Assembly (NCBI GenBank): GCA_029258375.1
Contig: JARHZA010000001.1
Span: 973,564 to 1,037,563, forward strand
Direction of reading: 5' to 3'
DNA length: 64,000 nt
Source of the DNA: Eubacterium sp.
GTDB lineage: Bacteria; Bacillota; Clostridia; Oscillospirales; Acutalibacteraceae
A program made the translations under genes and the position numbers. Positions 1 to 64,000 of the stretch are shown piece by piece; the first letter of the stretch is position 1, and each line of letters begins with the position of its first letter. The notes under the pieces were generated by a model. It did not search any database. It was not told where the DNA came from and saw only the letters and a program-made list of their open reading frames with translations.

Positions 1-630
1 GCTCTTGATGTTGATAATAAAGATGATATTGATACGACACCAGATGGCCTTGACTTAGTTGTTAGCAAAGCTACAAAAACAATTCCATCACTTAATGTTC
101 GTGGAGCTATCACATCTTTTGCTGGTTTAAGATCACATCCAACAACTGGGGACTTTATCATTGAGTTTTCAGCAAAGAACGATCATTTCGTAAATGTTGC
201 TGGTATTGAATCTCCTGGTCTTTCTGCAGCTCCTGCAATTGCTGAAATGGTTGCAAAAATGGTTGCAGAAAAAGCTGAATTAACAGAAAAGAATGATTTT
301 GTAGGAACAAGAAAAGCGCCTGTTAAATTCCGTGAAATGAATGCTGAAGAACGTGAAGAATTAGTTAAAAATAATAAGGCTTATGGTAGAATTATTTGTA
401 GATGCGAAACAGTTACCGAAGGCGAAATTATTGATGCAATTCATAGCCCTGTTGGTGCTCGTGATGTTGACGGTATTAAGCGTAGAACACGTGCAGGAAT
501 GGGAAGATGTCAAAGTGGTTTCTGTGGTTCTAAAGTAGTTGAAATTCTTGCTCGTGAACTTGATTTACCTATGAACGAAATAACAAAATTTGGTGGGGAT
601 TCTAAAATCCTCTTTGAAAGAACAAAGTGA
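1..630 (+). CDS. GlpA-like FAD-dependent oxidoreductase, C-terminal part (5' end outside window)
   Basis: The reading frame is open from the first base, so only the last 209 residues are present. The segment GIESPGLSAAPAIA (about residues 67-80 of the visible part) is typical of the DAO fold of GlpA/LhgO-type flavoproteins. The last 100 residues are a BFD-like [2Fe-2S] domain with Cys pairs CRC and CQSGFC. The family oxidises sn-glycerol-3-phosphate or a similar 2-hydroxy compound and passes electrons to a partner flavoprotein. The next gene begins 10 bp later and encodes that kind of partner, followed by a DUF1667 protein, the usual clostridial trio. The substrate is inferred from family; the N-terminal FAD motif is not visible. 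An internal ATG at 247 is in frame but is not the start. Confidence 0.8.
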   Translation, partial: ALDVDNKDDIDTTPDGLDLVVSKATKTIPSLNVRGAITSFAGLRSHPTTGDFIIEFSAKNDHFVNVAGIESPGLSAAPAIAEMVAKMVAEKAELTEKNDFVGTRKAPVKFREMNAEEREELVKNNKAYGRIICRCETVTEGEIIDAIHSPVGARDVDGIKRRTRAGMGRCQSGFCGSKVVEILARELDLPMNEITKFGGDSKILFERTK

Positions 631-640
631 GGTGTGAATT

Positions 641-1897
641 ATGCTCAATTATGATTTAGTTGTTGTTGGTGGTGGCCCTGCTGGTATGGCTGCTGCTTTA
701 CAAGCACGTGAAGACGGTGTGGAAAAGATTATTATTTTAGAACGTGCTGATACTCTTGGTGGTATTTTGGAACAGTGTATTCACACAGGTTTTGGACTTC
801 ATTATTTCGGTGAAGAACTTGCTGGTCCAGAATATGCTGGAAGATTTATTGAAGAAGTTGCAAAAACTGATATTGATGTAAAAATTGATACTATGGTTCT
901 TGATATTTCTGAAGATAATGTCGTAACTGCAGTTAATAATACAGATGGTCTCTTAATGATCAAAACTAAAGCAATCGTTCTTGCAATGGGTTGCCGTGAA
1001 AGACCAAGAGGCGCTCTTTCAATTGCAGGTTGCCGTGCTGCTGGTATTATGACTGCTGGTACTGCTCAAAAATATGTAAATATTGATGGTTATATGCCTG
1101 GTAAAACTGTTGTTATCTTAGGTTCAGGTGATATCGGCCTTATTATGGCTCGTCGTATGACACTTGAAGGTGCAAAAGTTAAAGCGGTTTGTGAACTTAT
1201 GCCATATTCAGGCGGTCTTACAAGAAATATTGTTCAATGTCTTGAAGATTTTGATATTCCGCTTAGACTATCTTGCACTGTTGTTTCAACACACGGTAAA
1301 GATCGTTTAGAGGGTGTTACAGTAGCAAACGTAGATGAAAACTTAAAACCTATTCCAGGAACAGAAGAATATATTCCATGTGATACATTGATGTTATCAG
1401 TTGGTTTAATTCCAGAAAATGAACTTTCAAAAAATGCTGGTATTGAACTTGATAGAATAACAAACGGTCCTGTTGTAGACGAATATCGTGAAACATCACA
1501 TAAGGGTGTATTTGCTTGTGGTAACGTATTACAAGTTCATGATTTAGTTGACTTTGTTACTGAAGAAAGTAAACTTGCTGGTGCTGGTGCAGCTAAGTTT
1601 ATCAAAGGCGAAAAAGCTGATGATGGGGTATTACATACCAAAGGCGAGAATGGTGTTCGCTATATTGTTCCTCAAAATATTAATCGTGCAACAGATAAGG
1701 ATGTTAAACTTTACTTCCGAGTAGGTAGAGTTCTTGAAAATGTTACTTTAAATGTTGTATGCAATGGTGAAGTTTTACTTACAAAGAAAAAGCGTAAAAT
1801 GACACCTGGTGAAATGGAATATGTAACACTTAAAGCAGATGTAATTAAAAATTTACCAAAAGACAGCACAATTGTTGTTGAAACAAAGGAGGCGTAA
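641..1897 (+). CDS. GlpB-like NAD(P)/FAD-dependent oxidoreductase
   Basis: A 418-residue pyridine-nucleotide-disulfide-type flavoprotein. It has an N-terminal FAD-binding GGGPAG (residues 10-15), a second Rossmann motif ILGSGDIG (about 159-166) for NAD(P), and the conserved stretch GCRERPRG (117-124). A conserved Cys45 sits in LEQCIHTGFG. The ribosome site GAGGTG overlaps the end of the upstream gene. With its neighbours it likely forms a multi-subunit dehydrogenase moving electrons from the GlpA-like subunit. The C-terminal 80 residues lie outside the core fold. The exact substrate (glycerol-3-phosphate or another hydroxy acid) cannot be decided, since glpK and glpF are not in view. Confidence 0.8.
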   Translation: MLNYDLVVVGGGPAGMAAALQAREDGVEKIIILERADTLGGILEQCIHTGFGLHYFGEELAGPEYAGRFIEEVAKTDIDVKIDTMVLDISEDNVVTAVNNTDGLLMIKTKAIVLAMGCRERPRGALSIAGCRAAGIMTAGTAQKYVNIDGYMPGKTVVILGSGDIGLIMARRMTLEGAKVKAVCELMPYSGGLTRNIVQCLEDFDIPLRLSCTVVSTHGKDRLEGVTVANVDENLKPIPGTEEYIPCDTLMLSVGLIPENELSKNAGIELDRITNGPVVDEYRETSHKGVFACGNVLQVHDLVDFVTEESKLAGAGAAKFIKGEKADDGVLHTKGENGVRYIVPQNINRATDKDVKLYFRVGRVLENVTLNVVCNGEVLLTKKKRKMTPGEMEYVTLKADVIKNLPKDSTIVVETKEA

Positions 1898-1900
1898 TCA

Positions 1901-2260
1901 ATGAGTAAAAGAGATTTAGTTTGCGTTTCATGTCCTATAGGATGTTCTATTACTGTTGATTTAGATGAAAATGGAAACGTTCTTTCAGTTACAGGTAATA
2001 CTTGTAAAAGAGGGGATAAATATGCTCGTCAAGAATGTACGCATCCTGAAAGAATGGTAACTTCAACAGTTAAAGTTGATGGTGGAAGAATGGCAGTTGT
2101 TCCGGTTAAAACAAGTGAACCTATACCAAAAGAACTTATTTTTGATTGTATGAAAGAAATCAATAAAGTTACTATGAAAGCACCAGTTAAAATTGGCGAT
2201 GTAGTAGTTAAAAATGTTCTTAACACAGGTGTAGATGTTTTAGCAACTAACGAAGCGTAA
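1901..2260 (+). CDS. DUF1667 domain protein (cysteine-rich partner of the GlpA/GlpB-like pair)
   Basis: A 119-residue protein with the DUF1667 pattern: CVSCPIGC near the N-terminus, then TCKRGDKYA and QECTHPERM. The four to five cysteines look fit to bind an Fe-S cluster or metal, resembling the start of molybdopterin oxidoreductases. It begins 3 bp after the flavoprotein gene, with GGAGG overlapping that gene's end, so it is the last gene of the three-gene operon. A strong terminator follows at once. Family members almost always accompany such flavoprotein pairs; a role as electron-transfer subunit is inference. Confidence 0.8.
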   Translation: MSKRDLVCVSCPIGCSITVDLDENGNVLSVTGNTCKRGDKYARQECTHPERMVTSTVKVDGGRMAVVPVKTSEPIPKELIFDCMKEINKVTMKAPVKIGDVVVKNVLNTGVDVLATNEA

Positions 2261-2266
2261 TATATT

Positions 2267-2307
2267 AAAAGGATAGAGTAATCGCTCTATCCTTTTTGCT
2301 TTTTTTA
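2267..2307 (+). terminator. Intrinsic terminator of the flavoprotein operon
   Basis: A 12-bp perfect stem (AAAAGGATAGAG / CTCTATCCTTTT) with a 6-nt loop is followed by a T-rich run. It starts 6 bp after the DUF1667 stop codon. Confidence 0.85.
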
Positions 2308-2318
2308 GTTAAACAATA

Positions 2319-2355
2319 TAAAAAAATAGCACTGATCATAATCAGTGCTATTTTT
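2319..2355 (-). terminator. Intrinsic terminator of the tRNA-Leu operon
   Basis: A perfect 15-bp inverted repeat (arms 2322-2336 and 2341-2355, loop CATA) lies just 3' of tRNA-Leu(CAA). On the minus strand it is followed by a run of T. Confidence 0.75.
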
Positions 2356-2356
2356 G

Positions 2357-2443
2357 TGGTGCCGGCGGCGGGGGTCGAACCCGCACGGTATCGCTACCAT
2401 TGGATTTTGAGTCCAACACGTCTGCCAATTCCATCACGCCGGC
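2357..2443 (-). tRNA. tRNA-Leu (anticodon CAA)
   Basis: Read on the minus strand, an 87-nt class II tRNA with acceptor stem GCCGGCG/CGCCGGC, discriminator A and encoded CCA (2357-2359). The anticodon loop is CTCAAAA, giving anticodon CAA. The long variable arm and GGTTCGACCC T-arm fit leucine. It is the second gene of a two-tRNA operon. Confidence 0.93.
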
Positions 2444-2480
2444 TTTTTCAAAAAAAGGGATACCCTTAACGGATACCCCA

Positions 2481-2567
2481 TGGTGCTGGTGACCGGACTT
2501 GAACCGGTACGGTATTGCTACCGAGGGATTTTAAGTCCCTTGCGTCTGCCGATTTCGCCACACCAGC
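2481..2567 (-). tRNA. tRNA-Leu (anticodon UAA)
   Basis: An 87-nt class II tRNA on the minus strand: acceptor GCTGGTG/CACCAGC, discriminator A, encoded CCA (2481-2483), anticodon loop CTTAAAA with anticodon TAA, long variable arm and GGTTCAAGTCC T-arm. It lies 37 bp upstream of tRNA-Leu(CAA). The two are clearly distinct isoacceptors, not a recent duplication. Confidence 0.93.
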
Positions 2568-2577
2568 GAACACTCCT

Positions 2578-2606
2578 ATAATACATTAAAATTACGAGAA
2601 TGTCAA
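2578..2606 (-). promoter_or_regulatory. Sigma-A type promoter of the tRNA-Leu operon
   Basis: On the minus strand TTGACA (2606-2601), a 17-bp spacer and TATTAT (2583-2578) stand 11 bp before the first tRNA. The -35 is a perfect consensus and the spacing is ideal. Confidence 0.75.
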
Positions 2607-2643
2607 TAAGTTTTTTACTATATTCTTAAAATTTTCTATAAAT

Positions 2644-3606
2644 TTAGTTAACTTTATTTTGAGGATGCCCCTCAATATAACATTTTATATTTTCTTCAAG
2701 TATAGAAACTAATCTTGCTCTTGTTTCTTTGCCTGCCCATGCAATGTGTGGAGTTATAATACAATTCTTAGCTACTAATAAAGGATTATTTATATTAGCA
2801 GGTTCTTCTTTTAAAACATCAAGAGCTGCACCGGCAATAGTTTCATTGTTAAGAGCATCTGCAAGTGCTGCTTCGTCAACAACAGGGCCTCTTGAAGTAT
2901 TTATAAGAATAGCAGTTTTTTTCATCTTTTCTATATTTTCTTTACAAATTAAATTTTTTGTTTCTTCTGTTAACGGACAATGGCAAGAAATATAATCTGA
3001 ATTTTTTAATATTGTATTAATATCTGTTTGTGTTGTGTTTTTATAATTACTTAAGTCTTTTTTTGTTCTTGCGGAAACAAGTACGTTCATTCCAAAACAT
3101 TCAGCAAGTTTAGCAACTTTTTGTCCTATTGATCCAAAACCGATAATCCCCATTGTCTTACCATCTAATTCTGTAAGAGGGGTTTTCCAATAACAAAAAT
3201 CAGGACATTTACACCAGTCATTATCGTGTACTGATTCTGAATGTAGTTCAACTTGATTAGCAAAGTGAAGAATGAATGCAAAAACCTGTTGTGCAACTGC
3301 ATTTGTAGAATATGAAGGAATATTGCAAACAGTTATACCTTTTTCATTAGCTGCATTTATATCTACTACATTGAATCCAGTTGACTGTAGTCCTATATAT
3401 TTAAGTTCTGGTGATAGAGCGTCAATTTCTTTTTTTGTTAAAACTGTTTTGTTAATTAAAAGTATTTCTGCTCCTTTTGCTCTTTCTACAATATCTTCAG
3501 AATTTGTTCTATCATATATTTTAACTTCGTCTGCATAATTGTTTAAGAAATCCCAGCTTAAATCACCAGGATTAGTTGTATATCCATCAAGGTTTACTAT
3601 TTTCAT
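2644..3606 (-). CDS. D-isomer-specific 2-hydroxyacid dehydrogenase, NAD-dependent
   Basis: A 320-residue protein with the D-2-hydroxyacid dehydrogenase layout: the nucleotide-binding motif GFGSIG at about 150-155, the catalytic Arg in NTSRGPVVDEAAL (about 235), and the catalytic His in ITPHIAWAGKE near the C-terminus. It reduces a 2-keto acid such as hydroxypyruvate or glyoxylate to the D-hydroxy acid. Glycerate dehydrogenase (HprA-like) is the closest guess, not a certainty. The start at 3606 is chosen because AAGGAG lies 8 bp upstream; the frame extends 21 codons further but without a ribosome site. The gene stands alone between the tRNA operon and a divergent amidase gene. Confidence 0.85.
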   Translation of the reverse strand: MKIVNLDGYTTNPGDLSWDFLNNYADEVKIYDRTNSEDIVERAKGAEILLINKTVLTKKEIDALSPELKYIGLQSTGFNVVDINAANEKGITVCNIPSYSTNAVAQQVFAFILHFANQVELHSESVHDNDWCKCPDFCYWKTPLTELDGKTMGIIGFGSIGQKVAKLAECFGMNVLVSARTKKDLSNYKNTTQTDINTILKNSDYISCHCPLTEETKNLICKENIEKMKKTAILINTSRGPVVDEAALADALNNETIAGAALDVLKEEPANINNPLLVAKNCIITPHIAWAGKETRARLVSILEENIKCYIEGHPQNKVN

Positions 3607-3675
3607 AATATATCTCCTTAAATATTTATTTATAGTGTAAATTATATCTCTTAAATAATTATTTTGCAATAAATA

Positions 3676-3704
3676 TTGCTACATAATGCAATATATTATA
3701 TAAT
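3676..3704 (+). promoter_or_regulatory. Sigma-A type promoter upstream of the amidase gene
   Basis: TTGCTA (3676-3681), a 17-bp spacer and a perfect TATAAT (3699-3704) lie 28 bp before the amidase start codon. Confidence 0.6.
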
Positions 3705-3731
3705 TAAAACATAAGTATTATTGGTGATTTA

Positions 3732-4427
3732 ATGAAACGAACACTAATAATACTTATTATATTTATTTTTACTTTTATTTCATGTTTTAGTTTAAATGTT
3801 TTGTTTGAGAAAAATAGTATAGTTAATTCTAATTACGTTAAAAGTAGGTGCACAGTAGTTATTGATCCTGGACATGGTGGTAAAGATTGTGGCACAATTG
3901 CAGCAGATGGAACGCTTGAAAAAGACGTTAATCTTGGTATAGCATTAAAATTATATGACTTTCTACGAGTTTCAGGTATTGACAGCAAAACAATTAGAGA
4001 TAAAGATGAAGAATATTATCCTAACGGCTCAGATAAGCAACGATCAGATCTTTATAATAGACTTGATTATGTTAATAGTATTGATAATTCTTTACTTGTA
4101 TCAATACATCAAAATCATTTTGAAGATACATCTGAGTGGGGGATGCAAGTTTGGTATACTGCAAATGAGCCAAGTAGTAAAATACTTGCAGATGATATTT
4201 TAAATTTAACTAAAACATATATTCAACCAAACAACAAAAGAACAAATAAAGCATCTGATAATAGTTATTATATTTTATATAAAGCAACTGTTCCTTCTGT
4301 AATGGTGGAATGTGGTTTTATGAGTAATATTGAAGAAAATAATAAGCTTAAATCAGAGGTTTACCAAAATAAAATAGGATTTATTATTATGAATGGAATA
4401 AATTCATATTTAGTAAAGGAAAAATAA
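3732..4427 (+). CDS. cwlD: N-acetylmuramoyl-L-alanine amidase (CwlD-like)
   Basis: A 231-residue Amidase_3 protein. An N-terminal hydrophobic segment (residues 4-24) is a signal or membrane anchor. The zinc site is visible as DPGHGGKD (His near 48), the Glu in GTLEKDVN (about 62), and His in SIHQNHF. The catalytic Glu is in VMVECGFMSN near the C-terminus. It cleaves the amide bond between muramic acid and the stem peptide. The length and single-domain form match CwlD, which makes muramic-delta-lactam in spore cortex. Another cell-wall amidase of the family is possible. It is followed after 2 bp by radA, so the two are probably co-transcribed. Confidence 0.7.
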   Translation: MKRTLIILIIFIFTFISCFSLNVLFEKNSIVNSNYVKSRCTVVIDPGHGGKDCGTIAADGTLEKDVNLGIALKLYDFLRVSGIDSKTIRDKDEEYYPNGSDKQRSDLYNRLDYVNSIDNSLLVSIHQNHFEDTSEWGMQVWYTANEPSSKILADDILNLTKTYIQPNNKRTNKASDNSYYILYKATVPSVMVECGFMSNIEENNKLKSEVYQNKIGFIIMNGINSYLVKEK

Positions 4428-4429
4428 TT

Positions 4430-5803
4430 ATGGCGAAGTTAAAATCAGTTTATGTTTGCAGCGAATGCGGATACGAGAGTGCAAAATGGTATGGTAAATG
4501 TCCGGGTTGTGGTGAATGGAACACAATGAACGAAGAAATACCAATTAGTAGTGTATCAAATAAAAACAAAAGTAATTCATTTTTATCTGCCCAAAAAGTT
4601 ATGAAATTAAAAGATATAACTGGTGATGTTGAAAATAGAATATCAACTGGTATAAAAGAGTTTGACAGAGTATTGGGCGGTGGAATAGTAGAGGGTAGCC
4701 TTGTGTTAATAAGTGGTGATCCTGGTATTGGTAAATCTACAATATTACTTCAAATTTGTGAGTATTTAGGTCAAAACAAGTATGTTTTATATGTAAGTGG
4801 CGAAGAATCAACAAACCAAATTAAACTACGTGCTAATAGGCTTGGTGTAGTTACTGATAACCTTGCCATTTTATCTCAAACAGATTTGTCTTCAATAATT
4901 GAAACAATTAGGGTTGAAAAGCCGGACGTTGTTATTATTGATTCAATTCAAACAATGATTTATAGCGAATGTTCGTCGTCTGCCGGTTCGGTTACACAAG
5001 TTAGAGAATGCACCAATATTTTAATGCATACTGCAAAGTCTTTGGGTGTTTCAATATTTGTAGTCGGTCATGTAAACAAAGATGGTGCATTAGCGGGCCC
5101 AAAAGTTTTGGAACATATAGTTGATACAGTATTATATTTTGAAGGTGAACGTAACTATTCATATAGAATTTTACGTGGCGTCAAAAACAGATTCGGTTCA
5201 ACTAATGAAATAGGCGTTTTTGAAATGAAACAAGATGGATTGCAAGAAGTAGAAAATCCTTCTTTAATGATGATATCAGGTAGACCTAAAAACACGAGTG
5301 GAACTTGTGTAGCGTGCGTTATGGAAGGCTCAAGACCAATTCTTGCAGAAGTTCAAGGCCTTGTAACTGCAACTGGCTTTGGAACACCAAGAAGAATGTG
5401 TACTGGTTTTGATTACAATCGCATGGCGATGATTCTTGCTGTATTAGAAAAAAGGGCAGGGTACTTTTTTAATAATATGGACACATATATAAATGTTGTC
5501 GGTGGTTTAAGACTTGATGAACCATCAGCAGATCTAACAGTTGCTATGGCTCTCGTATCATCTTTAAAAGATATGGTTGTAGATGAAAAGGTAATTGCTT
5601 TTGGCGAGGTTGGACTTGCAGGAGAAATTAGAGCTGTAAGTAACTGTGAACAAAGAGTCGCTGAATCATATAGACTTGGATTTGAAAAATGTGTTATACC
5701 ATTTCATAATTATAAAAGTCTTTCAAAAGAATTAAAAGTTAATATGGATATTGTTCCAGTTAGAACCATTAGAGATGCATTTCGAGCAATTACTGAGGAA
5801 TAA
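4430..5803 (+). CDS. radA: DNA repair protein RadA (Sms)
   Basis: A 457-residue RadA. It has an N-terminal zinc finger (Cys 10, 13, 24, 27), a RecA-like ATPase core with Walker A GDPGIGKST (96-104), the RadA-specific KNRFGS motif (about 255) and a C-terminal Lon-protease-like domain. RadA promotes branch migration of recombination intermediates alongside RecA. The full length and all landmark motifs are present. It starts 2 bp after the amidase gene. A long terminator follows directly. Confidence 0.95.
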   Translation: MAKLKSVYVCSECGYESAKWYGKCPGCGEWNTMNEEIPISSVSNKNKSNSFLSAQKVMKLKDITGDVENRISTGIKEFDRVLGGGIVEGSLVLISGDPGIGKSTILLQICEYLGQNKYVLYVSGEESTNQIKLRANRLGVVTDNLAILSQTDLSSIIETIRVEKPDVVIIDSIQTMIYSECSSSAGSVTQVRECTNILMHTAKSLGVSIFVVGHVNKDGALAGPKVLEHIVDTVLYFEGERNYSYRILRGVKNRFGSTNEIGVFEMKQDGLQEVENPSLMMISGRPKNTSGTCVACVMEGSRPILAEVQGLVTATGFGTPRRMCTGFDYNRMAMILAVLEKRAGYFFNNMDTYINVVGGLRLDEPSADLTVAMALVSSLKDMVVDEKVIAFGEVGLAGEIRAVSNCEQRVAESYRLGFEKCVIPFHNYKSLSKELKVNMDIVPVRTIRDAFRAITEE

Positions 5804-5845
5804 AACAAAAGCACAAGTTTAAAACTTGTGCTTTTGTTTTATTAT
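5802..5845 (+). terminator. Intrinsic terminator after radA
   Basis: A nearly uninterrupted 19-bp inverted repeat (AAAACAAAAGCACAAGTTT and its complement) begins at the stop codon of radA and ends in T-rich sequence. It is symmetric enough to work on both strands. Confidence 0.85.
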
Positions 5846-5875
5846 TTAATTATATTACATTTTAGGGAACGTAGG

Positions 5876-5904
5876 TTGACAAACCTTATTTTTCTTGATA
5901 CAAT
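5876..5904 (+). promoter_or_regulatory. Sigma-A type promoter of the Xer-like gene
   Basis: TTGACA (5876-5881), a 17-bp spacer and TACAAT (5899-5904). The expected transcription start falls inside the 28-bp inverted repeat at 5903-5930, and two copies of TTTAGGGAA (5861-5869, 5930-5938) flank the region. Confidence 0.6.
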
Positions 5905-5930
5905 TATACAAAATAAATGTTTTGTATAAT
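5903..5930. repeat. Perfect 11-6-11 inverted repeat upstream of the recombinase gene (dif-like geometry)
   Basis: ATTATACAAAA (5903-5913), spacer TAAATG (5914-5919), TTTTGTATAAT (5920-5930). The arms are perfectly complementary. Two 11-bp arms around a 6-bp centre is the geometry of Xer/dif recombination sites, and the right arm agrees with the XerD-side arm of known dif sites at about 8 of 11 positions, from memory. It also overlaps the promoter -10 and start site, so a repressor operator is the main alternative. Confidence 0.4.
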
Positions 5931-6005
5931 TTAGGGAAGTTTTAAATAATTAGAATTGGTTTAAACAATAGTAAACCAAAACAAATGAAAGGAGCCATTA
6001 TTATA

Positions 6006-6980
6006 ATGAGGAGAGATGAATTTAATACACTACCGCCTTTAGTTCAACAATACTTAGTTTATATTGAAGCAATTAAAGGTCATTCTGAATTATCCATTAT
6101 TGAATATGCATCTGACTTGCGCACTTTTTTTAGATTTATAATGAAAAACAAAAATATTGTTTCTAATGATACACCATATGAAGAAATTGATTTATCTAAA
6201 ATTGATATAGATTTAATAAAAAAAATAACACTAAATGACGCATATCAATTTCTTATTTACTGTAAAAATGTCAGAAATAATAATGATAATACAAGAGCAA
6301 GACGTGTTATTGCTATCAGAAGATTTTTTATATATTTAACAGATAATCTTGGTTTGTTAACAAATAACCCTATGATCAACCTTGATATACCAAAAACAAA
6401 AAAAGCTTTACCTAAATATCTTACACTTGATGAAGCTGAAGAACTATTATCTGTTATTGACGGACCTTTCAAAGAAAGAGATTATGCAATAATAACACTG
6501 TTTTTGAATTGTGGTATGCGTTTATCTGAGCTTGTAGCAATAGATTATAATGATATAAAGTCTGATGGATCTCTTGTGATTACGGGTAAAGGAAATAAAG
6601 AAAGAACTGTTTATTTAAATCAAGCGTGTATAAATGCAGTTGCAAATTATTTGAAAAAGCGTCCTAATGACGGCGTAAAAGATTGTGCGTTATTCCTTAG
6701 TTCAAGAAATCAAAGAATAAGCCCGAAAACTGTTCAACACATCGTTTATACCAATTTAGACAAAGCTGGTCTTGGTGATCGTGGTTTATCTGTCCACAAG
6801 CTCAGACATACAGCGGCAACACTTATGTATCAACACGGAAACGTAGATTTATTGCTACTAAAAGAAATACTTGGTCATGAAAATTTATCTACAACAGAAA
6901 TTTATACACATACTGCCAATAACGCAGCTAAAAAAGCAATTGAATCTAATCCTCTTAGCAAAGAAGAATCTAAATGGTAA
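6006..6980 (+). CDS. Tyrosine recombinase, XerC/XerD family
   Basis: A 324-residue integrase-family protein. An N-terminal SAM-like core-binding domain (about 1-120) is followed by a catalytic domain carrying the full set: Arg in CGMRLSEL (about 172), Lys in GKGNKERT, HKLRH, His in LGHENLSTT and the nucleophilic Tyr in EIYTH near residue 300. Size and lack of an extra N-terminal domain fit a chromosome-dimer-resolving Xer protein rather than a phage integrase. The start at 6006 is preceded by AAAGGAG (11 bp away); an ATG at 5985 overlaps that site and has none of its own. The gene overlaps the convergent spoIIM-like gene by 11 bp. In Bacillus, spoIIM also neighbours xerD. Confidence 0.85.
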   Translation: MRRDEFNTLPPLVQQYLVYIEAIKGHSELSIIEYASDLRTFFRFIMKNKNIVSNDTPYEEIDLSKIDIDLIKKITLNDAYQFLIYCKNVRNNNDNTRARRVIAIRRFFIYLTDNLGLLTNNPMINLDIPKTKKALPKYLTLDEAEELLSVIDGPFKERDYAIITLFLNCGMRLSELVAIDYNDIKSDGSLVITGKGNKERTVYLNQACINAVANYLKKRPNDGVKDCALFLSSRNQRISPKTVQHIVYTNLDKAGLGDRGLSVHKLRHTAATLMYQHGNVDLLLLKEILGHENLSTTEIYTHTANNAAKKAIESNPLSKEESKW

Positions 6981-7599
6981 CAATACCACTAAGAGTTGTT
7001 GTAATTATTGTGTTAAATAAAGCAACTAACAATATAATAATTGCGTAAATTATATATTTTTTTAAGTAATTTTTATAGTTAAACTCTTCTTCAATGTTCT
7101 CTTTTCTAACTGTTATGTTATATATGTTTTTGCTAATCCTATAACTCATTGATATTGAATAAATAATTATGGTAAGATAAAAACATATAAAAGGAGCAAT
7201 CATCAAAATTGTGTACCCTACTCCCTTAACGCTATAATTTATATAGTAAAAAGCAATTTTCATTCCCGTTTCGAATCCTAAAAACATAGGAATTAAGTTG
7301 ATAAAAGGAAATCCTACGAGACACAATCCAAGCAATATTGAAATTGCAAATAGAAGAAAATAATTACTTAAATTATTTATAAATAATTGCAAAAAAGATT
7401 CATTAGTTGCTGACAATACTTCGTTTAATGTATTATTTTGACATTTTTTGTAGATTAAAGAACCGCAAATTAGGCCTGCTATGTAAAAAAATATAGAGTA
7501 AATAAAAGTTTTATTTTCTTTGAATAAAGTATATAAATCTTTGTGTTCTTTTTTTTCTATTATTTCATTATTTTCTTCTTCAAATTCAAAACTATCCAT
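6970..7599 (-). CDS. spoIIM: Probable stage II sporulation protein M (SpoIIM-like membrane protein)
   Basis: A 209-residue integral membrane protein with an acidic N-terminal tail and about five hydrophobic segments. The stretch LLGLCLVGFPFINLIP (about 92-107) and the following GFETGMKIAF resemble the SpoIIM/DUF95 signature. SpoIIM is part of the DMP cell-wall degradation complex that drives engulfment. Its neighbour on the other strand is a Xer recombinase, the same pairing as in Bacillus, which supports the call. It overlaps the upstream gene by one base (TAATG), so translation is coupled. Spore-specific control is not evident; expression may come by read-through from queA. Identity is probable, not proven. 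Confidence 0.6.
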   Translation of the reverse strand: MDSFEFEEENNEIIEKKEHKDLYTLFKENKTFIYSIFFYIAGLICGSLIYKKCQNNTLNEVLSATNESFLQLFINNLSNYFLLFAISILLGLCLVGFPFINLIPMFLGFETGMKIAFYYINYSVKGVGYTILMIAPFICFYLTIIIYSISMSYRISKNIYNITVRKENIEEEFNYKNYLKKYIIYAIIILLVALFNTIITTTLSGIVTI

Positions 7600-8000
7600 T
7601 ATTTAATCCTTATCTTTTTAGATTTTTTTATTGAATAATAGCCGAATAATGCGCTAATTGCTAACGACAAAACAATTTTGATAACTAAAAATATTAAATC
7701 ATTGCTACATATAAAATAATTTATCAATGAGTATATTAACAATGGTGCAATTGAAATTATTCCCAACACTGCACCGTTATTTTTAAAAGGTTTTACTGAA
7801 AAATATGAAATAATAACAGAAGAAATAAGAACAGAGATTAAAGATAAATATTTAAAATATTCTTCATTTAAATCCAATTTTAAAGCCACAAAAGAAAAAA
7901 TAGCACACATAGCAAATATTGATATTATTGAATTTATAACAATCCTTATGATGTAGTTTAATAAAAGTCCTTTTGAACTTGAAATACTAATTTTTCGCAT
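7599..8000 (-). CDS. TIGR04086-like small membrane protein
   Basis: A 133-residue protein of four predicted membrane helices with a positively charged C-terminus (KKSKKIRIK). Position after yajC and the helix pattern match the TIGR04086 family of Clostridia, of unknown function. The start ATG at 8000 is preceded by GGGGGA seven bases away. The frame runs 52 codons further upstream into yajC, but that part is lysine-rich shadow sequence. The ribosome site and seven T's before the start belong to a strong hairpin at 8001-8043. In many Clostridia this gene leads to the SCIFF peptide genes; here spoIIM-like follows instead. Confidence 0.6.
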   Translation of the reverse strand: MRKISISSSKGLLLNYIIRIVINSIISIFAMCAIFSFVALKLDLNEEYFKYLSLISVLISSVIISYFSVKPFKNNGAVLGIISIAPLLIYSLINYFICSNDLIFLVIKIVLSLAISALFGYYSIKKSKKIRIK

Positions 8001-8043
8001 AAAAAAATCCCCCATATCCATTAAAGGATATTCGGGGGATTTT
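8001..8043 (-). terminator. Terminator-like hairpin between yajC and the TIGR04086 gene (possible attenuator)
   Basis: On the minus strand arms AAAATCCCCC and GGGGGATTTT (8043-8034 and 8013-8004) pair, then a 2-nt bulge, then six more pairs around a 6-nt loop. Seven T's follow and end at the ATG of the next gene. The 3' arm contains that gene's ribosome site. Confidence 0.75.
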
Positions 8044-8064
8044 GATTTTATAACTAAAATAGAA

Positions 8065-8496
8065 TTATTCAGCTTTAGTTGAATCTTCTTTTTCGTCTTT
8101 TTCTTTAGATTTTTTCTTATTTTTCTTTTCTTTTGCTGCTGCTCTTGCTGCTTCAAGTTCTTTTTGTTGTTGTTCTGCTTTTGTTTTGTTTGTGTTTACA
8201 GCCCAACGTTGAATTTTCATCTTTGTTCTATCAGCACCAGTTTCGATGATTAAATCTTCTTCACGGATTGTAACTACTCTACCTACGATGCCGCCGATTG
8301 TAATGATTTCATCGCCAATTTCAAGAGATGCTCTCATTTCTTGTTCTTCTTTTTGACGTTTCTTTTGTGGACGAATCATCATAAAGTACATTACACCGAT
8401 AAGAGCGAACATAAGAATAAGATATGAAATTGAACCGCCTGCTGAACCTTCTTGACCAGCCTGCATTTGAAGTAAAATTGTTGATATTGTTGACAT
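8065..8496 (-). CDS. yajC: Preprotein translocase subunit YajC
   Basis: A 143-residue YajC. A short extracytoplasmic N-terminus is followed by a single membrane helix (about 26-42) ending in MMIRPQKKRQKE, then the conserved ISxGDEIITIGGIVGRV-like segment and a highly charged, lysine-rich tail that is longer than in most homologues. YajC accompanies SecDF at the Sec translocon. GGAGG lies 7 bp before the start. It follows tgt, the common tgt-yajC arrangement. secD/secF are not in the window. Confidence 0.92.
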   Translation of the reverse strand: MSTISTILLQMQAGQEGSAGGSISYLILMFALIGVMYFMMIRPQKKRQKEEQEMRASLEIGDEIITIGGIVGRVVTIREEDLIIETGADRTKMKIQRWAVNTNKTKAEQQQKELEAARAAAKEKKNKKKSKEKDEKEDSTKAE

Positions 8497-8583
8497 AATT
8501 GTCCTCCAATTAAATTTATTTTATTATGTTATAAATAATACTAAATATTATATCTGTAAAATTTGTAAAAAGCAACACTTTTT

Positions 8584-9717
8584 CTAAATTCTTGTATCAA
8601 ATTTAACAACATTCTCATTTTTGTAATCTTCAAATGTACCATTTTCAATGTTAAAACTAATTTCTTTCATTAGGTTGTTGTAGAAGTAAAGATTATGCAT
8701 TACTGTTAAACGCATTCCAAGCATTTCATTTGCTTTTAATAGATGTCTAATATAACCCCTACTATATTTTTGACAGACTGGGCAATTACACTCATCATCA
8801 ATCGGTTTATCATCAAGAATATATTTTGCGTTATTTATATTTATGATGCCTTTTTTAGTAAATAAATGGCCGTGTCTTGCATTTCTACTTGGCATTACAC
8901 AGTCAAATAAGTCAATTCCTCTGCTAACACCTTCTAATATGTTTCCAGGAGTTCCAACACCCATTAAATATCTTGGTTTGTTTTCAGGTGCATAAGGTAA
9001 AACTGAACTTAAAACACGATACATATCTTCTTTTGGCTCTCCAACTGCAAGACCACCAACTGCGTAACCATCTAAATCCATTTTAGCAATTGTTTTCATG
9101 TGTTCAATTCTTAAATCATCATATGTGCATCCTTGGTTAATACCAAATAATAACTGTTCTTTATTGATTGTTTCAGGAAGCGAATTTAATCTATCCATTT
9201 CAACTTTGCATCGTTCAAGCCATCTTGTTGTGCGTTCACAAGATTCTTTTGCATATTTATATGGTGCTGGATTTTTAACACATTCATCAAATGCCATTGC
9301 AATTGTTGATGCAAGTTTGCTTTGAATTTGCATTGATTCTTCAGGTCCCATAAATATTTTTCTACCATCAATGTGAGATTGAAATGTAACACCATCTTCA
9401 GTGATTTTATTAAGTTTTGCAAGCGAGAAAACTTGAAATCCACCGCTATCAGTTAAAATAGGTTTGTCCCAATTAGTAAATTTATGAAGACCACCCATTT
9501 GGTAAACAATGTCTTCGTTTGGTCTAACATGCAAGTGATATGTATTGCAAAGCATTACTTGTGTGTCAATTTGGTGCAAATCTTCTGTTGATAAGCCACC
9601 TTTAATAGCAGCAACTGTTGCAACATTCATAAAAGCTGGTGTTTGTACAGTTCCATGAACTGTTTCAAACTCTGCTCTTCTTGCATTCCCATCTTTTTTT
9701 AAAACTTTAAACTTCAT
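8584..9717 (-). CDS. tgt: Queuine/preQ1 tRNA-guanine transglycosylase
   Basis: A 377-residue TGT. DSGGFQVFSL (about 91-100) carries the active-site Asp, GGLAVGEPK (about 230) the base-binding loop, and the C-terminal zinc site is CNCPVCQKY followed by MHNLYFYN. In bacteria the enzyme exchanges guanine-34 for preQ1 in Asp, Asn, His and Tyr tRNAs, the step before queuosine. It lies 1 bp after queA, whose product modifies the inserted base, so the two form one unit. Full length. Confidence 0.95.
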   Translation of the reverse strand: MKFKVLKKDGNARRAEFETVHGTVQTPAFMNVATVAAIKGGLSTEDLHQIDTQVMLCNTYHLHVRPNEDIVYQMGGLHKFTNWDKPILTDSGGFQVFSLAKLNKITEDGVTFQSHIDGRKIFMGPEESMQIQSKLASTIAMAFDECVKNPAPYKYAKESCERTTRWLERCKVEMDRLNSLPETINKEQLLFGINQGCTYDDLRIEHMKTIAKMDLDGYAVGGLAVGEPKEDMYRVLSSVLPYAPENKPRYLMGVGTPGNILEGVSRGIDLFDCVMPSRNARHGHLFTKKGIININNAKYILDDKPIDDECNCPVCQKYSRGYIRHLLKANEMLGMRLTVMHNLYFYNNLMKEISFNIENGTFEDYKNENVVKFDTRI

Positions 9718-9718
9718 A

Positions 9719-10750
9719 TTAATCCTCTATAAACATGGCATCGCCAAAACTAAAAAATCTATATTTTTCTTTTACTGCAGTGTTGTACGCATTCATAATA
9801 TTATCAAAACCAGCAAGTGCAGAAACAAGCATAATTAAAGTGCTTTCTGGTAAATGAAAGTTTGTAATAAGTGCATCAATGCACTTAAATTCATAACCAG
9901 GATAAATAAAAATAGATGTGTCGTCTTCGTCTGCACAAATACATCCATTTTTTGTTGCAACAGACTCAAGAGTTCTGCAAGAAGTAGTTCCAACAGATAT
10001 TACTCTTCCTCCATTTTTCTTTGTTTGATTGATTAAATCTGCTGTTTCTTGCGGCATTATATAGTGTTCGGTATGCATATGATGCTTTGTAACATCATCA
10101 ACCTTAACTGGTCTAAAAGTTCCAAGCCCTACGTGTAATGTTACATAGCCAATTCTTACACCTTTTGCTTTAATTTCTTCTAACATTTCCGGAGTAAAAT
10201 GAAGACCAGCAGTAGGTGCGGCAGCAGAACCTAATTCTTTGCTATAAACCGTTTGATATCTTTCCTTATCTTCTAATTTTTCTCTAATGTATGGAGGAAG
10301 TGGCATAGCGCCAATTTCGTCAAGAATAGCAAATATATTTCCGTCACAAGAAAACTTTACAAATCTGTTTCCATCTTCCTCGTTGATATCTACAATCTCT
10401 CCAATTAGTTTTCCTTCCCCAAAAGAAAACTTTGTTCCTATTTTTGCTCTTTTGCCAGGTTTACAAAGGCATTCCCAAACATTATTTTCCTTTTGTGCAA
10501 CAAGTAAAAATTCAACTACAGCTCCGGTATCTTGTTTGACACCAAAAATTCTTGCAGGAATTACACGAGTATCATTAAGAATTAAACAGTCATTTTCGTT
10601 CAAAAGTTCTGTTAAATCCTTAAAAATCTTATGTTCAAGTTTTCCTGTATTTTTATGTAAAACCATTAAACGTGAAGCGTTACGAGGCTCTATAGGTGTT
10701 TGAGCGATTAGTTCTTCAGGTAAATCATAATAAAAGTCAGATGTTTTCAT
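9719..10750 (-). CDS. queA: S-adenosylmethionine:tRNA ribosyltransferase-isomerase
   Basis: A 343-residue QueA. It begins [19 protein letters not shown], the family's usual N-terminus, and contains [20 protein letters not shown] and [11 protein letters not shown]. It transfers and isomerises the ribosyl moiety of SAM onto preQ1-tRNA to form epoxyqueuosine. The start at 10750 has GGAGAA 7 bp upstream; a nine-codon extension in frame has none. It is first in the minus-strand run queA-tgt-yajC-TIGR04086-spoIIM. The divergent neighbour is asd. Confidence 0.95.
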
Positions 10751-10770
10751 AAATTCTCCATAAATTATAT

Positions 10771-10800
10771 TTGACATATATATATAATAAGTGATATTAT
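10771..10800 (+). promoter_or_regulatory. Possible promoter for asd-dapA-dapB
   Basis: TTGACA (10771-10776), an 18-bp spacer and TATTAT (10795-10800) would leave a leader of about 90 nt before asd. The region is very AT-rich, so chance matches are easy. No lysine riboswitch was recognised in the leader. Confidence 0.4.
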
Positions 10801-10897
10801 ATCAAAAGATATTGGCAAATGTTTTTCTTTACAAACGCCATTATGTATTATATTGCATTATGTCTTGTTTTACAAGATGTTTTAAGGAGATTTTACA

Positions 10898-11983
10898 ATG
10901 AATAGAAAGTATAATGTAGGTATCGTAGGAGCAACAGGAATGGTTGGCCAGCGTTTTATCACTTTACTTGCTGAACACCCTTGGTTCAACTTAGTTTGCC
11001 TTGCAGCTTCATCAAGATCAGCTGGTAAACCATATAGCGAAGCAGTTGGTAAAAAATGGTGTATGGATGTTGATATTCCAGAAAAAGCAAAAGATATTAT
11101 AGTTATGGATGCAACAGCAGATATCGAAAAAATCACTTCAATGGTTGATTTTGTGTTCTGTGCAGTTGATATGAAAAAAGACGAAATCAAAGCACTTGAA
11201 GAAGAATATGCTAAACATGAGTGCCCAGTTGTTTCAAATAACAGTGCAAACCGATTTACTCCAGATGTTCCAATGGTAGTTCCAGAACTTAATGCTGAAC
11301 ATATTCACATTATTCCTGAACAAAGAAAAAGACTTGGAACAAAACGTGGCTTTATTGCAGTTAAATCAAACTGCTCTCTTCAATCTTATGTTCCAGCTCT
11401 TTTCCCTCTTCATGAGAAATTTGGTGTTAAAGATGTTCTTGTTTGTACATATCAAGCAATTAGTGGTGCGGGCAAAACTTTTGAAACTTGGCCAGAAATG
11501 ATTGACAATGTTATTCCATACATTGGTGGCGAAGAAGAAAAGAGTGAAAAAGAACCTCTTAAACTTTGGGGTAAAATTGAAGGATCAGAAATTAAACCTG
11601 CCGATAAACCAAACTTCACAGCGCAGTGTATTAGAGTTCCAGTTTCAAATGGACATTTAGGTGCTGTGTTTGTGAATTTTGAAAATAAACCAAGCAAAGA
11701 AGAAATGATCGAAATTTGGAAATCATTTAAAGGTCGTGCGCAAGAATTAGATCTTCCTTCGGCACCAAAACAATTCCTTAACTATTTTGTTGAAGATGAC
11801 AGACCTCAAATTCATTCTGAAAGAATGCTTGAAAATGGTATGGCAATTTCAATTGGTAGATTAAGAGAAGATACACAATATCAATATAAATTTGTTTGCC
11901 TTTCACATAATACACTTCGTGGTGCAGCAGGTGGCGCTGTTTTACTTGCTGAACTTCTTTGTGCAGAAGGCTATATGGACTAA
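10898..11983 (+). CDS. asd: Aspartate-semialdehyde dehydrogenase
   Basis: A 361-residue ASADH of the longer, archaeal/fungal-like type. The NADP-binding motif is GATGMVGQRF (10-19), the catalytic Cys is in KSNCSLQSYVPAL (about 155), and GAGKTFETWPEM follows. It reduces aspartyl phosphate to the semialdehyde, the branch point to lysine, diaminopimelate, threonine and methionine. AAGGAG precedes the ATG. It is first in the asd-dapA-dapB operon, so here the supply is aimed at peptidoglycan and spore dipicolinate precursors. Confidence 0.93.
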   Translation: MNRKYNVGIVGATGMVGQRFITLLAEHPWFNLVCLAASSRSAGKPYSEAVGKKWCMDVDIPEKAKDIIVMDATADIEKITSMVDFVFCAVDMKKDEIKALEEEYAKHECPVVSNNSANRFTPDVPMVVPELNAEHIHIIPEQRKRLGTKRGFIAVKSNCSLQSYVPALFPLHEKFGVKDVLVCTYQAISGAGKTFETWPEMIDNVIPYIGGEEEKSEKEPLKLWGKIEGSEIKPADKPNFTAQCIRVPVSNGHLGAVFVNFENKPSKEEMIEIWKSFKGRAQELDLPSAPKQFLNYFVEDDRPQIHSERMLENGMAISIGRLREDTQYQYKFVCLSHNTLRGAAGGAVLLAELLCAEGYMD

Positions 11984-12002
11984 TTATTAAGGAGGGTTCA
12001 TA

Positions 12003-12893
12003 ATGAGAGAACCTATTTTTACAGGAGCAGCCGTTGCAATAATTACTCCTATGAACGAAGACGGCACAGTTAATTATAATGAATTTGAAAAAATTGTTGA
12101 TTTTCAAATTGAAAATGGTACAGATGCTATCGTTATTTGCGGTACTACTGGCGAAAGTTCAACACTTACAGAAAGAGAACACCTTGACTGTATCAAATGG
12201 TGTGTAGATTACGTTGCTGGCAGATGTAAAGTTATTGCTGGTACTGGTTCAAATTCAACTGCTTCAGCAATTGAATTAAGCCAAGAAGCTTGTGAATATG
12301 GTGTAGATGCTCTTCTTGTTGTTACACCATACTACAACAAAACAAGCCAAAGAGGTCTTATTGCTCACTACACAGCTATTCATGATGCAACAGATAAACC
12401 TATTATCGTTTATAACGTTCCTTCAAGAACTGGTTTAAATGTTCTTCCTGCAACATTAAAAGAGATTGCAAAACTTCCAAGAATCAACGGCGTTAAAGAA
12501 GCAAGTGGTAACCTTGATCAGGTTGCAGAGATTCATGAACTTTGTGGCGACGATGTTAATATTTGGAGTGGTAATGATGACCAAATAGTTGACGTTCTTG
12601 AGCGTGGTGGTAAAGGTGTAATTAGTGTACTTTCAAACGTATGTCCACAAGAAACTCACGATATTGTTGCTAAGTATCTTGATGGCGATATTGAAGGTTC
12701 AAAAGAACTTATGCAAAAATATATGAAACTTGCTAAGAATCTTTTCTGTGATGTAAACCCTATCCCAGTTAAAGAAGCTATGAATATCATTGGCTTCAAC
12801 GCTGGTCATTGCAGACTTCCTCTTATTGATTTATCACAAGAAAATTATGATTTATTAAAAGGTACTCTTGATGAGTATGGTTTAGCAAAATAA
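12003..12893 (+). CDS. dapA: 4-hydroxy-tetrahydrodipicolinate synthase
   Basis: A 296-residue DapA. GTTGESSTL (about 46-54) binds the substrate carboxylate, YNVPSRTG carries the catalytic Tyr and Arg, and the Schiff-base Lys is in GVKEASGN (about 164). It condenses pyruvate with aspartate semialdehyde. A full AAGGAGG site stands 6 bp before the ATG. It sits between asd and dapB with short gaps of about 20 bp, consistent with one transcript. Confidence 0.96.
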   Translation: MREPIFTGAAVAIITPMNEDGTVNYNEFEKIVDFQIENGTDAIVICGTTGESSTLTEREHLDCIKWCVDYVAGRCKVIAGTGSNSTASAIELSQEACEYGVDALLVVTPYYNKTSQRGLIAHYTAIHDATDKPIIVYNVPSRTGLNVLPATLKEIAKLPRINGVKEASGNLDQVAEIHELCGDDVNIWSGNDDQIVDVLERGGKGVISVLSNVCPQETHDIVAKYLDGDIEGSKELMQKYMKLAKNLFCDVNPIPVKEAMNIIGFNAGHCRLPLIDLSQENYDLLKGTLDEYGLAK

Positions 12894-12914
12894 TTAAATT
12901 TAAGGAACTTTAAA

Positions 12915-13664
12915 ATGACAAGAATTATTATATCAGGTGCAAACGGCAAAATGGGTAAAGTAATTGCAAGTGTTATTGCTTCTCGTGATGACTGTGAGGT
13001 TGTTGCTGGTGTAGATTGTAACACTTCTCCAGCTAACTTCCCTATTTATTCAAGTATTGATGAAGTTGCCGAAGAAGCAGATGTAGTTATTGACTTTACA
13101 AATCCTGTTCTTCTTCCAAGTTTGCTCAACTATGTAAAAGAAAAAAATATTTCACTTGTAATTGGTACAACTGGTTATAGTGATGAACAAAAAGAAATGA
13201 TAAAAGAAGCATCAAAAACAGCTCCTATTTTCTTTACTTATAATATGAGTATTGGTGTTAATCTTCTTGCAAACCTTGCTAAAAAGGCTGCTGCTGTTCT
13301 TGGCGACGAATTTGATATAGAAATCGTTGAAAAACATCATAATCAAAAAATTGATGCTCCAAGTGGTACAGCTTTAATGCTAGCAGACGCAATTTGTGAT
13401 GAATTAAATAGACCTATGAAGTATGAATATGATCGTCATTCAAAACGTGAAAAACGCACTAAAGATGAAATTGGTATGCACGCTATTCGTGGTGGTACAA
13501 TTGTTGGCGAACATGATATCATTTTTGCTGGAAGAGATGAAATAATTACTCTTTCTCATTCTGCAAGAAGTAAAGAAATTTTTGCTGTTGGTGCAGTAAA
13601 TGCTGCTGTATATATGGCTGGTAAATCTGCTGGTCTTTATGATATGGCTGAACTATTAAAATAA
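12915..13664 (+). CDS. dapB: 4-hydroxy-tetrahydrodipicolinate reductase
   Basis: A 249-residue DapB. The N-terminal GANGKMGK binds NAD(P)H, EKHHNQKIDAPSGTA (about 140-154) holds the catalytic His-His and Lys, and IRGGTIVGEHDIIF follows. It reduces the DapA product to tetrahydrodipicolinate, the precursor of meso-diaminopimelate and lysine. AAGGAA precedes the start. It is the last gene of the operon; a terminator begins 15 bp after the stop. Confidence 0.96.
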   Translation: MTRIIISGANGKMGKVIASVIASRDDCEVVAGVDCNTSPANFPIYSSIDEVAEEADVVIDFTNPVLLPSLLNYVKEKNISLVIGTTGYSDEQKEMIKEASKTAPIFFTYNMSIGVNLLANLAKKAAAVLGDEFDIEIVEKHHNQKIDAPSGTALMLADAICDELNRPMKYEYDRHSKREKRTKDEIGMHAIRGGTIVGEHDIIFAGRDEIITLSHSARSKEIFAVGAVNAAVYMAGKSAGLYDMAELLK

Positions 13665-13678
13665 TTTATAAAAAAATT

Positions 13679-13711
13679 AAACGGTATAGTTATTACTATA
13701 CCGTTTTTTTT
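13679..13711 (+). terminator. Intrinsic terminator of asd-dapA-dapB
   Basis: A perfect 12-bp stem AAACGGTATAGT / ACTATACCGTTT with loop TATT is followed by a long T run. Confidence 0.9.
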
Positions 13712-13848
13712 ATTGCAAGTTTTTACATAATATTAAAGATGTCTACAATATTAAAGCAAGTTATTAAGATTTTAGTGCCTAATAGTTATACTTATAATTT
13801 ATGTAAATATCTTGGTTGAATTATATATTCAGTTTTGTAATTATAATA

Positions 13849-14250
13849 CTAATACCATTTCCAAAGGCTGTAATACCTAATGATTGAAACATTAACTTCT
13901 TCTGTTTTTCCATCTTTTTCAACAGTAATCAATGAGCCTTGTTCATCTGTAATGTTGTAGCCGTTTTCTTTTGCATAGTCGTTTAGTTTATAATTTCCAT
14001 TTGGAGTTGATATAATTACTTTTTTAGGGTTTTCAAAAAAACGTTTTTCACTATTTTTGTTTGTGATTTTATTTGAGTCTTTTATAATAACATAATTATT
14101 TTTGTTAGTATTTACAGTAACTATTGCATAAGCAATTCGTGGTATGTTTATACTTCCAAATTTAATTTGGCAAGTAAATAACAACGCTATAACAATTATA
14201 ATAATTAGTGATATTACTGCAAATGATTTTCTTCTTGATTTGTTTTTCAT
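13849..14250 (-). CDS. Membrane-anchored protein of unknown function
   Basis: I do not recognise this 133-residue protein. A basic N-terminus (MKNKSRRK) and one hydrophobic helix (about 9-27) suggest a type II anchor with the remaining 100 residues outside the cytoplasm. The outer part is rich in Asn, Lys and beta-forming residues and ends in the aromatic motif RYYSLWKWY. There are no cysteines in the outer part and no catalytic motif. GGAG stands about 9 bp before the ATG. It lies alone between the dap operon (convergent) and an aldo/keto reductase gene. Codon use looks like its neighbours. Confidence 0.6.
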   Translation of the reverse strand: MKNKSRRKSFAVISLIIIIVIALLFTCQIKFGSINIPRIAYAIVTVNTNKNNYVIIKDSNKITNKNSEKRFFENPKKVIISTPNGNYKLNDYAKENGYNITDEQGSLITVEKDGKTEEVNVSIIRYYSLWKWY

Positions 14251-14370
14251 AAATAAAACTCCAAATATATGATCTTTAATTCAATTAAATATTATATTTG
14301 CTCTATTGTCAATATAATTTCAAAAATGTAAAGAAAACAGTAATAAATGCAAATTTTAGATTTGAAAAAT

Positions 14371-14405
14371 ATATAAAAAAGGCTACTGTTTTATGCAGTA
14401 GCCTT
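14371..14405 (-). terminator. Intrinsic terminator after the aldo/keto reductase gene
   Basis: A 10-bp stem AAGGCTACTG / CAGTAGCCTT with a 7-nt loop; on the minus strand a run of T follows. Confidence 0.85.
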
Positions 14406-14413
14406 AAGTTTAT

Positions 14414-15553
14414 TTAGTTAATAAAAAATTTTGGTATTCCATCTTGCATCCAACCAGTAATATTTATACCTTGTGGACAGTGTTTTTTGCATAGTTCGCA
14501 TCCGATACATGAATTTGCATTGTTTTCTATTGGTATATTATTATATAATTCATTTGCCTTTTTTGCATCTATGTTCCCTGTTTTGTAATCATTATATATA
14601 CTGAATATAGTTGATATTTTAATATCTTTAGGGCAATCTGAACAATAGTCACATCCTGTGCATGGAATTACTTCATTTTTATTTATTAGCGAAGCAGCAT
14701 TAAAGCAAATATTTAATTCTTCATCGCTAAATGGTTTGAAATCAGTTAATGTGTTTATATTATCATCTAATTGTTCAATTGAGTTCATTCCGCTTAAAAT
14801 AGTAACAACATTTGGAAGTGATGCAACAAAACCCATAGCCCAACTTGCAATAGATTTATTTTGGTTTGCATTTTTAAATAAGTCACTTACTTCGCTTGCA
14901 ACATCAGCAAGTTTACCACCACGAACAGGTTCCATAACAATTATTGGTATACCTGCTTTTGTCAAAATGTTATATTGTTCCTTTGCATTTTGATTAACCC
15001 AATCAAGATAATTTAATTGAATTTGAGCAAAATCCCATTTATGTGATGCAACAATAGTTTTTAAATCTTCAATTGTACCATGAAAAGAAAAACCAATATT
15101 TTTTATTTTACCTTCTTTTTGCTTTTCTAAAACAAAATTATACGCACCAAAACGCTCACATTTTTCAAAGTTTTCCGAATCAAGAGAATGCAATAAGTAG
15201 TTATCAAAATATTTTACGCCTGTTCGCTCGAGTTGTTCATTAAATACCCTTTCCATATCAGAAGGGGTATCGCATAACCAAATTGGCAATTTATCAACAA
15301 GATAATAACTTTCTCTTGGATATTTAGAAAGTGCTTTTCCTATAAACTCTTCGCTCTTGCCAACGTGATACATATAGGCAGTATCAAAATAATTTACGCC
15401 GTGAGATATAGCATAATCAACAAGTTTTTGCCCCTCTTTATAATCAATTAAAGGGTTAGATTCTCTTTTAACTGATGTTTTTACAGGAAGTCGCATAGTT
15501 CCAAGCCCAAGTCTTGATAGTTGCGTATCTTTGAAATTCTTTTTGTCAATCAT
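14414..15553 (-). CDS. Aldo/keto reductase with C-terminal 4Fe-4S domain
   Basis: A 379-residue two-domain protein. The barrel carries the reductase tetrad: Asp and Tyr in YFDTAYMYH (about 54-62), Lys in VDKLP, and His in LLHSL. The last 90 residues hold two cluster motifs, CTGCDYCSDCP and CIGCELCKKHCP. Such proteins are common in anaerobes and are thought to reduce carbonyl compounds with electrons passed through the Fe-S domain; the substrate is unknown. Start 15553 is chosen since TGAGGT lies 5 bp upstream; an ATG at 15565 overlaps the ribosome site. It lies downstream of cysS with a 27-bp gap, so read-through from the T-box transcript is possible. Confidence 0.85.
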   Translation of the reverse strand: MIDKKNFKDTQLSRLGLGTMRLPVKTSVKRESNPLIDYKEGQKLVDYAISHGVNYFDTAYMYHVGKSEEFIGKALSKYPRESYYLVDKLPIWLCDTPSDMERVFNEQLERTGVKYFDNYLLHSLDSENFEKCERFGAYNFVLEKQKEGKIKNIGFSFHGTIEDLKTIVASHKWDFAQIQLNYLDWVNQNAKEQYNILTKAGIPIIVMEPVRGGKLADVASEVSDLFKNANQNKSIASWAMGFVASLPNVVTILSGMNSIEQLDDNINTLTDFKPFSDEELNICFNAASLINKNEVIPCTGCDYCSDCPKDIKISTIFSIYNDYKTGNIDAKKANELYNNIPIENNANSCIGCELCKKHCPQGINITGWMQDGIPKFFIN

Positions 15554-15580
15554 GTTATACCTCATTAGTAATACTATTTA

Positions 15581-16978
15581 TTATTGTTTAGACCAAGTTA
15601 CACCTTGAGGAGTATCTTTAAGAATGATACCTCTTTCTTTTAATTCATCACGAATTCTATCTGCAGTAGCCCAATCTTTATTTTTTCTTGCTTCTTGTCT
15701 TTGCTCAATAAGTGCTTCAATTTCGCTGTCAAGGTCATTTCCTTTTCTATTGTAAAGGATACCAAGAACACCACAAAGTTCGTCATAAAGGTCTGCAGCG
15801 TGCTGAGAAACTACTTTTGAAACATCTTTATCAAGAATCTTAGTGTTAATATCTTTTGTTAAGTCAAATATAGCAGATAAGCCATCAGCTGTGTTAAGAT
15901 CATCATCCATTGAAGTAATGAATTGCTCTCTTCTTTTATCAAGTTCAGCAATCATTTCTGCATCATTATCAGCTGTATCAACTTTTGCATTTTTGATAGC
16001 AAAATCAAGGCTATCACGGCAAGTATAAAGTCTTTCAAGAGCTGATTTACATTGTTCAATGATTTCAAGATTGTAGTTGATAGGAGAACGATAATGAGAA
16101 GAAATTAAGAAATATCTAATAACTTCGTAGCCATAAACATTAGCAATTTCTCTAACTGTTTTAAAGTTTCCAAGTGACTTACTCATTTTAACATTGTCTA
16201 CATTAATGTAACCATTATGCATCCAGTATTTTGAGAAAGTGCATCCATTTGCACATTCACTTTGAGCTATCTCATTTTCGTGGTGTGGGAAAATAAGGTC
16301 TTGACCACCACAGTGAATATCAATTGTATTACCTAAATATTTTCTGTTCATTGCAGAACATTCAATATGCCAGCCTGGTCTACCTTTTCCCCATGGAGAT
16401 TCCCAATAAGGTTCGCCTTCCTTAGCACCTTTCCAAAGCGCAAAGTCAAGCGGATCTTCTTTAATGTCACCAACAGCAATTCTTGCACCACTTTCAAGGT
16501 CTTCGATAGGTTGATGAGAAAGCTTTCCGTATTCGTTAAACTTTAATGTTCTAAAATATACGTCTCCGTTTACTGCGTATGCAAAACCTTTTTCTTCAAG
16601 AGTTTTAATTATATCGATTATTTCATCAATGTTTTCAGTTGCTTTTGGATGAACTGTTGCATCTTTGAAGTTTAAACCGTGAGCATCTGTCCAGAATTCT
16701 TCAATGTATTTTTCAGAAATCTTTTCAAATGTTGTTCCCTCTTCGTTAGCTCTGTTTATGATTTTATCATCAATATCAGTAAAGTTCTGAACAAATTTTA
16801 CATTGTATCCTCTGTATTCCATATAACGGCGTAATACATCAAATACGCAAAGAGGTCTTGCGTTACCAATATGAATGAAGTTATAAACAGTTGGTCCACA
16901 AGCATAAATTTTAACTTCATTTTTATCTACAGGAACAAATTCTTCTTTTGATCTTGTCATTGTATTAAATATTTTCAT
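15581..16978 (-). CDS. cysS: Cysteinyl-tRNA synthetase
   Basis: A 465-residue class I synthetase. CGPTVYNFIHIGNARP (about 27-42) contains the zinc Cys and HIGH motif, WHIECSAM and FPHHENEIAQSE complete the zinc site, and KMSKSLGNF (about 268) is the second signature. It charges tRNA-Cys. GGAGG lies 8 bp before the ATG. The start overlaps the end of cysE by 14 bp, and both lie behind a cysteine T-box, so tRNA-Cys charging controls both its own synthetase and cysteine synthesis. Confidence 0.97.
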   Translation of the reverse strand: MKIFNTMTRSKEEFVPVDKNEVKIYACGPTVYNFIHIGNARPLCVFDVLRRYMEYRGYNVKFVQNFTDIDDKIINRANEEGTTFEKISEKYIEEFWTDAHGLNFKDATVHPKATENIDEIIDIIKTLEEKGFAYAVNGDVYFRTLKFNEYGKLSHQPIEDLESGARIAVGDIKEDPLDFALWKGAKEGEPYWESPWGKGRPGWHIECSAMNRKYLGNTIDIHCGGQDLIFPHHENEIAQSECANGCTFSKYWMHNGYINVDNVKMSKSLGNFKTVREIANVYGYEVIRYFLISSHYRSPINYNLEIIEQCKSALERLYTCRDSLDFAIKNAKVDTADNDAEMIAELDKRREQFITSMDDDLNTADGLSAIFDLTKDINTKILDKDVSKVVSQHAADLYDELCGVLGILYNRKGNDLDSEIEALIEQRQEARKNKDWATADRIRDELKERGIILKDTPQGVTWSKQ

Positions 16979-17615
16979 TTTTTATTTCCTCCAACATTTT
17001 TATTTTTCTTTCTAAATCTTCAATTTTTTTTGTGTTTGCACGAATTGCAGTCATTATTGGGTCAGGTATGTTAACTTGGTCTAAATCATCGATTCTTTCT
17101 CCGTCAATTTTTACGACTTCGCCTGGTATACCAACTACTGTACTATTAGGTTCAACGTCGTTTACAACGACAGCACCAGCAGCAACTTTTGCATTTCTAC
17201 CAACTGTGATTGGACCGAGTATCTTGGCTCCTGCACCAATCATAACTCCGTTTTGTATAGTTGGATGCCTTTTACCTAAATCTTTGCCGGTACCACCTAA
17301 TGTAACTCCTTGGTAAATCATAACGTCATCGCCAATTTCTGTTGTCTCTCCAATTACTATGCCGTGACCATGGTCTATGCATACACGTCTGCCAATTGTT
17401 GCTCCTGGATGAATTTCTATTCCAGTTTTGTGTGCTGAACGTTGACTAATGTATCTTGCAATAAAAGGCATATTGTGATTTAAAAACCACTTAGCCTTTT
17501 TATGACTTCTTAGAGCTTTAAATCCTGGGTATAATAATGCAATTTCAATTGGACTTCTTGCCGCAGGATCGTGCTCCATAAATGCTTTTATTGATTCTTT
17601 ATAATCTTTAAACAT
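16965..17615 (-). CDS. cysE: Serine O-acetyltransferase
   Basis: A 216-residue short-form CysE/EpsC. The N-terminal helical part is followed by hexapeptide repeats of a left-handed beta-helix, with DHGHGIVIGETTEIG (about 100-114) carrying the active-site Asp and His. It makes O-acetylserine from serine and acetyl-CoA, the first step of cysteine synthesis. The ATG at 17615 has GAGGCGA 5 bp upstream. The open frame continues 58 codons upstream, but that part is the T-box leader and not coding. It overlaps cysS by 14 bp. Confidence 0.95.
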   Translation of the reverse strand: MFKDYKESIKAFMEHDPAARSPIEIALLYPGFKALRSHKKAKWFLNHNMPFIARYISQRSAHKTGIEIHPGATIGRRVCIDHGHGIVIGETTEIGDDVMIYQGVTLGGTGKDLGKRHPTIQNGVMIGAGAKILGPITVGRNAKVAAGAVVVNDVEPNSTVVGIPGEVVKIDGERIDDLDQVNIPDPIMTAIRANTKKIEDLERKIKMLEEIKNENI

Positions 17616-17670
17616 AAATATCGCCTCTATAACAAATAAATAATTACACTTGAATAAATTATTTTTATTT

Positions 17671-17930
17671 TGATTATAAAAACAAAATGCCTCTGTCAAT
17701 AATGACAGAGGCAATAAAATACTGCGGTTCCACTCTTCTTTATACTTAACTGCTAAAACAGCCTTGCAGATAACGGTGCATACCGCCACAAAATACTATA
17801 ATTTCCTTTGTGGAACTCATGGGTGCATTTCAAGATGATCTAATTATAAACCTTTCAGCAAAATGGTTTACTCTCTTAAATTAGAGTTAATCCCTACTTC
17901 TCCCAATCGAAGTTTTTAATTATTCAAGAT
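17671..17930 (-). promoter_or_regulatory. T-box leader, cysteine-specific, controlling cysE-cysS
   Basis: Minus strand, upstream to downstream: stem I elements GGGAGAAGTAGG and AGAGAG with an apical GCTGAAAGG; a specifier segment GAAATGCACC in which TGC (17827-17825) is the cysteine codon; then the T-box core GTGGAACCGCAG (about 17734-17723); and a terminator with a 10-bp stem GCCTCTGTCA/TGACAGAGGC (17712-17689) and a T run. Uncharged tRNA-Cys would pair with the specifier and the T-box core and block the terminator. The 363-bp gap between cysE and pgsA is fully explained by this element and its promoter. Confidence 0.92.
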
Positions 17931-17936
17931 ACTATC

Positions 17937-17964
17937 ATTATAGCAAAAAAAATTAATTTTGCAA
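17937..17964 (-). promoter_or_regulatory. Promoter of the T-box/cysE-cysS transcript
   Basis: TTGCAA (17964-17959), 16-bp spacer and a perfect TATAAT (17942-17937) on the minus strand, just before the T-box leader. Confidence 0.65.
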
Positions 17965-17978
17965 CAACTTTTTTACCA

Positions 17979-18536
17979 TTATTTTGATTCAATAAGATAC
18001 CAGCCATCTTTTGTATATTTAATTCCAGACAAAACAGAAACAACACATGCAATCCAGAATAATACAAAAGCAACTATGTGAAGTGTATCTGTGTTTATTG
18101 CAGTGAATTCGCCTATTGCAAAACTAAAGAATACAAGTCCTGTTGATACCATTTGTAAAAATGTTTTTGCTTTTCCAAATTTATTAGCTGCAATAACTTC
18201 TCCTTTAGTTACAGCAATCATACGAACACCACTTACTAAAAATTCACGTGCTAGCATTAAGGAAAAACAAACTACATCGCAGTAGCCAAGTGATACCATG
18301 ATTACAAATGCAGTCATTACAAGTGCTTTATCTGCTAATGGGTCCATAAGTTTTCCAAAGTCAGTTACTAAGTTTCTTTTTCTTGCAATGTTACCGTCAA
18401 CTGTATCACTAACACATCCTAAGAAATAAACTAAAACAGTAACACACCAATGAAATGGAAATTCTATGAGAGCAGTTGCTAAAAGCACTGGAATCATAAC
18501 GAGTCTAAATATTGTTATTTTATTTGGCAAATTCAT
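17979..18536 (-). CDS. pgsA: CDP-diacylglycerol-glycerol-3-phosphate 3-phosphatidyltransferase
   Basis: A 185-residue membrane enzyme with the CDP-alcohol phosphotransferase signature DTVDGNIARKRN..GKLMDPLADK (about 44-70: DG, AR, G, D, D). It forms phosphatidylglycerol phosphate. It begins within the stop of rimO (ATGA overlap of 4 bp) and is last in the run recA-recX-rimO-pgsA. The rimO-pgsA pair is also common in other Firmicutes. Confidence 0.94.
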   Translation of the reverse strand: MNLPNKITIFRLVMIPVLLATALIEFPFHWCVTVLVYFLGCVSDTVDGNIARKRNLVTDFGKLMDPLADKALVMTAFVIMVSLGYCDVVCFSLMLAREFLVSGVRMIAVTKGEVIAANKFGKAKTFLQMVSTGLVFFSFAIGEFTAINTDTLHIVAFVLFWIACVVSVLSGIKYTKDGWYLIESK

Positions 18537-19852
18537 TGTATTTCCTCCCCTAACAAATCATAGCCGTCGAAATCAGTAATTTTAACATTTACAAAATTAC
18601 CAATTTCCAAATTATTTTTAGAAGTAAAAATGATTCCACTATCAATTTCAGGAGAATCAAGATAACTTCTTCCAATATATTTGTCATCATCTTTTTCATC
18701 AATAATGACTTTATAAACGTTTCCTACACGTTTTTGATTTGCTTCTTCAGTAATTGTATACTGAATATCCATAAGAACTTCTGCACGTTTATTTTTTATG
18801 TTATCTTCAATCTGATCTTCAAAATCAAATGCAGGAGTATCTTCTTCTGGAGAAAATGCAAAACAACCCATTTTGTCAAATTTAATGTCTTTTACAAATT
18901 TGCAAAGTTCTTCAAAATTTTCTTCTGTTTCACCAGGAAAACCAACCATAAATGTTGTTCTTAGTGATAAATTAGGAATTTTAGTTTTCATTTTAGTTAA
19001 TAATTCTTTTAATTCATCATAAGAGCCAAATCTATTCATTGATTTTAATATATCTTTATTGCAGTGTTGTAATGGTATATCTATGTATGAGCAGATCTTT
19101 TCTTCACTTGCAATTACATCAATAAGTTCATCGGTTACTCTATCTGGATAGCAATAAAAAATTCTTATCCATTCAATACCTTCAATTTTACAAAGCTCTT
19201 TTAGCAAATGAGCAAGTTTGTATTCACCATAAATTGAATAACCATATTTTGTAGTGTCCTGAGCGATTAAAATAAGCTCTTTTACACCATTATTAGCAAG
19301 TTCAATTGCTTCTTCTAAAATGCTCTCAATTTTACGCTCACGATATTTTCCTCTTATTCCAGGGATTGCACAGTATGAACATCTATTGTCACAACCGTCA
19401 GATAGTTTTAAATATGCCCAGTGTGGTGGTGTAGAAACAAGTCTTTCATCATCAAGTGGTAAATAACACTTATCAGGATAATTTGATGTTTTAACGCCAA
19501 CCATAGCTTTTTGACACACCTTAACTATATCTGAGTTAGCGCCTATGCCTATTACTGCATCAACTTCAGGCATTTCGTTAAGAATTTCTTCTTGGTATCT
19601 TTCGGCAAGACAACCGGTTACAACGATAGCGCTTATCAATCCTGCTTTTTTATATTCTGCAACTTCAAGTATAGTTTCTATTGCTTCAGTTTTTGCATCT
19701 TCAATAAAACCACAGGTGTTAACAATCATTATGTCTGAATCTTCAATATTCTGTACAATTTGAAAACCGTTATTATTAAGTTTATTGAGCATTACTTCGC
19801 CGTCTACCTGATTTTTAGGGCAACCAAGCGAAATCATTCCTACTTTAAACAT
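18533..19852 (-). CDS. rimO: Ribosomal protein uS12 methylthiotransferase
   Basis: A 439-residue radical-SAM methylthiotransferase. It has the N-terminal UPF0004 domain (begins ISLGCPKNQVDGE), the radical-SAM triad CDNRCSYCAIP (about 154) and a C-terminal TRAM domain. SLGCPKN and the IRGKYRERK segment mark RimO rather than MiaB. It methylthiolates an Asp of ribosomal protein S12 using two 4Fe-4S clusters. It overlaps recX by 8 bp and pgsA by 4 bp. Confidence 0.93.
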   Translation of the reverse strand: MFKVGMISLGCPKNQVDGEVMLNKLNNNGFQIVQNIEDSDIMIVNTCGFIEDAKTEAIETILEVAEYKKAGLISAIVVTGCLAERYQEEILNEMPEVDAVIGIGANSDIVKVCQKAMVGVKTSNYPDKCYLPLDDERLVSTPPHWAYLKLSDGCDNRCSYCAIPGIRGKYRERKIESILEEAIELANNGVKELILIAQDTTKYGYSIYGEYKLAHLLKELCKIEGIEWIRIFYCYPDRVTDELIDVIASEEKICSYIDIPLQHCNKDILKSMNRFGSYDELKELLTKMKTKIPNLSLRTTFMVGFPGETEENFEELCKFVKDIKFDKMGCFAFSPEEDTPAFDFEDQIEDNIKNKRAEVLMDIQYTITEEANQKRVGNVYKVIIDEKDDDKYIGRSYLDSPEIDSGIIFTSKNNLEIGNFVNVKITDFDGYDLLGEEIQ

Positions 19853-20456
19853 ATTCTTCGTTCTCTATTCTATAAAATGCTGTTTTTATGTCACTATAAA
19901 TAAAACCTTTTCTTATCAGTGCCGCAATAACTTTATCTTTGCCTCCTTCTAATTTAAGTTTATTTAAGTAACTTTTGTTTATTACTCTAATTATCGAATC
20001 AATTTGATTAGTTTCATCATTATCAATTATTTCATTGATAATTTCTTTATCGATACCACGTTTATATAATTCTTGTCTTACGTGATTCTTAGAATAATTT
20101 TTATTATTGAATAAGTGATTTGAAAGGGATATTGCGAACTTTTCATCATCAAGGTATCCGAGTTCAATAAACTTATTTATTGCCTTGTCTGCAGAAATTT
20201 CATCAACTGTTCTTAGCAGTTTGTCTCTAAGCTCTTTAACAGAGTGATCACGTCTTGACAATAAATCAGCACATTTATTAAAAGCTTTTTTATAATTTAT
20301 CTTTAAAACAAGTTCGTGCCATTCGTCATCGTCAATCTCAGAGCCATCAACAATGTAATTTTCAGCCCAAAAATCAATATCAGTTGTAATCACATATTCA
20401 TCATCAAGGAGCAGATGAATTTTATTTCCTCTGCCCCTTTGTGCCTTTAATATCAT
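19845..20456 (-). CDS. recX: Regulatory protein RecX
   Basis: A 203-residue RecX, helical throughout, with the repeated three-helix pattern around LLSRRDHSVKELRDKLL (about 63-79) and FIELGYLDDEKFA (about 96-108). RecX binds the RecA filament and tunes its activity. Its ATG overlaps the recA stop by one base (TAATG), which couples its translation to recA. The N-terminal 50 residues are a beta-rich extension found in Firmicutes RecX. Confidence 0.9.
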   Translation of the reverse strand: MILKAQRGRGNKIHLLLDDEYVITTDIDFWAENYIVDGSEIDDDEWHELVLKINYKKAFNKCADLLSRRDHSVKELRDKLLRTVDEISADKAINKFIELGYLDDEKFAISLSNHLFNNKNYSKNHVRQELYKRGIDKEIINEIIDNDETNQIDSIIRVINKSYLNKLKLEGGKDKVIAALIRKGFIYSDIKTAFYRIENEEYV

Positions 20457-21610
20457 TAATCTTCGTCGTCCTCTACTGCTATATCAAGTTTAGCTCTTGC
20501 TGCTGCTCGTGTTTGCTTTGCAGTAGGTTTTTCTTCTGGAGCACTTTCAAGTTCTGCTTTAGGCGCTGCCTTAGCCTGATATTTTTGCTTTGCAGTAGCC
20601 TGAATCTCGTCAAGCTTTTCTTTAATTTGAATTTCAAGTTTTTCAGCAAATTCAGGATTGTTTTTTACCATATCTTTAACTCTATCTCTACCTTGACCGA
20701 GTCTTTCTTCACCGTATGAGAACCAAGAACCGCTTTTTTTGATTACACCATATTCAACAGCCATATCAACTATTTCGCCGTCTTTACTGATTCCTGTTCC
20801 ATACATTATGTCAAATTCAGCTTGTTTGAAAGGTGGAGCAAGTTTATTCTTAACAATTTTTGCTCTTGTTCTGTTTCCAATGAAGTCAGTGCTTGATGTT
20901 TTTATAGTTTCAACACGTCTAACATCAATACGCATAGATGAATAGAATTTTAACGCTCTACCACCTGTTGTAACTTCTGGGCTACCATACATAACACCAA
21001 CTTTTTCACGAAGTTGGTTAATAAAAATAATTAAGCAATTGCTTTTGTTGATTGCACCAGTCAATTTACGGAGTGCTTGGCTCATAAGTCTTGCATGAAG
21101 ACCTACGTGTGAATCTCCCATTTCACCGTCAATTTCAGAACGTGGAACAAGAGCTGCTACAGAGTCAACAACTATAATATCAACTGCGCCAGAACGAACA
21201 AGCTGTTCTGTAATTTCAAGTGCTTGTTCACCATAGTCTGGTTGCGCAACAAGGAGTGAATCTATGTCTACTCCGAGGTTTTGAGCATATACTGGATCTA
21301 AAGCGTGTTCAGCATCAACGAAAGCAGCTTCTCCACCCTTTTTCTGAGCTTCTGCAATACAATGAAGCGCAAGTGTTGTTTTACCAGAAGATTCAGGTCC
21401 ATAAATTTCAACTATTCTTCCCTTTGGTAAACCACCAATACCAGTAGCGATATCAAGAGTTAAGGAACCAGTTGATATAGCCTCTACATTTAGGTGACTA
21501 TTTTCGCCAAGACGCATAACTGCACCTGCGCCATAAAGTTTTTCTATTTGTTTAATAGCGGACTCAAGAGCCGTCTTTTTATCTGATGTAGCTTTTTTAT
21601 CTGTTGGCAT
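20456..21610 (-). CDS. recA: Recombinase RecA
   Basis: A 384-residue RecA. Walker A is GPESSGKTT (71-79), Walker [11 protein letters not shown] (about 144), loop L2 region follows, and the C-terminal 50 residues form an Ala/Lys/Glu-rich tail ending in an acidic VEDDED. It forms the strand-exchange filament and triggers LexA self-cleavage. AGGAGG lies 8 bp before the start. Followed by recX with a one-base overlap. No CGAAC-N4-GTTCG-type SOS box is visible upstream. Confidence 0.98.
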
Positions 21611-21637
21611 ACTATATCCTCCTTAAATTACTATATT

Positions 21638-21666
21638 ATTATAATAAATAAGATAAGCAAAATCAA
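21638..21666 (-). promoter_or_regulatory. Sigma-A type promoter of recA
   Basis: TTGATT (21666-21661), 17-bp spacer and TATAAT (21643-21638) on the minus strand, about 30 bp before the recA ATG. Confidence 0.5.
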
Positions 21667-21724
21667 TCACATACAGTAAAAAAGGGTATATTCTTTCACT
21701 TTTTTAAATAATTTAAAAAAACAC

Positions 21725-21753
21725 TTGCATTTTGTTGTTTTTTATGGTAATAT
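21725..21753 (+). promoter_or_regulatory. Promoter of rpmB
   Basis: TTGCAT (21725-21730), 17-bp spacer and TAATAT (21748-21753), 35 bp before the rpmB start. Confidence 0.5.
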
Positions 21754-21788
21754 CATTGCGTTGTAAATTTGTAAGGAGGTGTTCGCTA

Positions 21789-21974
21789 ATGGCAAAATGT
21801 GAATACTGCGGAAAAGAAATGACTTTCGGTATTAAAGTTTCTCACTCACACAGAAGATCAAACAGAACTTGGAAACCAAACGTAAAAAAGGTTAAGGCTA
21901 TCGTTAACGGCTCTCCTAAAAGAGTAAATGTTTGCACAAGATGTCTTCGTTCTGGCAAAGTTGAAAGAGCGTAA
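21789..21974 (+). CDS. rpmB: 50S ribosomal protein bL28
   Basis: A 61-residue bL28 of the zinc-binding form: CEYC near the N-terminus and CTRC near the C-terminus give four cysteines. The conserved HSHRRSNRTWKPN lies between. AAGGAGG stands 9 bp before the ATG at 21789; the frame is open 19 codons further upstream but that part contains the ribosome site and promoter. Single gene with its own promoter and terminator. Confidence 0.96.
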   Translation: MAKCEYCGKEMTFGIKVSHSHRRSNRTWKPNVKKVKAIVNGSPKRVNVCTRCLRSGKVERA

Positions 21975-21991
21975 TAATTTCGCAAAGCTGT

Positions 21992-22020
21992 GACCGCTGA
22001 TTTTCAGCGGTCTATTTTTT
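21992..22020 (+). terminator. Intrinsic terminator of rpmB
   Basis: A 9-bp stem GACCGCTGA / TCAGCGGTC with loop TTT, followed by a T run. Confidence 0.9.
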
Positions 22021-22040
22021 ATATTTAATTAACTGTAATA

Positions 22041-22068
22041 AAAAAAGGCAGGTTCTACCTGCCTTTTT
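22041..22068 (-). terminator. Intrinsic terminator of der-plsY
   Basis: An 11-bp stem AAAAAGGCAGG / CCTGCCTTTTT with a 5-nt loop overlaps the plsY stop codon by 2 bp; on the minus strand T's follow. Confidence 0.85.
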
Positions 22069-22732
22069 ACTTTTTGTTTTTATTTGTAATTTTACTTTCC
22101 GTACCGTTGAAAAGCCTTTTTATATTAGCAGAATGCTTTAAAACAACTATTAGTGTGAAAACAACTGCTATAAGTGTTGCAAGCCATCGCGAACTAATAA
22201 AAGATGTGTTTATTGTAATTGTTTCAGGTTTAAACATTATGTATGTAAGAATTGGATAACAAAGAGAAATAATTATTGAACCAAGACTTACATATTTAGA
22301 AGTCAATACTACAACAGCAAATACCACAACTAATATAAGTGCAATTCTCCAGTCAATACAGGCAACCATACCTGCACAAACAGAAACACCTTTACCTCCC
22401 TTGAAGGAGAAAAAGCAAGGGTACATATGACCAATAACACAAGAGAGTCCTGCAATAGACTTAAATAAATATGCATTACTATTAAAATCGTTTTGACCAA
22501 TTATTAAATATGCGATAAAAACTGCAACAAAAAGTTTTATAACATCACCAAAAAATGTTAAGACCGCATATTTTTTCCCATTTGTTCTAAGCATATTTGT
22601 GGCTCCAGCATTATGGCTACCACTTTCACGTATATCTTTATGAACAAACTTTCGTGAAACAATAATAGAAAAGTTTAAACTTCCGAGGAGATATGATATT
22701 AAAATTATAATTGCAATTTTAAAAACCATCAT
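22067..22732 (-). CDS. plsY: Glycerol-3-phosphate acyltransferase PlsY
   Basis: A 221-residue membrane protein with the PlsY motifs: SGSHNAGATNMLR (about 37-49), the Gly-rich KGGKGVSV (about 110-117) and further membrane segments. It acylates glycerol-3-phosphate using acyl-phosphate, the first step of phospholipid synthesis. Its ATG overlaps the stop of der by 4 bp. der-plsY is a common pair. Confidence 0.95.
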   Translation of the reverse strand: MMVFKIAIIILISYLLGSLNFSIIVSRKFVHKDIRESGSHNAGATNMLRTNGKKYAVLTFFGDVIKLFVAVFIAYLIIGQNDFNSNAYLFKSIAGLSCVIGHMYPCFFSFKGGKGVSVCAGMVACIDWRIALILVVVFAVVVLTSKYVSLGSIIISLCYPILTYIMFKPETITINTSFISSRWLATLIAVVFTLIVVLKHSANIKRLFNGTESKITNKNKK

Positions 22733-24057
22733 TTCTTTCCGTCTCCCCTTTCCCTAATTATAAATCTAATTGGGGTTCCATCCAAACCAAAAACTTCTCT
22801 GATTTGGTTTTCAAGATAACGTTGATATGAAAAATGGAAAAGTTCTATACTATTGACAAAAAATACAAATGTTGGTGGGCGTGTAGATGCTTGAGTCATA
22901 TAGTAGATTTTAAGTCTCTTACCTTTATCAGTTGGTGGTTGAACTCTTGCGGTAGCGATCCCAAGCACTTCATTAAGTTTACCTGTTGATATACGCATTG
23001 AGTTTTGTGAATGAACAAAAGATATGGTTTCAAATAATTTATTTAAACGTTGACCGGTTTTTGCAGAAATAAAAATAAATGGAGCATAATTCATAAAAGA
23101 AAAATCAACTGTTAATTTCTTTTTGAATTCATTCATTGTGTTACCATCTTTTTCAACTGCATCCCATTTGTTAACGGCAATTATGCAAGCTTTACCTTGT
23201 TCAATGGCGATACCTGCGATTTTAGAGTCCTGTTCGGTGAAACCTTCAGTAGCATCGATCATAATTACACAAACATTTGCTCGTTCAACAGCCATTCTTG
23301 CTCTAATTATGCTGAATTTTTCAATTGCGTCATTGATTCTGCTTTTTCTTCTGATTCCTGCGGTATCAATGAAATTGAACTTGCCAAATTTATTTTCTAT
23401 AAATGTATCTGTTGTATCTCTTGTTGTACCTGCAATATCAGATACTATTGCTCTGTTTTCCCCACTAATTTTATTTATTAGAGAAGATTTACCAACGTTA
23501 GGTTTACCAATAACTGCAACGTTTATTATTTCTTCATCAACTTCTTCATCTTCACATTCAGGAAAATGCTTTATAACTTCATCAAGCAAGTCGCCTGTAC
23601 CGTGACCATGAACTGATGATACTGCAATTGGATCACCCATACCAAGATTATAGAACTCGTAAAAATCAGGACTTACTGCACCAACACTGTCGCATTTATT
23701 TACACATAAAATTACAGGTTTACCACTTTTTTGAAGCATAGAAGCTACTTCGTGGTCTGTTGCAACAACACCACATGTAAGATCTGTAACAAGTACTATA
23801 ACATCTGCTGTTTCAATTGCAAGTTCTGCTTGCTCTCTCATTTGACTTAATATTATATCGTCAGAATAAGGTTCGATACCACCAGTATCAACTAATAAAA
23901 ATTTATGGTTTAGCCATTCACAATCACCATAAATTCTATCTCTCGTAACACCTGGGGTATCATCAACAATAGAAAGACGAGTTCCTATTAACTTATTAAA
24001 TAAAGTTGACTTACCAACGTTAGGTCTGCCAACTATCGCAACAATAGGTTTGCTCAT
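22729..24057 (-). CDS. der: Ribosome biogenesis GTPase Der (EngA)
   Basis: A 442-residue protein with two tandem GTPase domains and a C-terminal KH-like domain. Domain 1 has GRPNVGKST (10-18), DTPGVTRD and NKCD; domain 2 has GKPNVGKSS (about 182), DTAGIRRK and NKWD. Der acts in late assembly of the 50S subunit. Full length. Followed by plsY with coupled translation. Confidence 0.97.
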   Translation of the reverse strand: MSKPIVAIVGRPNVGKSTLFNKLIGTRLSIVDDTPGVTRDRIYGDCEWLNHKFLLVDTGGIEPYSDDIILSQMREQAELAIETADVIVLVTDLTCGVVATDHEVASMLQKSGKPVILCVNKCDSVGAVSPDFYEFYNLGMGDPIAVSSVHGHGTGDLLDEVIKHFPECEDEEVDEEIINVAVIGKPNVGKSSLINKISGENRAIVSDIAGTTRDTTDTFIENKFGKFNFIDTAGIRRKSRINDAIEKFSIIRARMAVERANVCVIMIDATEGFTEQDSKIAGIAIEQGKACIIAVNKWDAVEKDGNTMNEFKKKLTVDFSFMNYAPFIFISAKTGQRLNKLFETISFVHSQNSMRISTGKLNEVLGIATARVQPPTDKGKRLKIYYMTQASTRPPTFVFFVNSIELFHFSYQRYLENQIREVFGLDGTPIRFIIRERGDGKK

Positions 24058-24154
24058 AAAATAACCTCATTATTAGAAAACTTAGTAATATAAATTTTCA
24101 TTACAAAATGTTTATAAGAAGAAGGACGGACAAATAATGTCCGTCCAATTTGAA

Positions 24155-24340
24155 TTACGCTTCTTCTTTAGCAATAACTTCCTTGCCGTTGTAGTAACCG
24201 CAGTTAGCACATACCTTGTGAGGTACTGTGTAAGCTGAACAATTAGGACATTTAACAAGTGTTGGTGCGTCTAACTTCCAAACGCTTGAACGTCTCTTAT
24301 TTTTTCTTGCTGTTGATGTTCTTCTTGCTGGTACTGCCAT
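24155..24340 (-). CDS. rpmF: 50S ribosomal protein bL32
   Basis: A 61-residue bL32 starting MAVPARRTSTARKNKRR, with a zinc site CPNC and CANC (C-x2-C pairs, about residues 32-48). AAGGAGG lies 8 bp before the ATG. It follows yceD with a 32-bp gap, the widely conserved yceD-rpmF pair. Confidence 0.97.
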   Translation of the reverse strand: MAVPARRTSTARKNKRRSSVWKLDAPTLVKCPNCSAYTVPHKVCANCGYYNGKEVIAKEEA

Positions 24341-24372
24341 TCTTGTAGCCTCCTTTATTCAAAAAACTGAAT

Positions 24373-24873
24373 TTACTCTTCATCAAGCAATTGTAATAGT
24401 GCTGCCATTCTTGGATCAACGTCTTTTTTACAATCACATTTACCATAATTGAGATTTTTACCGCATTTATAACAAAGACCTTTACAATCGTCGTTACAAA
24501 GCATTTTACTTGGTAAAAATAGCTGAACCTCTTCTGTAACAAGTTCGTCCAAATCTAAAACACCGTTTTCAACTACAATATAATCATCATAGTCAACATC
24601 GTTTGCTAAGCTTGAAACAAGAATCTTATTAAGATTGAAATTCATATTTTTACTAACTTCTTCAGCACATCTATCACAAACGCCATCGAACTGAAAAGAC
24701 ACAGAAATATCTAGATAAACAACATCTGCTTTTTGATAAGCTGATCCTTTGACAGTTGCTCCGTTTTTGATTGGGTTATATGTGCCATAAATTAAATCAT
24801 TGAGATTCAATGTATAATCAATAGAAATGACCTCATCATTTCCGTTAAATAGGTTAGTAAGGTCTATCTTCAT
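24373..24873 (-). CDS. yceD: YceD family protein (DUF177, 23S rRNA accumulation)
   Basis: A 166-residue DUF177 protein. CDRCAEEV (about 66-73) and the C-terminal CNDDCKGLCYKCGKN give cysteine pairs typical of the Firmicutes form, which may bind zinc. Homologues are needed for normal 23S rRNA levels; the mechanism is unknown. It stands directly upstream of rpmF. TGAGGTGG precedes the ATG, and a perfect consensus promoter lies upstream. Confidence 0.9.
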   Translation of the reverse strand: MKIDLTNLFNGNDEVISIDYTLNLNDLIYGTYNPIKNGATVKGSAYQKADVVYLDISVSFQFDGVCDRCAEEVSKNMNFNLNKILVSSLANDVDYDDYIVVENGVLDLDELVTEEVQLFLPSKMLCNDDCKGLCYKCGKNLNYGKCDCKKDVDPRMAALLQLLDEE

Positions 24874-24900
24874 AAAGCCACCTCATCTCACACTTCTAGT

Positions 24901-24929
24901 ATTATATATATAAGATTATATTTTGTCAA
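24901..24929 (-). promoter_or_regulatory. Consensus sigma-A promoter of yceD-rpmF
   Basis: TTGACA (24929-24924), exactly 17 bp, TATAAT (24906-24901) on the minus strand, 27 bp before the yceD ATG. It matches the consensus at all twelve positions. Confidence 0.85.
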
Positions 24930-24940
24930 TAGAAAATTAA

Positions 24941-24965
24941 TAAAAAAGGCGTGGATATCCACGCC
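24941..24965 (-). terminator. Intrinsic terminator after the small P-loop gene
   Basis: GGCGTGGAT/ATCCACGCC (24948-24965) is a perfect 18-bp palindrome; on the minus strand a T run follows, 16 bp after the stop codon. Confidence 0.85.
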
Positions 24966-24980
24966 CTTTATTGTTTTTAA

Positions 24981-25397
24981 TTATGCTTCTTCGCAATAAT
25001 CGAAGATCTCAACTGGTAAATCTTCTTTATCACAGCTAATTGTGAAGATGAAATCTACATCAGTTGCAGTTGATAACTCAGAAAGCATTTCAAAAAACTG
25101 TGGAAGTTTTTCATAATTTCTGCCAACAATTTTAAATGTTGCATCAACAAGAACATCTGTTACATCATAATTACCTGCACAAATTCCTGCAAGAAAACCG
25201 TAAAAAGCTTTACAACCGCTTACACGGTAAGTATCTGTTTCAAGAAGTCTTGCTTTTGATGAAATATCATATGTGAGTTTTGGTTCTTTTTCAACACAAA
25301 CAACGTTGCCGTCTGATTTCTCAACGCAAGCGTTAACAAGATCAACAAGTTTCTTTGTTTTGCCTGAACCTTTATTACCTATAATAAGTTTAATCAT
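24981..25397 (-). CDS. Small P-loop ATPase-like protein of unknown function
   Basis: A 138-residue protein with a clear Walker A, IIGNKGSGKTKK (5-16), and a hydrophobic strand ending in Asp (TDVLVDATFK, about 80-89) that could be Walker B. It has no other domain, so it is about the size of a minimal nucleotide-binding fold. Clostridial relatives are sometimes labelled PilT, but none of the PilT hexamer motifs are here, so that name should not be carried over. It lies downstream of pgi (38-bp gap) and ends in its own terminator. Six cysteines are spread through the protein. Function unknown. Confidence 0.7.
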   Translation of the reverse strand: MIKLIIGNKGSGKTKKLVDLVNACVEKSDGNVVCVEKEPKLTYDISSKARLLETDTYRVSGCKAFYGFLAGICAGNYDVTDVLVDATFKIVGRNYEKLPQFFEMLSELSTATDVDFIFTISCDKEDLPVEIFDYCEEA

Positions 25398-25435
25398 TTA
25401 TGATTCCCTCCAAGGTTTATTTCAATTATATATTA

Positions 25436-26782
25436 TCATATACCGAGTTCTTTTTCAAGTTTTTCTTTTTCACTTTCATATCCTGGTTTACCAAGAAGAG
25501 CAAACATGTTCTTTTTGTAACTTTCTACACCAGGTTGGTTGAAAGGATTGATTCCAAGTATATAACCAGAAATGGCACAAGCCTTTTCAAAGAAGTAAAT
25601 TAAGTAACCCATATTTGCAGCAGAAATCTCATCAAACTCAAGAATAAGGTTACCTACTCCACCTTCAGTGTGAGCAAGAAGTGTGCCTTGTCTTGCTTTT
25701 TCGTTTACATAACTCATTTGTTTACCAGCAAGGAAGTTGAGACCATCAATGTTGCCTTCTTGTTCTTCAATTACTAAATCTGAAAGTGGTTTGCCGAACT
25801 TAACACAAGTTTCAAACATAAGTGAAGAACCGCTTTCTTGGATAAACTGACCAACAGAATGTAAATCAGTTGAGAATACACAAGAAACAGGATAAAGTCC
25901 TTTACCGTCTTTACCTTCACTCTCAGCATAGAGTTGTTTTAACCATTCGTTGAACATTGTCATACAAGGTTCATAAGAAATGAAACATTCAAGTCTTTTG
26001 CCTTTATCATAGAAACAGTTACGAATAGCCGCATATTTAAGGCAATCGTTTTCATTCAAATCTTCGCTATTAAGACTATCCTGTGCAAATTTTGCACCTG
26101 CCATAAGTTCATCAATATCAATACCTGCAACTGCAATAGGAAGAAGACCAACAGCAGTTAATACTGAGAAACGGCCACCAACGTCATCAGGTACAACAAA
26201 TGTTTCATATCCCTGTTCGTCAGCAAGGTTTTTGAGAGTTCCTCTTTCTTTATCTGTTGTACAGAAAATACGTTTTGCAGCTTCTTCAGCTGAATATTTT
26301 TTGTATACAAGATCACGGAAAATTCTAAAAGCAATTGCTGGTTCAGTTGTAGTACCACTCTTAGAAATTACGTTAACACAGATATCTTTATCTTCACAAA
26401 GTGATACAAGTTCGTTAACCATTGCTGGACTAATTGTATTACCAATAAAGAAAATTTGAGGTGTGTCTTTTGCGAGTAAGTTGTAGTTTTGAGACTTTAA
26501 AGCCTCAATTACTGCTCTTGCTCCAAGATAAGAACCACCGATACCTATAACAATGAAAATATCACAGTTGTTTTTTACGAATTCAGCAGTTTCCTTGATT
26601 CTTGCAAATTCTTCCTTATCGTAATCAGTAGGAAGTGTGGTCCATCCAAGGAAATCATTACCTTCTCCGTTTTTTGAGTGAAGAGTTCTTATAGCGTCAA
26701 CTGCTCTTGGCGCCATAGCATTGATTTCTTCTTCAGAAACAAATTTGTTTGCATATTTATTGACAAGTTTTAATTTTTCCAT
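25436..26782 (-). CDS. pgi: Glucose-6-phosphate isomerase
   Basis: A 448-residue [12 protein letters not shown] (about 81-89) and [10 protein letters not shown] (about 141-150) form the sugar-phosphate isomerase site, the catalytic Glu lies in the [10 protein letters not shown] region, and the C-terminal [13 protein letters not shown] supplies the catalytic Lys region. It interconverts glucose-6- and fructose-6-phosphate. The length matches the shorter Firmicutes form. GAAGG lies 8 bp before the ATG. Confidence 0.97.
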
Positions 26783-26853
26783 AAAATTAACCTTCTTTCT
26801 TCTTTACATCGCATATTTTACAACAATTTATTCAGTTTATCAACTACTTTTTG

Positions 26854-28008
26854 TTAAATATTGCATAATAATTTCTTAAAAATGTATGAATAATCAATTT
26901 TATCTATATCTTTATTAGCCGATAAAATAAGTGTTTTTATCTCTTTATCTCCTGAATAAATTATTATTCTTCCTACTTTCTCTCCTTTTGACACTGGTGC
27001 AGTAATTGCATCGTCAATCTCATATTTGTATGAAATTTCTCCACTACCCTTCTTCACCATAATTTTTTCTAAATTATCGTAATGAGGTTGTAGTTCCTTT
27101 TCGATTCCTAATTTTACAGAAACTGGTTTAATTTGTGAACTATCAATTTGTGGATCAATCAGTTGATAATTTGCAAATCCATAATCGAGTAAATTTGTCG
27201 CACTTTTAAACCTTTCATCACTTGTTTTGCATCCTAAAACAACTGCAACGAGATTCATTCCATCTCTTTCAGCAGTAGCACACAAACAAAATCCTGCATT
27301 AGATGTTGTTCCGGTTTTTAATCCAGTTATTCCATTATATTTATTTACAAGTTTATTTGTATTATTTAATTCAGTTTTACCATTTCTCAAATGGTCAAGC
27401 CAAATAGTACTATAATCTTTTATTATATCGTGTTTCATTACTTCTGATGCAATTACAGCTAAATCATAAGCACATGAATAATGATTTTCTGTTGTATCGT
27501 CAAGGCCGGTACAATTTTCAAAATTAGAATTTTTAAGACCTAATTCTTTCGCTCTATCATTCATCATATTAACAAAACTTGAATCTGAACCAGCCAAAAA
27601 TTCGCCAAGTGCTGTACACGCATCATTTGCTGATGCTACTATTACAGCTTTAAGTAATTCGTCAACAGTCATCGTTTCTCCAACTTCAAGCCAAATTTGC
27701 GATCCACCTTTTGAAACAGCTGTTTCAGATGCTGTAACTTCACTATCAAGTGATATTTTGCCATTATCAAGAGCTTCTAGAAACAACAAAATTCCCATAA
27801 TTTTTGTAACAGATGCGGGAGAACAATGTTCATAAGCATTGTTTTCATATATTATGTCTCCAGTGTCCATACACATTAAAATTGACGATTTAGCAGTTTC
27901 ATCAATTGTTTTAGAACCTTTTTCATTATCTTCGTTAGTTGCAAAGCAACTTACTGGATTTAAAACACAGAATAAAAATGCTAATAAAAAAGTTAATATT
28001 TTTTTCAT
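26854..28008 (-). CDS. D-alanyl-D-alanine carboxypeptidase (DacF/PBP5-like)
   Basis: A 384-residue exported serine carboxypeptidase. A signal peptide (residues 1-23, cut near SCFA) precedes the S11 fold with SPASVTK (the SxxK motif, near 63), SANDAC (SxN) and KTGTTSNAG. The last 100 residues form the beta-rich PBP5 C-terminal domain, though no clear C-terminal amphipathic anchor is seen. It trims D-Ala from pentapeptides. Paralogues include vegetative DacA and sporulation DacB/DacF; which one this is cannot be decided. Confidence 0.88.
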   Translation of the reverse strand: MKKILTFLLAFLFCVLNPVSCFATNEDNEKGSKTIDETAKSSILMCMDTGDIIYENNAYEHCSPASVTKIMGILLFLEALDNGKISLDSEVTASETAVSKGGSQIWLEVGETMTVDELLKAVIVASANDACTALGEFLAGSDSSFVNMMNDRAKELGLKNSNFENCTGLDDTTENHYSCAYDLAVIASEVMKHDIIKDYSTIWLDHLRNGKTELNNTNKLVNKYNGITGLKTGTTSNAGFCLCATAERDGMNLVAVVLGCKTSDERFKSATNLLDYGFANYQLIDPQIDSSQIKPVSVKLGIEKELQPHYDNLEKIMVKKGSGEISYKYEIDDAITAPVSKGEKVGRIIIYSGDKEIKTLILSANKDIDKIDYSYIFKKLLCNI

Positions 28009-28017
28009 AAAATCACC

Positions 28018-28045
28018 ACTATATCATATTCACAATCTATTGTAA
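28018..28045 (-). promoter_or_regulatory. Putative promoter of the carboxypeptidase gene
   Basis: TTACAA (28045-28040), 16-bp spacer and TATAGT (28023-28018) on the minus strand. Its -35 is the same six base pairs as the -35 of the divergent mtaB promoter. The -10 lies close to the ATG (28008), which leaves almost no leader, so the call is weak. Confidence 0.3.
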
Positions 28046-28068
28046 TAATTACGCTTATTTGCTATAAT
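28040..28068 (+). promoter_or_regulatory. Promoter of mtaB
   Basis: TTGTAA (28040-28045), 17-bp spacer and a perfect TATAAT (28063-28068), 27 bp before the ATG. Confidence 0.65.
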
Positions 28069-28095
28069 CATAATATTATTTATGGAGAGAAAAAT

Positions 28096-29388
28096 ATGAA
28101 AGTTGCATTTTATACCCTTGGTTGCAAGGTTAATCAAACCGAAAGTGAATATATGGCAGAACTTTTAACAAAAGCAGGATTCGAAGTAGTTAGCTGTAAT
28201 GATGAAGCGGACTATTATGTAATCAATTCTTGCACAGTAACTGCCACTGCAGATCAAAAAACAAGACAAAACGTAAGAAAATTCAAAAGAAAACATCCTA
28301 ACTCAGTTGTTATTCTTACAGGTTGTATGCCACAGGCATTTCCTAATGACTCTAAAGAACTGGTAGAGGCAGATATTGTTCTTGGCAACAAAAATAACAG
28401 TGATATTTTATCGCTTATTAATGAGTATAATATAAATAAAACTAGAATTTTGGACATTAACCAGCATCAAACAGGTGATAAATTTGAAGAATGTGTAATA
28501 AGTAAATTTAGTGAAAGAGTAAGAGCATTTGTAAAGATAGAAGATGGTTGTGATCGCTTTTGCTCCTATTGTATTATACCTATGTCAAGAGGACGTGTAA
28601 GATCAAAGCCGCTTGATGTTTTGAAATCTGAAATTAAAAAACTTGCCGATAATGGCATTAAAGAAATTGTTCTTGTAGGAATAAATTTATCTGCATACGG
28701 CAAAAACGAAGATTTCAATATAGTTGATGCAGTTAAAATTTGTGCAGAAAACGAAAAAATAAAAAGAATTAGACTTGGTAGCCTTGAACCAGATCACATT
28801 ACAGATGAAGTTATTGAAGGACTTAGAAAAATTGAAAAATTCTGTCCTCAATTTCATATTTCATTACAAAGTGGTTGTACAAAAACATTAAAGAATATGA
28901 ATCGTCATTACACTGCAGAAGAATATATGGATCTATGTAATAAACTTCGATTAGCATTTGAAGATACATCGCTTACAACAGACGTAATGGTTGGCTTTAA
29001 CGAAGAAACAGAAGAAGATTTTATTGAAAGTTTGAATTTTGTTAAATCAATAAAATTTGAAAAAGTCCATGTGTTTCCTTATTCAGAGCGTGAAGGTACC
29101 CTTGCTTCAAAAAAAGGTGATTCAGTACCTAAACACGAAAAAGAACGTCGTGCTGGTATTATGATTCAAGAGACAGAAAAAATTAGAAATGAATATTTTA
29201 ATTCAATATTAGGTAAAACTGTTGAGGTTTTATTTGAAAATGAAATAGAAAACGGAGTATACCAAGGTTATACAAAAAATTACACTCCTATAAGACTTGC
29301 CTGTGATAGAAATATTATAGGTGAAGAATTAAATGTAGATATTACAGAAGTTGGAGATGATTATTGTATTTCTAAATTACATTTTTAA
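28096..29388 (+). CDS. mtaB: tRNA (N6-threonylcarbamoyladenosine(37)-C2)-methylthiotransferase MtaB
   Basis: A 430-residue radical-SAM methylthiotransferase. It starts MKVAFYTLGCKVNQTESE, where GCKVNQ marks the MtaB subgroup. The radical-SAM triad is GCDRFCSYCIIP (about 153-164), and a C-terminal TRAM domain follows. It converts t6A37 to ms2t6A37 in tRNAs that read ANN codons. GGAG precedes the ATG. Its 3' end overlaps the convergent glycosidase gene by 17 bp. Confidence 0.93.
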   Translation: MKVAFYTLGCKVNQTESEYMAELLTKAGFEVVSCNDEADYYVINSCTVTATADQKTRQNVRKFKRKHPNSVVILTGCMPQAFPNDSKELVEADIVLGNKNNSDILSLINEYNINKTRILDINQHQTGDKFEECVISKFSERVRAFVKIEDGCDRFCSYCIIPMSRGRVRSKPLDVLKSEIKKLADNGIKEIVLVGINLSAYGKNEDFNIVDAVKICAENEKIKRIRLGSLEPDHITDEVIEGLRKIEKFCPQFHISLQSGCTKTLKNMNRHYTAEEYMDLCNKLRLAFEDTSLTTDVMVGFNEETEEDFIESLNFVKSIKFEKVHVFPYSEREGTLASKKGDSVPKHEKERRAGIMIQETEKIRNEYFNSILGKTVEVLFENEIENGVYQGYTKNYTPIRLACDRNIIGEELNVDITEVGDDYCISKLHF

Positions 29389-30568
29389 TATTTTCAACTT
29401 CTTTAGTTAACGTATCATTCTTGTTGTCAACTAAATAACTGTATGAGAATATATAAAATCCAGTTACATTCTCAATTTGATATAAATAGGTTATCTGTCT
29501 TGATATAATATCATCGTTTTCAATAAATTCATTTATAACATTTTCTTTATCTTCAGAAGCAAATTTATCTTCTTTGCCTGACTTATAAAGGGCAAGACCA
29601 ACATAAAGTTTTGAATTTGACGAAATATCAGCCCATTTTTTTACTGTTTTAGTAAATGGTTGAACTTCATTATGAAATCCAAAATAAATTTGAGGACATA
29701 TATAGTCGATATAACCGTCTTCAGTCATCCATCTTTCAACATCCGCATATAAATCGTTGTAATCTGTTGATATTTTAGATTGCGGACTTATGCCAAACTG
29801 CACAGATGGATTTATTTCTTTAATTGCCCTGTATACGGATTTTATCATATTGGAAACATTTTCTCTTCTCCAACTGTCAAGAGAAAGTTTTCCACCGTTA
29901 TCGACATAATTTTTAAACTGAATTTCATCGATTTTCGAATCTTTAGTTGGATAAAAGTAATCATCAAAATGTATTGCATCAATAGCATAATTATTTACAA
30001 TTTCTTTTACACCATTAACAATAAGTTCGTTAACTTCTGGTGATGCTGGATTAAAATAAATTTTTTCATCAACAAAAACATTTGATTTTTTATCATCACT
30101 GTAATACCATTTTTTGGCTAAATTATTTTCCGACAACTGAGAAATTTCAGAAGATTGGCTAACTCTGTAGGGATTTAACCAAGCTTCTATTCTAATTCCT
30201 ATTTTATGGGCAACATCTACCATTATTTTTAAAGGGTCATATTTTAAATTAGAACCTTCACTTCCAAAACAATATTTAGATGTAGGATAATAATCTGATT
30301 TATAAAATGCGTCGGCACAAGGTCTAACCTGTACAGTAACCGTATTTAGCCCAAATGATTTAATTTTTTTGAAAGAAGATTTAATTTCTTTTTCAAAATC
30401 TTTACTGTTGTCACAATTAGATGTTATGCTACCTAATTCATAATATGACATCCAAACAGACTTAACATATAAAGCGTTTACAGGCTCATTTTTGTTATTT
30501 TCTGGTGATGGTGCACAACCACAAAATAACAAAACAATAGATAAAACACAAACAATTATTTTTTTCAT
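29372..30568 (-). CDS. GHL10 (DUF187) family glycoside-hydrolase-like lipoprotein
   Basis: A 398-residue lipoprotein. The signal peptide ends in a lipobox LLFCGC (Cys about 21), followed by a GHL10 fold: VKSVWMSYYELG, TVQVRPCADAFYKSDY, RIEAWLNPYRVS and IHFDDYFYPT, where the Asp residues are the likely catalytic acids. Members are thought to act on cell-wall or envelope glycans; the substrate is unknown. Start at ATG 30568 is preferred; a GTG at 30577 lies too close to the ribosome site AAGGA. The 3' end overlaps mtaB. Confidence 0.82.
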   Translation of the reverse strand: MKKIIVCVLSIVLLFCGCAPSPENNKNEPVNALYVKSVWMSYYELGSITSNCDNSKDFEKEIKSSFKKIKSFGLNTVTVQVRPCADAFYKSDYYPTSKYCFGSEGSNLKYDPLKIMVDVAHKIGIRIEAWLNPYRVSQSSEISQLSENNLAKKWYYSDDKKSNVFVDEKIYFNPASPEVNELIVNGVKEIVNNYAIDAIHFDDYFYPTKDSKIDEIQFKNYVDNGGKLSLDSWRRENVSNMIKSVYRAIKEINPSVQFGISPQSKISTDYNDLYADVERWMTEDGYIDYICPQIYFGFHNEVQPFTKTVKKWADISSNSKLYVGLALYKSGKEDKFASEDKENVINEFIENDDIISRQITYLYQIENVTGFYIFSYSYLVDNKNDTLTKEVENIKNVI

Positions 30569-30570
30569 AC

Positions 30571-30598
30571 TTGACACTTTTCCTTAAATTTGTAAAAT
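30571..30598 (+). promoter_or_regulatory. Promoter of the zinc-ribbon/DUF1294 pair
   Basis: TTGACA (30571-30576), 16-bp spacer and TAAAAT (30593-30598), with the start codon only 17 bp further on. The -35 lies directly before the start of the divergent lipoprotein gene. Confidence 0.45.
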
Positions 30599-30615
30599 TA
30601 TATTGAGGTGATATT

Positions 30616-30906
30616 ATGCAATACAGACTTGGAACAGATATAAGAGTTAAGGATAGAGGCAGAACATTAGACCTTGAATGTCCTAATTGCAAAAACAAAG
30701 TTAGTTTTGAAGTTTTCACAAATATGGATATACATTTAGATGCAAAATATCCTTTTTTTGATTCAAATAGAGTTTATTTTCTTGTTTGTCCAAAATGTGC
30801 ATCAGTTTACACAGTTGACGAAACAAAAGGAAATGACTTTAAAAATGGTGAAAAACTTTCAATTGGTAACTTTGATTTAAAAACTCTTAAAGAATTTAAA
30901 AAATGA
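30616..30906 (+). CDS. Small zinc-ribbon protein of unknown function
   Basis: A 96-residue soluble protein with two knuckles, CPNC (24-27) and CPKC (about 59-62), the spacing of a zinc ribbon. The rest is mixed polar sequence with a basic tail. TGAGGTG lies 6 bp before the ATG. The stop overlaps the start of a DUF1294 membrane protein by 4 bp, so the two are translated together. I do not recognise a named family; a nucleic-acid or protein-binding role is only a guess from the zinc ribbon. Confidence 0.65.
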   Translation: MQYRLGTDIRVKDRGRTLDLECPNCKNKVSFEVFTNMDIHLDAKYPFFDSNRVYFLVCPKCASVYTVDETKGNDFKNGEKLSIGNFDLKTLKEFKK

Positions 30907-31178
30907 CAATAACGAAGCTATTAATAATATATTTAATTGCGATAAATATTTTTTCATCTTTAATTTCTATAATAGATAAGCACAATGCAAAGCACGGCAA
31001 AAGACGTATATCAGAAGACTTTTTAATGACAATAGGTCTTGTTGGCGGTGCTTTATTTGAACTTATAACAATGAAGTTAATTCACCATAAAACAAAACAT
31101 AAAAAATTTATGATCGGATTGCCAGCAGAAATTATTTTTCAAATAGGAGTAATAATTTTTGTAATTTTATATGCATAA
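30903..31178 (+). CDS. DUF1294 family membrane protein
   Basis: A 91-residue protein with three hydrophobic helices and the DUF1294 pattern: KRRISEDFLMTIGLVGGA, then LIHHKTKHKKFMIGLP. Function of the family is unknown; it is sometimes fused to cold-shock domains. Here it overlaps a small zinc-ribbon gene by 4 bp, so a link to nucleic-acid binding is possible but unproven. A terminator starts at its stop codon. Confidence 0.8.
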   Translation: MTITKLLIIYLIAINIFSSLISIIDKHNAKHGKRRISEDFLMTIGLVGGALFELITMKLIHHKTKHKKFMIGLPAEIIFQIGVIIFVILYA

Positions 31179-31204
31179 AGAGGAGCAAAGGCTCCTCTTT
31201 TTTT
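31177..31204 (+). terminator. Intrinsic terminator after the DUF1294 gene
   Basis: A 10-bp stem AAAGAGGAGC / GCTCCTCTTT with loop AAAG and a T run. It lies between convergent genes and may also serve spoIVA. Confidence 0.88.
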
Positions 31205-32672
31205 ATAAAATTATGCAGATTAACCCACTACAACCTTCATTTATAACCCTTTCTATAGTTTCTCTAAATTTATTTCTTGCATCATCTGGCATTCGTTCAA
31301 GTTTTCCACGTAACCCTTCATTAACAAGTTCGTGAAGCGATTTTCCAAAAATATCTGTTTCCCATAGAGCTGCCGGATTTTCTTCAAATTCTTTTAATAA
31401 ATACATTACAAGTTCTTGCGACTGGCTTTCACTACCTACAATTGGAGCAACTTCGGTATATGTATTACATTTAATCATATGAATAGAAGGCGCCTGTGCT
31501 TTAAGTTTGACTCCATATCGGCCACCCTGTTTCATAATTTCAGGTTCTTCAAGGGTTAATTCGTCAATGTTAGGCATTACTATGCCATACCCTGTTCGTT
31601 CAACTTCAGATAAGGCTTTTTTAAATCTTTTGAATTCTTTCTTCATTGAAGTTAACGAAATTACTTCTTTCATCAGTTCATTCTCATTAGAAATATTTTC
31701 GCCACACTCTTTTGAAAGTATGGAATAAAAGTATTTATTATCAATTAAAATTTTTATACTTATATTTCCATTCGATAAATCAAGATCAGAAATGTTTATG
31801 TTTTCAATATCTTCATTTTCTATAAATTCATCTAAAAACGATTTTACACTCCTAATATTACTAATTTTAGATGAAGATGATTTTACAGACGAAAATAATC
31901 TTGATTTTAATTCATTATTTCTATCAAGACTTTTTATCCAACTTGGAAAATTAAGAGATATACTTGATACAGGAAATTCATATAAAACTTTTTCAAGAAT
32001 TGAATTAATTTCATTTTCATCAAGTTCAAGGCAGTTAACTGGCACAACAGGAACATCATATTTTTTAGTTAATGTGTTGCAAAGAGAAATAACATCTTTC
32101 GAATTTGGTTCTGTTGAATTCATAATTACAATAAATGGTTTATTGATTGCTTTTAATTCTTCAATAACTCTTGTTTCAGCTTCCTCATATTCATCACGTG
32201 GAATACTACTTATAGAGCCGTCTGTTGTAATTACAAGACCAATTGTTGAATGTTCTTTAATTACTTTTTCTGTACCAATTTCTGCCGCCATATTAAATGG
32301 AATTTCTTCTTCATACCACGGAGTTCTAACCATACGTGGTTGATCTTCTTCAATATATCCAACAGAGCTTGGAACAATGTAACCAACACAATCGATAAGT
32401 CTAACTCTAAAATGCAAATTATCTTGCATTGAAAGTTCAATTGCTTCCTCTGGTATAAATTTAGGTTCGGTAGTCATTATTGTTTTGCCGGCTGCACTTT
32501 GCGGTAATTCATCTCTTGCTCGTTCTTTTTGGAATTCTCCATCAATTCTTGGAATAACAAGTGTATCCATGAATTTTTTTATAAAAGTTGATTTTCCAGT
32601 TCTAACTGGTCCAACAACACCAATATAGATATCTCCTTGTGTTCTTGTTGAAATATCATTATATATATTCAA
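31203..32672 (-). CDS. spoIVA: Stage IV sporulation protein A (coat morphogenetic ATPase)
   Basis: A 489-residue SpoIVA. Walker A is GPVRTGKST (21-29) in a TRAFAC-like ATPase domain; a middle domain and a conserved C-terminal region ending GLICIIL follow. SpoIVA polymerises with ATP hydrolysis on the forespore outer membrane, anchored by SpoVM, to form the coat basement. The start is TTG at 32672 with AGGGGGA 9 bp upstream; the nearby ATG is out of frame. The N-terminal lead (ISTRTQGDIYIGVVG) lines up with the Bacillus protein. It starts 12 bp after the SipL-like gene, so both share a transcript. Made in the mother cell. Confidence 0.96.
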   Translation of the reverse strand: MNIYNDISTRTQGDIYIGVVGPVRTGKSTFIKKFMDTLVIPRIDGEFQKERARDELPQSAAGKTIMTTEPKFIPEEAIELSMQDNLHFRVRLIDCVGYIVPSSVGYIEEDQPRMVRTPWYEEEIPFNMAAEIGTEKVIKEHSTIGLVITTDGSISSIPRDEYEEAETRVIEELKAINKPFIVIMNSTEPNSKDVISLCNTLTKKYDVPVVPVNCLELDENEINSILEKVLYEFPVSSISLNFPSWIKSLDRNNELKSRLFSSVKSSSSKISNIRSVKSFLDEFIENEDIENINISDLDLSNGNISIKILIDNKYFYSILSKECGENISNENELMKEVISLTSMKKEFKRFKKALSEVERTGYGIVMPNIDELTLEEPEIMKQGGRYGVKLKAQAPSIHMIKCNTYTEVAPIVGSESQSQELVMYLLKEFEENPAALWETDIFGKSLHELVNEGLRGKLERMPDDARNKFRETIERVINEGCSGLICIIL

Positions 32673-32684
32673 TTATATTTCCCC

Positions 32685-34142
32685 CTAAATTCCAGGTATG
32701 AGTAAAACACGCCTTGTATCAAGAACGTCATCACTGATCTCATTTTCTGCCTTTATTAAATCAACGGAACTTCTAAATTTTTTTGCTATATCCCAAATTT
32801 TCTCTTTATCTTTTGCAAAATAAATAACAAGTGCTGGTGAATCAGACAAATCTTTGTCTGTAAATTCAATATTACTTAATATTTGAAATGTTTGCTCAGT
32901 ATAGTCAATTGCGGAATATTTTATTGAATATCTTACGCTTATTGCTTGTTCTGATTTAATAACATAATCAAAAGATTTTATGTAGCAGGCTGTAATGCCG
33001 TAGTCAAAAAGTGAAATTTCTTTACGTTGACTTATAAATGAAATCTCAGAATCTTCATTTAAAACAAATGCACATAATTCGATTGTTTTATTGTCAATTA
33101 TAGCGAGAGACACATCTAATAATTCGATTATTTTAATGTTTTCAAAGTCAAATAATGTCGTTTCTGTTACAATATCATTCAAATAATTACAGTTTTTGTT
33201 TATAGTTATTTTATCAAAAGTATTAATAATTTCTTTTTCTGTTGAATAAGAATCAGTTGTTATTTTTGTATTAACTTTTCTATATACTGTTGCATTTATA
33301 TTTACTTCACCAATTAATTCAATGAATCTAAGCTCATTATTTTTATTAACTTTAGGCTTAGAATAGATATTTGCTAAATCAACGTTTACAATTGGAATAT
33401 CTTCTTCATCAATTCCATTTATATCTATAATTTTACTTAAAGAAAAAATTTTTTCGCATTTTTTAATTATTTCGTTTTCTGTGTCTGTTGTGTATAAAAA
33501 TGAAAAAGATAGGTTTAATTTAACAAGCATTTTGTCCTTTATTACTTTTATTTCATCAACTGAACAATTCCAAAAAGTGTTAATTATTTTTTTGATAACT
33601 TCACTATCTGCTGGAATTTCAGTTTGTTCTTCGAAATTAGCTTTTGATAAAGAGTTTCCAATATGAGAAAAATAAGATACATTTTCATATTTAATTTGAA
33701 CATTTTGCGCTTCTTCTATCATACTTATTGGCTTTAATGAACCAACCTTAATATTAAGAAGAAAGGCATTATGAATGTCAATTCTTCGCTGATTTATTAC
33801 TCTGTAATTATTGTACTTGTTTACTACTTTAATTTCTGAAGAAATTTCGCCCACGTTATCGTCAAGTGGAATAGATTTTTGAAAATCTTCTTCAAAATCT
33901 GCAGTAGTAATACAAGAAGTACTTTCGCTTATATAAGTTAAATAAATTTTACATTTACCATAAATTATTAAGTTCCCGTTTTTATAATCTGTACTTACTA
34001 TGTAATTATTAACTGCACATCTAATTATTTTCAGCATATCATCGTTATAAGACATAAGATTTTCTTGAAAATCTAAATCCATATCTACGCATTTTGAAAA
34101 GATTATATTATTCTCTCTAAGTTCCCTTATATTATTTTCCAT
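32685..34142 (-). CDS. sipL: SPOCS/LysM coat morphogenetic protein (SipL-like)
   Basis: A 485-residue protein. DUF3794 (SPOCS)-type beta-rich segments fill most of the chain, including IRCAVNNYIVSTDYKNG (about 40-56) and a second unit around residues 130-240. The last 50 residues form a LysM domain (VIYFAKDKEKIWDIAKKFR onwards). Clostridioides difficile SipL has this architecture and binds SpoIVA through LysM, acting as the counterpart of Bacillus SpoVID. Here the gene lies 12 bp upstream of spoIVA, which strongly supports this role. AAGGAG lies 8 bp before the ATG. A putative sigma-E promoter and an upstream terminator suggest its own mother-cell transcript. Confidence 0.85.
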   Translation of the reverse strand: MENNIRELRENNIIFSKCVDMDLDFQENLMSYNDDMLKIIRCAVNNYIVSTDYKNGNLIIYGKCKIYLTYISESTSCITTADFEEDFQKSIPLDDNVGEISSEIKVVNKYNNYRVINQRRIDIHNAFLLNIKVGSLKPISMIEEAQNVQIKYENVSYFSHIGNSLSKANFEEQTEIPADSEVIKKIINTFWNCSVDEIKVIKDKMLVKLNLSFSFLYTTDTENEIIKKCEKIFSLSKIIDINGIDEEDIPIVNVDLANIYSKPKVNKNNELRFIELIGEVNINATVYRKVNTKITTDSYSTEKEIINTFDKITINKNCNYLNDIVTETTLFDFENIKIIELLDVSLAIIDNKTIELCAFVLNEDSEISFISQRKEISLFDYGITACYIKSFDYVIKSEQAISVRYSIKYSAIDYTEQTFQILSNIEFTDKDLSDSPALVIYFAKDKEKIWDIAKKFRSSVDLIKAENEISDDVLDTRRVLLIPGI

Positions 34143-34171
34143 AAGCAGTACTCCTTTTTATTTACTGATAA

Positions 34172-34200
34172 AACTTATGCAAAAAAATACAAAGATATAA
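34172..34200 (-). promoter_or_regulatory. Putative sigma-E promoter of sipL-spoIVA
   Basis: On the minus strand TTATATC (34200-34194), a 14-bp spacer and CATAAGTT (34179-34172) resemble the sigma-E boxes ATATT and CATACAAT. It sits 30 bp before sipL and directly after a terminator, where a separate sporulation promoter would be expected. Confidence 0.4.
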
Positions 34201-34234
34201 CAAAAAGCTTCGCAATTATACGAAGCTTTTTGTT
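34199..34234 (-). terminator. Intrinsic terminator after spoVM
   Basis: A perfect 14-bp stem AACAAAAAGCTTCG / CGAAGCTTTTTGTT with an 8-nt loop, starting 13 bp after the spoVM stop. It closes the upstream operon and abuts the sipL promoter. Confidence 0.8.
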
Positions 34235-34246
34235 TTTAAGTAAATA

Positions 34247-34324
34247 TTAACTTTTTTTAATTTTAAAAATCATCCTCATAATCGGTGCAATAAACTTTGG
34301 TGGTTTGACAATTACAACTTTCAA
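34247..34324 (-). CDS. spoVM: SpoVM, 25-residue amphipathic coat-anchoring peptide
   Basis: A 25-codon gene starting at TTG (34324-34322) with GGAGGAG 5 bp upstream (34336-34330). The peptide MKVVIVKPPKFIAPIMRMIF followed by KIKKS aligns without gaps to Bacillus SpoVM: Lys7, Pro9, Lys10, Phe11, Ile15 and Arg17 are the same. Pro9 and the amphipathic helix let SpoVM settle on the convex forespore membrane and recruit SpoIVA. Context fits: in Bacillus the order is prpC-prkC-rsgA-rpe-thiN-spoVM, and here prpC-prkC-rsgA-thiN lie just upstream. SpoIVA, its partner, is encoded two genes downstream. The ribosome site lies in the loop of a weak A/T inverted repeat (AAAAAAT/ATTTTTT). Confidence 0.85.
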   Translation of the reverse strand: MKVVIVKPPKFIAPIMRMIFKIKKS

Positions 34325-34338
34325 AAAATCTCCTCCAA

Positions 34339-34482
34339 TTATTTTTTACAGCACATTATTCCGAGAATGATTACTACAAATGCAAGAACTCTTGCAATCC
34401 AAGCATCTGGAAGGCAAACAGAAACAACACAACCAAGACCAAATGCAATCCAAAGAAAATCTCTACGACACATCTTTTTCAT
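34339..34482 (-). CDS. 47-residue cysteine-rich membrane peptide between thiN and spoVM
   Basis: Start ATG at 34482 with GAGGTG 9 bp upstream. The peptide begins MKKMCRRDFLWIAFGLG, has one or two hydrophobic stretches separated by a short LPDAWIAR turn, and ends in CCKK; it holds five cysteines. Small clostridial membrane peptides of this general look are known but I cannot name a family or function. It ends 14 bp before spoVM, so the two are on one transcript. A hairpin (34484-34515) ends one base before the ATG and partly hides the ribosome site. A role in spore coat assembly is inference from position only. Confidence 0.65.
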   Translation of the reverse strand: MKKMCRRDFLWIAFGLGCVVSVCLPDAWIARVLAFVVIILGIMCCKK

Positions 34483-34483
34483 A

Positions 34484-34515
34484 ATAGTAAACACCTCTTT
34501 CGCTGTATTTACTAT
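34484..34515 (-). repeat. 11-bp hairpin next to the start of the 47-aa gene
   Basis: On the minus strand ATAGTAAATAC (34515-34505) can pair with GTGTTTACTAT (34494-34484) over 11 positions with one U-G pair and a 10-nt loop. The 3' arm and loop contain the ribosome site GAGGTG. No T run follows, so it is not a terminator. Confidence 0.55.
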
Positions 34516-34533
34516 ATGCTATGAATTACAAAA

Positions 34534-35166
34534 TTAGTCGTTACTTAAAATTACTATTAGTGTTCCCTTTTTTACAGAAACTATTGCTTTTTTTTTTTTA
34601 AAATGATTGCTCTCACCATATTGGTCAAAACTATTTAAAGTAATATTATCTACTTCATAATATGAATCTTTTATAGAAACCCCTTCAGATTTATCAGAAA
34701 ACGAAAAAACAGAAAAGTACTTATATTCACTGTCATCTAATTCTATTTTATCGTTTACAAAAAATATTTTATTTTTTTCGTTTTTAATAAATGCAGAAAC
34801 ATTGTTTTGTAAACAATAATTTAAACAAAGTAAATTGGCATAAGTATGATCAATTCTATTTCCAATAGCATTATAAATTTCGATTTGTTTATATCCACGT
34901 TTTACCGCTTCTTTAACACAAAAAAATGTATCTGTATCATCCTTCTCTACTGGTAATTTGATAATTTCACAAGATATACTTGGTTTTACAGAAGAGTCAA
35001 AATCACCAATTATCAGATCAGGAATTATTTTAGCATCAATACACCTCTTGTAACCAGAATCTGCAGCAATTACAAACGATGACTCGTCAATAACTTTGCT
35101 TAAATAATCTGAATCATTGTTAGGTGCACCAGAAACAATAACACACTTTACTTTTTTAGTTCCCAT
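34534..35166 (-). CDS. thiN: Thiamine diphosphokinase
   Basis: A 210-residue ThiN. IAADSGYKRC (about 33-42), LIIGDFDSS (about 50-58) and EKDDTDTFFCVKEA (about 75-88) with NRIDHTYANL form the ATP and thiamine site. It transfers pyrophosphate from ATP to thiamine. It overlaps rsgA by 19 bp, and rpe, which separates the two in Bacillus, is absent here. Confidence 0.92.
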   Translation of the reverse strand: MGTKKVKCVIVSGAPNNDSDYLSKVIDESSFVIAADSGYKRCIDAKIIPDLIIGDFDSSVKPSISCEIIKLPVEKDDTDTFFCVKEAVKRGYKQIEIYNAIGNRIDHTYANLLCLNYCLQNNVSAFIKNEKNKIFFVNDKIELDDSEYKYFSVFSFSDKSEGVSIKDSYYEVDNITLNSFDQYGESNHFKKKKAIVSVKKGTLIVILSND

Positions 35167-36032
35167 TCTTTTATATCCTTAACGTCATTGTACATTTGTA
35201 TGTAACTGTTGTGCCTACTTTTTTGAATGTTGCCATCTTCAACAGCTTTACAAATTGCACAACCTTTTTCATTTATATGCGAACAAGTTGAAAACTTACA
35301 TTTGCCAAAATAATTTTCAAAATCTCTGAAGCAATCAAACAAATCGTCTTTTAGAATACGTTGACAGCGTTCAAAATCAAGTGATGAGAATCCGGGAGTA
35401 TCAGCAACATATCCACCATTGATCTTAAATAATTCAGAATGGCGTGTTGTGTGTTTTCCACGGCCTAATTTTTTACTCGTTTCCCCTGTTGCTAAAGATA
35501 AATTACTATCAATAGAATTTAGAAGAGAAGATTTTCCCACGCCTGTGTTACCAGTAAACGCAGAGGTTTTACCCGTTAAGTAAGATTTTACTTCATCTGC
35601 TCCGTCACCAGAAATATTATTGCAAGCTATTGTTGTAAATCCAGAATTTATATAAATATCTTGATATTTTTTATAATCATCAACAAGGTCAATCTTTGTT
35701 AATACAATAATTGGTTCAATATGGTTAAATTCTGCAATTGCAATTAACTTGTCAATAATAAAAAGATTGATATCTGGATCGACAATAGATGCAATGATAA
35801 ACAATTGATCTAAATTTGCGATAGGTGGTCTTACAAGACTGTTTTTTCTTTGTAAAATATTTTCTATTCTATTTTCACCTTTATCATTAAGTGATATTTC
35901 TACATCATCACCAACGAGAGGAGAAATTTTTTGATTTCTAAAATTACCTCTTGCTTTACATTCATAAATAGCCTCGGCGGTCTCTACATAATAGAAACCG
36001 CCAATACCCTTAATAATTTTACCTTTAATCAT
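35148..36032 (-). CDS. rsgA: Small-subunit-dependent ribosome GTPase A
   Basis: A 294-residue circularly permuted GTPase. An N-terminal OB-fold is followed by LTKID (G4, about 113), GNTGVGKSS (G1, about 167) and DTPGFSS (G3), then a C-terminal zinc site CKFSTCSHINEKGCAIC. RsgA checks 30S subunit maturation. In Firmicutes it is a target of the neighbouring kinase PrkC. AAAGGAA precedes the ATG. Confidence 0.95.
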   Translation of the reverse strand: MIKGKIIKGIGGFYYVETAEAIYECKARGNFRNQKISPLVGDDVEISLNDKGENRIENILQRKNSLVRPPIANLDQLFIIASIVDPDINLFIIDKLIAIAEFNHIEPIIVLTKIDLVDDYKKYQDIYINSGFTTIACNNISGDGADEVKSYLTGKTSAFTGNTGVGKSSLLNSIDSNLSLATGETSKKLGRGKHTTRHSELFKINGGYVADTPGFSSLDFERCQRILKDDLFDCFRDFENYFGKCKFSTCSHINEKGCAICKAVEDGNIQKSRHNSYIQMYNDVKDIKEWELKK

Positions 36033-36046
36033 ATAATTCCTTTATT

Positions 36047-38041
36047 TTAATCTGCATCTGAATACGTTGAAAAATCAACAGTTAGATTTTTATTTTCATT
36101 CATATTTAATTCGAATGTTTGCGAAGCATCTTCTAAATCACGCAACTGTACTTTTATAGACATTTTTGTTTGTGGTTCTGAAGGTATAACTATATTAATA
36201 TTAGAACCATTAAGAGTTACTCTTCTTGATTCATACTGACTTCCATTTACTGTTACTACAACATCATCAGTTGCAAAGCCTTTGCCTTTCACTTTACATT
36301 TAGGCAATTTTACTTTTATATTTACACTATATTCAGATGGTGTAGCAGTAGTTGTTGTTCCAGTAGAAACAGTAACTTTTATTGGTGAATTGGCCTTAAC
36401 TGATGCACCATAAGAAGGAGATTGAGAAATTACAATATCTTTTTTTACTGAGCTGTCTGCAGTTTCAAAAGTAACGTTTGTGAAACCAGCTTTTTTTAAG
36501 AACTCTTTAGCATCACTTTGCGAGAGTCCAGTTACATCAGGAACAGATAAGGTTTCAATAGTTGTAGTTGAAGGGCCAGTAGAAACATATAAAATTATTT
36601 CTTTATTTGCAGAAACAATTGATGATGCTTTTGGATCTGTATAAACAACATATCCAGGTTCAACATTTTCACTTGAAACTTCTTTTATTTTAATGTTAGT
36701 AAGGTTGTTTTTGCCAAGTATTGTTTTTGCCCTTTCAGCCTCTACACCATAACAGTTAGGTAAAGGTATATCATCAACCGTTTTCGCTACTACAAGTGTA
36801 ACTTTAGTACCTTTTATAACTTTTTCTCCTGCTTTTGGTGTTTGAGAAAGAATTGTGCCAGAAGGTTTATCATCAGACTGCTGATATTCGGCAATAAACT
36901 CATAATCAAAAGAACCACTTGAAATCAAATCATCATAAGATTGACCAACAAAATTTTCTAGCTTTCTTGTGTCTGTTTGAACACCCTGTGTCATCCATAC
37001 AACAACCCCAATAATAGCTGCAACTAACAATACTACACCTATAACAACTGCAGTTATTATTTTCTTTTTTTGTTTAGGATCAACAGAATTTTCTTCTGCA
37101 TCAGATTCTTGAATATCGTTATCAAAATTATTGTTTAATGAATTATCATCTTCTTTAAGAACATATCTTGTAGGTTCTTGATCAACAAAATATGTATAAT
37201 TGAAAGTTGATTTTGGGTTTCTAATAATTTCTTCCAAATCAAGAAGCATTTCAGTAGCAGTTTGATATCTATCCTGAGGATTCTTTTGCATTGCATGAAA
37301 ACAAATCTGTTCAAGGCCAAGAGGAATATCAGGATTTATAGCAGTTAATCTTTCTGGATCTTTTTGAAGTTGCATAAGAGCAACGGATACAGCACTATCT
37401 GCTTCAAAAGGAAGTTTACCTGCAAGCATTTCATAAAGAACAACACCAAGAGAATAAATATCAGCCCTTGCGTCAGTTAATTCGCCTTTTGCTTGTTCTG
37501 GTGAAATATAATGAACAGAACCAATTGCATTTTCTGTTAGTGTTCTTGTTTCATTTCTTGAAAATCTTGCAATACCAAAATCTGCAACTTTTATATTACC
37601 AGTTGGAAGTAAAATTATATTTTGAGGTTTAATATCTCTATGAACTATACCTTTATCGTGTGCATGCTGTAACGCTCTTAAAATTTGAGTCGTAAAAAAC
37701 ACTGCATCATTCCAAGTGATAACTTTTTGTTTTTGGATGTATTCTTTTAAAGTTATACCATCCATATATTCCATAACGATGTATTTTAGTTTTTCACCAA
37801 AACTAACATCATAAACTTTTACTATATTAGGATGTGATAATACTGCAATAGCTTTAGATTCATTCTTAAACCTTCTAACAAATTCGGCATCATCAGCAAA
37901 TTCATCTTTTAATATTTTAACGGCCACAATTCTGTCATCAACATTATCGTAAGCCTTGTAAACGACAGACATTCCGCCAACGCCAATTATTTCTTGAACT
38001 TCATATCTGCCATCAAGTCGTTTACCAACATAATTTTCCAT
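36047..38041 (-). CDS. prkC: Serine/threonine kinase with PASTA repeats (PrkC)
   Basis: A 664-residue membrane kinase. The kinase domain (about 8-270) has GVGGMSVVYKA, HRDIKPQN and DFGIARF. A transmembrane helix (about 327-350) is followed by three extracellular PASTA repeats (about 360-560) and a C-terminal beta domain of about 80 residues. PASTA domains bind muropeptides; PrkC controls growth, cell-wall work and spore germination. Start 38041 has GGAG 8 bp upstream; a GTG three codons earlier overlaps the ribosome site. prpC, its phosphatase, lies 14 bp upstream. Confidence 0.95.
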   Translation of the reverse strand: MENYVGKRLDGRYEVQEIIGVGGMSVVYKAYDNVDDRIVAVKILKDEFADDAEFVRRFKNESKAIAVLSHPNIVKVYDVSFGEKLKYIVMEYMDGITLKEYIQKQKVITWNDAVFFTTQILRALQHAHDKGIVHRDIKPQNIILLPTGNIKVADFGIARFSRNETRTLTENAIGSVHYISPEQAKGELTDARADIYSLGVVLYEMLAGKLPFEADSAVSVALMQLQKDPERLTAINPDIPLGLEQICFHAMQKNPQDRYQTATEMLLDLEEIIRNPKSTFNYTYFVDQEPTRYVLKEDDNSLNNNFDNDIQESDAEENSVDPKQKKKIITAVVIGVVLLVAAIIGVVVWMTQGVQTDTRKLENFVGQSYDDLISSGSFDYEFIAEYQQSDDKPSGTILSQTPKAGEKVIKGTKVTLVVAKTVDDIPLPNCYGVEAERAKTILGKNNLTNIKIKEVSSENVEPGYVVYTDPKASSIVSANKEIILYVSTGPSTTTIETLSVPDVTGLSQSDAKEFLKKAGFTNVTFETADSSVKKDIVISQSPSYGASVKANSPIKVTVSTGTTTTATPSEYSVNIKVKLPKCKVKGKGFATDDVVVTVNGSQYESRRVTLNGSNINIVIPSEPQTKMSIKVQLRDLEDASQTFELNMNENKNLTVDFSTYSDAD

Positions 38042-38055
38042 AAATCGCACTCCGA

Positions 38056-38784
38056 TTAGTTTGCAATAGCAACAACAGTAATATTATCGCCACCACCATT
38101 ATTATTTGCTTTTTTTACAAGTCTATCTGCAAAAGCATAGTATCTTCCGTCGTTAACTTCACTAATCATCTCATCATCAGAAACATAATTAGATAGACCA
38201 TCCGTACAAAGAATTAAAATTTCTTCATCACTTAAAGTAATTTCATCGAAATCAATATCGATACTTTTATCGACACCAATTGCACGAGTGATTAAATTTT
38301 TATTTGGATGTTTTTCAGCTTCTTGTTTTGTTATTTGACCTTTATCAACAAGATCTTGAACCAAACTGTGATCAGTAGTAACTTGTTTTAATTCTTTGCC
38401 ATTAAAAATGTATGCTCGACTATCACCAGCATGCGCAATATATGCATATCCATTACGAACTATTGCACAAACAACAGTTGTTCCCATACCATGAAGTTCA
38501 GGTTTTGCGTCAGCAAGATCGTATACCTCAATATTTGCGGCAACAAGAGCTGAATCAAGCATATTTTTAATTGAAGAATCCTTCATATTTGGTCTATAGG
38601 AAGCATTGATTTTGTCACTTATAACCTTAACTGCCAATGCAGATGCAATGTTGCCACCAGCAGCACCACCCATACCGTCACAGACAACTGCCCATGCGAC
38701 TTCTTCTGGGAATTCACCAACTGCGTAAGCGTCCTGATTGGAATCTCTAACAATACCCTTGTCAGTTTTAGCAACTATTTTCAA
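38056..38784 (-). CDS. prpC: PP2C-type protein phosphatase (PrpC/Stp1)
   Basis: A 242-residue PPM phosphatase. DSNQDAY near residue 15, CDGMGG (about 35-40), HAGDSRAY (about 117-124) and GGGDNITVV at the C-terminus hold the metal-binding Asp residues. It removes phosphates placed by PrkC. Its start abuts the stop of rlmN. Confidence 0.95.
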   Translation of the reverse strand: MKIVAKTDKGIVRDSNQDAYAVGEFPEEVAWAVVCDGMGGAAGGNIASALAVKVISDKINASYRPNMKDSSIKNMLDSALVAANIEVYDLADAKPELHGMGTTVVCAIVRNGYAYIAHAGDSRAYIFNGKELKQVTTDHSLVQDLVDKGQITKQEAEKHPNKNLITRAIGVDKSIDIDFDEITLSDEEILILCTDGLSNYVSDDEMISEVNDGRYYAFADRLVKKANNNGGGDNITVVAIAN

Positions 38785-39819
38785 TTACTTCACCTCATTT
38801 CTTTTTCTACGAAGTTGTCCACAAGAAGCATTTATATCACTTCCGAGTGTTCTTCTTATTGTAGCATTTATTCCATTTCTTTTCAAGATTTCCATAAATT
38901 TACGGATATTGTCATCTGTGCTTCTAACATTACCACGTTCTTCAACGGCATTAACAGGTATCAAATTAACATGGCATAACATTCCTTTTAGCCTATTAGA
39001 AAGTTCAATAGCACATTCTTTTGAATCATTAACACCATTGATAAGGGTGTATTCAAAAGAAATTCTCCTATTAGTTTTATTTACATAATCTCTACAAGCT
39101 TGAATAACCTCATCAATATTCCATTTATCATTGACAGGCATAGTTTTGCTCCTAATAACATCATTTGGAGCATGCAACGAAATTGTTAATGTTATTTGCA
39201 AATTTTCATTTAATAAATCATAAATTCGAGGAACAATTCCACAAGTGGAAATAGTAATATTTCTCATGGAAATATTTAATCCATTTTCATTATTGACATT
39301 ATGAAAAAATTTTATAACATTATCATAATTATCAAGAGGTTCACCAATACCCATCATAACTATATGAGATATTCTAATACCCAAATCCTTTTGTGCTGCA
39401 TGAAGCTGACTTTCAATCTCCCCTGCTTCAAGATTTCTTTTGAATCCAGCTAACGTTGATGCACAAAAAGTGCAACCCATTTTGCATCCGACTTGACTCG
39501 AAACACAAATCGTGTATCCATATTTATATTTCATAATAACAGATTCAACATATTCACCATCATTTAACCTAAACAAATATTTTACGGTTTCATCAATTTT
39601 TGAAACGTATTTCTGTTCAATTTTGCAGGTTGATAGTATAAAATCATCTGATAATTTTTTTCTTAAATCTTTTGAAACATTTGTCATTTCATCGAAAGAT
39701 GAAACACCATATTTGTGTAGCCATTCGAATATTTGTTTAGTACGAAATTTTGGTAGTTTTAACGATAATATCTCATCATTAAGTTCATTATATGATAATG
39801 ATTTTATATCTTTTTTCAT
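38785..39819 (-). CDS. rlmN: 23S rRNA (adenine2503-C2)/tRNA methyltransferase RlmN
   Basis: A 344-residue radical-SAM methylase. The cluster motif CKMGCTFCAST (about 107-117) and C-terminal catalytic Cys in ASCGQLRRK near the end are both present. It methylates A2503 in 23S rRNA and A37 in some tRNAs. The presence of GVNDS and NLIPVNA fits RlmN; Cfr is less likely. It directly follows rsmB with no gap. Confidence 0.94.
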   Translation of the reverse strand: MKKDIKSLSYNELNDEILSLKLPKFRTKQIFEWLHKYGVSSFDEMTNVSKDLRKKLSDDFILSTCKIEQKYVSKIDETVKYLFRLNDGEYVESVIMKYKYGYTICVSSQVGCKMGCTFCASTLAGFKRNLEAGEIESQLHAAQKDLGIRISHIVMMGIGEPLDNYDNVIKFFHNVNNENGLNISMRNITISTCGIVPRIYDLLNENLQITLTISLHAPNDVIRSKTMPVNDKWNIDEVIQACRDYVNKTNRRISFEYTLINGVNDSKECAIELSNRLKGMLCHVNLIPVNAVEERGNVRSTDDNIRKFMEILKRNGINATIRRTLGSDINASCGQLRRKRNEVK

Positions 39820-41055
39820 TTAATCCCTTTCAATTATTGAATAGTAAAAACCGTCACCACCACATTCGGTCGGAAACATTGTTTTACTTTCGATAAGTTT
39901 GAATTCTTGGTTTGAATTTAAAAATTTTTCAACAACTTTTTCATTCTCTCTTTTATTTAGAGTACAAGTAGAATAAAGTATCTTACCACCATTTTTTAGA
40001 TATTTAGATGAGGTTTCAAGAATTTTATATTGTAAGTCGGGTAATTCTTTTACAGAATCTAATTCTTTATATCTAATTTCTGGTTTTCTTCTAATTATAC
40101 CGAAACCACTACAAGGAACGTCACAAATAATCTTGTCTGCTCTTTCAATTTCGTTATTAAATTCGAGAGCGTCGTTTATTTTTGCAACAATTGAATTTAA
40201 ACCAAGACGTTTTACTGATTCATTAATAAGTTCAATTTTATGATTATGAATGTCAAAAGAATATATTTTCCCTTTATCATTCATAATTTCAGCAGCAGTA
40301 AAACTTTTTCCACCTGGTGCCGAACAAACATCAATAACAACATCGTTTTCACTTATATTTAAAGCCTTCACAGCCTCGTAACAAGATAGGTCTTCAATAT
40401 GAAAAAGTCCATTACTGAATGACTTCATTTCTGACAAGTTGAAAGATGAAGTGATCATAACAACATCGTCAACTATTTCGCCATCGACACCATCACAATT
40501 TAGTTCATAAAGAAGTTCATCTTTATCAACATATTTTGTATTAGGTATTGCGAAAACAGGTGTATTTCCATTAACGTATGGCAAAAATGATTTGACTGTT
40601 TCTACACCATAAGCCTTGTTCCACATACCAATTAAATTTTTTGGTACTGAGTATCTAATACTTAAATCATCAATATTATCAATTTCTATTCTGTTATCAT
40701 CAATTTTATGTAAAACAGCATTAATTAACTTTGAATAATAAGATAAGCCGTTATTTTTAGCAAGCAAAACACTCTCATTTATTGCAGCATTAGATGGCAC
40801 TTTATCCATAAAATATAGTTGATAAACGCCCAATCTTAAAATAACAAGTACTTTTGGTTTTGGCTTTTTGCAAAATTTTTCAATTATATAATCTATAGTT
40901 AATTTTCTCTCGATAACACCGTAAACAAGTCTTGTAATAAAGGCCTTACCACTATCAGTAAAAGACAATGCCTTGTCAAGAGCTATATTTGAATAAGCAT
41001 CGTCATAGAAAATTTTATATAGTGTCTCAAATGCAATTTGTCTTGAATTTTTCAT
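39820..41055 (-). CDS. rsmB: 16S rRNA (cytosine967-C5)-methyltransferase
   Basis: A 411-residue RsmB. An N-terminal NusB-like RNA-binding domain (about 1-130) precedes the methylase with VIDVCSAPGGKSF (about 238), DVPCSGFGIIRR and the catalytic Cys in YSTCTLNKREN. The ATG at 41055 starts the usual NSRQIAFETL N-terminus; its ribosome site is weak (GAAGAG). The frame extends to a TTG at 41085 inside the preceding gene. It lies 8 bp after the yugP stop. Confidence 0.93.
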   Translation of the reverse strand: MKNSRQIAFETLYKIFYDDAYSNIALDKALSFTDSGKAFITRLVYGVIERKLTIDYIIEKFCKKPKPKVLVILRLGVYQLYFMDKVPSNAAINESVLLAKNNGLSYYSKLINAVLHKIDDNRIEIDNIDDLSIRYSVPKNLIGMWNKAYGVETVKSFLPYVNGNTPVFAIPNTKYVDKDELLYELNCDGVDGEIVDDVVMITSSFNLSEMKSFSNGLFHIEDLSCYEAVKALNISENDVVIDVCSAPGGKSFTAAEIMNDKGKIYSFDIHNHKIELINESVKRLGLNSIVAKINDALEFNNEIERADKIICDVPCSGFGIIRRKPEIRYKELDSVKELPDLQYKILETSSKYLKNGGKILYSTCTLNKRENEKVVEKFLNSNQEFKLIESKTMFPTECGGDGFYYSIIERD

Positions 41056-41062
41056 AAATATT

Positions 41063-41755
41063 TTAATCTCTTCTATTATTCGCAAGTATTAGTAATCTAA
41101 ACAAAGTAGCTAATGCAGATGCTAAAGCAGCAACATATGTTAAAGCAGCTGAAGTTAAAACTCTTCTTGCGCCTTTATATTCGTCTTCATTTAAAAAGGC
41201 ACTTGATTCAATTACTTTTAGAGCTCTTGCTGAAGCATTAAATTCGACTGGCAATGTAAGAAGCTGAAATAATGCAACAACTCCGTATAAAATAATTCCT
41301 GCATAAATTAATGGTTCAAAAGTAAAGAAAATGCCAATAAGTGTTAATGGGACACCAAGAGTAGAACCAAAATTAGTTAAAGGAATTGCAAGATTTCTTA
41401 TTTTTAATGGCAAATAACCTTCTGCGTGCTGGCAAGCATGACCTGCTTCGTGACAAGCAACACCAACTGCTGCAATACTTCTTGAATTATAAACACTTTC
41501 AGAAAGGCAGATTTCCTTAGTAGAAGGGTTATAATGATCTGTTAACTCACCTGGTATTCTTTTAACCTTTACGTCTGTAATACCATTCATTTTAAGAAGA
41601 TTATAAGCTGCTTCAGCTCCTGTAATTCCTCTTGAATTTCTAATTTTACTATATTTATTGAATGTAGTTTTTACTTTTAATTGACAAATAAGGGCAAATA
41701 TAAAGACTGGTATCATTACAACTCCAGTCATATAATATGCAAAATAAGTTCCCAT
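41063..41755 (-). CDS. yugP: Zinc membrane metallopeptidase, YugP family
   Basis: A 230-residue membrane protein. The N-terminal helix is followed by the zinc motif CHEAGHACQH (about 103-112) and two to three further helices. The family is widespread in Firmicutes; natural substrates are unknown. Here it stands between fmt and rsmB, a frequent clostridial placement. It starts 1 bp after fmt ends. Confidence 0.88.
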   Translation of the reverse strand: MGTYFAYYMTGVVMIPVFIFALICQLKVKTTFNKYSKIRNSRGITGAEAAYNLLKMNGITDVKVKRIPGELTDHYNPSTKEICLSESVYNSRSIAAVGVACHEAGHACQHAEGYLPLKIRNLAIPLTNFGSTLGVPLTLIGIFFTFEPLIYAGIILYGVVALFQLLTLPVEFNASARALKVIESSAFLNEDEYKGARRVLTSAALTYVAALASALATLFRLLILANNRRD

Positions 41756-41756
41756 A

Positions 41757-42686
41757 CTATTCTCCTAAACATGTACCAATATCAACTTTATTTCCAGTTA
41801 AAAATGATTTTGTATCCATTCGTTTTTTACCGTCTAGTTGCACTTCAAGAATATCAATACATTTACCATCTCCACAACAAACAGTTAAAACATTTTTATT
41901 ATTAATAACCTTACCATAGCCTTCTCCGGTTAAATCACTTAATATTGATTTATGAATTTTTAAGTTTTTACCGTTAATTTTCGTTGACGCAACCGGCCAA
42001 CTTTGAAGTCCTCTGATTTGATTGTGAATTTCAAATGCAGATTTACTCCAATCAATAGTGCACATAGATTTATCAATCATAGTTGCATAACCAAAATCGC
42101 CATTTGGTTGTGGTGTTTTAATAACAGTATCGTTTTCAATCATATCTATTGTTTTGATTAAAGCATTTGCGCCAATTGAAGATAATCTATCAAATAATTC
42201 CTCAGAAGTTTCATTTATATCAATATTGGTTTTCTCAACATAAAGCATATCGCCTGTATCGAGCCCAATATCCATTTGCATTACAGTTACACCAGTTTCT
42301 TTATCTCCATTAAGAACTGCCCACTGAATTGGTGCAGCACCTCTATATTTTGGTAAAAGAGATGCATGAACATTTATACAGCCGTATTTAGCATAATCAA
42401 GTATATCTTTAGGGAGAATTTTACCATAAGCAACAACTACGATAAGATCAGGATTTAATTCTTTTATTATATCGTATGCTTCTCCTGTTTTTAATGAATT
42501 AGGTTGAAAAACAGGTAAATTATGTTCAACTGCTAATGCCTTTACTTGAGGAGGAGTTAAAATTTGTTTTCTTCCTACTTTTTTATCTGGTTGACTAAAA
42601 ACACCAACAATTTCATGTTTACTGTCAATCAGCTTTTGTAAACAAGGTACCGCAAAATCAGGAGTACCCATAAATACTATTTTCAT
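41757..42686 (-). CDS. fmt: Methionyl-tRNA formyltransferase
   Basis: A 309-residue Fmt. FMGTPDFAV opens the chain, SLLPKYRGAAPIQWA (about 109-123) holds the catalytic region, and a C-terminal tRNA-binding domain follows. It formylates initiator Met-tRNA. It abuts def, the enzyme that removes the formyl group later. Confidence 0.96.
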   Translation of the reverse strand: MKIVFMGTPDFAVPCLQKLIDSKHEIVGVFSQPDKKVGRKQILTPPQVKALAVEHNLPVFQPNSLKTGEAYDIIKELNPDLIVVVAYGKILPKDILDYAKYGCINVHASLLPKYRGAAPIQWAVLNGDKETGVTVMQMDIGLDTGDMLYVEKTNIDINETSEELFDRLSSIGANALIKTIDMIENDTVIKTPQPNGDFGYATMIDKSMCTIDWSKSAFEIHNQIRGLQSWPVASTKINGKNLKIHKSILSDLTGEGYGKVINNKNVLTVCCGDGKCIDILEVQLDGKKRMDTKSFLTGNKVDIGTCLGE

Positions 42687-43142
42687 TTATTCACCAACTA
42701 TTCCGTCTATAACATGAGAAGTAAATAATATACCATCTAAATGATCTGTTTCGTGACAAAACGCTCGAGCTTTGAGACCTTCACCAGTAAATACTTGCCA
42801 TTTACCATTACGATCTTGTGCTTTAATTTGTACTTTTGCAGGTCTTATTGTTGTTCCATATTGTCCAGGTAAAGAAAGGCAACCTTCTTGTTCTTTTTGT
42901 TCCCCTTCTTTAAGAGTGATTTCTGGGTTAACAAGTTCCATAGGACCTTCACCAATATCAATTACAACAACCCTTTTTAATATACCAACTTGAACTGCTG
43001 CAAGTCCTACACCATTTTCTTTGTACATAGTTTCAAACATATCGTCGATAAGCATACCGAGTTTATCATCAAACTTTTCTACTACACGGCTTTTTTTATT
43101 TAAAATTGGATCACCAACTTTAACTATATTTCTTAATGCCAT
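42687..43142 (-). CDS. def: Peptide deformylase
   Basis: A 151-residue deformylase with the three family motifs: [10 protein letters not shown] (about 45-54), EGCLSLPG (about 90-97) and CHETDHLDG (about 129-137), where HExxH and the Cys bind the metal. It removes the N-formyl group from nascent proteins. It lies between priA (9-bp gap) and fmt (no gap). Confidence 0.96.
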
Positions 43143-43151
43143 TTTATTCTC

Positions 43152-45380
43152 CTACGTTAAATCATAAGGGTTAAGGTCAACACTAACCAAAACATCTTTG
43201 TATTCTTTAATTTTACTTATTCTTTTAAGAATTTCATTTAATAATCTACGAATAGATTTTGAATTTTTACATTTAATTGCTAAGCGATATCTATAATTAT
43301 TGCTGATTTTGCTAATTTTAGCAGGACTCGGACCTAATACAATTAACTTTTCATTAGGAAATTCATCTTTATTTAATTCAACAAGATTATTGAAAAATTC
43401 TTTTGCGCAAAGAGCGACTTTGTTTTCATCTTCGCCTGTAAATGATGCAGAATAAATATCACAAAAAGGCGGATATGTTAGTGCTCTTCTTAGTGCAATT
43501 TCTGTATCATAAAAAGATTTATAGTCCTGAGCTGCAGCATATTCAATAGTTTCATTAAGCGGATTTATCGTTTGAATAACTGCTTTTCCAGATTCGTCAC
43601 GTCTTCCACTTCGACCTACAACTTGAGTAATCAAATCAAAACATCTCTCTTGTGAAATATAATTTTCGTCATAAAGCGAGTTATCTGCATTAACTACTCC
43701 TACAAGTGTTACATTAGGAAAATCTAATCCTTTTGCAACCATCTGAGTACCAATTAAAATATCATAATCTCCATTAGAAAAAGAATCAAACAATTTTTGG
43801 TGACTAAATTTACCAGTTGTTGTATCAGCGTCCATTCTAAGTATACGTGCATTTGGAAAAAGACAACTTAATTCATCTTCAATACGCTGAGTACCGTAGC
43901 CACTATATCTAACACCGTTAGACCCACACTCTGGGCATTTATTATCAAGTGGTTTAGAATACCCACAATAATGGCACATCAATCTGTTGTTATAACTATG
44001 ATATGTTAAACTGATACTACAATTTGGGCATGTAATAACGTGTCCACAATCATTACATGCAATAAATGTATTATATCCTCTTCTATTAATAAGAAGTATT
44101 GTTTGCTTACGGTTTATAAGATTTTCTGAAATTAGACTGTTTAATACAGAAGATATAGGTGATCTATTACCTTTTTTCATTTCATCTTTCATATCAACAG
44201 TAATAACTTCAGGTAATTTTGCATCGCCATAACGTTCAGTAATTTCACAAAGTTTATATTTTCCTTTTAGGGCTGCAGAATAACTTTCTACACTTGGAGT
44301 AGCAGAAGTCATTAAGAAAAGTGCTTTATTGAATTTACACCTAAAATTAGCAACTTCACGTGCGTGATAACGAGGTGTTCTTTCGCTTTTATAGGTGTGT
44401 TCTTGTTCTTCATCCATAATGACGAGTCCCAAATTGTGAAGTGGTGCAAAAATTGCACTTCGTGTACCTATTACAATCTTCGCTTCTCCTCTATCTGCAC
44501 GTTTATACTCATCATTGCGTTCTCCAAGTGATAAACCGCTATGAAATACTGCAACCATTTTTCCATATCTATTATGAAAAATAGACAAAGCTTGTGGTGT
44601 TAACGAGATTTCAGGAACCATTACGATTACATCTTTTCCCATATTTAAAGCTTCATCTATTAGACTTAAATAAACCTGTGTTTTACCTGAACCGGTAACA
44701 CCAAAAAGAAGGCCATTGCCACCATCATTTTTGAGCATTTCATAATAATTATCAAATGCTTTTTGTTGTAATGAAGATAATGTTATTTTTTCTCTAATTA
44801 TATTTTCTGATATGCTATCATAGGGATTACGATAAACCTCTTTATCGTATATTTCACATATTCCATATTTTACAAGATTTTGAACTACACCCTTACCAAC
44901 TGAACAAAATTCGCAAACTTCGTTTACTGAAGCTGTTCCAATATCGAAAAGAAGATTGACTACACTACTCTGTTTTGGAGTCAATTTTGGTAATTCACTT
45001 TCTGATTCAAGAATCAGTCGAACCATTTTATTTGTTTTTTCACCAATTTTATCTAATCCTCTTGGCAACATAAGTCGTAGACAATCGTAAGTAGTGCAAA
45101 AACAACGCTCTTTTAGCCACAGTGCAAGTGATATCATTTCTTCTGAAAGTACTGGTGTTGTATCAACAACTGAAAATATTTCTTTAAGTCCGTTGTTAAT
45201 TGCTTCAAAAACTTTTACAACAATACCATCTCTTAAAGTATTTGCCTTGCCAAATGGAACTTTTACTCGTGTGCCTATAGTAACTTTATCTAATAGGTTA
45301 TTAGGAATAAAATAATCATAATCTGAATCATAGTTGAAAAAAGTTTTTTCAACAGATACAGTAGCAATAATTCTATTCAT
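43152..45380 (-). CDS. priA: Primosomal protein N' (replication restart helicase PriA)
   Basis: A 742-residue PriA. An N-terminal 3'-end-binding domain is followed by the helicase with Walker A GVTGSGKTQ (about 230) and a DEEQ-type Walker B (IMDEEQEHTYK). Paired cysteine knuckles follow: CNDCGH, CPNC, CHYCG, CPECG. The helicase C-lobe has QVVGRSGR. PriA reloads the replisome at stalled forks. The DEEQ form in place of DEEH is common in Clostridia. rpoZ ends 2 bp before it. Confidence 0.95.
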   Translation of the reverse strand: MNRIIATVSVEKTFFNYDSDYDYFIPNNLLDKVTIGTRVKVPFGKANTLRDGIVVKVFEAINNGLKEIFSVVDTTPVLSEEMISLALWLKERCFCTTYDCLRLMLPRGLDKIGEKTNKMVRLILESESELPKLTPKQSSVVNLLFDIGTASVNEVCEFCSVGKGVVQNLVKYGICEIYDKEVYRNPYDSISENIIREKITLSSLQQKAFDNYYEMLKNDGGNGLLFGVTGSGKTQVYLSLIDEALNMGKDVIVMVPEISLTPQALSIFHNRYGKMVAVFHSGLSLGERNDEYKRADRGEAKIVIGTRSAIFAPLHNLGLVIMDEEQEHTYKSERTPRYHAREVANFRCKFNKALFLMTSATPSVESYSAALKGKYKLCEITERYGDAKLPEVITVDMKDEMKKGNRSPISSVLNSLISENLINRKQTILLINRRGYNTFIACNDCGHVITCPNCSISLTYHSYNNRLMCHYCGYSKPLDNKCPECGSNGVRYSGYGTQRIEDELSCLFPNARILRMDADTTTGKFSHQKLFDSFSNGDYDILIGTQMVAKGLDFPNVTLVGVVNADNSLYDENYISQERCFDLITQVVGRSGRRDESGKAVIQTINPLNETIEYAAAQDYKSFYDTEIALRRALTYPPFCDIYSASFTGEDENKVALCAKEFFNNLVELNKDEFPNEKLIVLGPSPAKISKISNNYRYRLAIKCKNSKSIRRLLNEILKRISKIKEYKDVLVSVDLNPYDLT

Positions 45381-45382
45381 AA

Positions 45383-45592
45383 TTATTTTGATTTGAGTTC
45401 TTCAGGTTCAGTAATAATATATTTTCCGTCGTTAATTTCTTCAATAGCAGTAGAAACTGTTTTCACATCAAGTAAAATATCATTCTTAACTGCTTCATCT
45501 CTAATTTCACGAGCTCTTTTTGCTGTGCCAATAACAAGACTATATCTACTATTACAATCTCTCAACATTTTTTTAATATCTGGGTTAAACAT
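45383..45592 (-). CDS. rpoZ: RNA polymerase omega subunit
   Basis: A 69-residue protein; NSRYSLVIGTAKRAREI (about 14-30) is the omega signature, and the tail ITEPEELKSK closes it. Omega helps assemble RNA polymerase around beta-prime. It follows gmk, the usual gmk-rpoZ order. Confidence 0.92.
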   Translation of the reverse strand: MFNPDIKKMLRDCNSRYSLVIGTAKRAREIRDEAVKNDILLDVKTVSTAIEEINDGKYIITEPEELKSK

Positions 45593-45624
45593 AAAATATA
45601 TCTCCTTAAAATTAATTTTCTTTT

Positions 45625-46200
45625 TTATGAATTTCTTTTGCTAAGTTCATCACTTAGTATTTTATTTATATCATCAACAGCCTTTTGAAGGTCATTGTTT
45701 ACAACAATATAGTTGTATGAAGATGATGATTTAATTTCTTCTTCAGCGATTTTGATTCTATTAAGAATCATTTCTTCACTATCAGTATTTCTTTTTAATA
45801 ATCTGTCTTTAAGACATTCTATGCTTGGTGGCATAAGAAAAATAGAAACGGCATCTGGGCATTTTTCCATAATGTGTTTAGCACCTTGAACCTCTATGAT
45901 TAAAAAACAAATTTTACCTTGGTTTACAGAATCTTCTACTCCTGAAACAGGTGTTCCATAGTAACAACCATTATATTGAGCATATTCCAATAAACCATTA
46001 TTTTTAATCATAGACTTAAATTCATCATCAGTTTTAAAATAATAATTTACACCATTAATTTCGCCGTCACGTGGATTTCTTGTAGTAGCTGAAATAGATT
46101 CGCAAACATCATCTCTAATTTTAGTAAGTTCTTTAAATACTGTATCTTTTCCACAGCCACTTGGTGCAGAAAGAACAACCATCATACCTTTTTTACTCAT
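45625..46200 (-). CDS. gmk: Guanylate kinase
   Basis: A 191-residue kinase with P-loop SAPSGCGKDT (about 11-20), SATTRNPRDGEINGVNYYF for GMP binding and the lid Arg residues. It converts GMP to GDP. The ATG at 46200 has GGAGG 6 bp upstream; the longer frame would begin at a TTG inside remA. The start overlaps remA by 8 bp. The P-loop Asp instead of Ser/Thr before Thr is within family variation. Confidence 0.95.
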   Translation of the reverse strand: MSKKGMMVVLSAPSGCGKDTVFKELTKIRDDVCESISATTRNPRDGEINGVNYYFKTDDEFKSMIKNNGLLEYAQYNGCYYGTPVSGVEDSVNQGKICFLIIEVQGAKHIMEKCPDAVSIFLMPPSIECLKDRLLKRNTDSEEMILNRIKIAEEEIKSSSSYNYIVVNNDLQKAVDDINKILSDELSKRNS

Positions 46201-46441
46201 CACTAACCTCCGCACCAAATTTTAATGCAATTTGCTTTATATCCATATATGATAAAATTACATTATCAGAATCTGTTATAATTACGCTCATCGTTTTTCT
46301 TCCATGAGTTGCATCTATTAAATTACCGTCTGTTTTTGCAAGTTGAACGATTCTTTTAACAGGTGCAGACTCTGGACTTACAATAGAAATAATTCTATCT
46401 GCATTAACAAGATTACCAAAACCAATGTTAACTAAATTCAT
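46193..46441 (-). CDS. remA: RemA family extracellular matrix regulator (DUF370)
   Basis: An 82-residue DNA-binding protein. The DUF370 signature IGFGNLVNADRIISIVSPESAP (start of the chain) and IDATHGRKTMSVIIT are clear. In Bacillus RemA activates biofilm-matrix and osmoprotection genes as a large ring. It sits between yicC and gmk, the conserved order in Firmicutes. The regulon in this organism is unknown. Confidence 0.93.
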   Translation of the reverse strand: MNLVNIGFGNLVNADRIISIVSPESAPVKRIVQLAKTDGNLIDATHGRKTMSVIITDSDNVILSYMDIKQIALKFGAEVSDE

Positions 46442-46450
46442 ACAGACTCC

Positions 46451-47329
46451 TTACTCGATATTTTGAATTTGTTCACGTATTTTTTCTATTTCTGCTTTTA
46501 TATCAACAACTTTACGTGCAATTTCTACATCATTTGCCTTTGAACCTATTGTATTTGTTTCACGGTTGATTTCTTGAACAAGAAAATCCATCTTTCTGCC
46601 AATTGCTTCTTTACTGTTTAAAAAATTATTAAGCTGTTCAATATGAGAACGTAATCTTACAGTTTCTTCTGCAACTGCAACTTTATCAGCGTAAATAGCA
46701 ACTTCTTGCAAAACTCTTCCTTCATCAAGTGAAACATCACCGAGAAGTTCACGTACTCTTTCAATGAGTTTTGAATTATATTCTTTAACAGTTTCAGGAG
46801 AACGTTTTTCAACAAAAGATACGGCGTCAAGAATATATTGACCTCTTGAATAGATATCTTCTTTCATTTTTTCGCCTTCTACTTCACGCATAGAAATAAA
46901 TTTATCTATAGCTTCGGTAGCAACTTCTTTGACATATGACCAAAGTTTTTCTTCGTCTTCTTCAGCTTTTTTAACAACTAAAACATCTGGATAATGTGAT
47001 ATTGAATTTGTTCCAAAATCTTCTTTTAAATCATATTCAGCAGAAAGTTCTTTTAACGCCTTAATATATGCTGATGCCATAGTATGATTTACAACAACTT
47101 CAGCACTTTCTGTGTTAAGTGCCTCAATTGAAACAAAGCAGTCAATTTTTCCTCTTGCTACTTTAGAATTAACGTATGATTTCATTTTATCTTCAATAAA
47201 ACCATATTGGCGAGGGATACGACAATTAAATTCAAAATATCTGTGGTTTACAGATTTAAGTTCAACAGATATAACATAACCGTCTATTTCTTTAGTGGCT
47301 CTGCCAAAGCCTGTCATAGATTTAATCAT
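46451..47329 (-). CDS. yicC: YicC/YloC endoribonuclease family protein
   Basis: A 292-residue protein opening MIKSMTGFGRA, with LKSVNHRYFE and the C-terminal FLVQEINRETNTIGSKAND, the YicC hallmarks. Family members are toroid endoribonucleases linked to stationary-phase survival and RNA decay. First gene of the long yicC-remA-gmk run, with a promoter 60 bp upstream. Confidence 0.92.
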   Translation of the reverse strand: MIKSMTGFGRATKEIDGYVISVELKSVNHRYFEFNCRIPRQYGFIEDKMKSYVNSKVARGKIDCFVSIEALNTESAEVVVNHTMASAYIKALKELSAEYDLKEDFGTNSISHYPDVLVVKKAEEDEEKLWSYVKEVATEAIDKFISMREVEGEKMKEDIYSRGQYILDAVSFVEKRSPETVKEYNSKLIERVRELLGDVSLDEGRVLQEVAIYADKVAVAEETVRLRSHIEQLNNFLNSKEAIGRKMDFLVQEINRETNTIGSKANDVEIARKVVDIKAEIEKIREQIQNIE

Positions 47330-47389
47330 TTCATAACTCCAAAAATTATTTAGAAAACTCTTTTAACTTTCAGTTTTTCTATAATCAAA

Positions 47390-47419
47390 ATTATATAACA
47401 ATCTGTGTGCAAAGGTCAA
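47390..47419 (-). promoter_or_regulatory. Promoter of the yicC-remA-gmk operon
   Basis: TTGACC (47419-47414), 18-bp spacer and a perfect TATAAT (47395-47390) on the minus strand. Confidence 0.6.
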
Positions 47420-47423
47420 TGCT

Positions 47424-47465
47424 TTGTTAACACATTGTTTACAATATTCATTGTTAATTAACAAT
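47424..47465. repeat. Cluster of TTGTTAA-type inverted repeats upstream of yicC
   Basis: A perfect 16-bp palindrome ATTGTTAATTAACAAT (47450-47465), plus TTGTTAAC (47424-47431) and TTGTTTACAA nearby. The elements lie just upstream of the -35 of the yicC promoter. They could bind a regulator. The AT-rich composition makes chance palindromes easier. Confidence 0.4.
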
Positions 47466-47471
47466 ACAACA

Positions 47472-47499
47472 AAAAAGCAGAAGAAATCTTCTGCTTTTT
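47472..47499 (-). terminator. Intrinsic terminator after the WYL regulator gene
   Basis: A 13-bp stem AAAAAGCAGAAGA / TCTTCTGCTTTTT with a very short 2-nt loop (in practice a 4- to 6-nt loop), 10 bp after the stop; T's follow on the minus strand. Confidence 0.8.
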
Positions 47500-47508
47500 C
47501 TAATTTAT

Positions 47509-48501
47509 TTAACTATTATATTGTGCCATTATCAATTCCGCTTTTTCTTTAACCATTTCAGCAAGATAAATTGGTGATTTAACTTTGATTTTATTACCAT
47601 ATTGCATAATCCAACTAACAAGTCCATCGCTTATCGCTGCATTTATTACCGTTTCGAAATGATTTATGTCTATTGCAAGTAGTGGTATTTTAGAACCAAA
47701 TCTGTCCATAATTTCTTCTCTCAAATCAAGATCACAAATAAGGGAAACTTCAGATGTTTCTCCACTAAACATATTAAACATTTTAGATGAATAGTCTGCT
47801 GTGTTAAAACCATTTTTATATTCACTTACTTCACTAACATCACGACAAGTTTCATCCAAAATCTCTATTTTGCTCATTCTATCTAATCTCAAATTCATTA
47901 AATTATCATATTTTGAATTATTGCATATTAAGTAATAATGATCTTCTTTCCAAATAAGAGCATAAGGAGAAACTAAGAATGTTTTGGTTGTATATGATTT
48001 TTGATTAAGTTTGTCAATATTACGTCGTTTATAAGTAAATTTAACTTTTTTGTTTTCATTTATTGCGTCATCAAGTGTATCGATTACATAATAAATTTCT
48101 TCGTTATCACATTTATTTTCACTTTCACAATATACTTGAGAAGTTAAATTCTTAGCTTGATAATATGAAACGAGACTTTCTAATTTTTCTACAAGAGCCT
48201 TTGTCTTATTTGGTGTAATAAATCCTGCAGAAGTTACAGCATCTATAAGTAATCTAACTTCTGGAAGTTCAAACTTTCTTGTCGCCATTACAAATCCACG
48301 TTTTGGCGAAGTAACAGTAATGATATCACAACCCATTTCTTTGAGAGCTTCTATATCTGCATAAATACTTTTACGTTCACATTTTAATCCATTGTCAGCC
48401 AACATTTTTATAAGTTCTGTTGTTGATATAGGATTATTTTCATCTGAATAGGTTTCTAAAAACTTGTAAATATATAATGTTTTTAATTTAGAAGTTTGCA
48501 T
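47509..48501 (-). CDS. WYL-domain transcriptional regulator
   Basis: A 330-residue protein. The N-terminal winged helix (about 5-65, KSIYADIEALKEMGCDI) is a DeoR-like DNA-binding unit. The central WYL-type domain has VSPYALIWKEDHYYLICN (about 182-199), and a C-terminal WCX extension ends the chain. WYL regulators bind single-stranded nucleic acid or nucleotide ligands. Target unknown. It ends next to the yicC promoter and is itself downstream of the class B PBP gene. Confidence 0.87.
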   Translation of the reverse strand: MQTSKLKTLYIYKFLETYSDENNPISTTELIKMLADNGLKCERKSIYADIEALKEMGCDIITVTSPKRGFVMATRKFELPEVRLLIDAVTSAGFITPNKTKALVEKLESLVSYYQAKNLTSQVYCESENKCDNEEIYYVIDTLDDAINENKKVKFTYKRRNIDKLNQKSYTTKTFLVSPYALIWKEDHYYLICNNSKYDNLMNLRLDRMSKIEILDETCRDVSEVSEYKNGFNTADYSSKMFNMFSGETSEVSLICDLDLREEIMDRFGSKIPLLAIDINHFETVINAAISDGLVSWIMQYGNKIKVKSPIYLAEMVKEKAELIMAQYNS

Positions 48502-48526
48502 AAATCAATCACCATAAAAAACTATA

Positions 48527-50008
48527 TCATAAATTGTCTAACTTTTCAACAATAGAACGATATATAGGGCAACAATCGCCAGCACCACTTTTTCCGTCTT
48601 CAGTCATTACAACAATTGAATACTTTGGATTATTATATGGATAAAATCCTGCAAACCATGTGTTTAATATTTCTTTTTCATTAGTATATCTACCACTTTG
48701 AGCGGTTGATGTTTTGCCAGCTGAATTGTTATTATGTTCAGCAATTTTTCCTGTACCATCTGTAACAACATATCTCATATAATCGCTAATTGTTTTAGCT
48801 GTTTTTGAGCTCATAACTTTTTTACGGGTTAAACTATTTTTTCGTATTAGATTTTTGTTTTTATCTACATTGCCATGAATAAGTTTTGGTTCAGTGTAGT
48901 ATCCACCATTTGCAAAAGCTGAAACAGCAGATGCAAATTGTAAAGGCGTAGCCGTTAAACTACCCTGTCCAAAACCAAGAAGTGAAAGCTGACCTTTTGA
49001 CTGTAAAACAGATTTTGAAGGTAAATTACCATTGCTAATTTCCCAATCATTAAAGAATATAGTTTTATCGCCAAAACCCAGCTTTTCAGCCATTTCTAAA
49101 ATTTTATCTGAACCAAGTTTTAATGAGAGATTTACAAAATAGCAGTTGCATGAATTTGCAAGAGCAGTTTTTAAATCTTCACTACCATGTGTTTTATTAT
49201 TTTGACAAGAAAATGTAGTATCACCAACTACTATACTGCCGTCACAATCATATTCTAGATTTACATTGTTTTCCAACGATGTAGCTGAAACAACTAATTT
49301 AAATACCGAACCAACGCAATATGGAGTAAAAGATCTATTTATATTATCATTTCCGGCACTATAACTTGCAAGAATCTCATTAGTATTTACATCAAGCACA
49401 ATCACCGAACCTTTTTTCATATTTTTTGCAGATTCTTCAACAATATTTTGAATTTTTTTATCTATTGTAAGACAAATACCTTCTAAACTATCGTAATTTT
49501 CTTCTAAAACAGTTCCTTTATCCCCTTCTAAAAGACGTCCCTTTGCATCAACAGTAAAATTTATTTCTTTTTTACCAATGACATCATTGTTATATGATTG
49601 AATAGTTTTTGTTAAAATATCTACTTTTTTTTCGTTTCGTTCAACTACTTCAAATATTTGAATATGTTTACAAGTTTTATAGTTGTTTATTTCTTTAACA
49701 ACTGGATATCCCTTTTGCAACTCATTTTTTATCTCTTTTATCTCTTTGAAGCTAAATAAGTTTTCGAGTTCAGACAAGCATTTTTCCGTTGGGCGTATAA
49801 CAGCAATATATTTATTATTTTTATTTGTTATTTTATCAAGATTTCTGTCATAAAGTGTTGGATATAATTTTCCAAGATTTAGCGTGTAGCTATTATAACC
49901 AATAGAGACACTATATTCTCCACTAAATATGATATAGCCTACCCTTCCCAATGTTCCAGTAAATAACAAACAAAAAACACATAAAATACAAATAATTCGT
50001 TTATACAT
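48527..50008 (-). CDS. Class B penicillin-binding protein (transpeptidase)
   Basis: A 493-residue protein with a short N-terminal membrane anchor (about 2-24) and a transpeptidase domain: SxxK in CVGSVFKLV (about 235), SxN in LANSCNCYF and KTS in AGKTSTAQSG (about 430). KTS replaces the usual KTG. It is shorter than most class B PBPs, with a reduced N-terminal dimerisation part. It cross-links peptidoglycan. The start at 50008 follows AGGGGTG; the longer frame lacks a site. The ribosome site lies in a hairpin (50015-50043). mltG lies two genes upstream. Confidence 0.85.
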   Translation of the reverse strand: MYKRIICILCVFCLLFTGTLGRVGYIIFSGEYSVSIGYNSYTLNLGKLYPTLYDRNLDKITNKNNKYIAVIRPTEKCLSELENLFSFKEIKEIKNELQKGYPVVKEINNYKTCKHIQIFEVVERNEKKVDILTKTIQSYNNDVIGKKEINFTVDAKGRLLEGDKGTVLEENYDSLEGICLTIDKKIQNIVEESAKNMKKGSVIVLDVNTNEILASYSAGNDNINRSFTPYCVGSVFKLVVSATSLENNVNLEYDCDGSIVVGDTTFSCQNNKTHGSEDLKTALANSCNCYFVNLSLKLGSDKILEMAEKLGFGDKTIFFNDWEISNGNLPSKSVLQSKGQLSLLGFGQGSLTATPLQFASAVSAFANGGYYTEPKLIHGNVDKNKNLIRKNSLTRKKVMSSKTAKTISDYMRYVVTDGTGKIAEHNNNSAGKTSTAQSGRYTNEKEILNTWFAGFYPYNNPKYSIVVMTEDGKSGAGDCCPIYRSIVEKLDNL

Positions 50009-50014
50009 AATAAT

Positions 50015-50043
50015 ACACCCCTGTGTATTATTCACAGAGGTGT
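50015..50043 (-). repeat. 11-bp hairpin that covers the ribosome site of the PBP gene
   Basis: On the minus strand ACACCTCTGTG (50043-50033) can pair with CACAGGGGTGT (50025-50015) at all 11 positions, one being U-G, around a 7-nt loop. The 3' arm contains AGGGGTG, the ribosome site for the ATG at 50008. It is not followed by a T run. Confidence 0.6.
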
Positions 50044-50049
50044 ACTTAA

Positions 50050-51273
50050 TTAATCTCTTTTTCTTCTAAAAATTGCATCAGGTGAAATTTCTTTATCACA
50101 TTTAAAGGAATAAATACCAGTTGCCTTGTTGGCAACATCTGTTCGTTCACCTGTATTTACATCTACAAGTTCAGATACCTTGATTGTATATGGAAGTTTA
50201 AATGGTTCAACTACTTCAAGTTCGTCACCCTCGAAGAATCTGTTTCTTTGATTTACTACAATTTTTCCATTTTCAAATGACTTAAACAGAGCACAAACAT
50301 CCCAATTTCGAATATATCCACCAGTATTATATACTTGACCATTTTTTATAGGACCAAAATTAAATCCAGTAGTATATTCTCTATGGCTCATTTTTTCCAT
50401 TTCATCTAAAATCCATTGAGGAACTTTGAAATCATCTGATGGGTTCTTAAGATATTCATCAATTGCAGCACGGTAAGCATAAGTGACAATTGCAGTATAA
50501 TATTCGCTTTTAGCTCGTCCCTCAATTTTAAATGAATCTACGCCAGCATTAACAAGCTCTGGAATGTGTTCAATCATACATAAATCACGAGAATTAAAAA
50601 TATATGTTCCTTCATCCTCTTGATTTATAGGAAAATATTCGCCAGGTCTTGTTTCTTCAACAAGATGATATTTCCATCTACAAGGTTGAGCACAGTCGCC
50701 TCTATTAGCATCTCTACCAACCATATAGTCAGAAAGTATACAACGACCACTAAAACTCATACACATTGCACCGTGAACAAAAACTTCAATATCCAAATTT
50801 GGATTTGTTTTATCACGAATTGTACGAATTTCATCAAGAGAAAGTTCTCTTGCGGTAACTATACGTTTAGCTCCCATTTCGTAAAAAGCATTAGCAGATT
50901 GATAGTTAACAATACCAGCTTGAGTTGAAATGTGTATTTCTGTGTCTGGAGCATATTTTTTAGCAAGGGATAAAACACCCATATCTGCAATAATAAGTGC
51001 ATCAACTCCAATTTCTGAAACATATTTCAAAAATTCAGGTAATTGTTCAATTTCATTATTACGTGGAAGTGTGTTACAAGTAAGATATATTTTTTTATTA
51101 TTTTTATGGACAAGATCAACTGCGTTTTTTAATTGGTCTGCATCAAAATTTGTTGGGTTAGTCCTCATTCCAAACATACTTCCACCAACGTAAATTGCGT
51201 CAGCTCCAAATTTTAAAGCAAGTTTTAATCTTTCCATGTCGCCACTTGGCGATAAAAGTTCAATTTTTCTCAT
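50050..51273 (-). CDS. Peptidase U32 family protein (TrhP-like tRNA hydroxylation factor)
   Basis: A 407-residue U32 protein. It opens MRKIELLSPSGDMERLKLAL, has the U32 signature EVFVHGAMCMSFSGRC (about 165-180) and the cysteine segment RGDCAQPCRWKY. Relatives such as TrhP help hydroxylate tRNA uridine-34 (ho5U) from prephenate; the older peptidase label is doubtful. The N-terminal part is a TIM barrel. It starts 1 bp after mltG. Confidence 0.87.
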   Translation of the reverse strand: MRKIELLSPSGDMERLKLALKFGADAIYVGGSMFGMRTNPTNFDADQLKNAVDLVHKNNKKIYLTCNTLPRNNEIEQLPEFLKYVSEIGVDALIIADMGVLSLAKKYAPDTEIHISTQAGIVNYQSANAFYEMGAKRIVTARELSLDEIRTIRDKTNPNLDIEVFVHGAMCMSFSGRCILSDYMVGRDANRGDCAQPCRWKYHLVEETRPGEYFPINQEDEGTYIFNSRDLCMIEHIPELVNAGVDSFKIEGRAKSEYYTAIVTYAYRAAIDEYLKNPSDDFKVPQWILDEMEKMSHREYTTGFNFGPIKNGQVYNTGGYIRNWDVCALFKSFENGKIVVNQRNRFFEGDELEVVEPFKLPYTIKVSELVDVNTGERTDVANKATGIYSFKCDKEISPDAIFRRKRD

Positions 51274-51274
51274 A

Positions 51275-52531
51275 TCAATAACTCAAATAAGGTGCATATT
51301 TTTGTATTTTGGATTTAAATTCTGAATAAGTTGCTGCAGGATAAAGTTTACCTTTTGTATCATGGAAGAAGAAATAATAATTAGTATCTGCTGGATACAG
51401 AGCAGCTTCAATAGCTTTTCTACCAGGGTTACAAATTGGACCTTTAGGAAGTCCTACAACGGTTGAATTAGAATTTGTGCTGTAATATTTCAAATAATAT
51501 TCAGAAGTGTGTGCTGAAGTGGATGAAAGTGAAGGCGCAACTTTGTTGTTAATATAATCAGAAGTTGACTGACATCCAAGAGAAGGATAGTTTGTTTTAT
51601 CCTTTAATCTGTTTTCAATTACAGAAGCAATAATTTTCATTTGCTCGTTATTACCTGCCTCAGCTTGAATAATTGAAGCGATAGTAAGAATTTCGTGCAT
51701 TGTAAATCCTAATTCTTCTGCACGTTTTCTATCTTCATTTGTAATAATCTTCTCTGTTTGTTCCAAAAAAGTTGAAATTACACTTGATGCACTTTGACCA
51801 ACATAGAAATCATAAGTATCTGGGAATAGATATCCTTCAAGTCTATAAGGTACTTGTTCATCTGATTTTAAATTTGACGCAAGTGAATATGAAAATTCCG
51901 TTGAATCAATAACTGTAAGAAGCGCAGCCCTATCACAGACTTCATTATCAACTAATCTTCTAATAATATCTGGAGTAGTTAAGCCTTCAGGAAATGTAAT
52001 TCTTACAACTTCTTCTCTCTTTGTTTCTCCTTTTAAGGTTACGAGCATATTTTCAAGCCCCATTTTGCCATTTAAATAATAAACGCCTGGTTTATATGGT
52101 GCATCAATTGGACTGCCCTTTATAACCAATGTTGTCATTTTTGCAAAAAACTTTGAGAAGTTTTTACATGTAATTAAATCATTTTCATGCAACATATCAA
52201 TTGCATCCGAAATAGAATCGATTTCTTCTGCGTAACTTATAGTTACGTTAGATTTAGATTTTGTAATTCCAAAAATATCATTTAAACATAATATAGCATA
52301 AACCGAAAGAGCAACAGAAATAATAATAACAATTATAAAAAATAGGTAAGTTGATTTAACACTTTTAGATTTATCAATAGTCTTGTTTTTATTAGATTTT
52401 GCTTTATTTTTAGTTTTATCTTCCTTAATGGTTTTAGCAAAATCTTCATTAGTAAAATAAACGTCATTATTATCTGATGTTGAATCAACTGGATTTATTC
52501 CACTTTCAAATGAACTTTTATTATCTGCCAT
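51275..52531 (-). CDS. mltG: Endolytic transglycosylase MltG
   Basis: A 418-residue YceG-like protein. A charged cytoplasmic part (about 1-60) and one membrane helix (about 63-85) lead to a LysM-like part and the catalytic domain with IASIIQAEAGN (about 282-292), where Glu is the catalytic acid. It cuts nascent glycan chains and may set their length. It ends 1 bp before the U32 gene. Confidence 0.93.
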   Translation of the reverse strand: MADNKSSFESGINPVDSTSDNNDVYFTNEDFAKTIKEDKTKNKAKSNKNKTIDKSKSVKSTYLFFIIVIIISVALSVYAILCLNDIFGITKSKSNVTISYAEEIDSISDAIDMLHENDLITCKNFSKFFAKMTTLVIKGSPIDAPYKPGVYYLNGKMGLENMLVTLKGETKREEVVRITFPEGLTTPDIIRRLVDNEVCDRAALLTVIDSTEFSYSLASNLKSDEQVPYRLEGYLFPDTYDFYVGQSASSVISTFLEQTEKIITNEDRKRAEELGFTMHEILTIASIIQAEAGNNEQMKIIASVIENRLKDKTNYPSLGCQSTSDYINNKVAPSLSSTSAHTSEYYLKYYSTNSNSTVVGLPKGPICNPGRKAIEAALYPADTNYYFFFHDTKGKLYPAATYSEFKSKIQKYAPYLSY

Positions 52532-52532
52532 A

Positions 52533-53096
52533 TTAGATTCTCCTTTCTGTGTCTATTATTCTATCTTCGGTAATTATGTAATTTACATTTTTATCGAATT
52601 CATCACATGGAAGTGAATCGCTTAAAAAGTCATTATAACATAAACCAACCGAAATTAAACTATTTTTTTCAAGAAATCTATCGTAATATCCTTTGCCGTA
52701 CCCAAGTCTGTATCCTTTACTATCAAAAGTGAAAGCAGGAACTACACATACTGAGTCACTAAAGTCTGTAACTTGCACACACTTAGAGACAATAGGTTCT
52801 TTTATTCCAAAGGCGCCTGTTGATACATCATTAAGATCATTAATATAATAAAAAGTCATATTTCCACTACGATCTTCACATACAGGTAGTGCTAACTTTT
52901 TATTGTCAATAAGCGCTTTTCTAATTACATTTTCAGTACAAATTTCGTTAATTGTAGAATAATAACATAATATTTGATTAGAATTTTTATATAGCATTGA
53001 ATTTATAAAAATATTGCAAATATTAGAGTCCTTAAACTCTTTATTTACTATATTTTTTCTTAAGTTTTTAAATTTCTTTCTTAATTTATTTTTCAT
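52533..53096 (-). CDS. 5-formyltetrahydrofolate cyclo-ligase family protein
   Basis: A 187-residue protein. The basic N-terminus (KNKLRKKFKNLRKN) and the GYRLGYGKGYYDRFL loop (about 127-141) are the 5-FTHF cyclo-ligase signatures. It converts 5-formyl-THF to 5,10-methenyl-THF with ATP. It begins 4 bp inside the upstream DJ-1 gene's end. Confidence 0.93.
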   Translation of the reverse strand: MKNKLRKKFKNLRKNIVNKEFKDSNICNIFINSMLYKNSNQILCYYSTINEICTENVIRKALIDNKKLALPVCEDRSGNMTFYYINDLNDVSTGAFGIKEPIVSKCVQVTDFSDSVCVVPAFTFDSKGYRLGYGKGYYDRFLEKNSLISVGLCYNDFLSDSLPCDEFDKNVNYIITEDRIIDTERRI

Positions 53097-53632
53097 TTGT
53101 ATTGAATTGCGCTTTTAACTGATTCTGCTGCCTCTTCTCCAAGAAGTTCCTTAACGATTTCGAGTCCAAAATCAACTGCAACCCCTGCTCCTCTTGCTGT
53201 GATAAAGTCGCCATCCTTTACGACATATTTATCAGAAATTATTGCGCCTTCTAACGCATCTTCAAAGCCAGGATAGGCAATCGCATTTTTACCTTCTAAT
53301 AGACCTCTATGTCCTAAAATTGAAGGTGCTGCACATATAGCACAAATTAAAACACTATTTTCATAAGCTTCATTTATAACAGCTTGAACAAAATCTGATT
53401 TTTCAAGATTTATTGTACCTGGCATACCACCAGGAAGTATTATTGCATCAACATCATTAAATTCAAACTCATTAGAAGTAATATCACAAGTTACAGGAAC
53501 ACCACAACTTGATTTAACAACTTTGCTATTAACACCAACAGTAGTAACATTAAGTTTTGCTCTTGTTAACATATCAATAGGTGCCATAGCTTCTACAATT
53601 TCAAATCCTTCAGCAAGAAAAACATATACCAT
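53093..53632 (-). CDS. DJ-1/PfpI family protein
   Basis: A 179-residue protein of the DJ-1 type. EGFEIVEA near residue 8 supplies the acidic residue and ICAICAAPSILG (about 97-108) the nucleophilic Cys in the elbow. Relatives act as deglycase or chaperone; the activity here is not known. Overlaps the folate gene by 4 bp and lies 4 bp after the GNAT gene. Confidence 0.9.
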   Translation of the reverse strand: MVYVFLAEGFEIVEAMAPIDMLTRAKLNVTTVGVNSKVVKSSCGVPVTCDITSNEFEFNDVDAIILPGGMPGTINLEKSDFVQAVINEAYENSVLICAICAAPSILGHRGLLEGKNAIAYPGFEDALEGAIISDKYVVKDGDFITARGAGVAVDFGLEIVKELLGEEAAESVKSAIQYK

Positions 53633-53636
53633 AATT

Positions 53637-54161
53637 TTATTCTCCTCTCATAATCATTCCTGTATCACCAACAGGCAAATTTTTAAGTGAATATATCATT
53701 CCTTTTGGAAATTCAAAAGAACTTCCATCATATAAATCATCAACGATAGATGGTGACTCATTAAATGTAATTTTATTTTTATAATTAGAACTGGAATATA
53801 ACTTGGTTTCAAATCCTAACTTTGCATAAAAATCGAATAATTTCTCATTAGCTGGAATCAACCACAAAAAATCATTCATATATTTTTTGGCCTCATTAAC
53901 TAATAGACTTGCATATCCTTGATTTCTAAAATTTTCATCAGTTGCAACTGCATAAATATATTTACCACTGTGGTTCATATATTTACAATCTATTAAAAAC
54001 AACATTGACACAAGTTCATCGTCTACAAAGTAGCCAAGACAATTTTTGTTTTTACATTCATTTAGAAAATAAGTAATATATTTTTCGTCATCTCCAAAAA
54101 CATTATGCCATAAATTTATGATTTTTTGTTTCTCTAATGTAATTCTTATATTATTCTTCAT
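53637..54161 (-). CDS. GNAT family N-acetyltransferase
   Basis: A 174-residue acetyltransferase with the CoA-binding motif ATDENFRNQGYASLLV (about 82-97, R-N-Q-G-Y-A). The substrate is unknown. The start at 54161 leaves a usual gap to AAGGA; the ATG at 54170 is only 2 bp from it, so the longer form is less likely. It overlaps the DUF2156 gene by 11 bp. Confidence 0.8.
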   Translation of the reverse strand: MKNNIRITLEKQKIINLWHNVFGDDEKYITYFLNECKNKNCLGYFVDDELVSMLFLIDCKYMNHSGKYIYAVATDENFRNQGYASLLVNEAKKYMNDFLWLIPANEKLFDFYAKLGFETKLYSSSNYKNKITFNESPSIVDDLYDGSSFEFPKGMIYSLKNLPVGDTGMIMRGE

Positions 54162-55044
54162 AAATTGCATAATCCTTATTTAGCCACAATACAGGTTTAT
54201 AAGATTGTTTTGCCTTTCTTAAACCTTCAATACCCAAATCTTCTTCACGATTTACAAATTCATATCCCTTTTCAAGAAGTCGTTTTGCAAATTCTTGGTT
54301 GATTATAGCATAAGCTCCCTGAATATCAGCAGGAGCTTTTTCAAAATGAGATACAAAGCAACTGCTATTTAAAGGTTCACCATAAGTATAGGCAATTGCT
54401 TTACCTTCTACTCTAATTATTCCACCAAAAAGATTTAACCTTTTATAGTTTTCAAATCCAGTTAATACAGATTCGAATTCCAAAGAATAATCAGGGTCAT
54501 TATCGTCTTTATCGCTAATCCAATTAGTATGAAGATCTATACACTCAGAAATATTTGATTCATTTATCTCTTCATAGCACCAGCTTGGATTATTCTTTTT
54601 AAAATTAGTAATATGGTTTCGTTTTCCATGATATTTTTTTCCAGATAAATTTGCAAGATCTGTTACGTTATAAATATAATCATTATTTCCATCATCGTGT
54701 GTAAATTTGAACTGGTTAGGAAAACATTCATCTAATAGTTTTCTGTAATTTTCAGTAATTCCTCCAAGTTTTGGCTTTATTTTGGAATTTTTAGCATCTT
54801 CAATAATTTGTAAAACTGCATCTTTGAAATCGCCATTACCTATTGGAATAGAATAAAATGTATTTTCATCTTTACCCCATTTGCATATCAAGAAGCTATT
54901 ATACTTAGCTATTTTGGTTCTGTATGCAGTAGACCAAAGATAAATGTTGCCAAATGTGTACTCACAATTCAAGCTTTGAGCAAATGATAAACAATCATCT
55001 ACCCACTCTTTATCTTCAATTTCTGGTTTTTTAAATTCTAACAT
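54151..55044 (-). CDS. DUF2156 family protein (GNAT-like aminoacyltransferase fold)
   Basis: A 297-residue soluble protein of the DUF2156 type, the same fold as the catalytic part of phosphatidylglycerol lysyltransferase MprF. Markers are CEYTFGNIYLW (about 28-38), GKRNHITNFKK (about 140-150) and NREEDLGIEGLRKAKQS near the C-terminus. There is no membrane part. Function in this form is unknown. It follows the tmk-like gene with a 7-bp overlap. Confidence 0.85.
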   Translation of the reverse strand: MLEFKKPEIEDKEWVDDCLSFAQSLNCEYTFGNIYLWSTAYRTKIAKYNSFLICKWGKDENTFYSIPIGNGDFKDAVLQIIEDAKNSKIKPKLGGITENYRKLLDECFPNQFKFTHDDGNNDYIYNVTDLANLSGKKYHGKRNHITNFKKNNPSWCYEEINESNISECIDLHTNWISDKDDNDPDYSLEFESVLTGFENYKRLNLFGGIIRVEGKAIAYTYGEPLNSSCFVSHFEKAPADIQGAYAIINQEFAKRLLEKGYEFVNREEDLGIEGLRKAKQSYKPVLWLNKDYAIYEE

Positions 55045-55703
55045 ATTTCCTCTTCTATTATATTTACAATTTCATTATGTATATTTTCTATTGGAAGTGG
55101 ATTTACGCCGTCTGAACATTTGATTACTTTCCAATTTTGTTTTTTTGCAGTAAACAATGCACTTTCACGACATTTTTTTAAAAATTCAACATTTACTTCA
55201 TGAACGTCTTTTTTTGATTCATTACCGTTATAACGAGAAGTCATTAACTTTTGAGAAATTTCTACAGGCATATCGAGATAGATTACAAGATCTGGTTTAG
55301 GTATTCCAATTTTGTTATATTCAAAATCAGCACTCCATTCAAGGTATGATTCCCATTCATCTTTTGGCATCTTTTCCATTTGATAAATTGAATTAGATGT
55401 TGCATATCTATCTGCAAGAATTAAAGTGCCATTTTGATAATCTTTGCCCCAGTTAAGTTTATACGAAGAAAATCTATCAACAGCATAAAATGCGCCTGCT
55501 GCATATGCGTTAATGTCATCTGCTGTTTTTCCAAAATCTCCATTTAAATACATCTTAACAAGTGTACTCGAAGGACTGTCATAATCTGGCAATTTGATTT
55601 TTTTATAATTTACTTTTTTGTTGGTAAAATATTTTTCAAGAAGCTCAACTTGAGTTGATTTACCACTTCCATCCAAACCTTCAATAATTATAAGTTTGCT
55701 CAT
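55038..55703 (-). CDS. tmk: Thymidylate kinase-like nucleoside/nucleotide kinase
   Basis: A 221-residue P-loop kinase. IIEGLDGSGKST (about 5-16) is the P-loop, ILADRYATSN carries the DRY/DRH-type motif, and a lid with YNGNESKKDVHE follows. It phosphorylates dTMP or a similar deoxynucleotide. The TMP-kinase call is likely, but a related paralogue cannot be ruled out. It overlaps the DUF896 gene by 4 bp. Confidence 0.82.
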   Translation of the reverse strand: MSKLIIIEGLDGSGKSTQVELLEKYFTNKKVNYKKIKLPDYDSPSSTLVKMYLNGDFGKTADDINAYAAGAFYAVDRFSSYKLNWGKDYQNGTLILADRYATSNSIYQMEKMPKDEWESYLEWSADFEYNKIGIPKPDLVIYLDMPVEISQKLMTSRYNGNESKKDVHEVNVEFLKKCRESALFTAKKQNWKVIKCSDGVNPLPIENIHNEIVNIIEEEIC

Positions 55704-55906
55704 TTCTTTTTTGTTACTTTCTTTTTATTACCTTTTTCATCAACAATATAAGTATTTTCAAGTTGACCAACAAGACTTTCTTTAAAACTGTCTATATAAA
55801 GACGTCTTAATTTTGCTTGTTCTTCTTTTTCGCTTTCACTTAACCCATCAGCTTTTGATTTACGGGCAAGTTCGTTTATTCTATTTATTTGTTCTTGTGT
55901 AATCAT
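55700..55906 (-). CDS. DUF896 family small protein (YnzC-like)
   Basis: A 68-residue helical protein with the DUF896 pattern RINELARKSKADGLSESEK (about 9-27) and LRRLYIDSFKESLVGQL. It has a basic tail. The Bacillus homologue ynzC lies in the SOS yneA region; here it begins within the last base of rpoD instead. Function unknown. Confidence 0.9.
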   Translation of the reverse strand: MITQEQINRINELARKSKADGLSESEKEEQAKLRRLYIDSFKESLVGQLENTYIVDEKGNKKKVTKKK

Positions 55907-57039
55907 TAGTCTAAAAAGTCCTTTAATTTTTTACTTCTGCTTGGATGTCTTAATTTTCTTAATGCTTTTGCTTCGATTTGGCGAATTCTTTCTCGTGTTA
56001 CATTAAATTCTTTACCAACTTCTTCAAGTGTTTTTGGATTACCGTCTTCAAGTCCAAAACGGAGTGAGAGAACTTTTTCTTCTCTTGGTGTTAATGTCTT
56101 TAAAACATCAGAAAGCTGTTCTTTAAGAAGACTCATTGAAGCAGCGTCTGCTGGTGCAAGTGCATCATCGTCAGGAATGAAATCGCCAAGATGTGAATCT
56201 TCTTCTTCACCAATAGGTGTTTCAAGAGAAACAGGTTCTTGCGCAACACGAAGTATTTCTCTTACTTTATCTGTTGGCATATCAAGAAAATATGCAATTT
56301 CTTCTGGTGTAGGTTCTTTACCATTTTGGTGAAGAAGCTGACTGTTTGCTTTCTTTACCTTGTTAATTGTTTCAACCATATGAACTGGAATACGAATTGT
56401 TCTTGCTTGGTCAGCAATTGCACGAGTAATAGCTTGTCTAATCCACCAAGTTGCATAAGTTGAAAATTTAAATCCCTTTGTGTAATCGAATTTGTCAACA
56501 GCTTTAATGAGCCCCATGTTTCCTTCCTGAATAAGGTCAAGGAATTGCATACCTCTACCAACATATCTTTTTGCAATACTTACAACAAGTCTTAGGTTTG
56601 CCTCGGCAAGACGCTTTTTTGCAACTGGATCGTTGTCTGCAATTCTAATAGCATATTCTATTTCTTCTTCTGGTGTAAGTAGTGGAACACGACCAATTTC
56701 TTTTAAATAAACTTTAACTGGATCATCCATTGCAGCACTATCGTTAATTGCAACAGTTTCTGCAGCATCTGTTTCTTTTGGCAAATCTACTTCAAGAGTA
56801 ATTCCGTCAAGTGCTTCTGCTGAAAAGTCATCAACAATGCTAATATTAGCGTTGTCAATAAGGTCGTTAAGTTTTTCAAGTTCATCAACATCAAGATCTA
56901 ATTCAACTATAAGATTATCAATTTCTTGGGCAGTTAAATGGCCTGATGCTTTACCTTTTTCGACTAATTTTTTAAATGCCGCATTTTTCTTTTCATCAGA
57001 AACCGGTTGAGCCGGTGTGAGATTTACATTATTTTTCAT
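55906..57039 (-). CDS. rpoD: RNA polymerase primary sigma factor
   Basis: A 377-residue SigA. Region 1.1-like acidic N-terminus (about 1-90) is followed by region 1.2 ([11 protein letters not shown]), 2 ([20 protein letters not shown]), 3 and 4 ([24 protein letters not shown]). It lies directly downstream of dnaG, the macromolecular-synthesis operon order. A GAGGAG site precedes the ATG. It is continued by DUF896 and tmk with overlapping ends. Confidence 0.97.
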
Positions 57040-57056
57040 ATATTTTTCTCCTCAGT

Positions 57057-58790
57057 TTATGTATTTTCAAATAGTTTTCTAAAATCATCATCACTCATAT
57101 TCGATGTAGATTTTCTATTTTTCTTTTCATATTCATCATTTATAATATTTAGACAATCAAAAAATTCTTCTTTAGAATCATTGCTCGCTTTGCCTCTTGC
57201 AATAATTCCAGACAGTCGACCCATTTCGTCAGAAGTCAATTTATTACTAAATTTCATAAAATCATTATCAAGTCCGTTTTCAATATTTAAACAAACAATA
57301 TCAAACACTTTTCTAATAAGACCATTTGTCAAATAATTTTCATTAAATGAATTAAGTAATTTGTGACAGTCCGGATACTTAATCAATAAATACAACAATC
57401 GTTCTTCAGCTTTAATCATTCTTAACGATTCGCCATTATCATAACTGATTTTTGCATTATTTCTAATACTATCATTAACAATTTTGCTATATTTTCTCTT
57501 TTCTTTTCTTCGGGTTGTCCTTCTAATATAGTCTTCAAGTTGAGCGTTAATACTTCTTCTATCAATACCAAGTTCTTCAGAAAGACGAGAAACATATAAG
57601 TCTTTTTCAACAGGTGTAGTGTTTGCAAGAATCTTCATAATACTATTGATAAAATCAATTTTACCTTGAGTCGTATTAAGATTATATTGCTTACCAATTT
57701 TTAAAAGTTCAAAATCAATTTCATTTGATGCGCCATCAAGCATACCACCGAATTTTTCTGCACCAACAGTTTTTATTATTTCATCTGGATCTTTACCATA
57801 CTGCAAAATTGGAACACGAACCTTAATATCCGTTTGCCTAAACAAGTTGATTGCTTTTTCAACTGCTTTTTGACCTGCCTCATCGGCATCATAGGCAAGA
57901 ATAACCTCATTTGTATATCTACATATAAGTTTCACTTGTTCGTTTGTTAATGCAGTTCCACAGCCTGCAACAGCATTTGTAAATCCTGCTTGATGCATTG
58001 CTATTACATCCATATACCCTTCGCAAAGAATAAGTGAGTCTTTTCCACTATCTTTAGCAAGATTTAATGCAAATAATTCATTTGTTTTTTTATATGCTAA
58101 AGTATCTCCTGTGTTTATATATTTTGGTTTTGAATCATCAAGAACTCTTCCGCCAAAGGCGATAACATTACCTCTAACATCTATTATGGGAGTCATTACA
58201 CGATTTCTAAAAATATCATAGTGATTTTTTTCACCTGCTTTTACCAAGCCAGCAAGACGCATTTCGTCAATTGTAAATCCTTTGCTTCTTAAATGCCTTA
58301 AGAGCAAGTTCCAACTATTCGGAGCATAACCAAGTCCAAATTTGTTAATCGTTTTTTTTGTGAGTCCTCGATTTAGGAAATAATTTAAACCATCTTCACC
58401 ATCGGGGCTCATCATATATGAATGGAAAAACTTTGCTGCTTCTCTATTTACTTCAAGAACCCGTCTTCTCTTTTTTGAAAGTGAGTCATCATAACTATCA
58501 TTAGGAATTTGAAGTCCTACTCTATCTGCAAGAAGCTTAACCGCATCCATATAATCAAGATTTTCTATTCTTTTAATAAATCCTATTGCATCTCCACCTG
58601 CACCGCAGCCAAAACAATAAAATGATTGTGTTTCGGGGTAAACAGTAAATGAACCTGTTTTTTCATTGTGAAAAGGACAAAGTCCAACAAGAGTGGAACC
58701 TCTTTTTTTTAAAGAAACATAAGTTGAAATTATATCTTCAATATCAGTTTTATATTTTAATTCTTGTAAAAAAGAATCATTAAGTGCCAT
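57057..58790 (-). CDS. dnaG: DNA primase
   Basis: A 577-residue primase. The CHC2 zinc finger (CPFHNE and CFGCGAGG, about 37-64) leads to the TOPRIM core with EGYMDVIAMHQAG (about 257-269) and DADEAG, then a helicase-binding C-terminus. It makes primers for lagging-strand synthesis. ATG 58790 has GGGAG 8 bp upstream; the frame extends to a TTG at 58805 that overlaps this site. rpsU, which often starts this operon, is not adjacent. Confidence 0.96.
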   Translation of the reverse strand: MALNDSFLQELKYKTDIEDIISTYVSLKKRGSTLVGLCPFHNEKTGSFTVYPETQSFYCFGCGAGGDAIGFIKRIENLDYMDAVKLLADRVGLQIPNDSYDDSLSKKRRRVLEVNREAAKFFHSYMMSPDGEDGLNYFLNRGLTKKTINKFGLGYAPNSWNLLLRHLRSKGFTIDEMRLAGLVKAGEKNHYDIFRNRVMTPIIDVRGNVIAFGGRVLDDSKPKYINTGDTLAYKKTNELFALNLAKDSGKDSLILCEGYMDVIAMHQAGFTNAVAGCGTALTNEQVKLICRYTNEVILAYDADEAGQKAVEKAINLFRQTDIKVRVPILQYGKDPDEIIKTVGAEKFGGMLDGASNEIDFELLKIGKQYNLNTTQGKIDFINSIMKILANTTPVEKDLYVSRLSEELGIDRRSINAQLEDYIRRTTRRKEKRKYSKIVNDSIRNNAKISYDNGESLRMIKAEERLLYLLIKYPDCHKLLNSFNENYLTNGLIRKVFDIVCLNIENGLDNDFMKFSNKLTSDEMGRLSGIIARGKASNDSKEEFFDCLNIINDEYEKKNRKSTSNMSDDDFRKLFENT

Positions 58791-58890
58791 AATCTCAACT
58801 CCCAATCCAATATAATATTATTTTAATCTACTAAACTATATATACGTTATATACGCTATATTCCCTTTATTTATTTTAAAATAATTTTAC

Positions 58891-58919
58891 TTGACTAAAA
58901 ATCTAATAAATACTATCAT
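58891..58919 (+). promoter_or_regulatory. Promoter of the metallophosphoesterase gene
   Basis: TTGACT (58891-58896), 17-bp spacer and TATCAT (58914-58919), 28 bp before the ATG. The rest of the dnaG divergent gap holds a short TATATACG-type repeat (about 58840-58860). Confidence 0.5.
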
Positions 58920-58947
58920 TAAAATAATCAAAAAATGAGGTGAAAAA

Positions 58948-59787
58948 ATGATATATTTTATAATAATTTTGTTTATAATTATAATCTTCGCTTTTTGCTA
59001 CTATCAAAACAACAAAATTGACTTAACAAAATATTGTATACAAAGTGAAAAAATCAAAAATGAAATAACTTTTGTGCATTTATCAGATCTTCATTCAAAA
59101 CCGTTCAAAAATGTTTTATCAAAACTAAATAATATTAAACCAGATGCAATTATGATTACTGGAGACTACATCAACGACAAATGTAAAAATAAAGATAAAA
59201 TGATTGAGTTTGGAAAAAAATTAGTGCAAATTGCTCCTGTGTTCTATATAACCGGAAATCACGAAAGAAGACTTGAGAACTTTGATAGCCTTATGGAAGA
59301 ACTAAGAAAAGCTGGATTTATTGTATTACTTAACCAATCAACTTCAACAGAAATCAAAGGTAACATAATTTCTATTTTAGGACTTGATGAAAGGCAAGCA
59401 GATTTTGATGATTACAAAGCAAGAAAAAACGGAACATTCGTTTACAATGATATGACACCTTATTTTAAAGAATTAAATAATCTTGATGGCTTTAAATTTG
59501 TTCTAAGCCACTTTCCTGAAAATTTTGAAGGTGTAAAAGAAAATAACTATTCACAATATGACTTTGATATACAACTTTCAGGGCATGCACATGGTGGTCA
59601 ATTTATCTTGCCGTTTATTGGACCTGTGTTTAGCCCCGGACAGGGATTTCGACCTAAATATGCACGTGGTTCTTTTGGTAATAGACCAAAACTTATTGTT
59701 AGTAGAGGTCTTGGCAATGCAGAATTTCCTTTAAGACTTTTTAATCACCCAGAAATTAACGTAATAACATTAACTAAGGCACAATAG
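58948..59787 (+). CDS. Membrane-anchored metallophosphoesterase
   Basis: A 279-residue calcineurin-like phosphoesterase. One N-terminal helix (about 2-20) anchors it; the metal motifs are HLSDLHS (DxH, about 47-53), ITGDYIND (GD), TGNHERR (GNHE) and SGHAHGGQF (GHxH). Relatives include YkuE-like enzymes that act on lipid or cyclic nucleotide substrates; the substrate here is unknown. TGAGGTG precedes the ATG. It is a single gene with its own promoter and terminator. Confidence 0.88.
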   Translation: MIYFIIILFIIIIFAFCYYQNNKIDLTKYCIQSEKIKNEITFVHLSDLHSKPFKNVLSKLNNIKPDAIMITGDYINDKCKNKDKMIEFGKKLVQIAPVFYITGNHERRLENFDSLMEELRKAGFIVLLNQSTSTEIKGNIISILGLDERQADFDDYKARKNGTFVYNDMTPYFKELNNLDGFKFVLSHFPENFEGVKENNYSQYDFDIQLSGHAHGGQFILPFIGPVFSPGQGFRPKYARGSFGNRPKLIVSRGLGNAEFPLRLFNHPEINVITLTKAQ

Positions 59788-59815
59788 GTGTAAATCACCT
59801 AATTGTGCCTTTTTA
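59776..59815 (+). terminator. Intrinsic terminator of the metallophosphoesterase gene
   Basis: AAGGCACAATAGGTG / CACCTAATTGTGCCTT form a stem with one bulge that contains the stop codon of the gene; T's follow. Confidence 0.85.
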
Positions 59816-60436
59816 AATTTGTTTTGCAAATTTTTTGCCAATTTCTTTTAAAATATAACTTCCATTGCTCATGTCAGTTAATCTTTTTTGTAATTCTTGA
59901 ACTAACTTTTCTTTTAAAGAAAATTCGATGTAAACATCATTTGAAAATTCACTTTTTTCTATATTAGCCCCAAAATCGTTTAAAAGGATATTTATTCTAT
60001 CGTAAAAATTGTATTCAACATTTACAGACAAAACTTTACAAGGAGCCATAGTAATAATATTACCAGCTTCAATAGCAATTTTTGAACCATGAGAATATGC
60101 TCGTACTAATCCACCAGCACCTAATAAAACACCACCAAAATATCGAGTTACAACAACGCAAACATCGACAATATTGTTTTTTAATATAACATCAAGTACA
60201 GGTACTCCAGCCGTACCTGATGGTTCACCATCGTCACTATATCGCTGAATATTATTGTCTTTTAAAACATATGCATATACATTATGAGTTGCATCCCAAT
60301 GTTTTGATTTAATAGAATTTACAAATTCAACGGCTTGCTCTTGAGTTTTTACAGGTTTAACATAACCAATAAATCTTGATTTTTTTTCAATAAATTCATC
60401 GTAATTTTCTATTTCGACTGTTTTGTATTCTTTCAT
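59813..60436 (-). CDS. YigZ/IMPACT family protein
   Basis: A 207-residue protein. The UPF0029 domain shows KKSRFIGYVKPV (about 17-28), HNVYAYVL, RYSDDGEPSGTAGVP and VVVTRYFGGVLLGAGGLVRAY, the family hallmarks. The C-terminal domain is EF-G-V-like. Relatives may bind ribosomes or nucleic acid. ATG 60436 has AGGTG 6 bp upstream; the 8-codon longer form overlaps the rpmE terminator. Confidence 0.92.
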   Translation of the reverse strand: MKEYKTVEIENYDEFIEKKSRFIGYVKPVKTQEQAVEFVNSIKSKHWDATHNVYAYVLKDNNIQRYSDDGEPSGTAGVPVLDVILKNNIVDVCVVVTRYFGGVLLGAGGLVRAYSHGSKIAIEAGNIITMAPCKVLSVNVEYNFYDRINILLNDFGANIEKSEFSNDVYIEFSLKEKLVQELQKRLTDMSNGSYILKEIGKKFAKQI

Positions 60437-60445
60437 TTTAACACC

Positions 60446-60477
60446 TAACAAAAAAGGCAACGTAAAAACGTTGCCTT
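60446..60477 (-). terminator. Intrinsic terminator of rpmE
   Basis: A 10-bp stem AAGGCAACGT / ACGTTGCCTT with a 4-nt loop and, on the minus strand, a T run. It lies 8 bp after the rpmE stop. Confidence 0.88.
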
Positions 60478-60484
60478 AATCATT

Positions 60485-60691
60485 TTAGTTTCCTTTTTTA
60501 CCGTATCTTCTGTTGAATCTGTCAACACGACCGCCTGTATCAACAAGCTTCTGCTTACCTGTATAGAAAGGATGACACTTTGAACAGATATCAACTTTGA
60601 GCTCGCTTTTAGTGCTCTTGGTTTCATATGTTGCGCCACAAGCACACTTTACAGTGCAAGTTTCATAGTTTGGATGAATTCCGTCTTTCAT
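60485..60691 (-). CDS. rpmE: 50S ribosomal protein bL31
   Basis: A 68-residue bL31 of the zinc-binding form: CTVKCACG (about 12-19) and [13 protein letters not shown] (about 36-48), with [20 protein letters not shown] stands 6 bp before the ATG. It has its own promoter (60728-60756) and terminator. Confidence 0.96.
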
Positions 60692-60727
60692 TGTTTCACC
60701 TCTTTACCTTAATTTCATAACGTTGAA

Positions 60728-60756
60728 ATGATAACATAATGCAAACAAAAATGCAA
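60728..60756 (-). promoter_or_regulatory. Promoter of rpmE
   Basis: TTGCAT (60756-60751), 17-bp spacer and TATCAT (60733-60728) on the minus strand. The same TTGCAT -35 is seen at rpmB. Confidence 0.55.
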
Positions 60757-60764
60757 GCATTTTT

Positions 60765-63700
60765 TTAAAATAATTCATAATGACATTGTTTACCAAGGAA
60801 AAAAGAGTATAAAATGGCCTCTTTTACCTCTTTTTTGAGTGTTTTTGATACTGCTTTAGCATAAAAAGAAATTTGATTATTATACATTGAGAGTAATTGG
60901 CTATCGCTTTTAACTCTATCAGTCTTATAATCGACTAACACTAATTTACCATTTTCTTCAAAAACACAGTCTGCAATTCCCTGAATCAATATTTTTTCAT
61001 TTGATTCAGTATCTTCTATTTCATTTGCACTAACAAATGATGATACTTTAATTTCTCGATAAATTTTATCAGCCTTAAACATACGATCAGCAAATTTAGA
61101 ACTAAAAAGCTTATTTAATGCTATTGTGTCAAGACAATCTGCTTGTTTTTGTGTCAAAAATCCTTGTTCGAGAAGTCTTGAAATTTCTGAATTTATATCA
61201 GTTTTAGAATTATTATAATCACAAAACTGCATAAATGTGTGCATAGCCGTTCCTTTTTCTCCAGGAGTTAGTCCATCTTCGTTTATAAAAGCAGGTTTGC
61301 TTGATGCAAAAAAATCTAAATTTTTTACACTTTCATCAAGACTTGATGCGGTTCTTTTTGCTGGTATAACAGATAAATTATCATTTTCATATTTGTATGA
61401 TAGTCTGTTACCGATTTCTAAAACAACATTTTCGTTTGGTAAAGCTTTTATTTCATCTTCATTTTCTTCTATTTCATCTACAGAATCAATAATTTCTATA
61501 TTTAGAGGATATGATGCAGTTTTAGTCTTAACATCAATATCCGTATACTTTCTTAATTTTGAGCCATTTTGATGTAATAATGCAGACATAAGAAGTATGT
61601 CTCCATCTGAGTTGATATTTTGACATAAAAAAGGATCTATACTACCTTCAGATATTTTACCAGCAAGACCTTCAATTTTGCTTTCAAGATTATCCACTGT
61701 AATAAAAGAAATAAATTGTTCTTTAGCTCGAGTCATGGCGACATATAGAACTCTTAAATTTTCACTTATAAGAGCGTTTTTATTAAGTGTTTTTATTACT
61801 GTATACGGAATTGTATTACACTGGTATAAAAGTTCTTCGTTGTGAATTTTAACACCAATACCCATAAATGAATTCAAAAGCATTTTATCTGACAAATCTT
61901 GTGTGTTATATTTTTTTGACGCACCGGCTAAGATAACCACAGGAAACTCAAGTCCTTTTGAATGGTGAACGCTCATAATAGACACAGCATTTTCATCTGT
62001 GGCATTAAGTGACGCACTTTCTATTCCCCTATCGCTATTTTGAACACTGTCAACATAGCGCATAAAAGAAGTTAGACCTACATTTTGTGATGAATCAAAG
62101 GTGTTTGCAAACTCAATTAGTTTATTTATATTTCTACATCTTTGTTCTCCGTTTCCCAATGCATTTGCAAAAGCATAAATATTTTTATAATCGCAGACAT
62201 AACGAATAAATGATGAAACAGACATAGTAACAACCATTTTACTAAAAGAATCAATTTCATTAAGAAAATGTTTAACTTTATCAGAATCTGAATTGACTAC
62301 ACTTGTATATAAGTTAGAAGTATACTGTTTTTGTTCGAGTTTGATTTTAGCCATTTCTTCGGCAGTAAATCCATATAATGGTGACATCATTACTGCCAAA
62401 AGTGGAATATCTTGCATTGGATTATCAATAACTTTTAATAAAGACAAAATAATTTTTATTTCATTATTATCAAAAAGATTAGTTGAATTATCACAAATAA
62501 CAGGTATTCCAAACTCTGTTAACACTTCATTATATTGACTTATGTGATTTTTTGTTGAGCGAAGAAGAATTGCAAAATCACCATACTCAATTGGTCTATA
62601 TTGATCTTCTTCACCTTTTGCATTCTTATTTTTTATAAGTTCGTATGAATCAATTTTATTCTTTATAGTTTTAGCAATGTAAATTGCTTCATTTCTATCA
62701 AAATCTTTGCCTTTTGTACCAGTTAATATCTTAATTTGTGCCGATTCAATTTCATTGTTACTATAATCTGCCCCATAATTAAGATATTCGCTTTTATCAT
62801 AATCAAGTTCGCCAGTTTTTTCTGTCATAAAAGTTGAAAAAACATAGTTTACATAATCACAAATTTCTTGTTTTGAACGGAAATTTTTATCTAAGATAAT
62901 TTTAGAATCTACAAATTCATTTTCTTCTTTGTACAGTTCGTATTTATTTTTTTTAGAAGTAAAAATAAAAGGCATCGCAAGTCTAAAACGGTAAATGCTT
63001 TGTTTAACATCACCAACCATAAATCTGTTATGACTGTTTGAAAGCATTTTGAAAAGCATATCTTGTGCTTCATTAGTATCTTGATATTCATCAACAAGAA
63101 TTTCATAAAATCCGTCTTCTAAATCGTATGCAAGTTGTGATTTTTCAATATTTCCGTCATCATTGAATGAAGTAAGAAGTTCTATTGCAAAATGTTCTAT
63201 ATCAGAAAAAGTATAACCATTTCTTTCATTTTTTAATGATAAATATTCCTTATCAAAAAGTTCGACAACTTCACATAGTTTCTTTAGAACTGGATACAAA
63301 CTTTCCATATCTGACTTGTAATCATCGCTTGAGGCACAAAATAACGACTTTAAATCATTTATGACTGTATCTTTATATATTTTCCTTTTAGCTGTAATAT
63401 TAGCCTTTACAGGAGACGTATAGCCTCTTTTAAAAGCAATTCTTCCAAAAGAAACATTACCAAAAGCAGTTATTATTTCATCCCAACCATTATTTATAGA
63501 AGAAATAAGATAATCATAAACTTTTAAATCATCATTTAATGTATTTGTATATCCTTCAAACAACTCATCGCTTGGATCGAGAAGATCGTAACAACTCTCA
63601 ATAAGACTTTTACCACAAAATAATCCGTCTTTTAGTTGATTTAACAAAGATTCGTACCAAACACTGTCTTTTAAATCGATAGCAGGATTATAAAATTCAA

Positions 63701-64000
63701 CAATTTCGTTAAGCCATTTCATTGGGAATGGTTGTGCATATATGTAAGTATGAAGTTTTTTTATTGTGCTTATTAGCGCTTTATCATCTTTTGGAGAAGA
63801 TAAAAGCTCAACTAAAGATAAAAAGTCATTATCTTTGTCATCAAAAAATTGTTCAAGTACCGTATTAAGTGCATTTTCAGCGATTAAACTTGCTTCTGAT
63901 TCATCAATTAGTGAAAAGTCTTGATTTATTCCTAATTTAAAAAAGTTATCTTTAACAAGGTTGAGACAAAAAGCATCAATAGTACAAATTTTTGCACTTG
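60765..64000 (-). CDS. addA: ATP-dependent helicase/nuclease subunit A (AddA), N-terminus outside window
   Basis: An open frame of 1077 residues runs off the 64000 end; the internal ATG at 63722 is not the start. The first visible residues (ICTIDAFCLNLVKDNFF) are helicase motif Ic of a UvrD-type protein. VDEYQDTNEAQD (motif II), QSIYRFRLA (motif III), SVHHSKGLEFPVV (motif V) and VAMTRAKEQ (motif VI) follow. The C-terminal RecB-type nuclease has VLVDYKTDRV. AddAB resects double-strand breaks up to a Chi site. The Walker A motif and about 120-150 residues are missing at the window edge; addB is expected upstream. Confidence 0.95.
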   Translation of the reverse strand, partial: SAKICTIDAFCLNLVKDNFFKLGINQDFSLIDESEASLIAENALNTVLEQFFDDKDNDFLSLVELLSSPKDDKALISTIKKLHTYIYAQPFPMKWLNEIVEFYNPAIDLKDSVWYESLLNQLKDGLFCGKSLIESCYDLLDPSDELFEGYTNTLNDDLKVYDYLISSINNGWDEIITAFGNVSFGRIAFKRGYTSPVKANITAKRKIYKDTVINDLKSLFCASSDDYKSDMESLYPVLKKLCEVVELFDKEYLSLKNERNGYTFSDIEHFAIELLTSFNDDGNIEKSQLAYDLEDGFYEILVDEYQDTNEAQDMLFKMLSNSHNRFMVGDVKQSIYRFRLAMPFIFTSKKNKYELYKEENEFVDSKIILDKNFRSKQEICDYVNYVFSTFMTEKTGELDYDKSEYLNYGADYSNNEIESAQIKILTGTKGKDFDRNEAIYIAKTIKNKIDSYELIKNKNAKGEEDQYRPIEYGDFAILLRSTKNHISQYNEVLTEFGIPVICDNSTNLFDNNEIKIILSLLKVIDNPMQDIPLLAVMMSPLYGFTAEEMAKIKLEQKQYTSNLYTSVVNSDSDKVKHFLNEIDSFSKMVVTMSVSSFIRYVCDYKNIYAFANALGNGEQRCRNINKLIEFANTFDSSQNVGLTSFMRYVDSVQNSDRGIESASLNATDENAVSIMSVHHSKGLEFPVVILAGASKKYNTQDLSDKMLLNSFMGIGVKIHNEELLYQCNTIPYTVIKTLNKNALISENLRVLYVAMTRAKEQFISFITVDNLESKIEGLAGKISEGSIDPFLCQNINSDGDILLMSALLHQNGSKLRKYTDIDVKTKTASYPLNIEIIDSVDEIEENEDEIKALPNENVVLEIGNRLSYKYENDNLSVIPAKRTASSLDESVKNLDFFASSKPAFINEDGLTPGEKGTAMHTFMQFCDYNNSKTDINSEISRLLEQGFLTQKQADCLDTIALNKLFSSKFADRMFKADKIYREIKVSSFVSANEIEDTESNEKILIQGIADCVFEENGKLVLVDYKTDRVKSDSQLLSMYNNQISFYAKAVSKTLKKEVKEAILYSFFLGKQCHYELF

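Follow-up and report, generated by a model that had tools for sequence, protein, structure and literature searches.

SpoVM is produced in the mother cell, resides in the membrane that surrounds the forespore, and holds SpoIVA, which in turn is joined by SipL (PMC5607322, PMC6436350, and PMC12004969). The peptide serves as a model for how a tiny peptide can sense micrometre-scale curvature, and this model leans on Pro9 (PMC12004969). In the legend of Fig. 1 of PMC5607322, Pro9 is described as the sole completely conserved residue of SpoVM and as essential for recognizing positive curvature. The SpoVM of C. difficile binds SpoIVA and depends on sigma-E, and its gene shares a transcript with the 50-aa gene directly upstream, CD25622, which is primarily conserved in, or unique to, the Peptostreptococcaceae (PMC5607322). 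The genes spoVM, spoIVA, and sipL are all under sigma-E in that bacterium (PMC5607322). Genome annotation seldom recognizes spoVM, and the existence of distant SpoVMs in clostridia where none had been found was left open by Galperin et al. (2012; PMC3533761).

The window, which is the whole stretch of 64,000 nucleotides that was analyzed, contains a spoVM gene at 34247-34324. This and all other features given here with coordinates lie on the reverse strand. The gene has 25 codons with TTG as the first codon and TAA as the stop, and its peptide is LKVVIVKPPKFIAPIMRMIFKIKKS followed by the stop, equal to MKVVIVKPPKFIAPIMRMIFKIKKS. A likely ribosome-binding site, GGAGGAG (34330-34336), is located 5 bases 5' of the TTG, and G-rich stretches are found 5' of the spoVM start in many relatives. 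The TTG is preceded by KIIGGDF, and no other ATG, GTG, or TTG start was found in frame back to the stop. The NCBIfam model NF033436.3 (SpoVM_broad) matched the peptide with an E-value of 4.6e-7 and 29.7 bits, aligning residues 1-24 without gaps to positions 1-24 of 26. When the whole genome (G000; 1.72 Mb, three contigs) was searched in six frames for SpoVM, this ORF ranked first (E 5.0e-5) and the runner-up had an E-value of 0.31. A phmmer search of PDB chains gave no match to the window SpoVM.

Relatives of the same genus were used to examine coding constraint. The search covered 80 genomes and gave matches with E-values of 0.1 or less in 69, and 65 loci were usable. The 65 include G073, truncated at the end of its contig, and G075, in which the ORF continues into a 189-aa frame. 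An apparent match in G036 was dropped as spurious, and G077 was left out, its copy being cut after residue 9. In four genomes (G004, G018, G070, and G081) SpoIVA was present on the fetched contig and no SpoVM was found there; contig ends explain some of these cases, not clearly all. All 65 loci start at the homologous codon (ATG 39, GTG 17, and TTG 9). In 18 sister pairs, dN/dS was 0.08 in frame versus 0.86 in frame +1. Several residues near the hinge are fixed or nearly so, namely K2 (65/65), K10 (64/65), R17 (64/65), and F20 (64 of 64 read). Judged from the profile match, the rank in the genome, the conserved start, and strong purifying selection, the ORF is an authentic spoVM. A chance ORF was rejected on the profile match, the top place in the genome, and dN/dS, and a pseudogene on dN/dS in the genus pairs and in pairs of genes without Pro9.

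The window gene scores below the curated cut-off of NF033436 (29.7 versus 31 bits), and this curated model would therefore miss it. The cut-off was passed by 21 of 60 relatives, 16 of which were genus mates, and wherever the locus of these genus mates was fetched, spoVM lay in the same gene place as in the window. The low score thus reflects the threshold of the model and not another family. The sequence-only reading had proposed a 25-codon spoVM with a TTG start, aligned without gaps to SpoVM of Bacillus, next to thiN, and of a kind that gene finders tend to miss. The gene and the residues that had been named (K7, P8, P9, K10, F11, A13, P14, I15, and R17) proved to be as described, and the family profile search found the similarity. 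The thiN context also holds, with a 47-aa ORF between the two genes, and the proneness to be missed is consistent with both PMC3533761 and the score below the NCBIfam cut-off.

The gene order on this strand is rlmN, prpC, prkC, rsgA, thiN, smORF, spoVM, sipL, and spoIVA (rlmN, prpC, and prkC named by eye). Thus, spoVM has thiN upstream, encoding thiamine diphosphokinase (34534-35166; TIGR01378, E 1.7e-41), and sipL and spoIVA downstream. The sipL product (32685-34142) has a SPOCS domain (PF12673, E 1.1e-12) and a C-terminal LysM domain (PF01476, E 4.1e-5), and spoIVA (31203-32672) encodes the coat basement ATPase (TIGR02836, E 3.8e-208). A terminator-like hairpin 3' of spoVM (34199-34234) separates it from sipL; it has 16 pairs and a T-rich tail, with a predicted RNA fold of -21.7 kcal/mol and a z-score of -7.95. 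A promoter-like element, TTATAT-N14-GCATA (34176-34200), precedes sipL. Spacers from 15 of the 17 genomes of the clade described below were aligned; by eye, all 15 contain GCATA and 13 contain GTTATAT. In the two genomes left out, sipL is not close. A conserved -10-like element, CATAGCATATAGT (34511-34523), precedes the smORF, and its CATA was seen by eye in 17 of 17 clade rows and in 15 of the 16 other genus rows shown. We take both elements to be of the sigma-E type. The promoter pattern has one exact match in the window and four matches with at most one mismatch, versus 4.19 expected; the pattern alone is not above chance there, and it is conservation that argues for a putative promoter. 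Also on this strand is a 502-aa protein (48527-50035) that appears by eye to be like a penicillin-binding transpeptidase.

From these signals, smORF-spoVM and sipL-spoIVA look like two separate sporulation transcripts. The expression of spoIVA and sipL in C. difficile exceeds that of spoVM by a factor of 50 to 100 (PMC5607322), which agrees with separate transcription units. The clustering of spoVM with sipL and spoIVA is common, not universal. Among the 65 genus loci, 61 of which extend far enough, 33 have sipL no more than 600 nt from the start of spoVM. Of 20 loci from other genera, 7 have sipL and spoIVA close 3' of spoVM. In C. difficile, sipL and spoIVA presumably lie apart from spoVM.

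The peptide possesses Pro9, which is absent from 6 of the 65 genus loci. Residues 8-9 were compared across the 64 genus genomes in a tree (five neighboring proteins, 1753 columns, quick method, midpoint root). They are Ser-Pro in 47, Pro-Pro in 10 including the window, Pro-Ser in 6, and Ala-Pro in 1. The Pro-Pro, Pro-Ser, and Ala-Pro genomes together form one fully supported clade of 17, and within Pro-Pro, Pro-Ser occurs in three separate places (G021 with G098; G032 with G086 and G061; and G033). The pattern requires five changes on this tree. The same three Pro-Ser places are reproduced by a SpoIVA tree of 94 genomes, whose outgroup did not form one side of a branch at the root. The sequence-only reading had singled out Pro8-Pro9 and Ala13-Pro14 as departures that could change how the helix sits in curved membrane. 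Both pairs are present. Ala13-Pro14 turned out not to be peculiar to the window gene (residue 13 is Ala in 63/65 and residue 14 is Pro in 62/65 genus loci), and Pro8-Pro9 is also common to the 10 of 64 genomes in the tree and to 11 of the 75 genomes sampled from other families. The relatives add interest to the proposed effect on the helix, since Pro9 was repeatedly lost in the presence of Pro8.

Codon 9 is CCN in 59 of 65 genes and TCN in the remaining 6, which are the Pro-Ser genes, and the two codons are one base apart. All 48 Ser-Pro genes use AGT or AGC for Ser8, codons that differ from CCN at two bases or more. No Ser9 was found in the 47 genus genomes with Ser8-Pro9, and dN/dS was 0.06 for each of two Pro-Ser pairs. 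The simplest reading by parsimony is that Ser-Pro became Pro-Pro once and that Pro9 was then lost three times. The helical moment of residues 10-23 is 0.56-0.62 in six Pro-Pro, Pro-Ser, and Ser-Pro forms versus 0.44 in one Ser-Ser form.

SpoIVA was inspected for matching changes. The only variable columns that separate the Pro-Ser from the Pro-Pro rows are 258 and 325, while columns 42, 88, and 135 separate the Pro8 clade from the Ser-Pro rows; none of the columns distinguishing the residue 8-9 classes points to SpoVM contact. At residue 482, the 15 clade rows that extend that far all have Ser. Asn is found there in all 8 rows from other genera and in 7 of the 8 Ser-Pro rows listed, out of 19 aligned, the exception being Ser in G014. 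This residue is near the C-terminal end that is said to contact SpoVM; its placement relative to B. subtilis Gly486 is not secure, and nothing was concluded from it.

Forms without Pro9 are not limited to this genus. In 132 non-genus genomes Pro9 was missing in 24, comprising 21 of 57 from the same family and 3 of 75 from elsewhere, and several genera share such forms. With the genus added, 30 of 197 genomes have no Pro9, which is not a prevalence figure since the set mixes general-profile matches with matches of a profile (A2) built from Pro9-less forms and is thus enriched in variants. No proline was present in residues 1-20 in 22 of the 197, 21 of them from the same family, and 8 of the 197 have Pro8 without Pro9. 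To account for where Pro9 is present, the SpoIVA tree requires at least seven changes, six of which follow from branches with good support. Among the deep branches of this tree, several are weak or long. A dN/dS of 0.06 was obtained for five pairs of other SpoVM genes without Pro9. That some forms have no proline in this region shows that not every SpoVM needs a proline hinge.

It is possible, although we consider it doubtful, that SpoVM is a minor accessory in Clostridia that contain SipL and that the Pro9 hinge is under relaxed constraint, with Pro8 and Ser9 arising by drift. The loss of only about 3- to 4-fold heat resistance in C. difficile spoVM mutants (PMC5607322) would fit, and so would the 22 of 197 genomes of the variant-enriched set with no proline in residues 1-20, where no proline hinge would be needed. 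Drift is harder to reconcile with the fixation of K2, K10, R17, and F20 near the hinge across the genus and with a dN/dS of 0.05-0.08 that extends to the Pro8 and Pro9-less forms. In addition, Ser9 arose three times within the Pro8 clade and in none of the 47 genus mates with Ser8-Pro9. We prefer a moved hinge to drift; the proline series suggests that Pro8 can take over the hinge.

The ORF between thiN and spoVM (the smORF, 34339-34482) lies 14 nt upstream of spoVM and encodes a predicted 47-aa two-helix membrane microprotein. All 65 genus loci have it 5' of spoVM at a spacing of -20 to 41 nt, and its dN/dS is 0.08 in 14 genus pairs of the same length. Outside the genus, 117 loci absent from the smORF profile were searched at E 0.01, after 12 genomes that fed the profile and 3 with less than 300 nt upstream had been dropped. 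In 74 of these the profile matched upstream of spoVM, with no match at any other place of the locus on either strand; in 43 no upstream match was found. Among the smORF-negative loci listed, some have a hydrophobic ORF upstream of spoVM and others have none. When 293 class genomes were searched with a narrow smORF profile, it matched in 11, in every case immediately 5' of spoVM. A broad profile (A5) matched 97 of the 293 at one place each. In all 45 genomes with both genes (SpoVM at E 1e-4) the smORF was directly upstream of spoVM, on the same strand and at 14-115 nt, a linkage that is not fully blind, 11 of the 45 having supplied rows to A5. At E 1e-3, no A5 match was found in 44 of 89 SpoVM-positive genomes, and the smORF is not a universal SpoVM partner at the search sensitivity used.

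Linkage was also examined in a blind set of 52 genomes in which the smORF alone had matched. In 44 of them, the best SpoVM-profile place of a 1.1-kb stretch lay between -15 and +150 nt relative to the smORF stop, and in 8 it lay elsewhere. A score above the best decoy (6.8 bits) was obtained in 39, and five of the matches within the interval were not above it. Further forms with Pro8 and no Pro9 were found 3' of the smORF in G794, G843, G882, G951, G982, and G1038. The smORF family serves to flag SpoVM genes overlooked by profile searches. Four loci (L372, L382, L385, and L389) have SpoVM-like peptides of the type MKIVVLKMPxFIGKIL 3' of the smORF, in genomes that had given no SpoVM match at E 1e-4. 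Two matches were rejected, the one within the interval in G809, which by eye is chance, and the smORF match in G993, which is false and inside a 412-aa frame. In G780, G809, G945, and G961 (L371, L377, L401, and L403), all of one family, a smORF-like gene is followed by no convincing SpoVM; spoVM may have been lost there or be elsewhere.

No match to the smORF family was found in NCBIfam at E 0.01, and the smORF profile had none among PDB sequences. Pfam gave nothing convincing, DUF6249 being matched by 2 of 22 members with a best E-value of 0.0012. The 22 aligned members share a layout of two hydrophobic helices around a proline, with mostly positive ends. An AlphaFold2 model has helices at residues 5-23 and 27-46 (pLDDT 73, pTM 0.38). 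The family reads as two-helix membrane microproteins, without a model in NCBIfam, and its linkage suggests that the smORF may work with SpoVM. It is unlikely that the smORF is a mere translated leader that couples translation to spoVM and has no function as a protein. The short gap in both sets, 14-115 nt in 45 class genomes and -20 to 41 nt across the 65 genus loci, is what such a leader would have. In C. difficile, moreover, an insertion in the upstream gene, which is likely polar, has the same phenotype as one in spoVM (PMC5607322), which argues against a large separate role of the upstream gene in that bacterium. A leader would not, however, need conserved amino acids (dN/dS 0.08), the conserved Gly and Pro, or the two-helix layout with mostly positive ends that is seen in the 22 members and in the model. 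It is very improbable, and already disfavored, that the Pro8-Ser9 and Ser8-Ser9 peptides are decaying remnants of spoVM, for although ten variants, eight of them without Pro9, score just 12.5-29.2 bits against NF033436 (cut-off 31), dN/dS is 0.06 in the tested pairs, the frames are intact, the smORF adjoins, and Pro9-less forms occur across genera.

The explanation that we favor, with a probability of about 0.65 for the whole, is that the ORF is the SpoVM of an uncultured clostridium that possesses spore-coat genes. Its expression in the mother cell would probably come from a short sporulation transcript, shared with the smORF and ending at the hairpin, while sipL and spoIVA would be transcribed from their own promoter. 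Like its homologues, the peptide would be an amphipathic helix lodged in the mother-cell membrane that envelops the forespore and would keep SpoIVA at this membrane. Its N-terminal segment would be hinged by proline. In the clade of the window the hinge would first have become Pro8-Pro9. Two prolines would have made Pro9 redundant, so that several lineages could lose it through a one-base change from CCN to TCN, and in these the hinge would now be at Pro8. The smORF would be a membrane hairpin that acts with SpoVM, perhaps by helping its insertion or stability.

A wider proposal is tentative. In many Clostridia, SpoVM and the smORF may constitute a two-peptide membrane module. With the smORF product and SipL present, the proline would be free to slide from position 9 to 8 by way of Pro-Pro or to vanish, and curvature would be read by the module or by SpoIVA-SipL and not by the kink of SpoVM alone. 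The smORF family also raises the question of which SpoVM tasks need a partner.

The window SpoVM is like that of B. subtilis (NF033436) in its length and its gapless profile match. We take the B. subtilis peptide to match it at K2, K7, P9, K10, F11, I15, and R17, with presumably 8 of the first 24 residues identical. The window gene differs in its TTG start, in having Pro8 beside Pro9 and Ala13-Pro14 in place of Gly-Gly, and in being flanked by the smORF upstream and by sipL and spoIVA downstream. The gene is a new member of SpoVM and the shifted proline is a new variant. No report of a shifted proline or of Pro9 variation in SpoVM was found in the open-licence literature searched, and searches there on genes upstream of spoVM yielded nothing further.

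The arrangement resembles CD25622-spoVM of C. difficile in having a small ORF directly upstream of spoVM (50 aa for CD25622 and 47 aa for the smORF). The two were likened by position, size, and the published description of CD25622, and the smORF differs in being found in many family groups of the class. No mention of CD25622 besides that in PMC5607322 was found in the literature searched. If CD25622 belongs to the smORF family, then the class-wide family widens the range given for it beyond the Peptostreptococcaceae. The engineered P9A SpoVM and the variants with a proline reintroduced at positions 7-13 (Gill 2015, Kim 2017, in PMC12004969) ask whether the kink proline can move. Natural SpoVMs with a moved or lost Pro9, in close relatives and in a gene under selection, are a ready test set. 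The Pro8-Ser9 forms of the window's clade pose the same question as the engineered variants, with the difference that those were made in the laboratory and these are natural.
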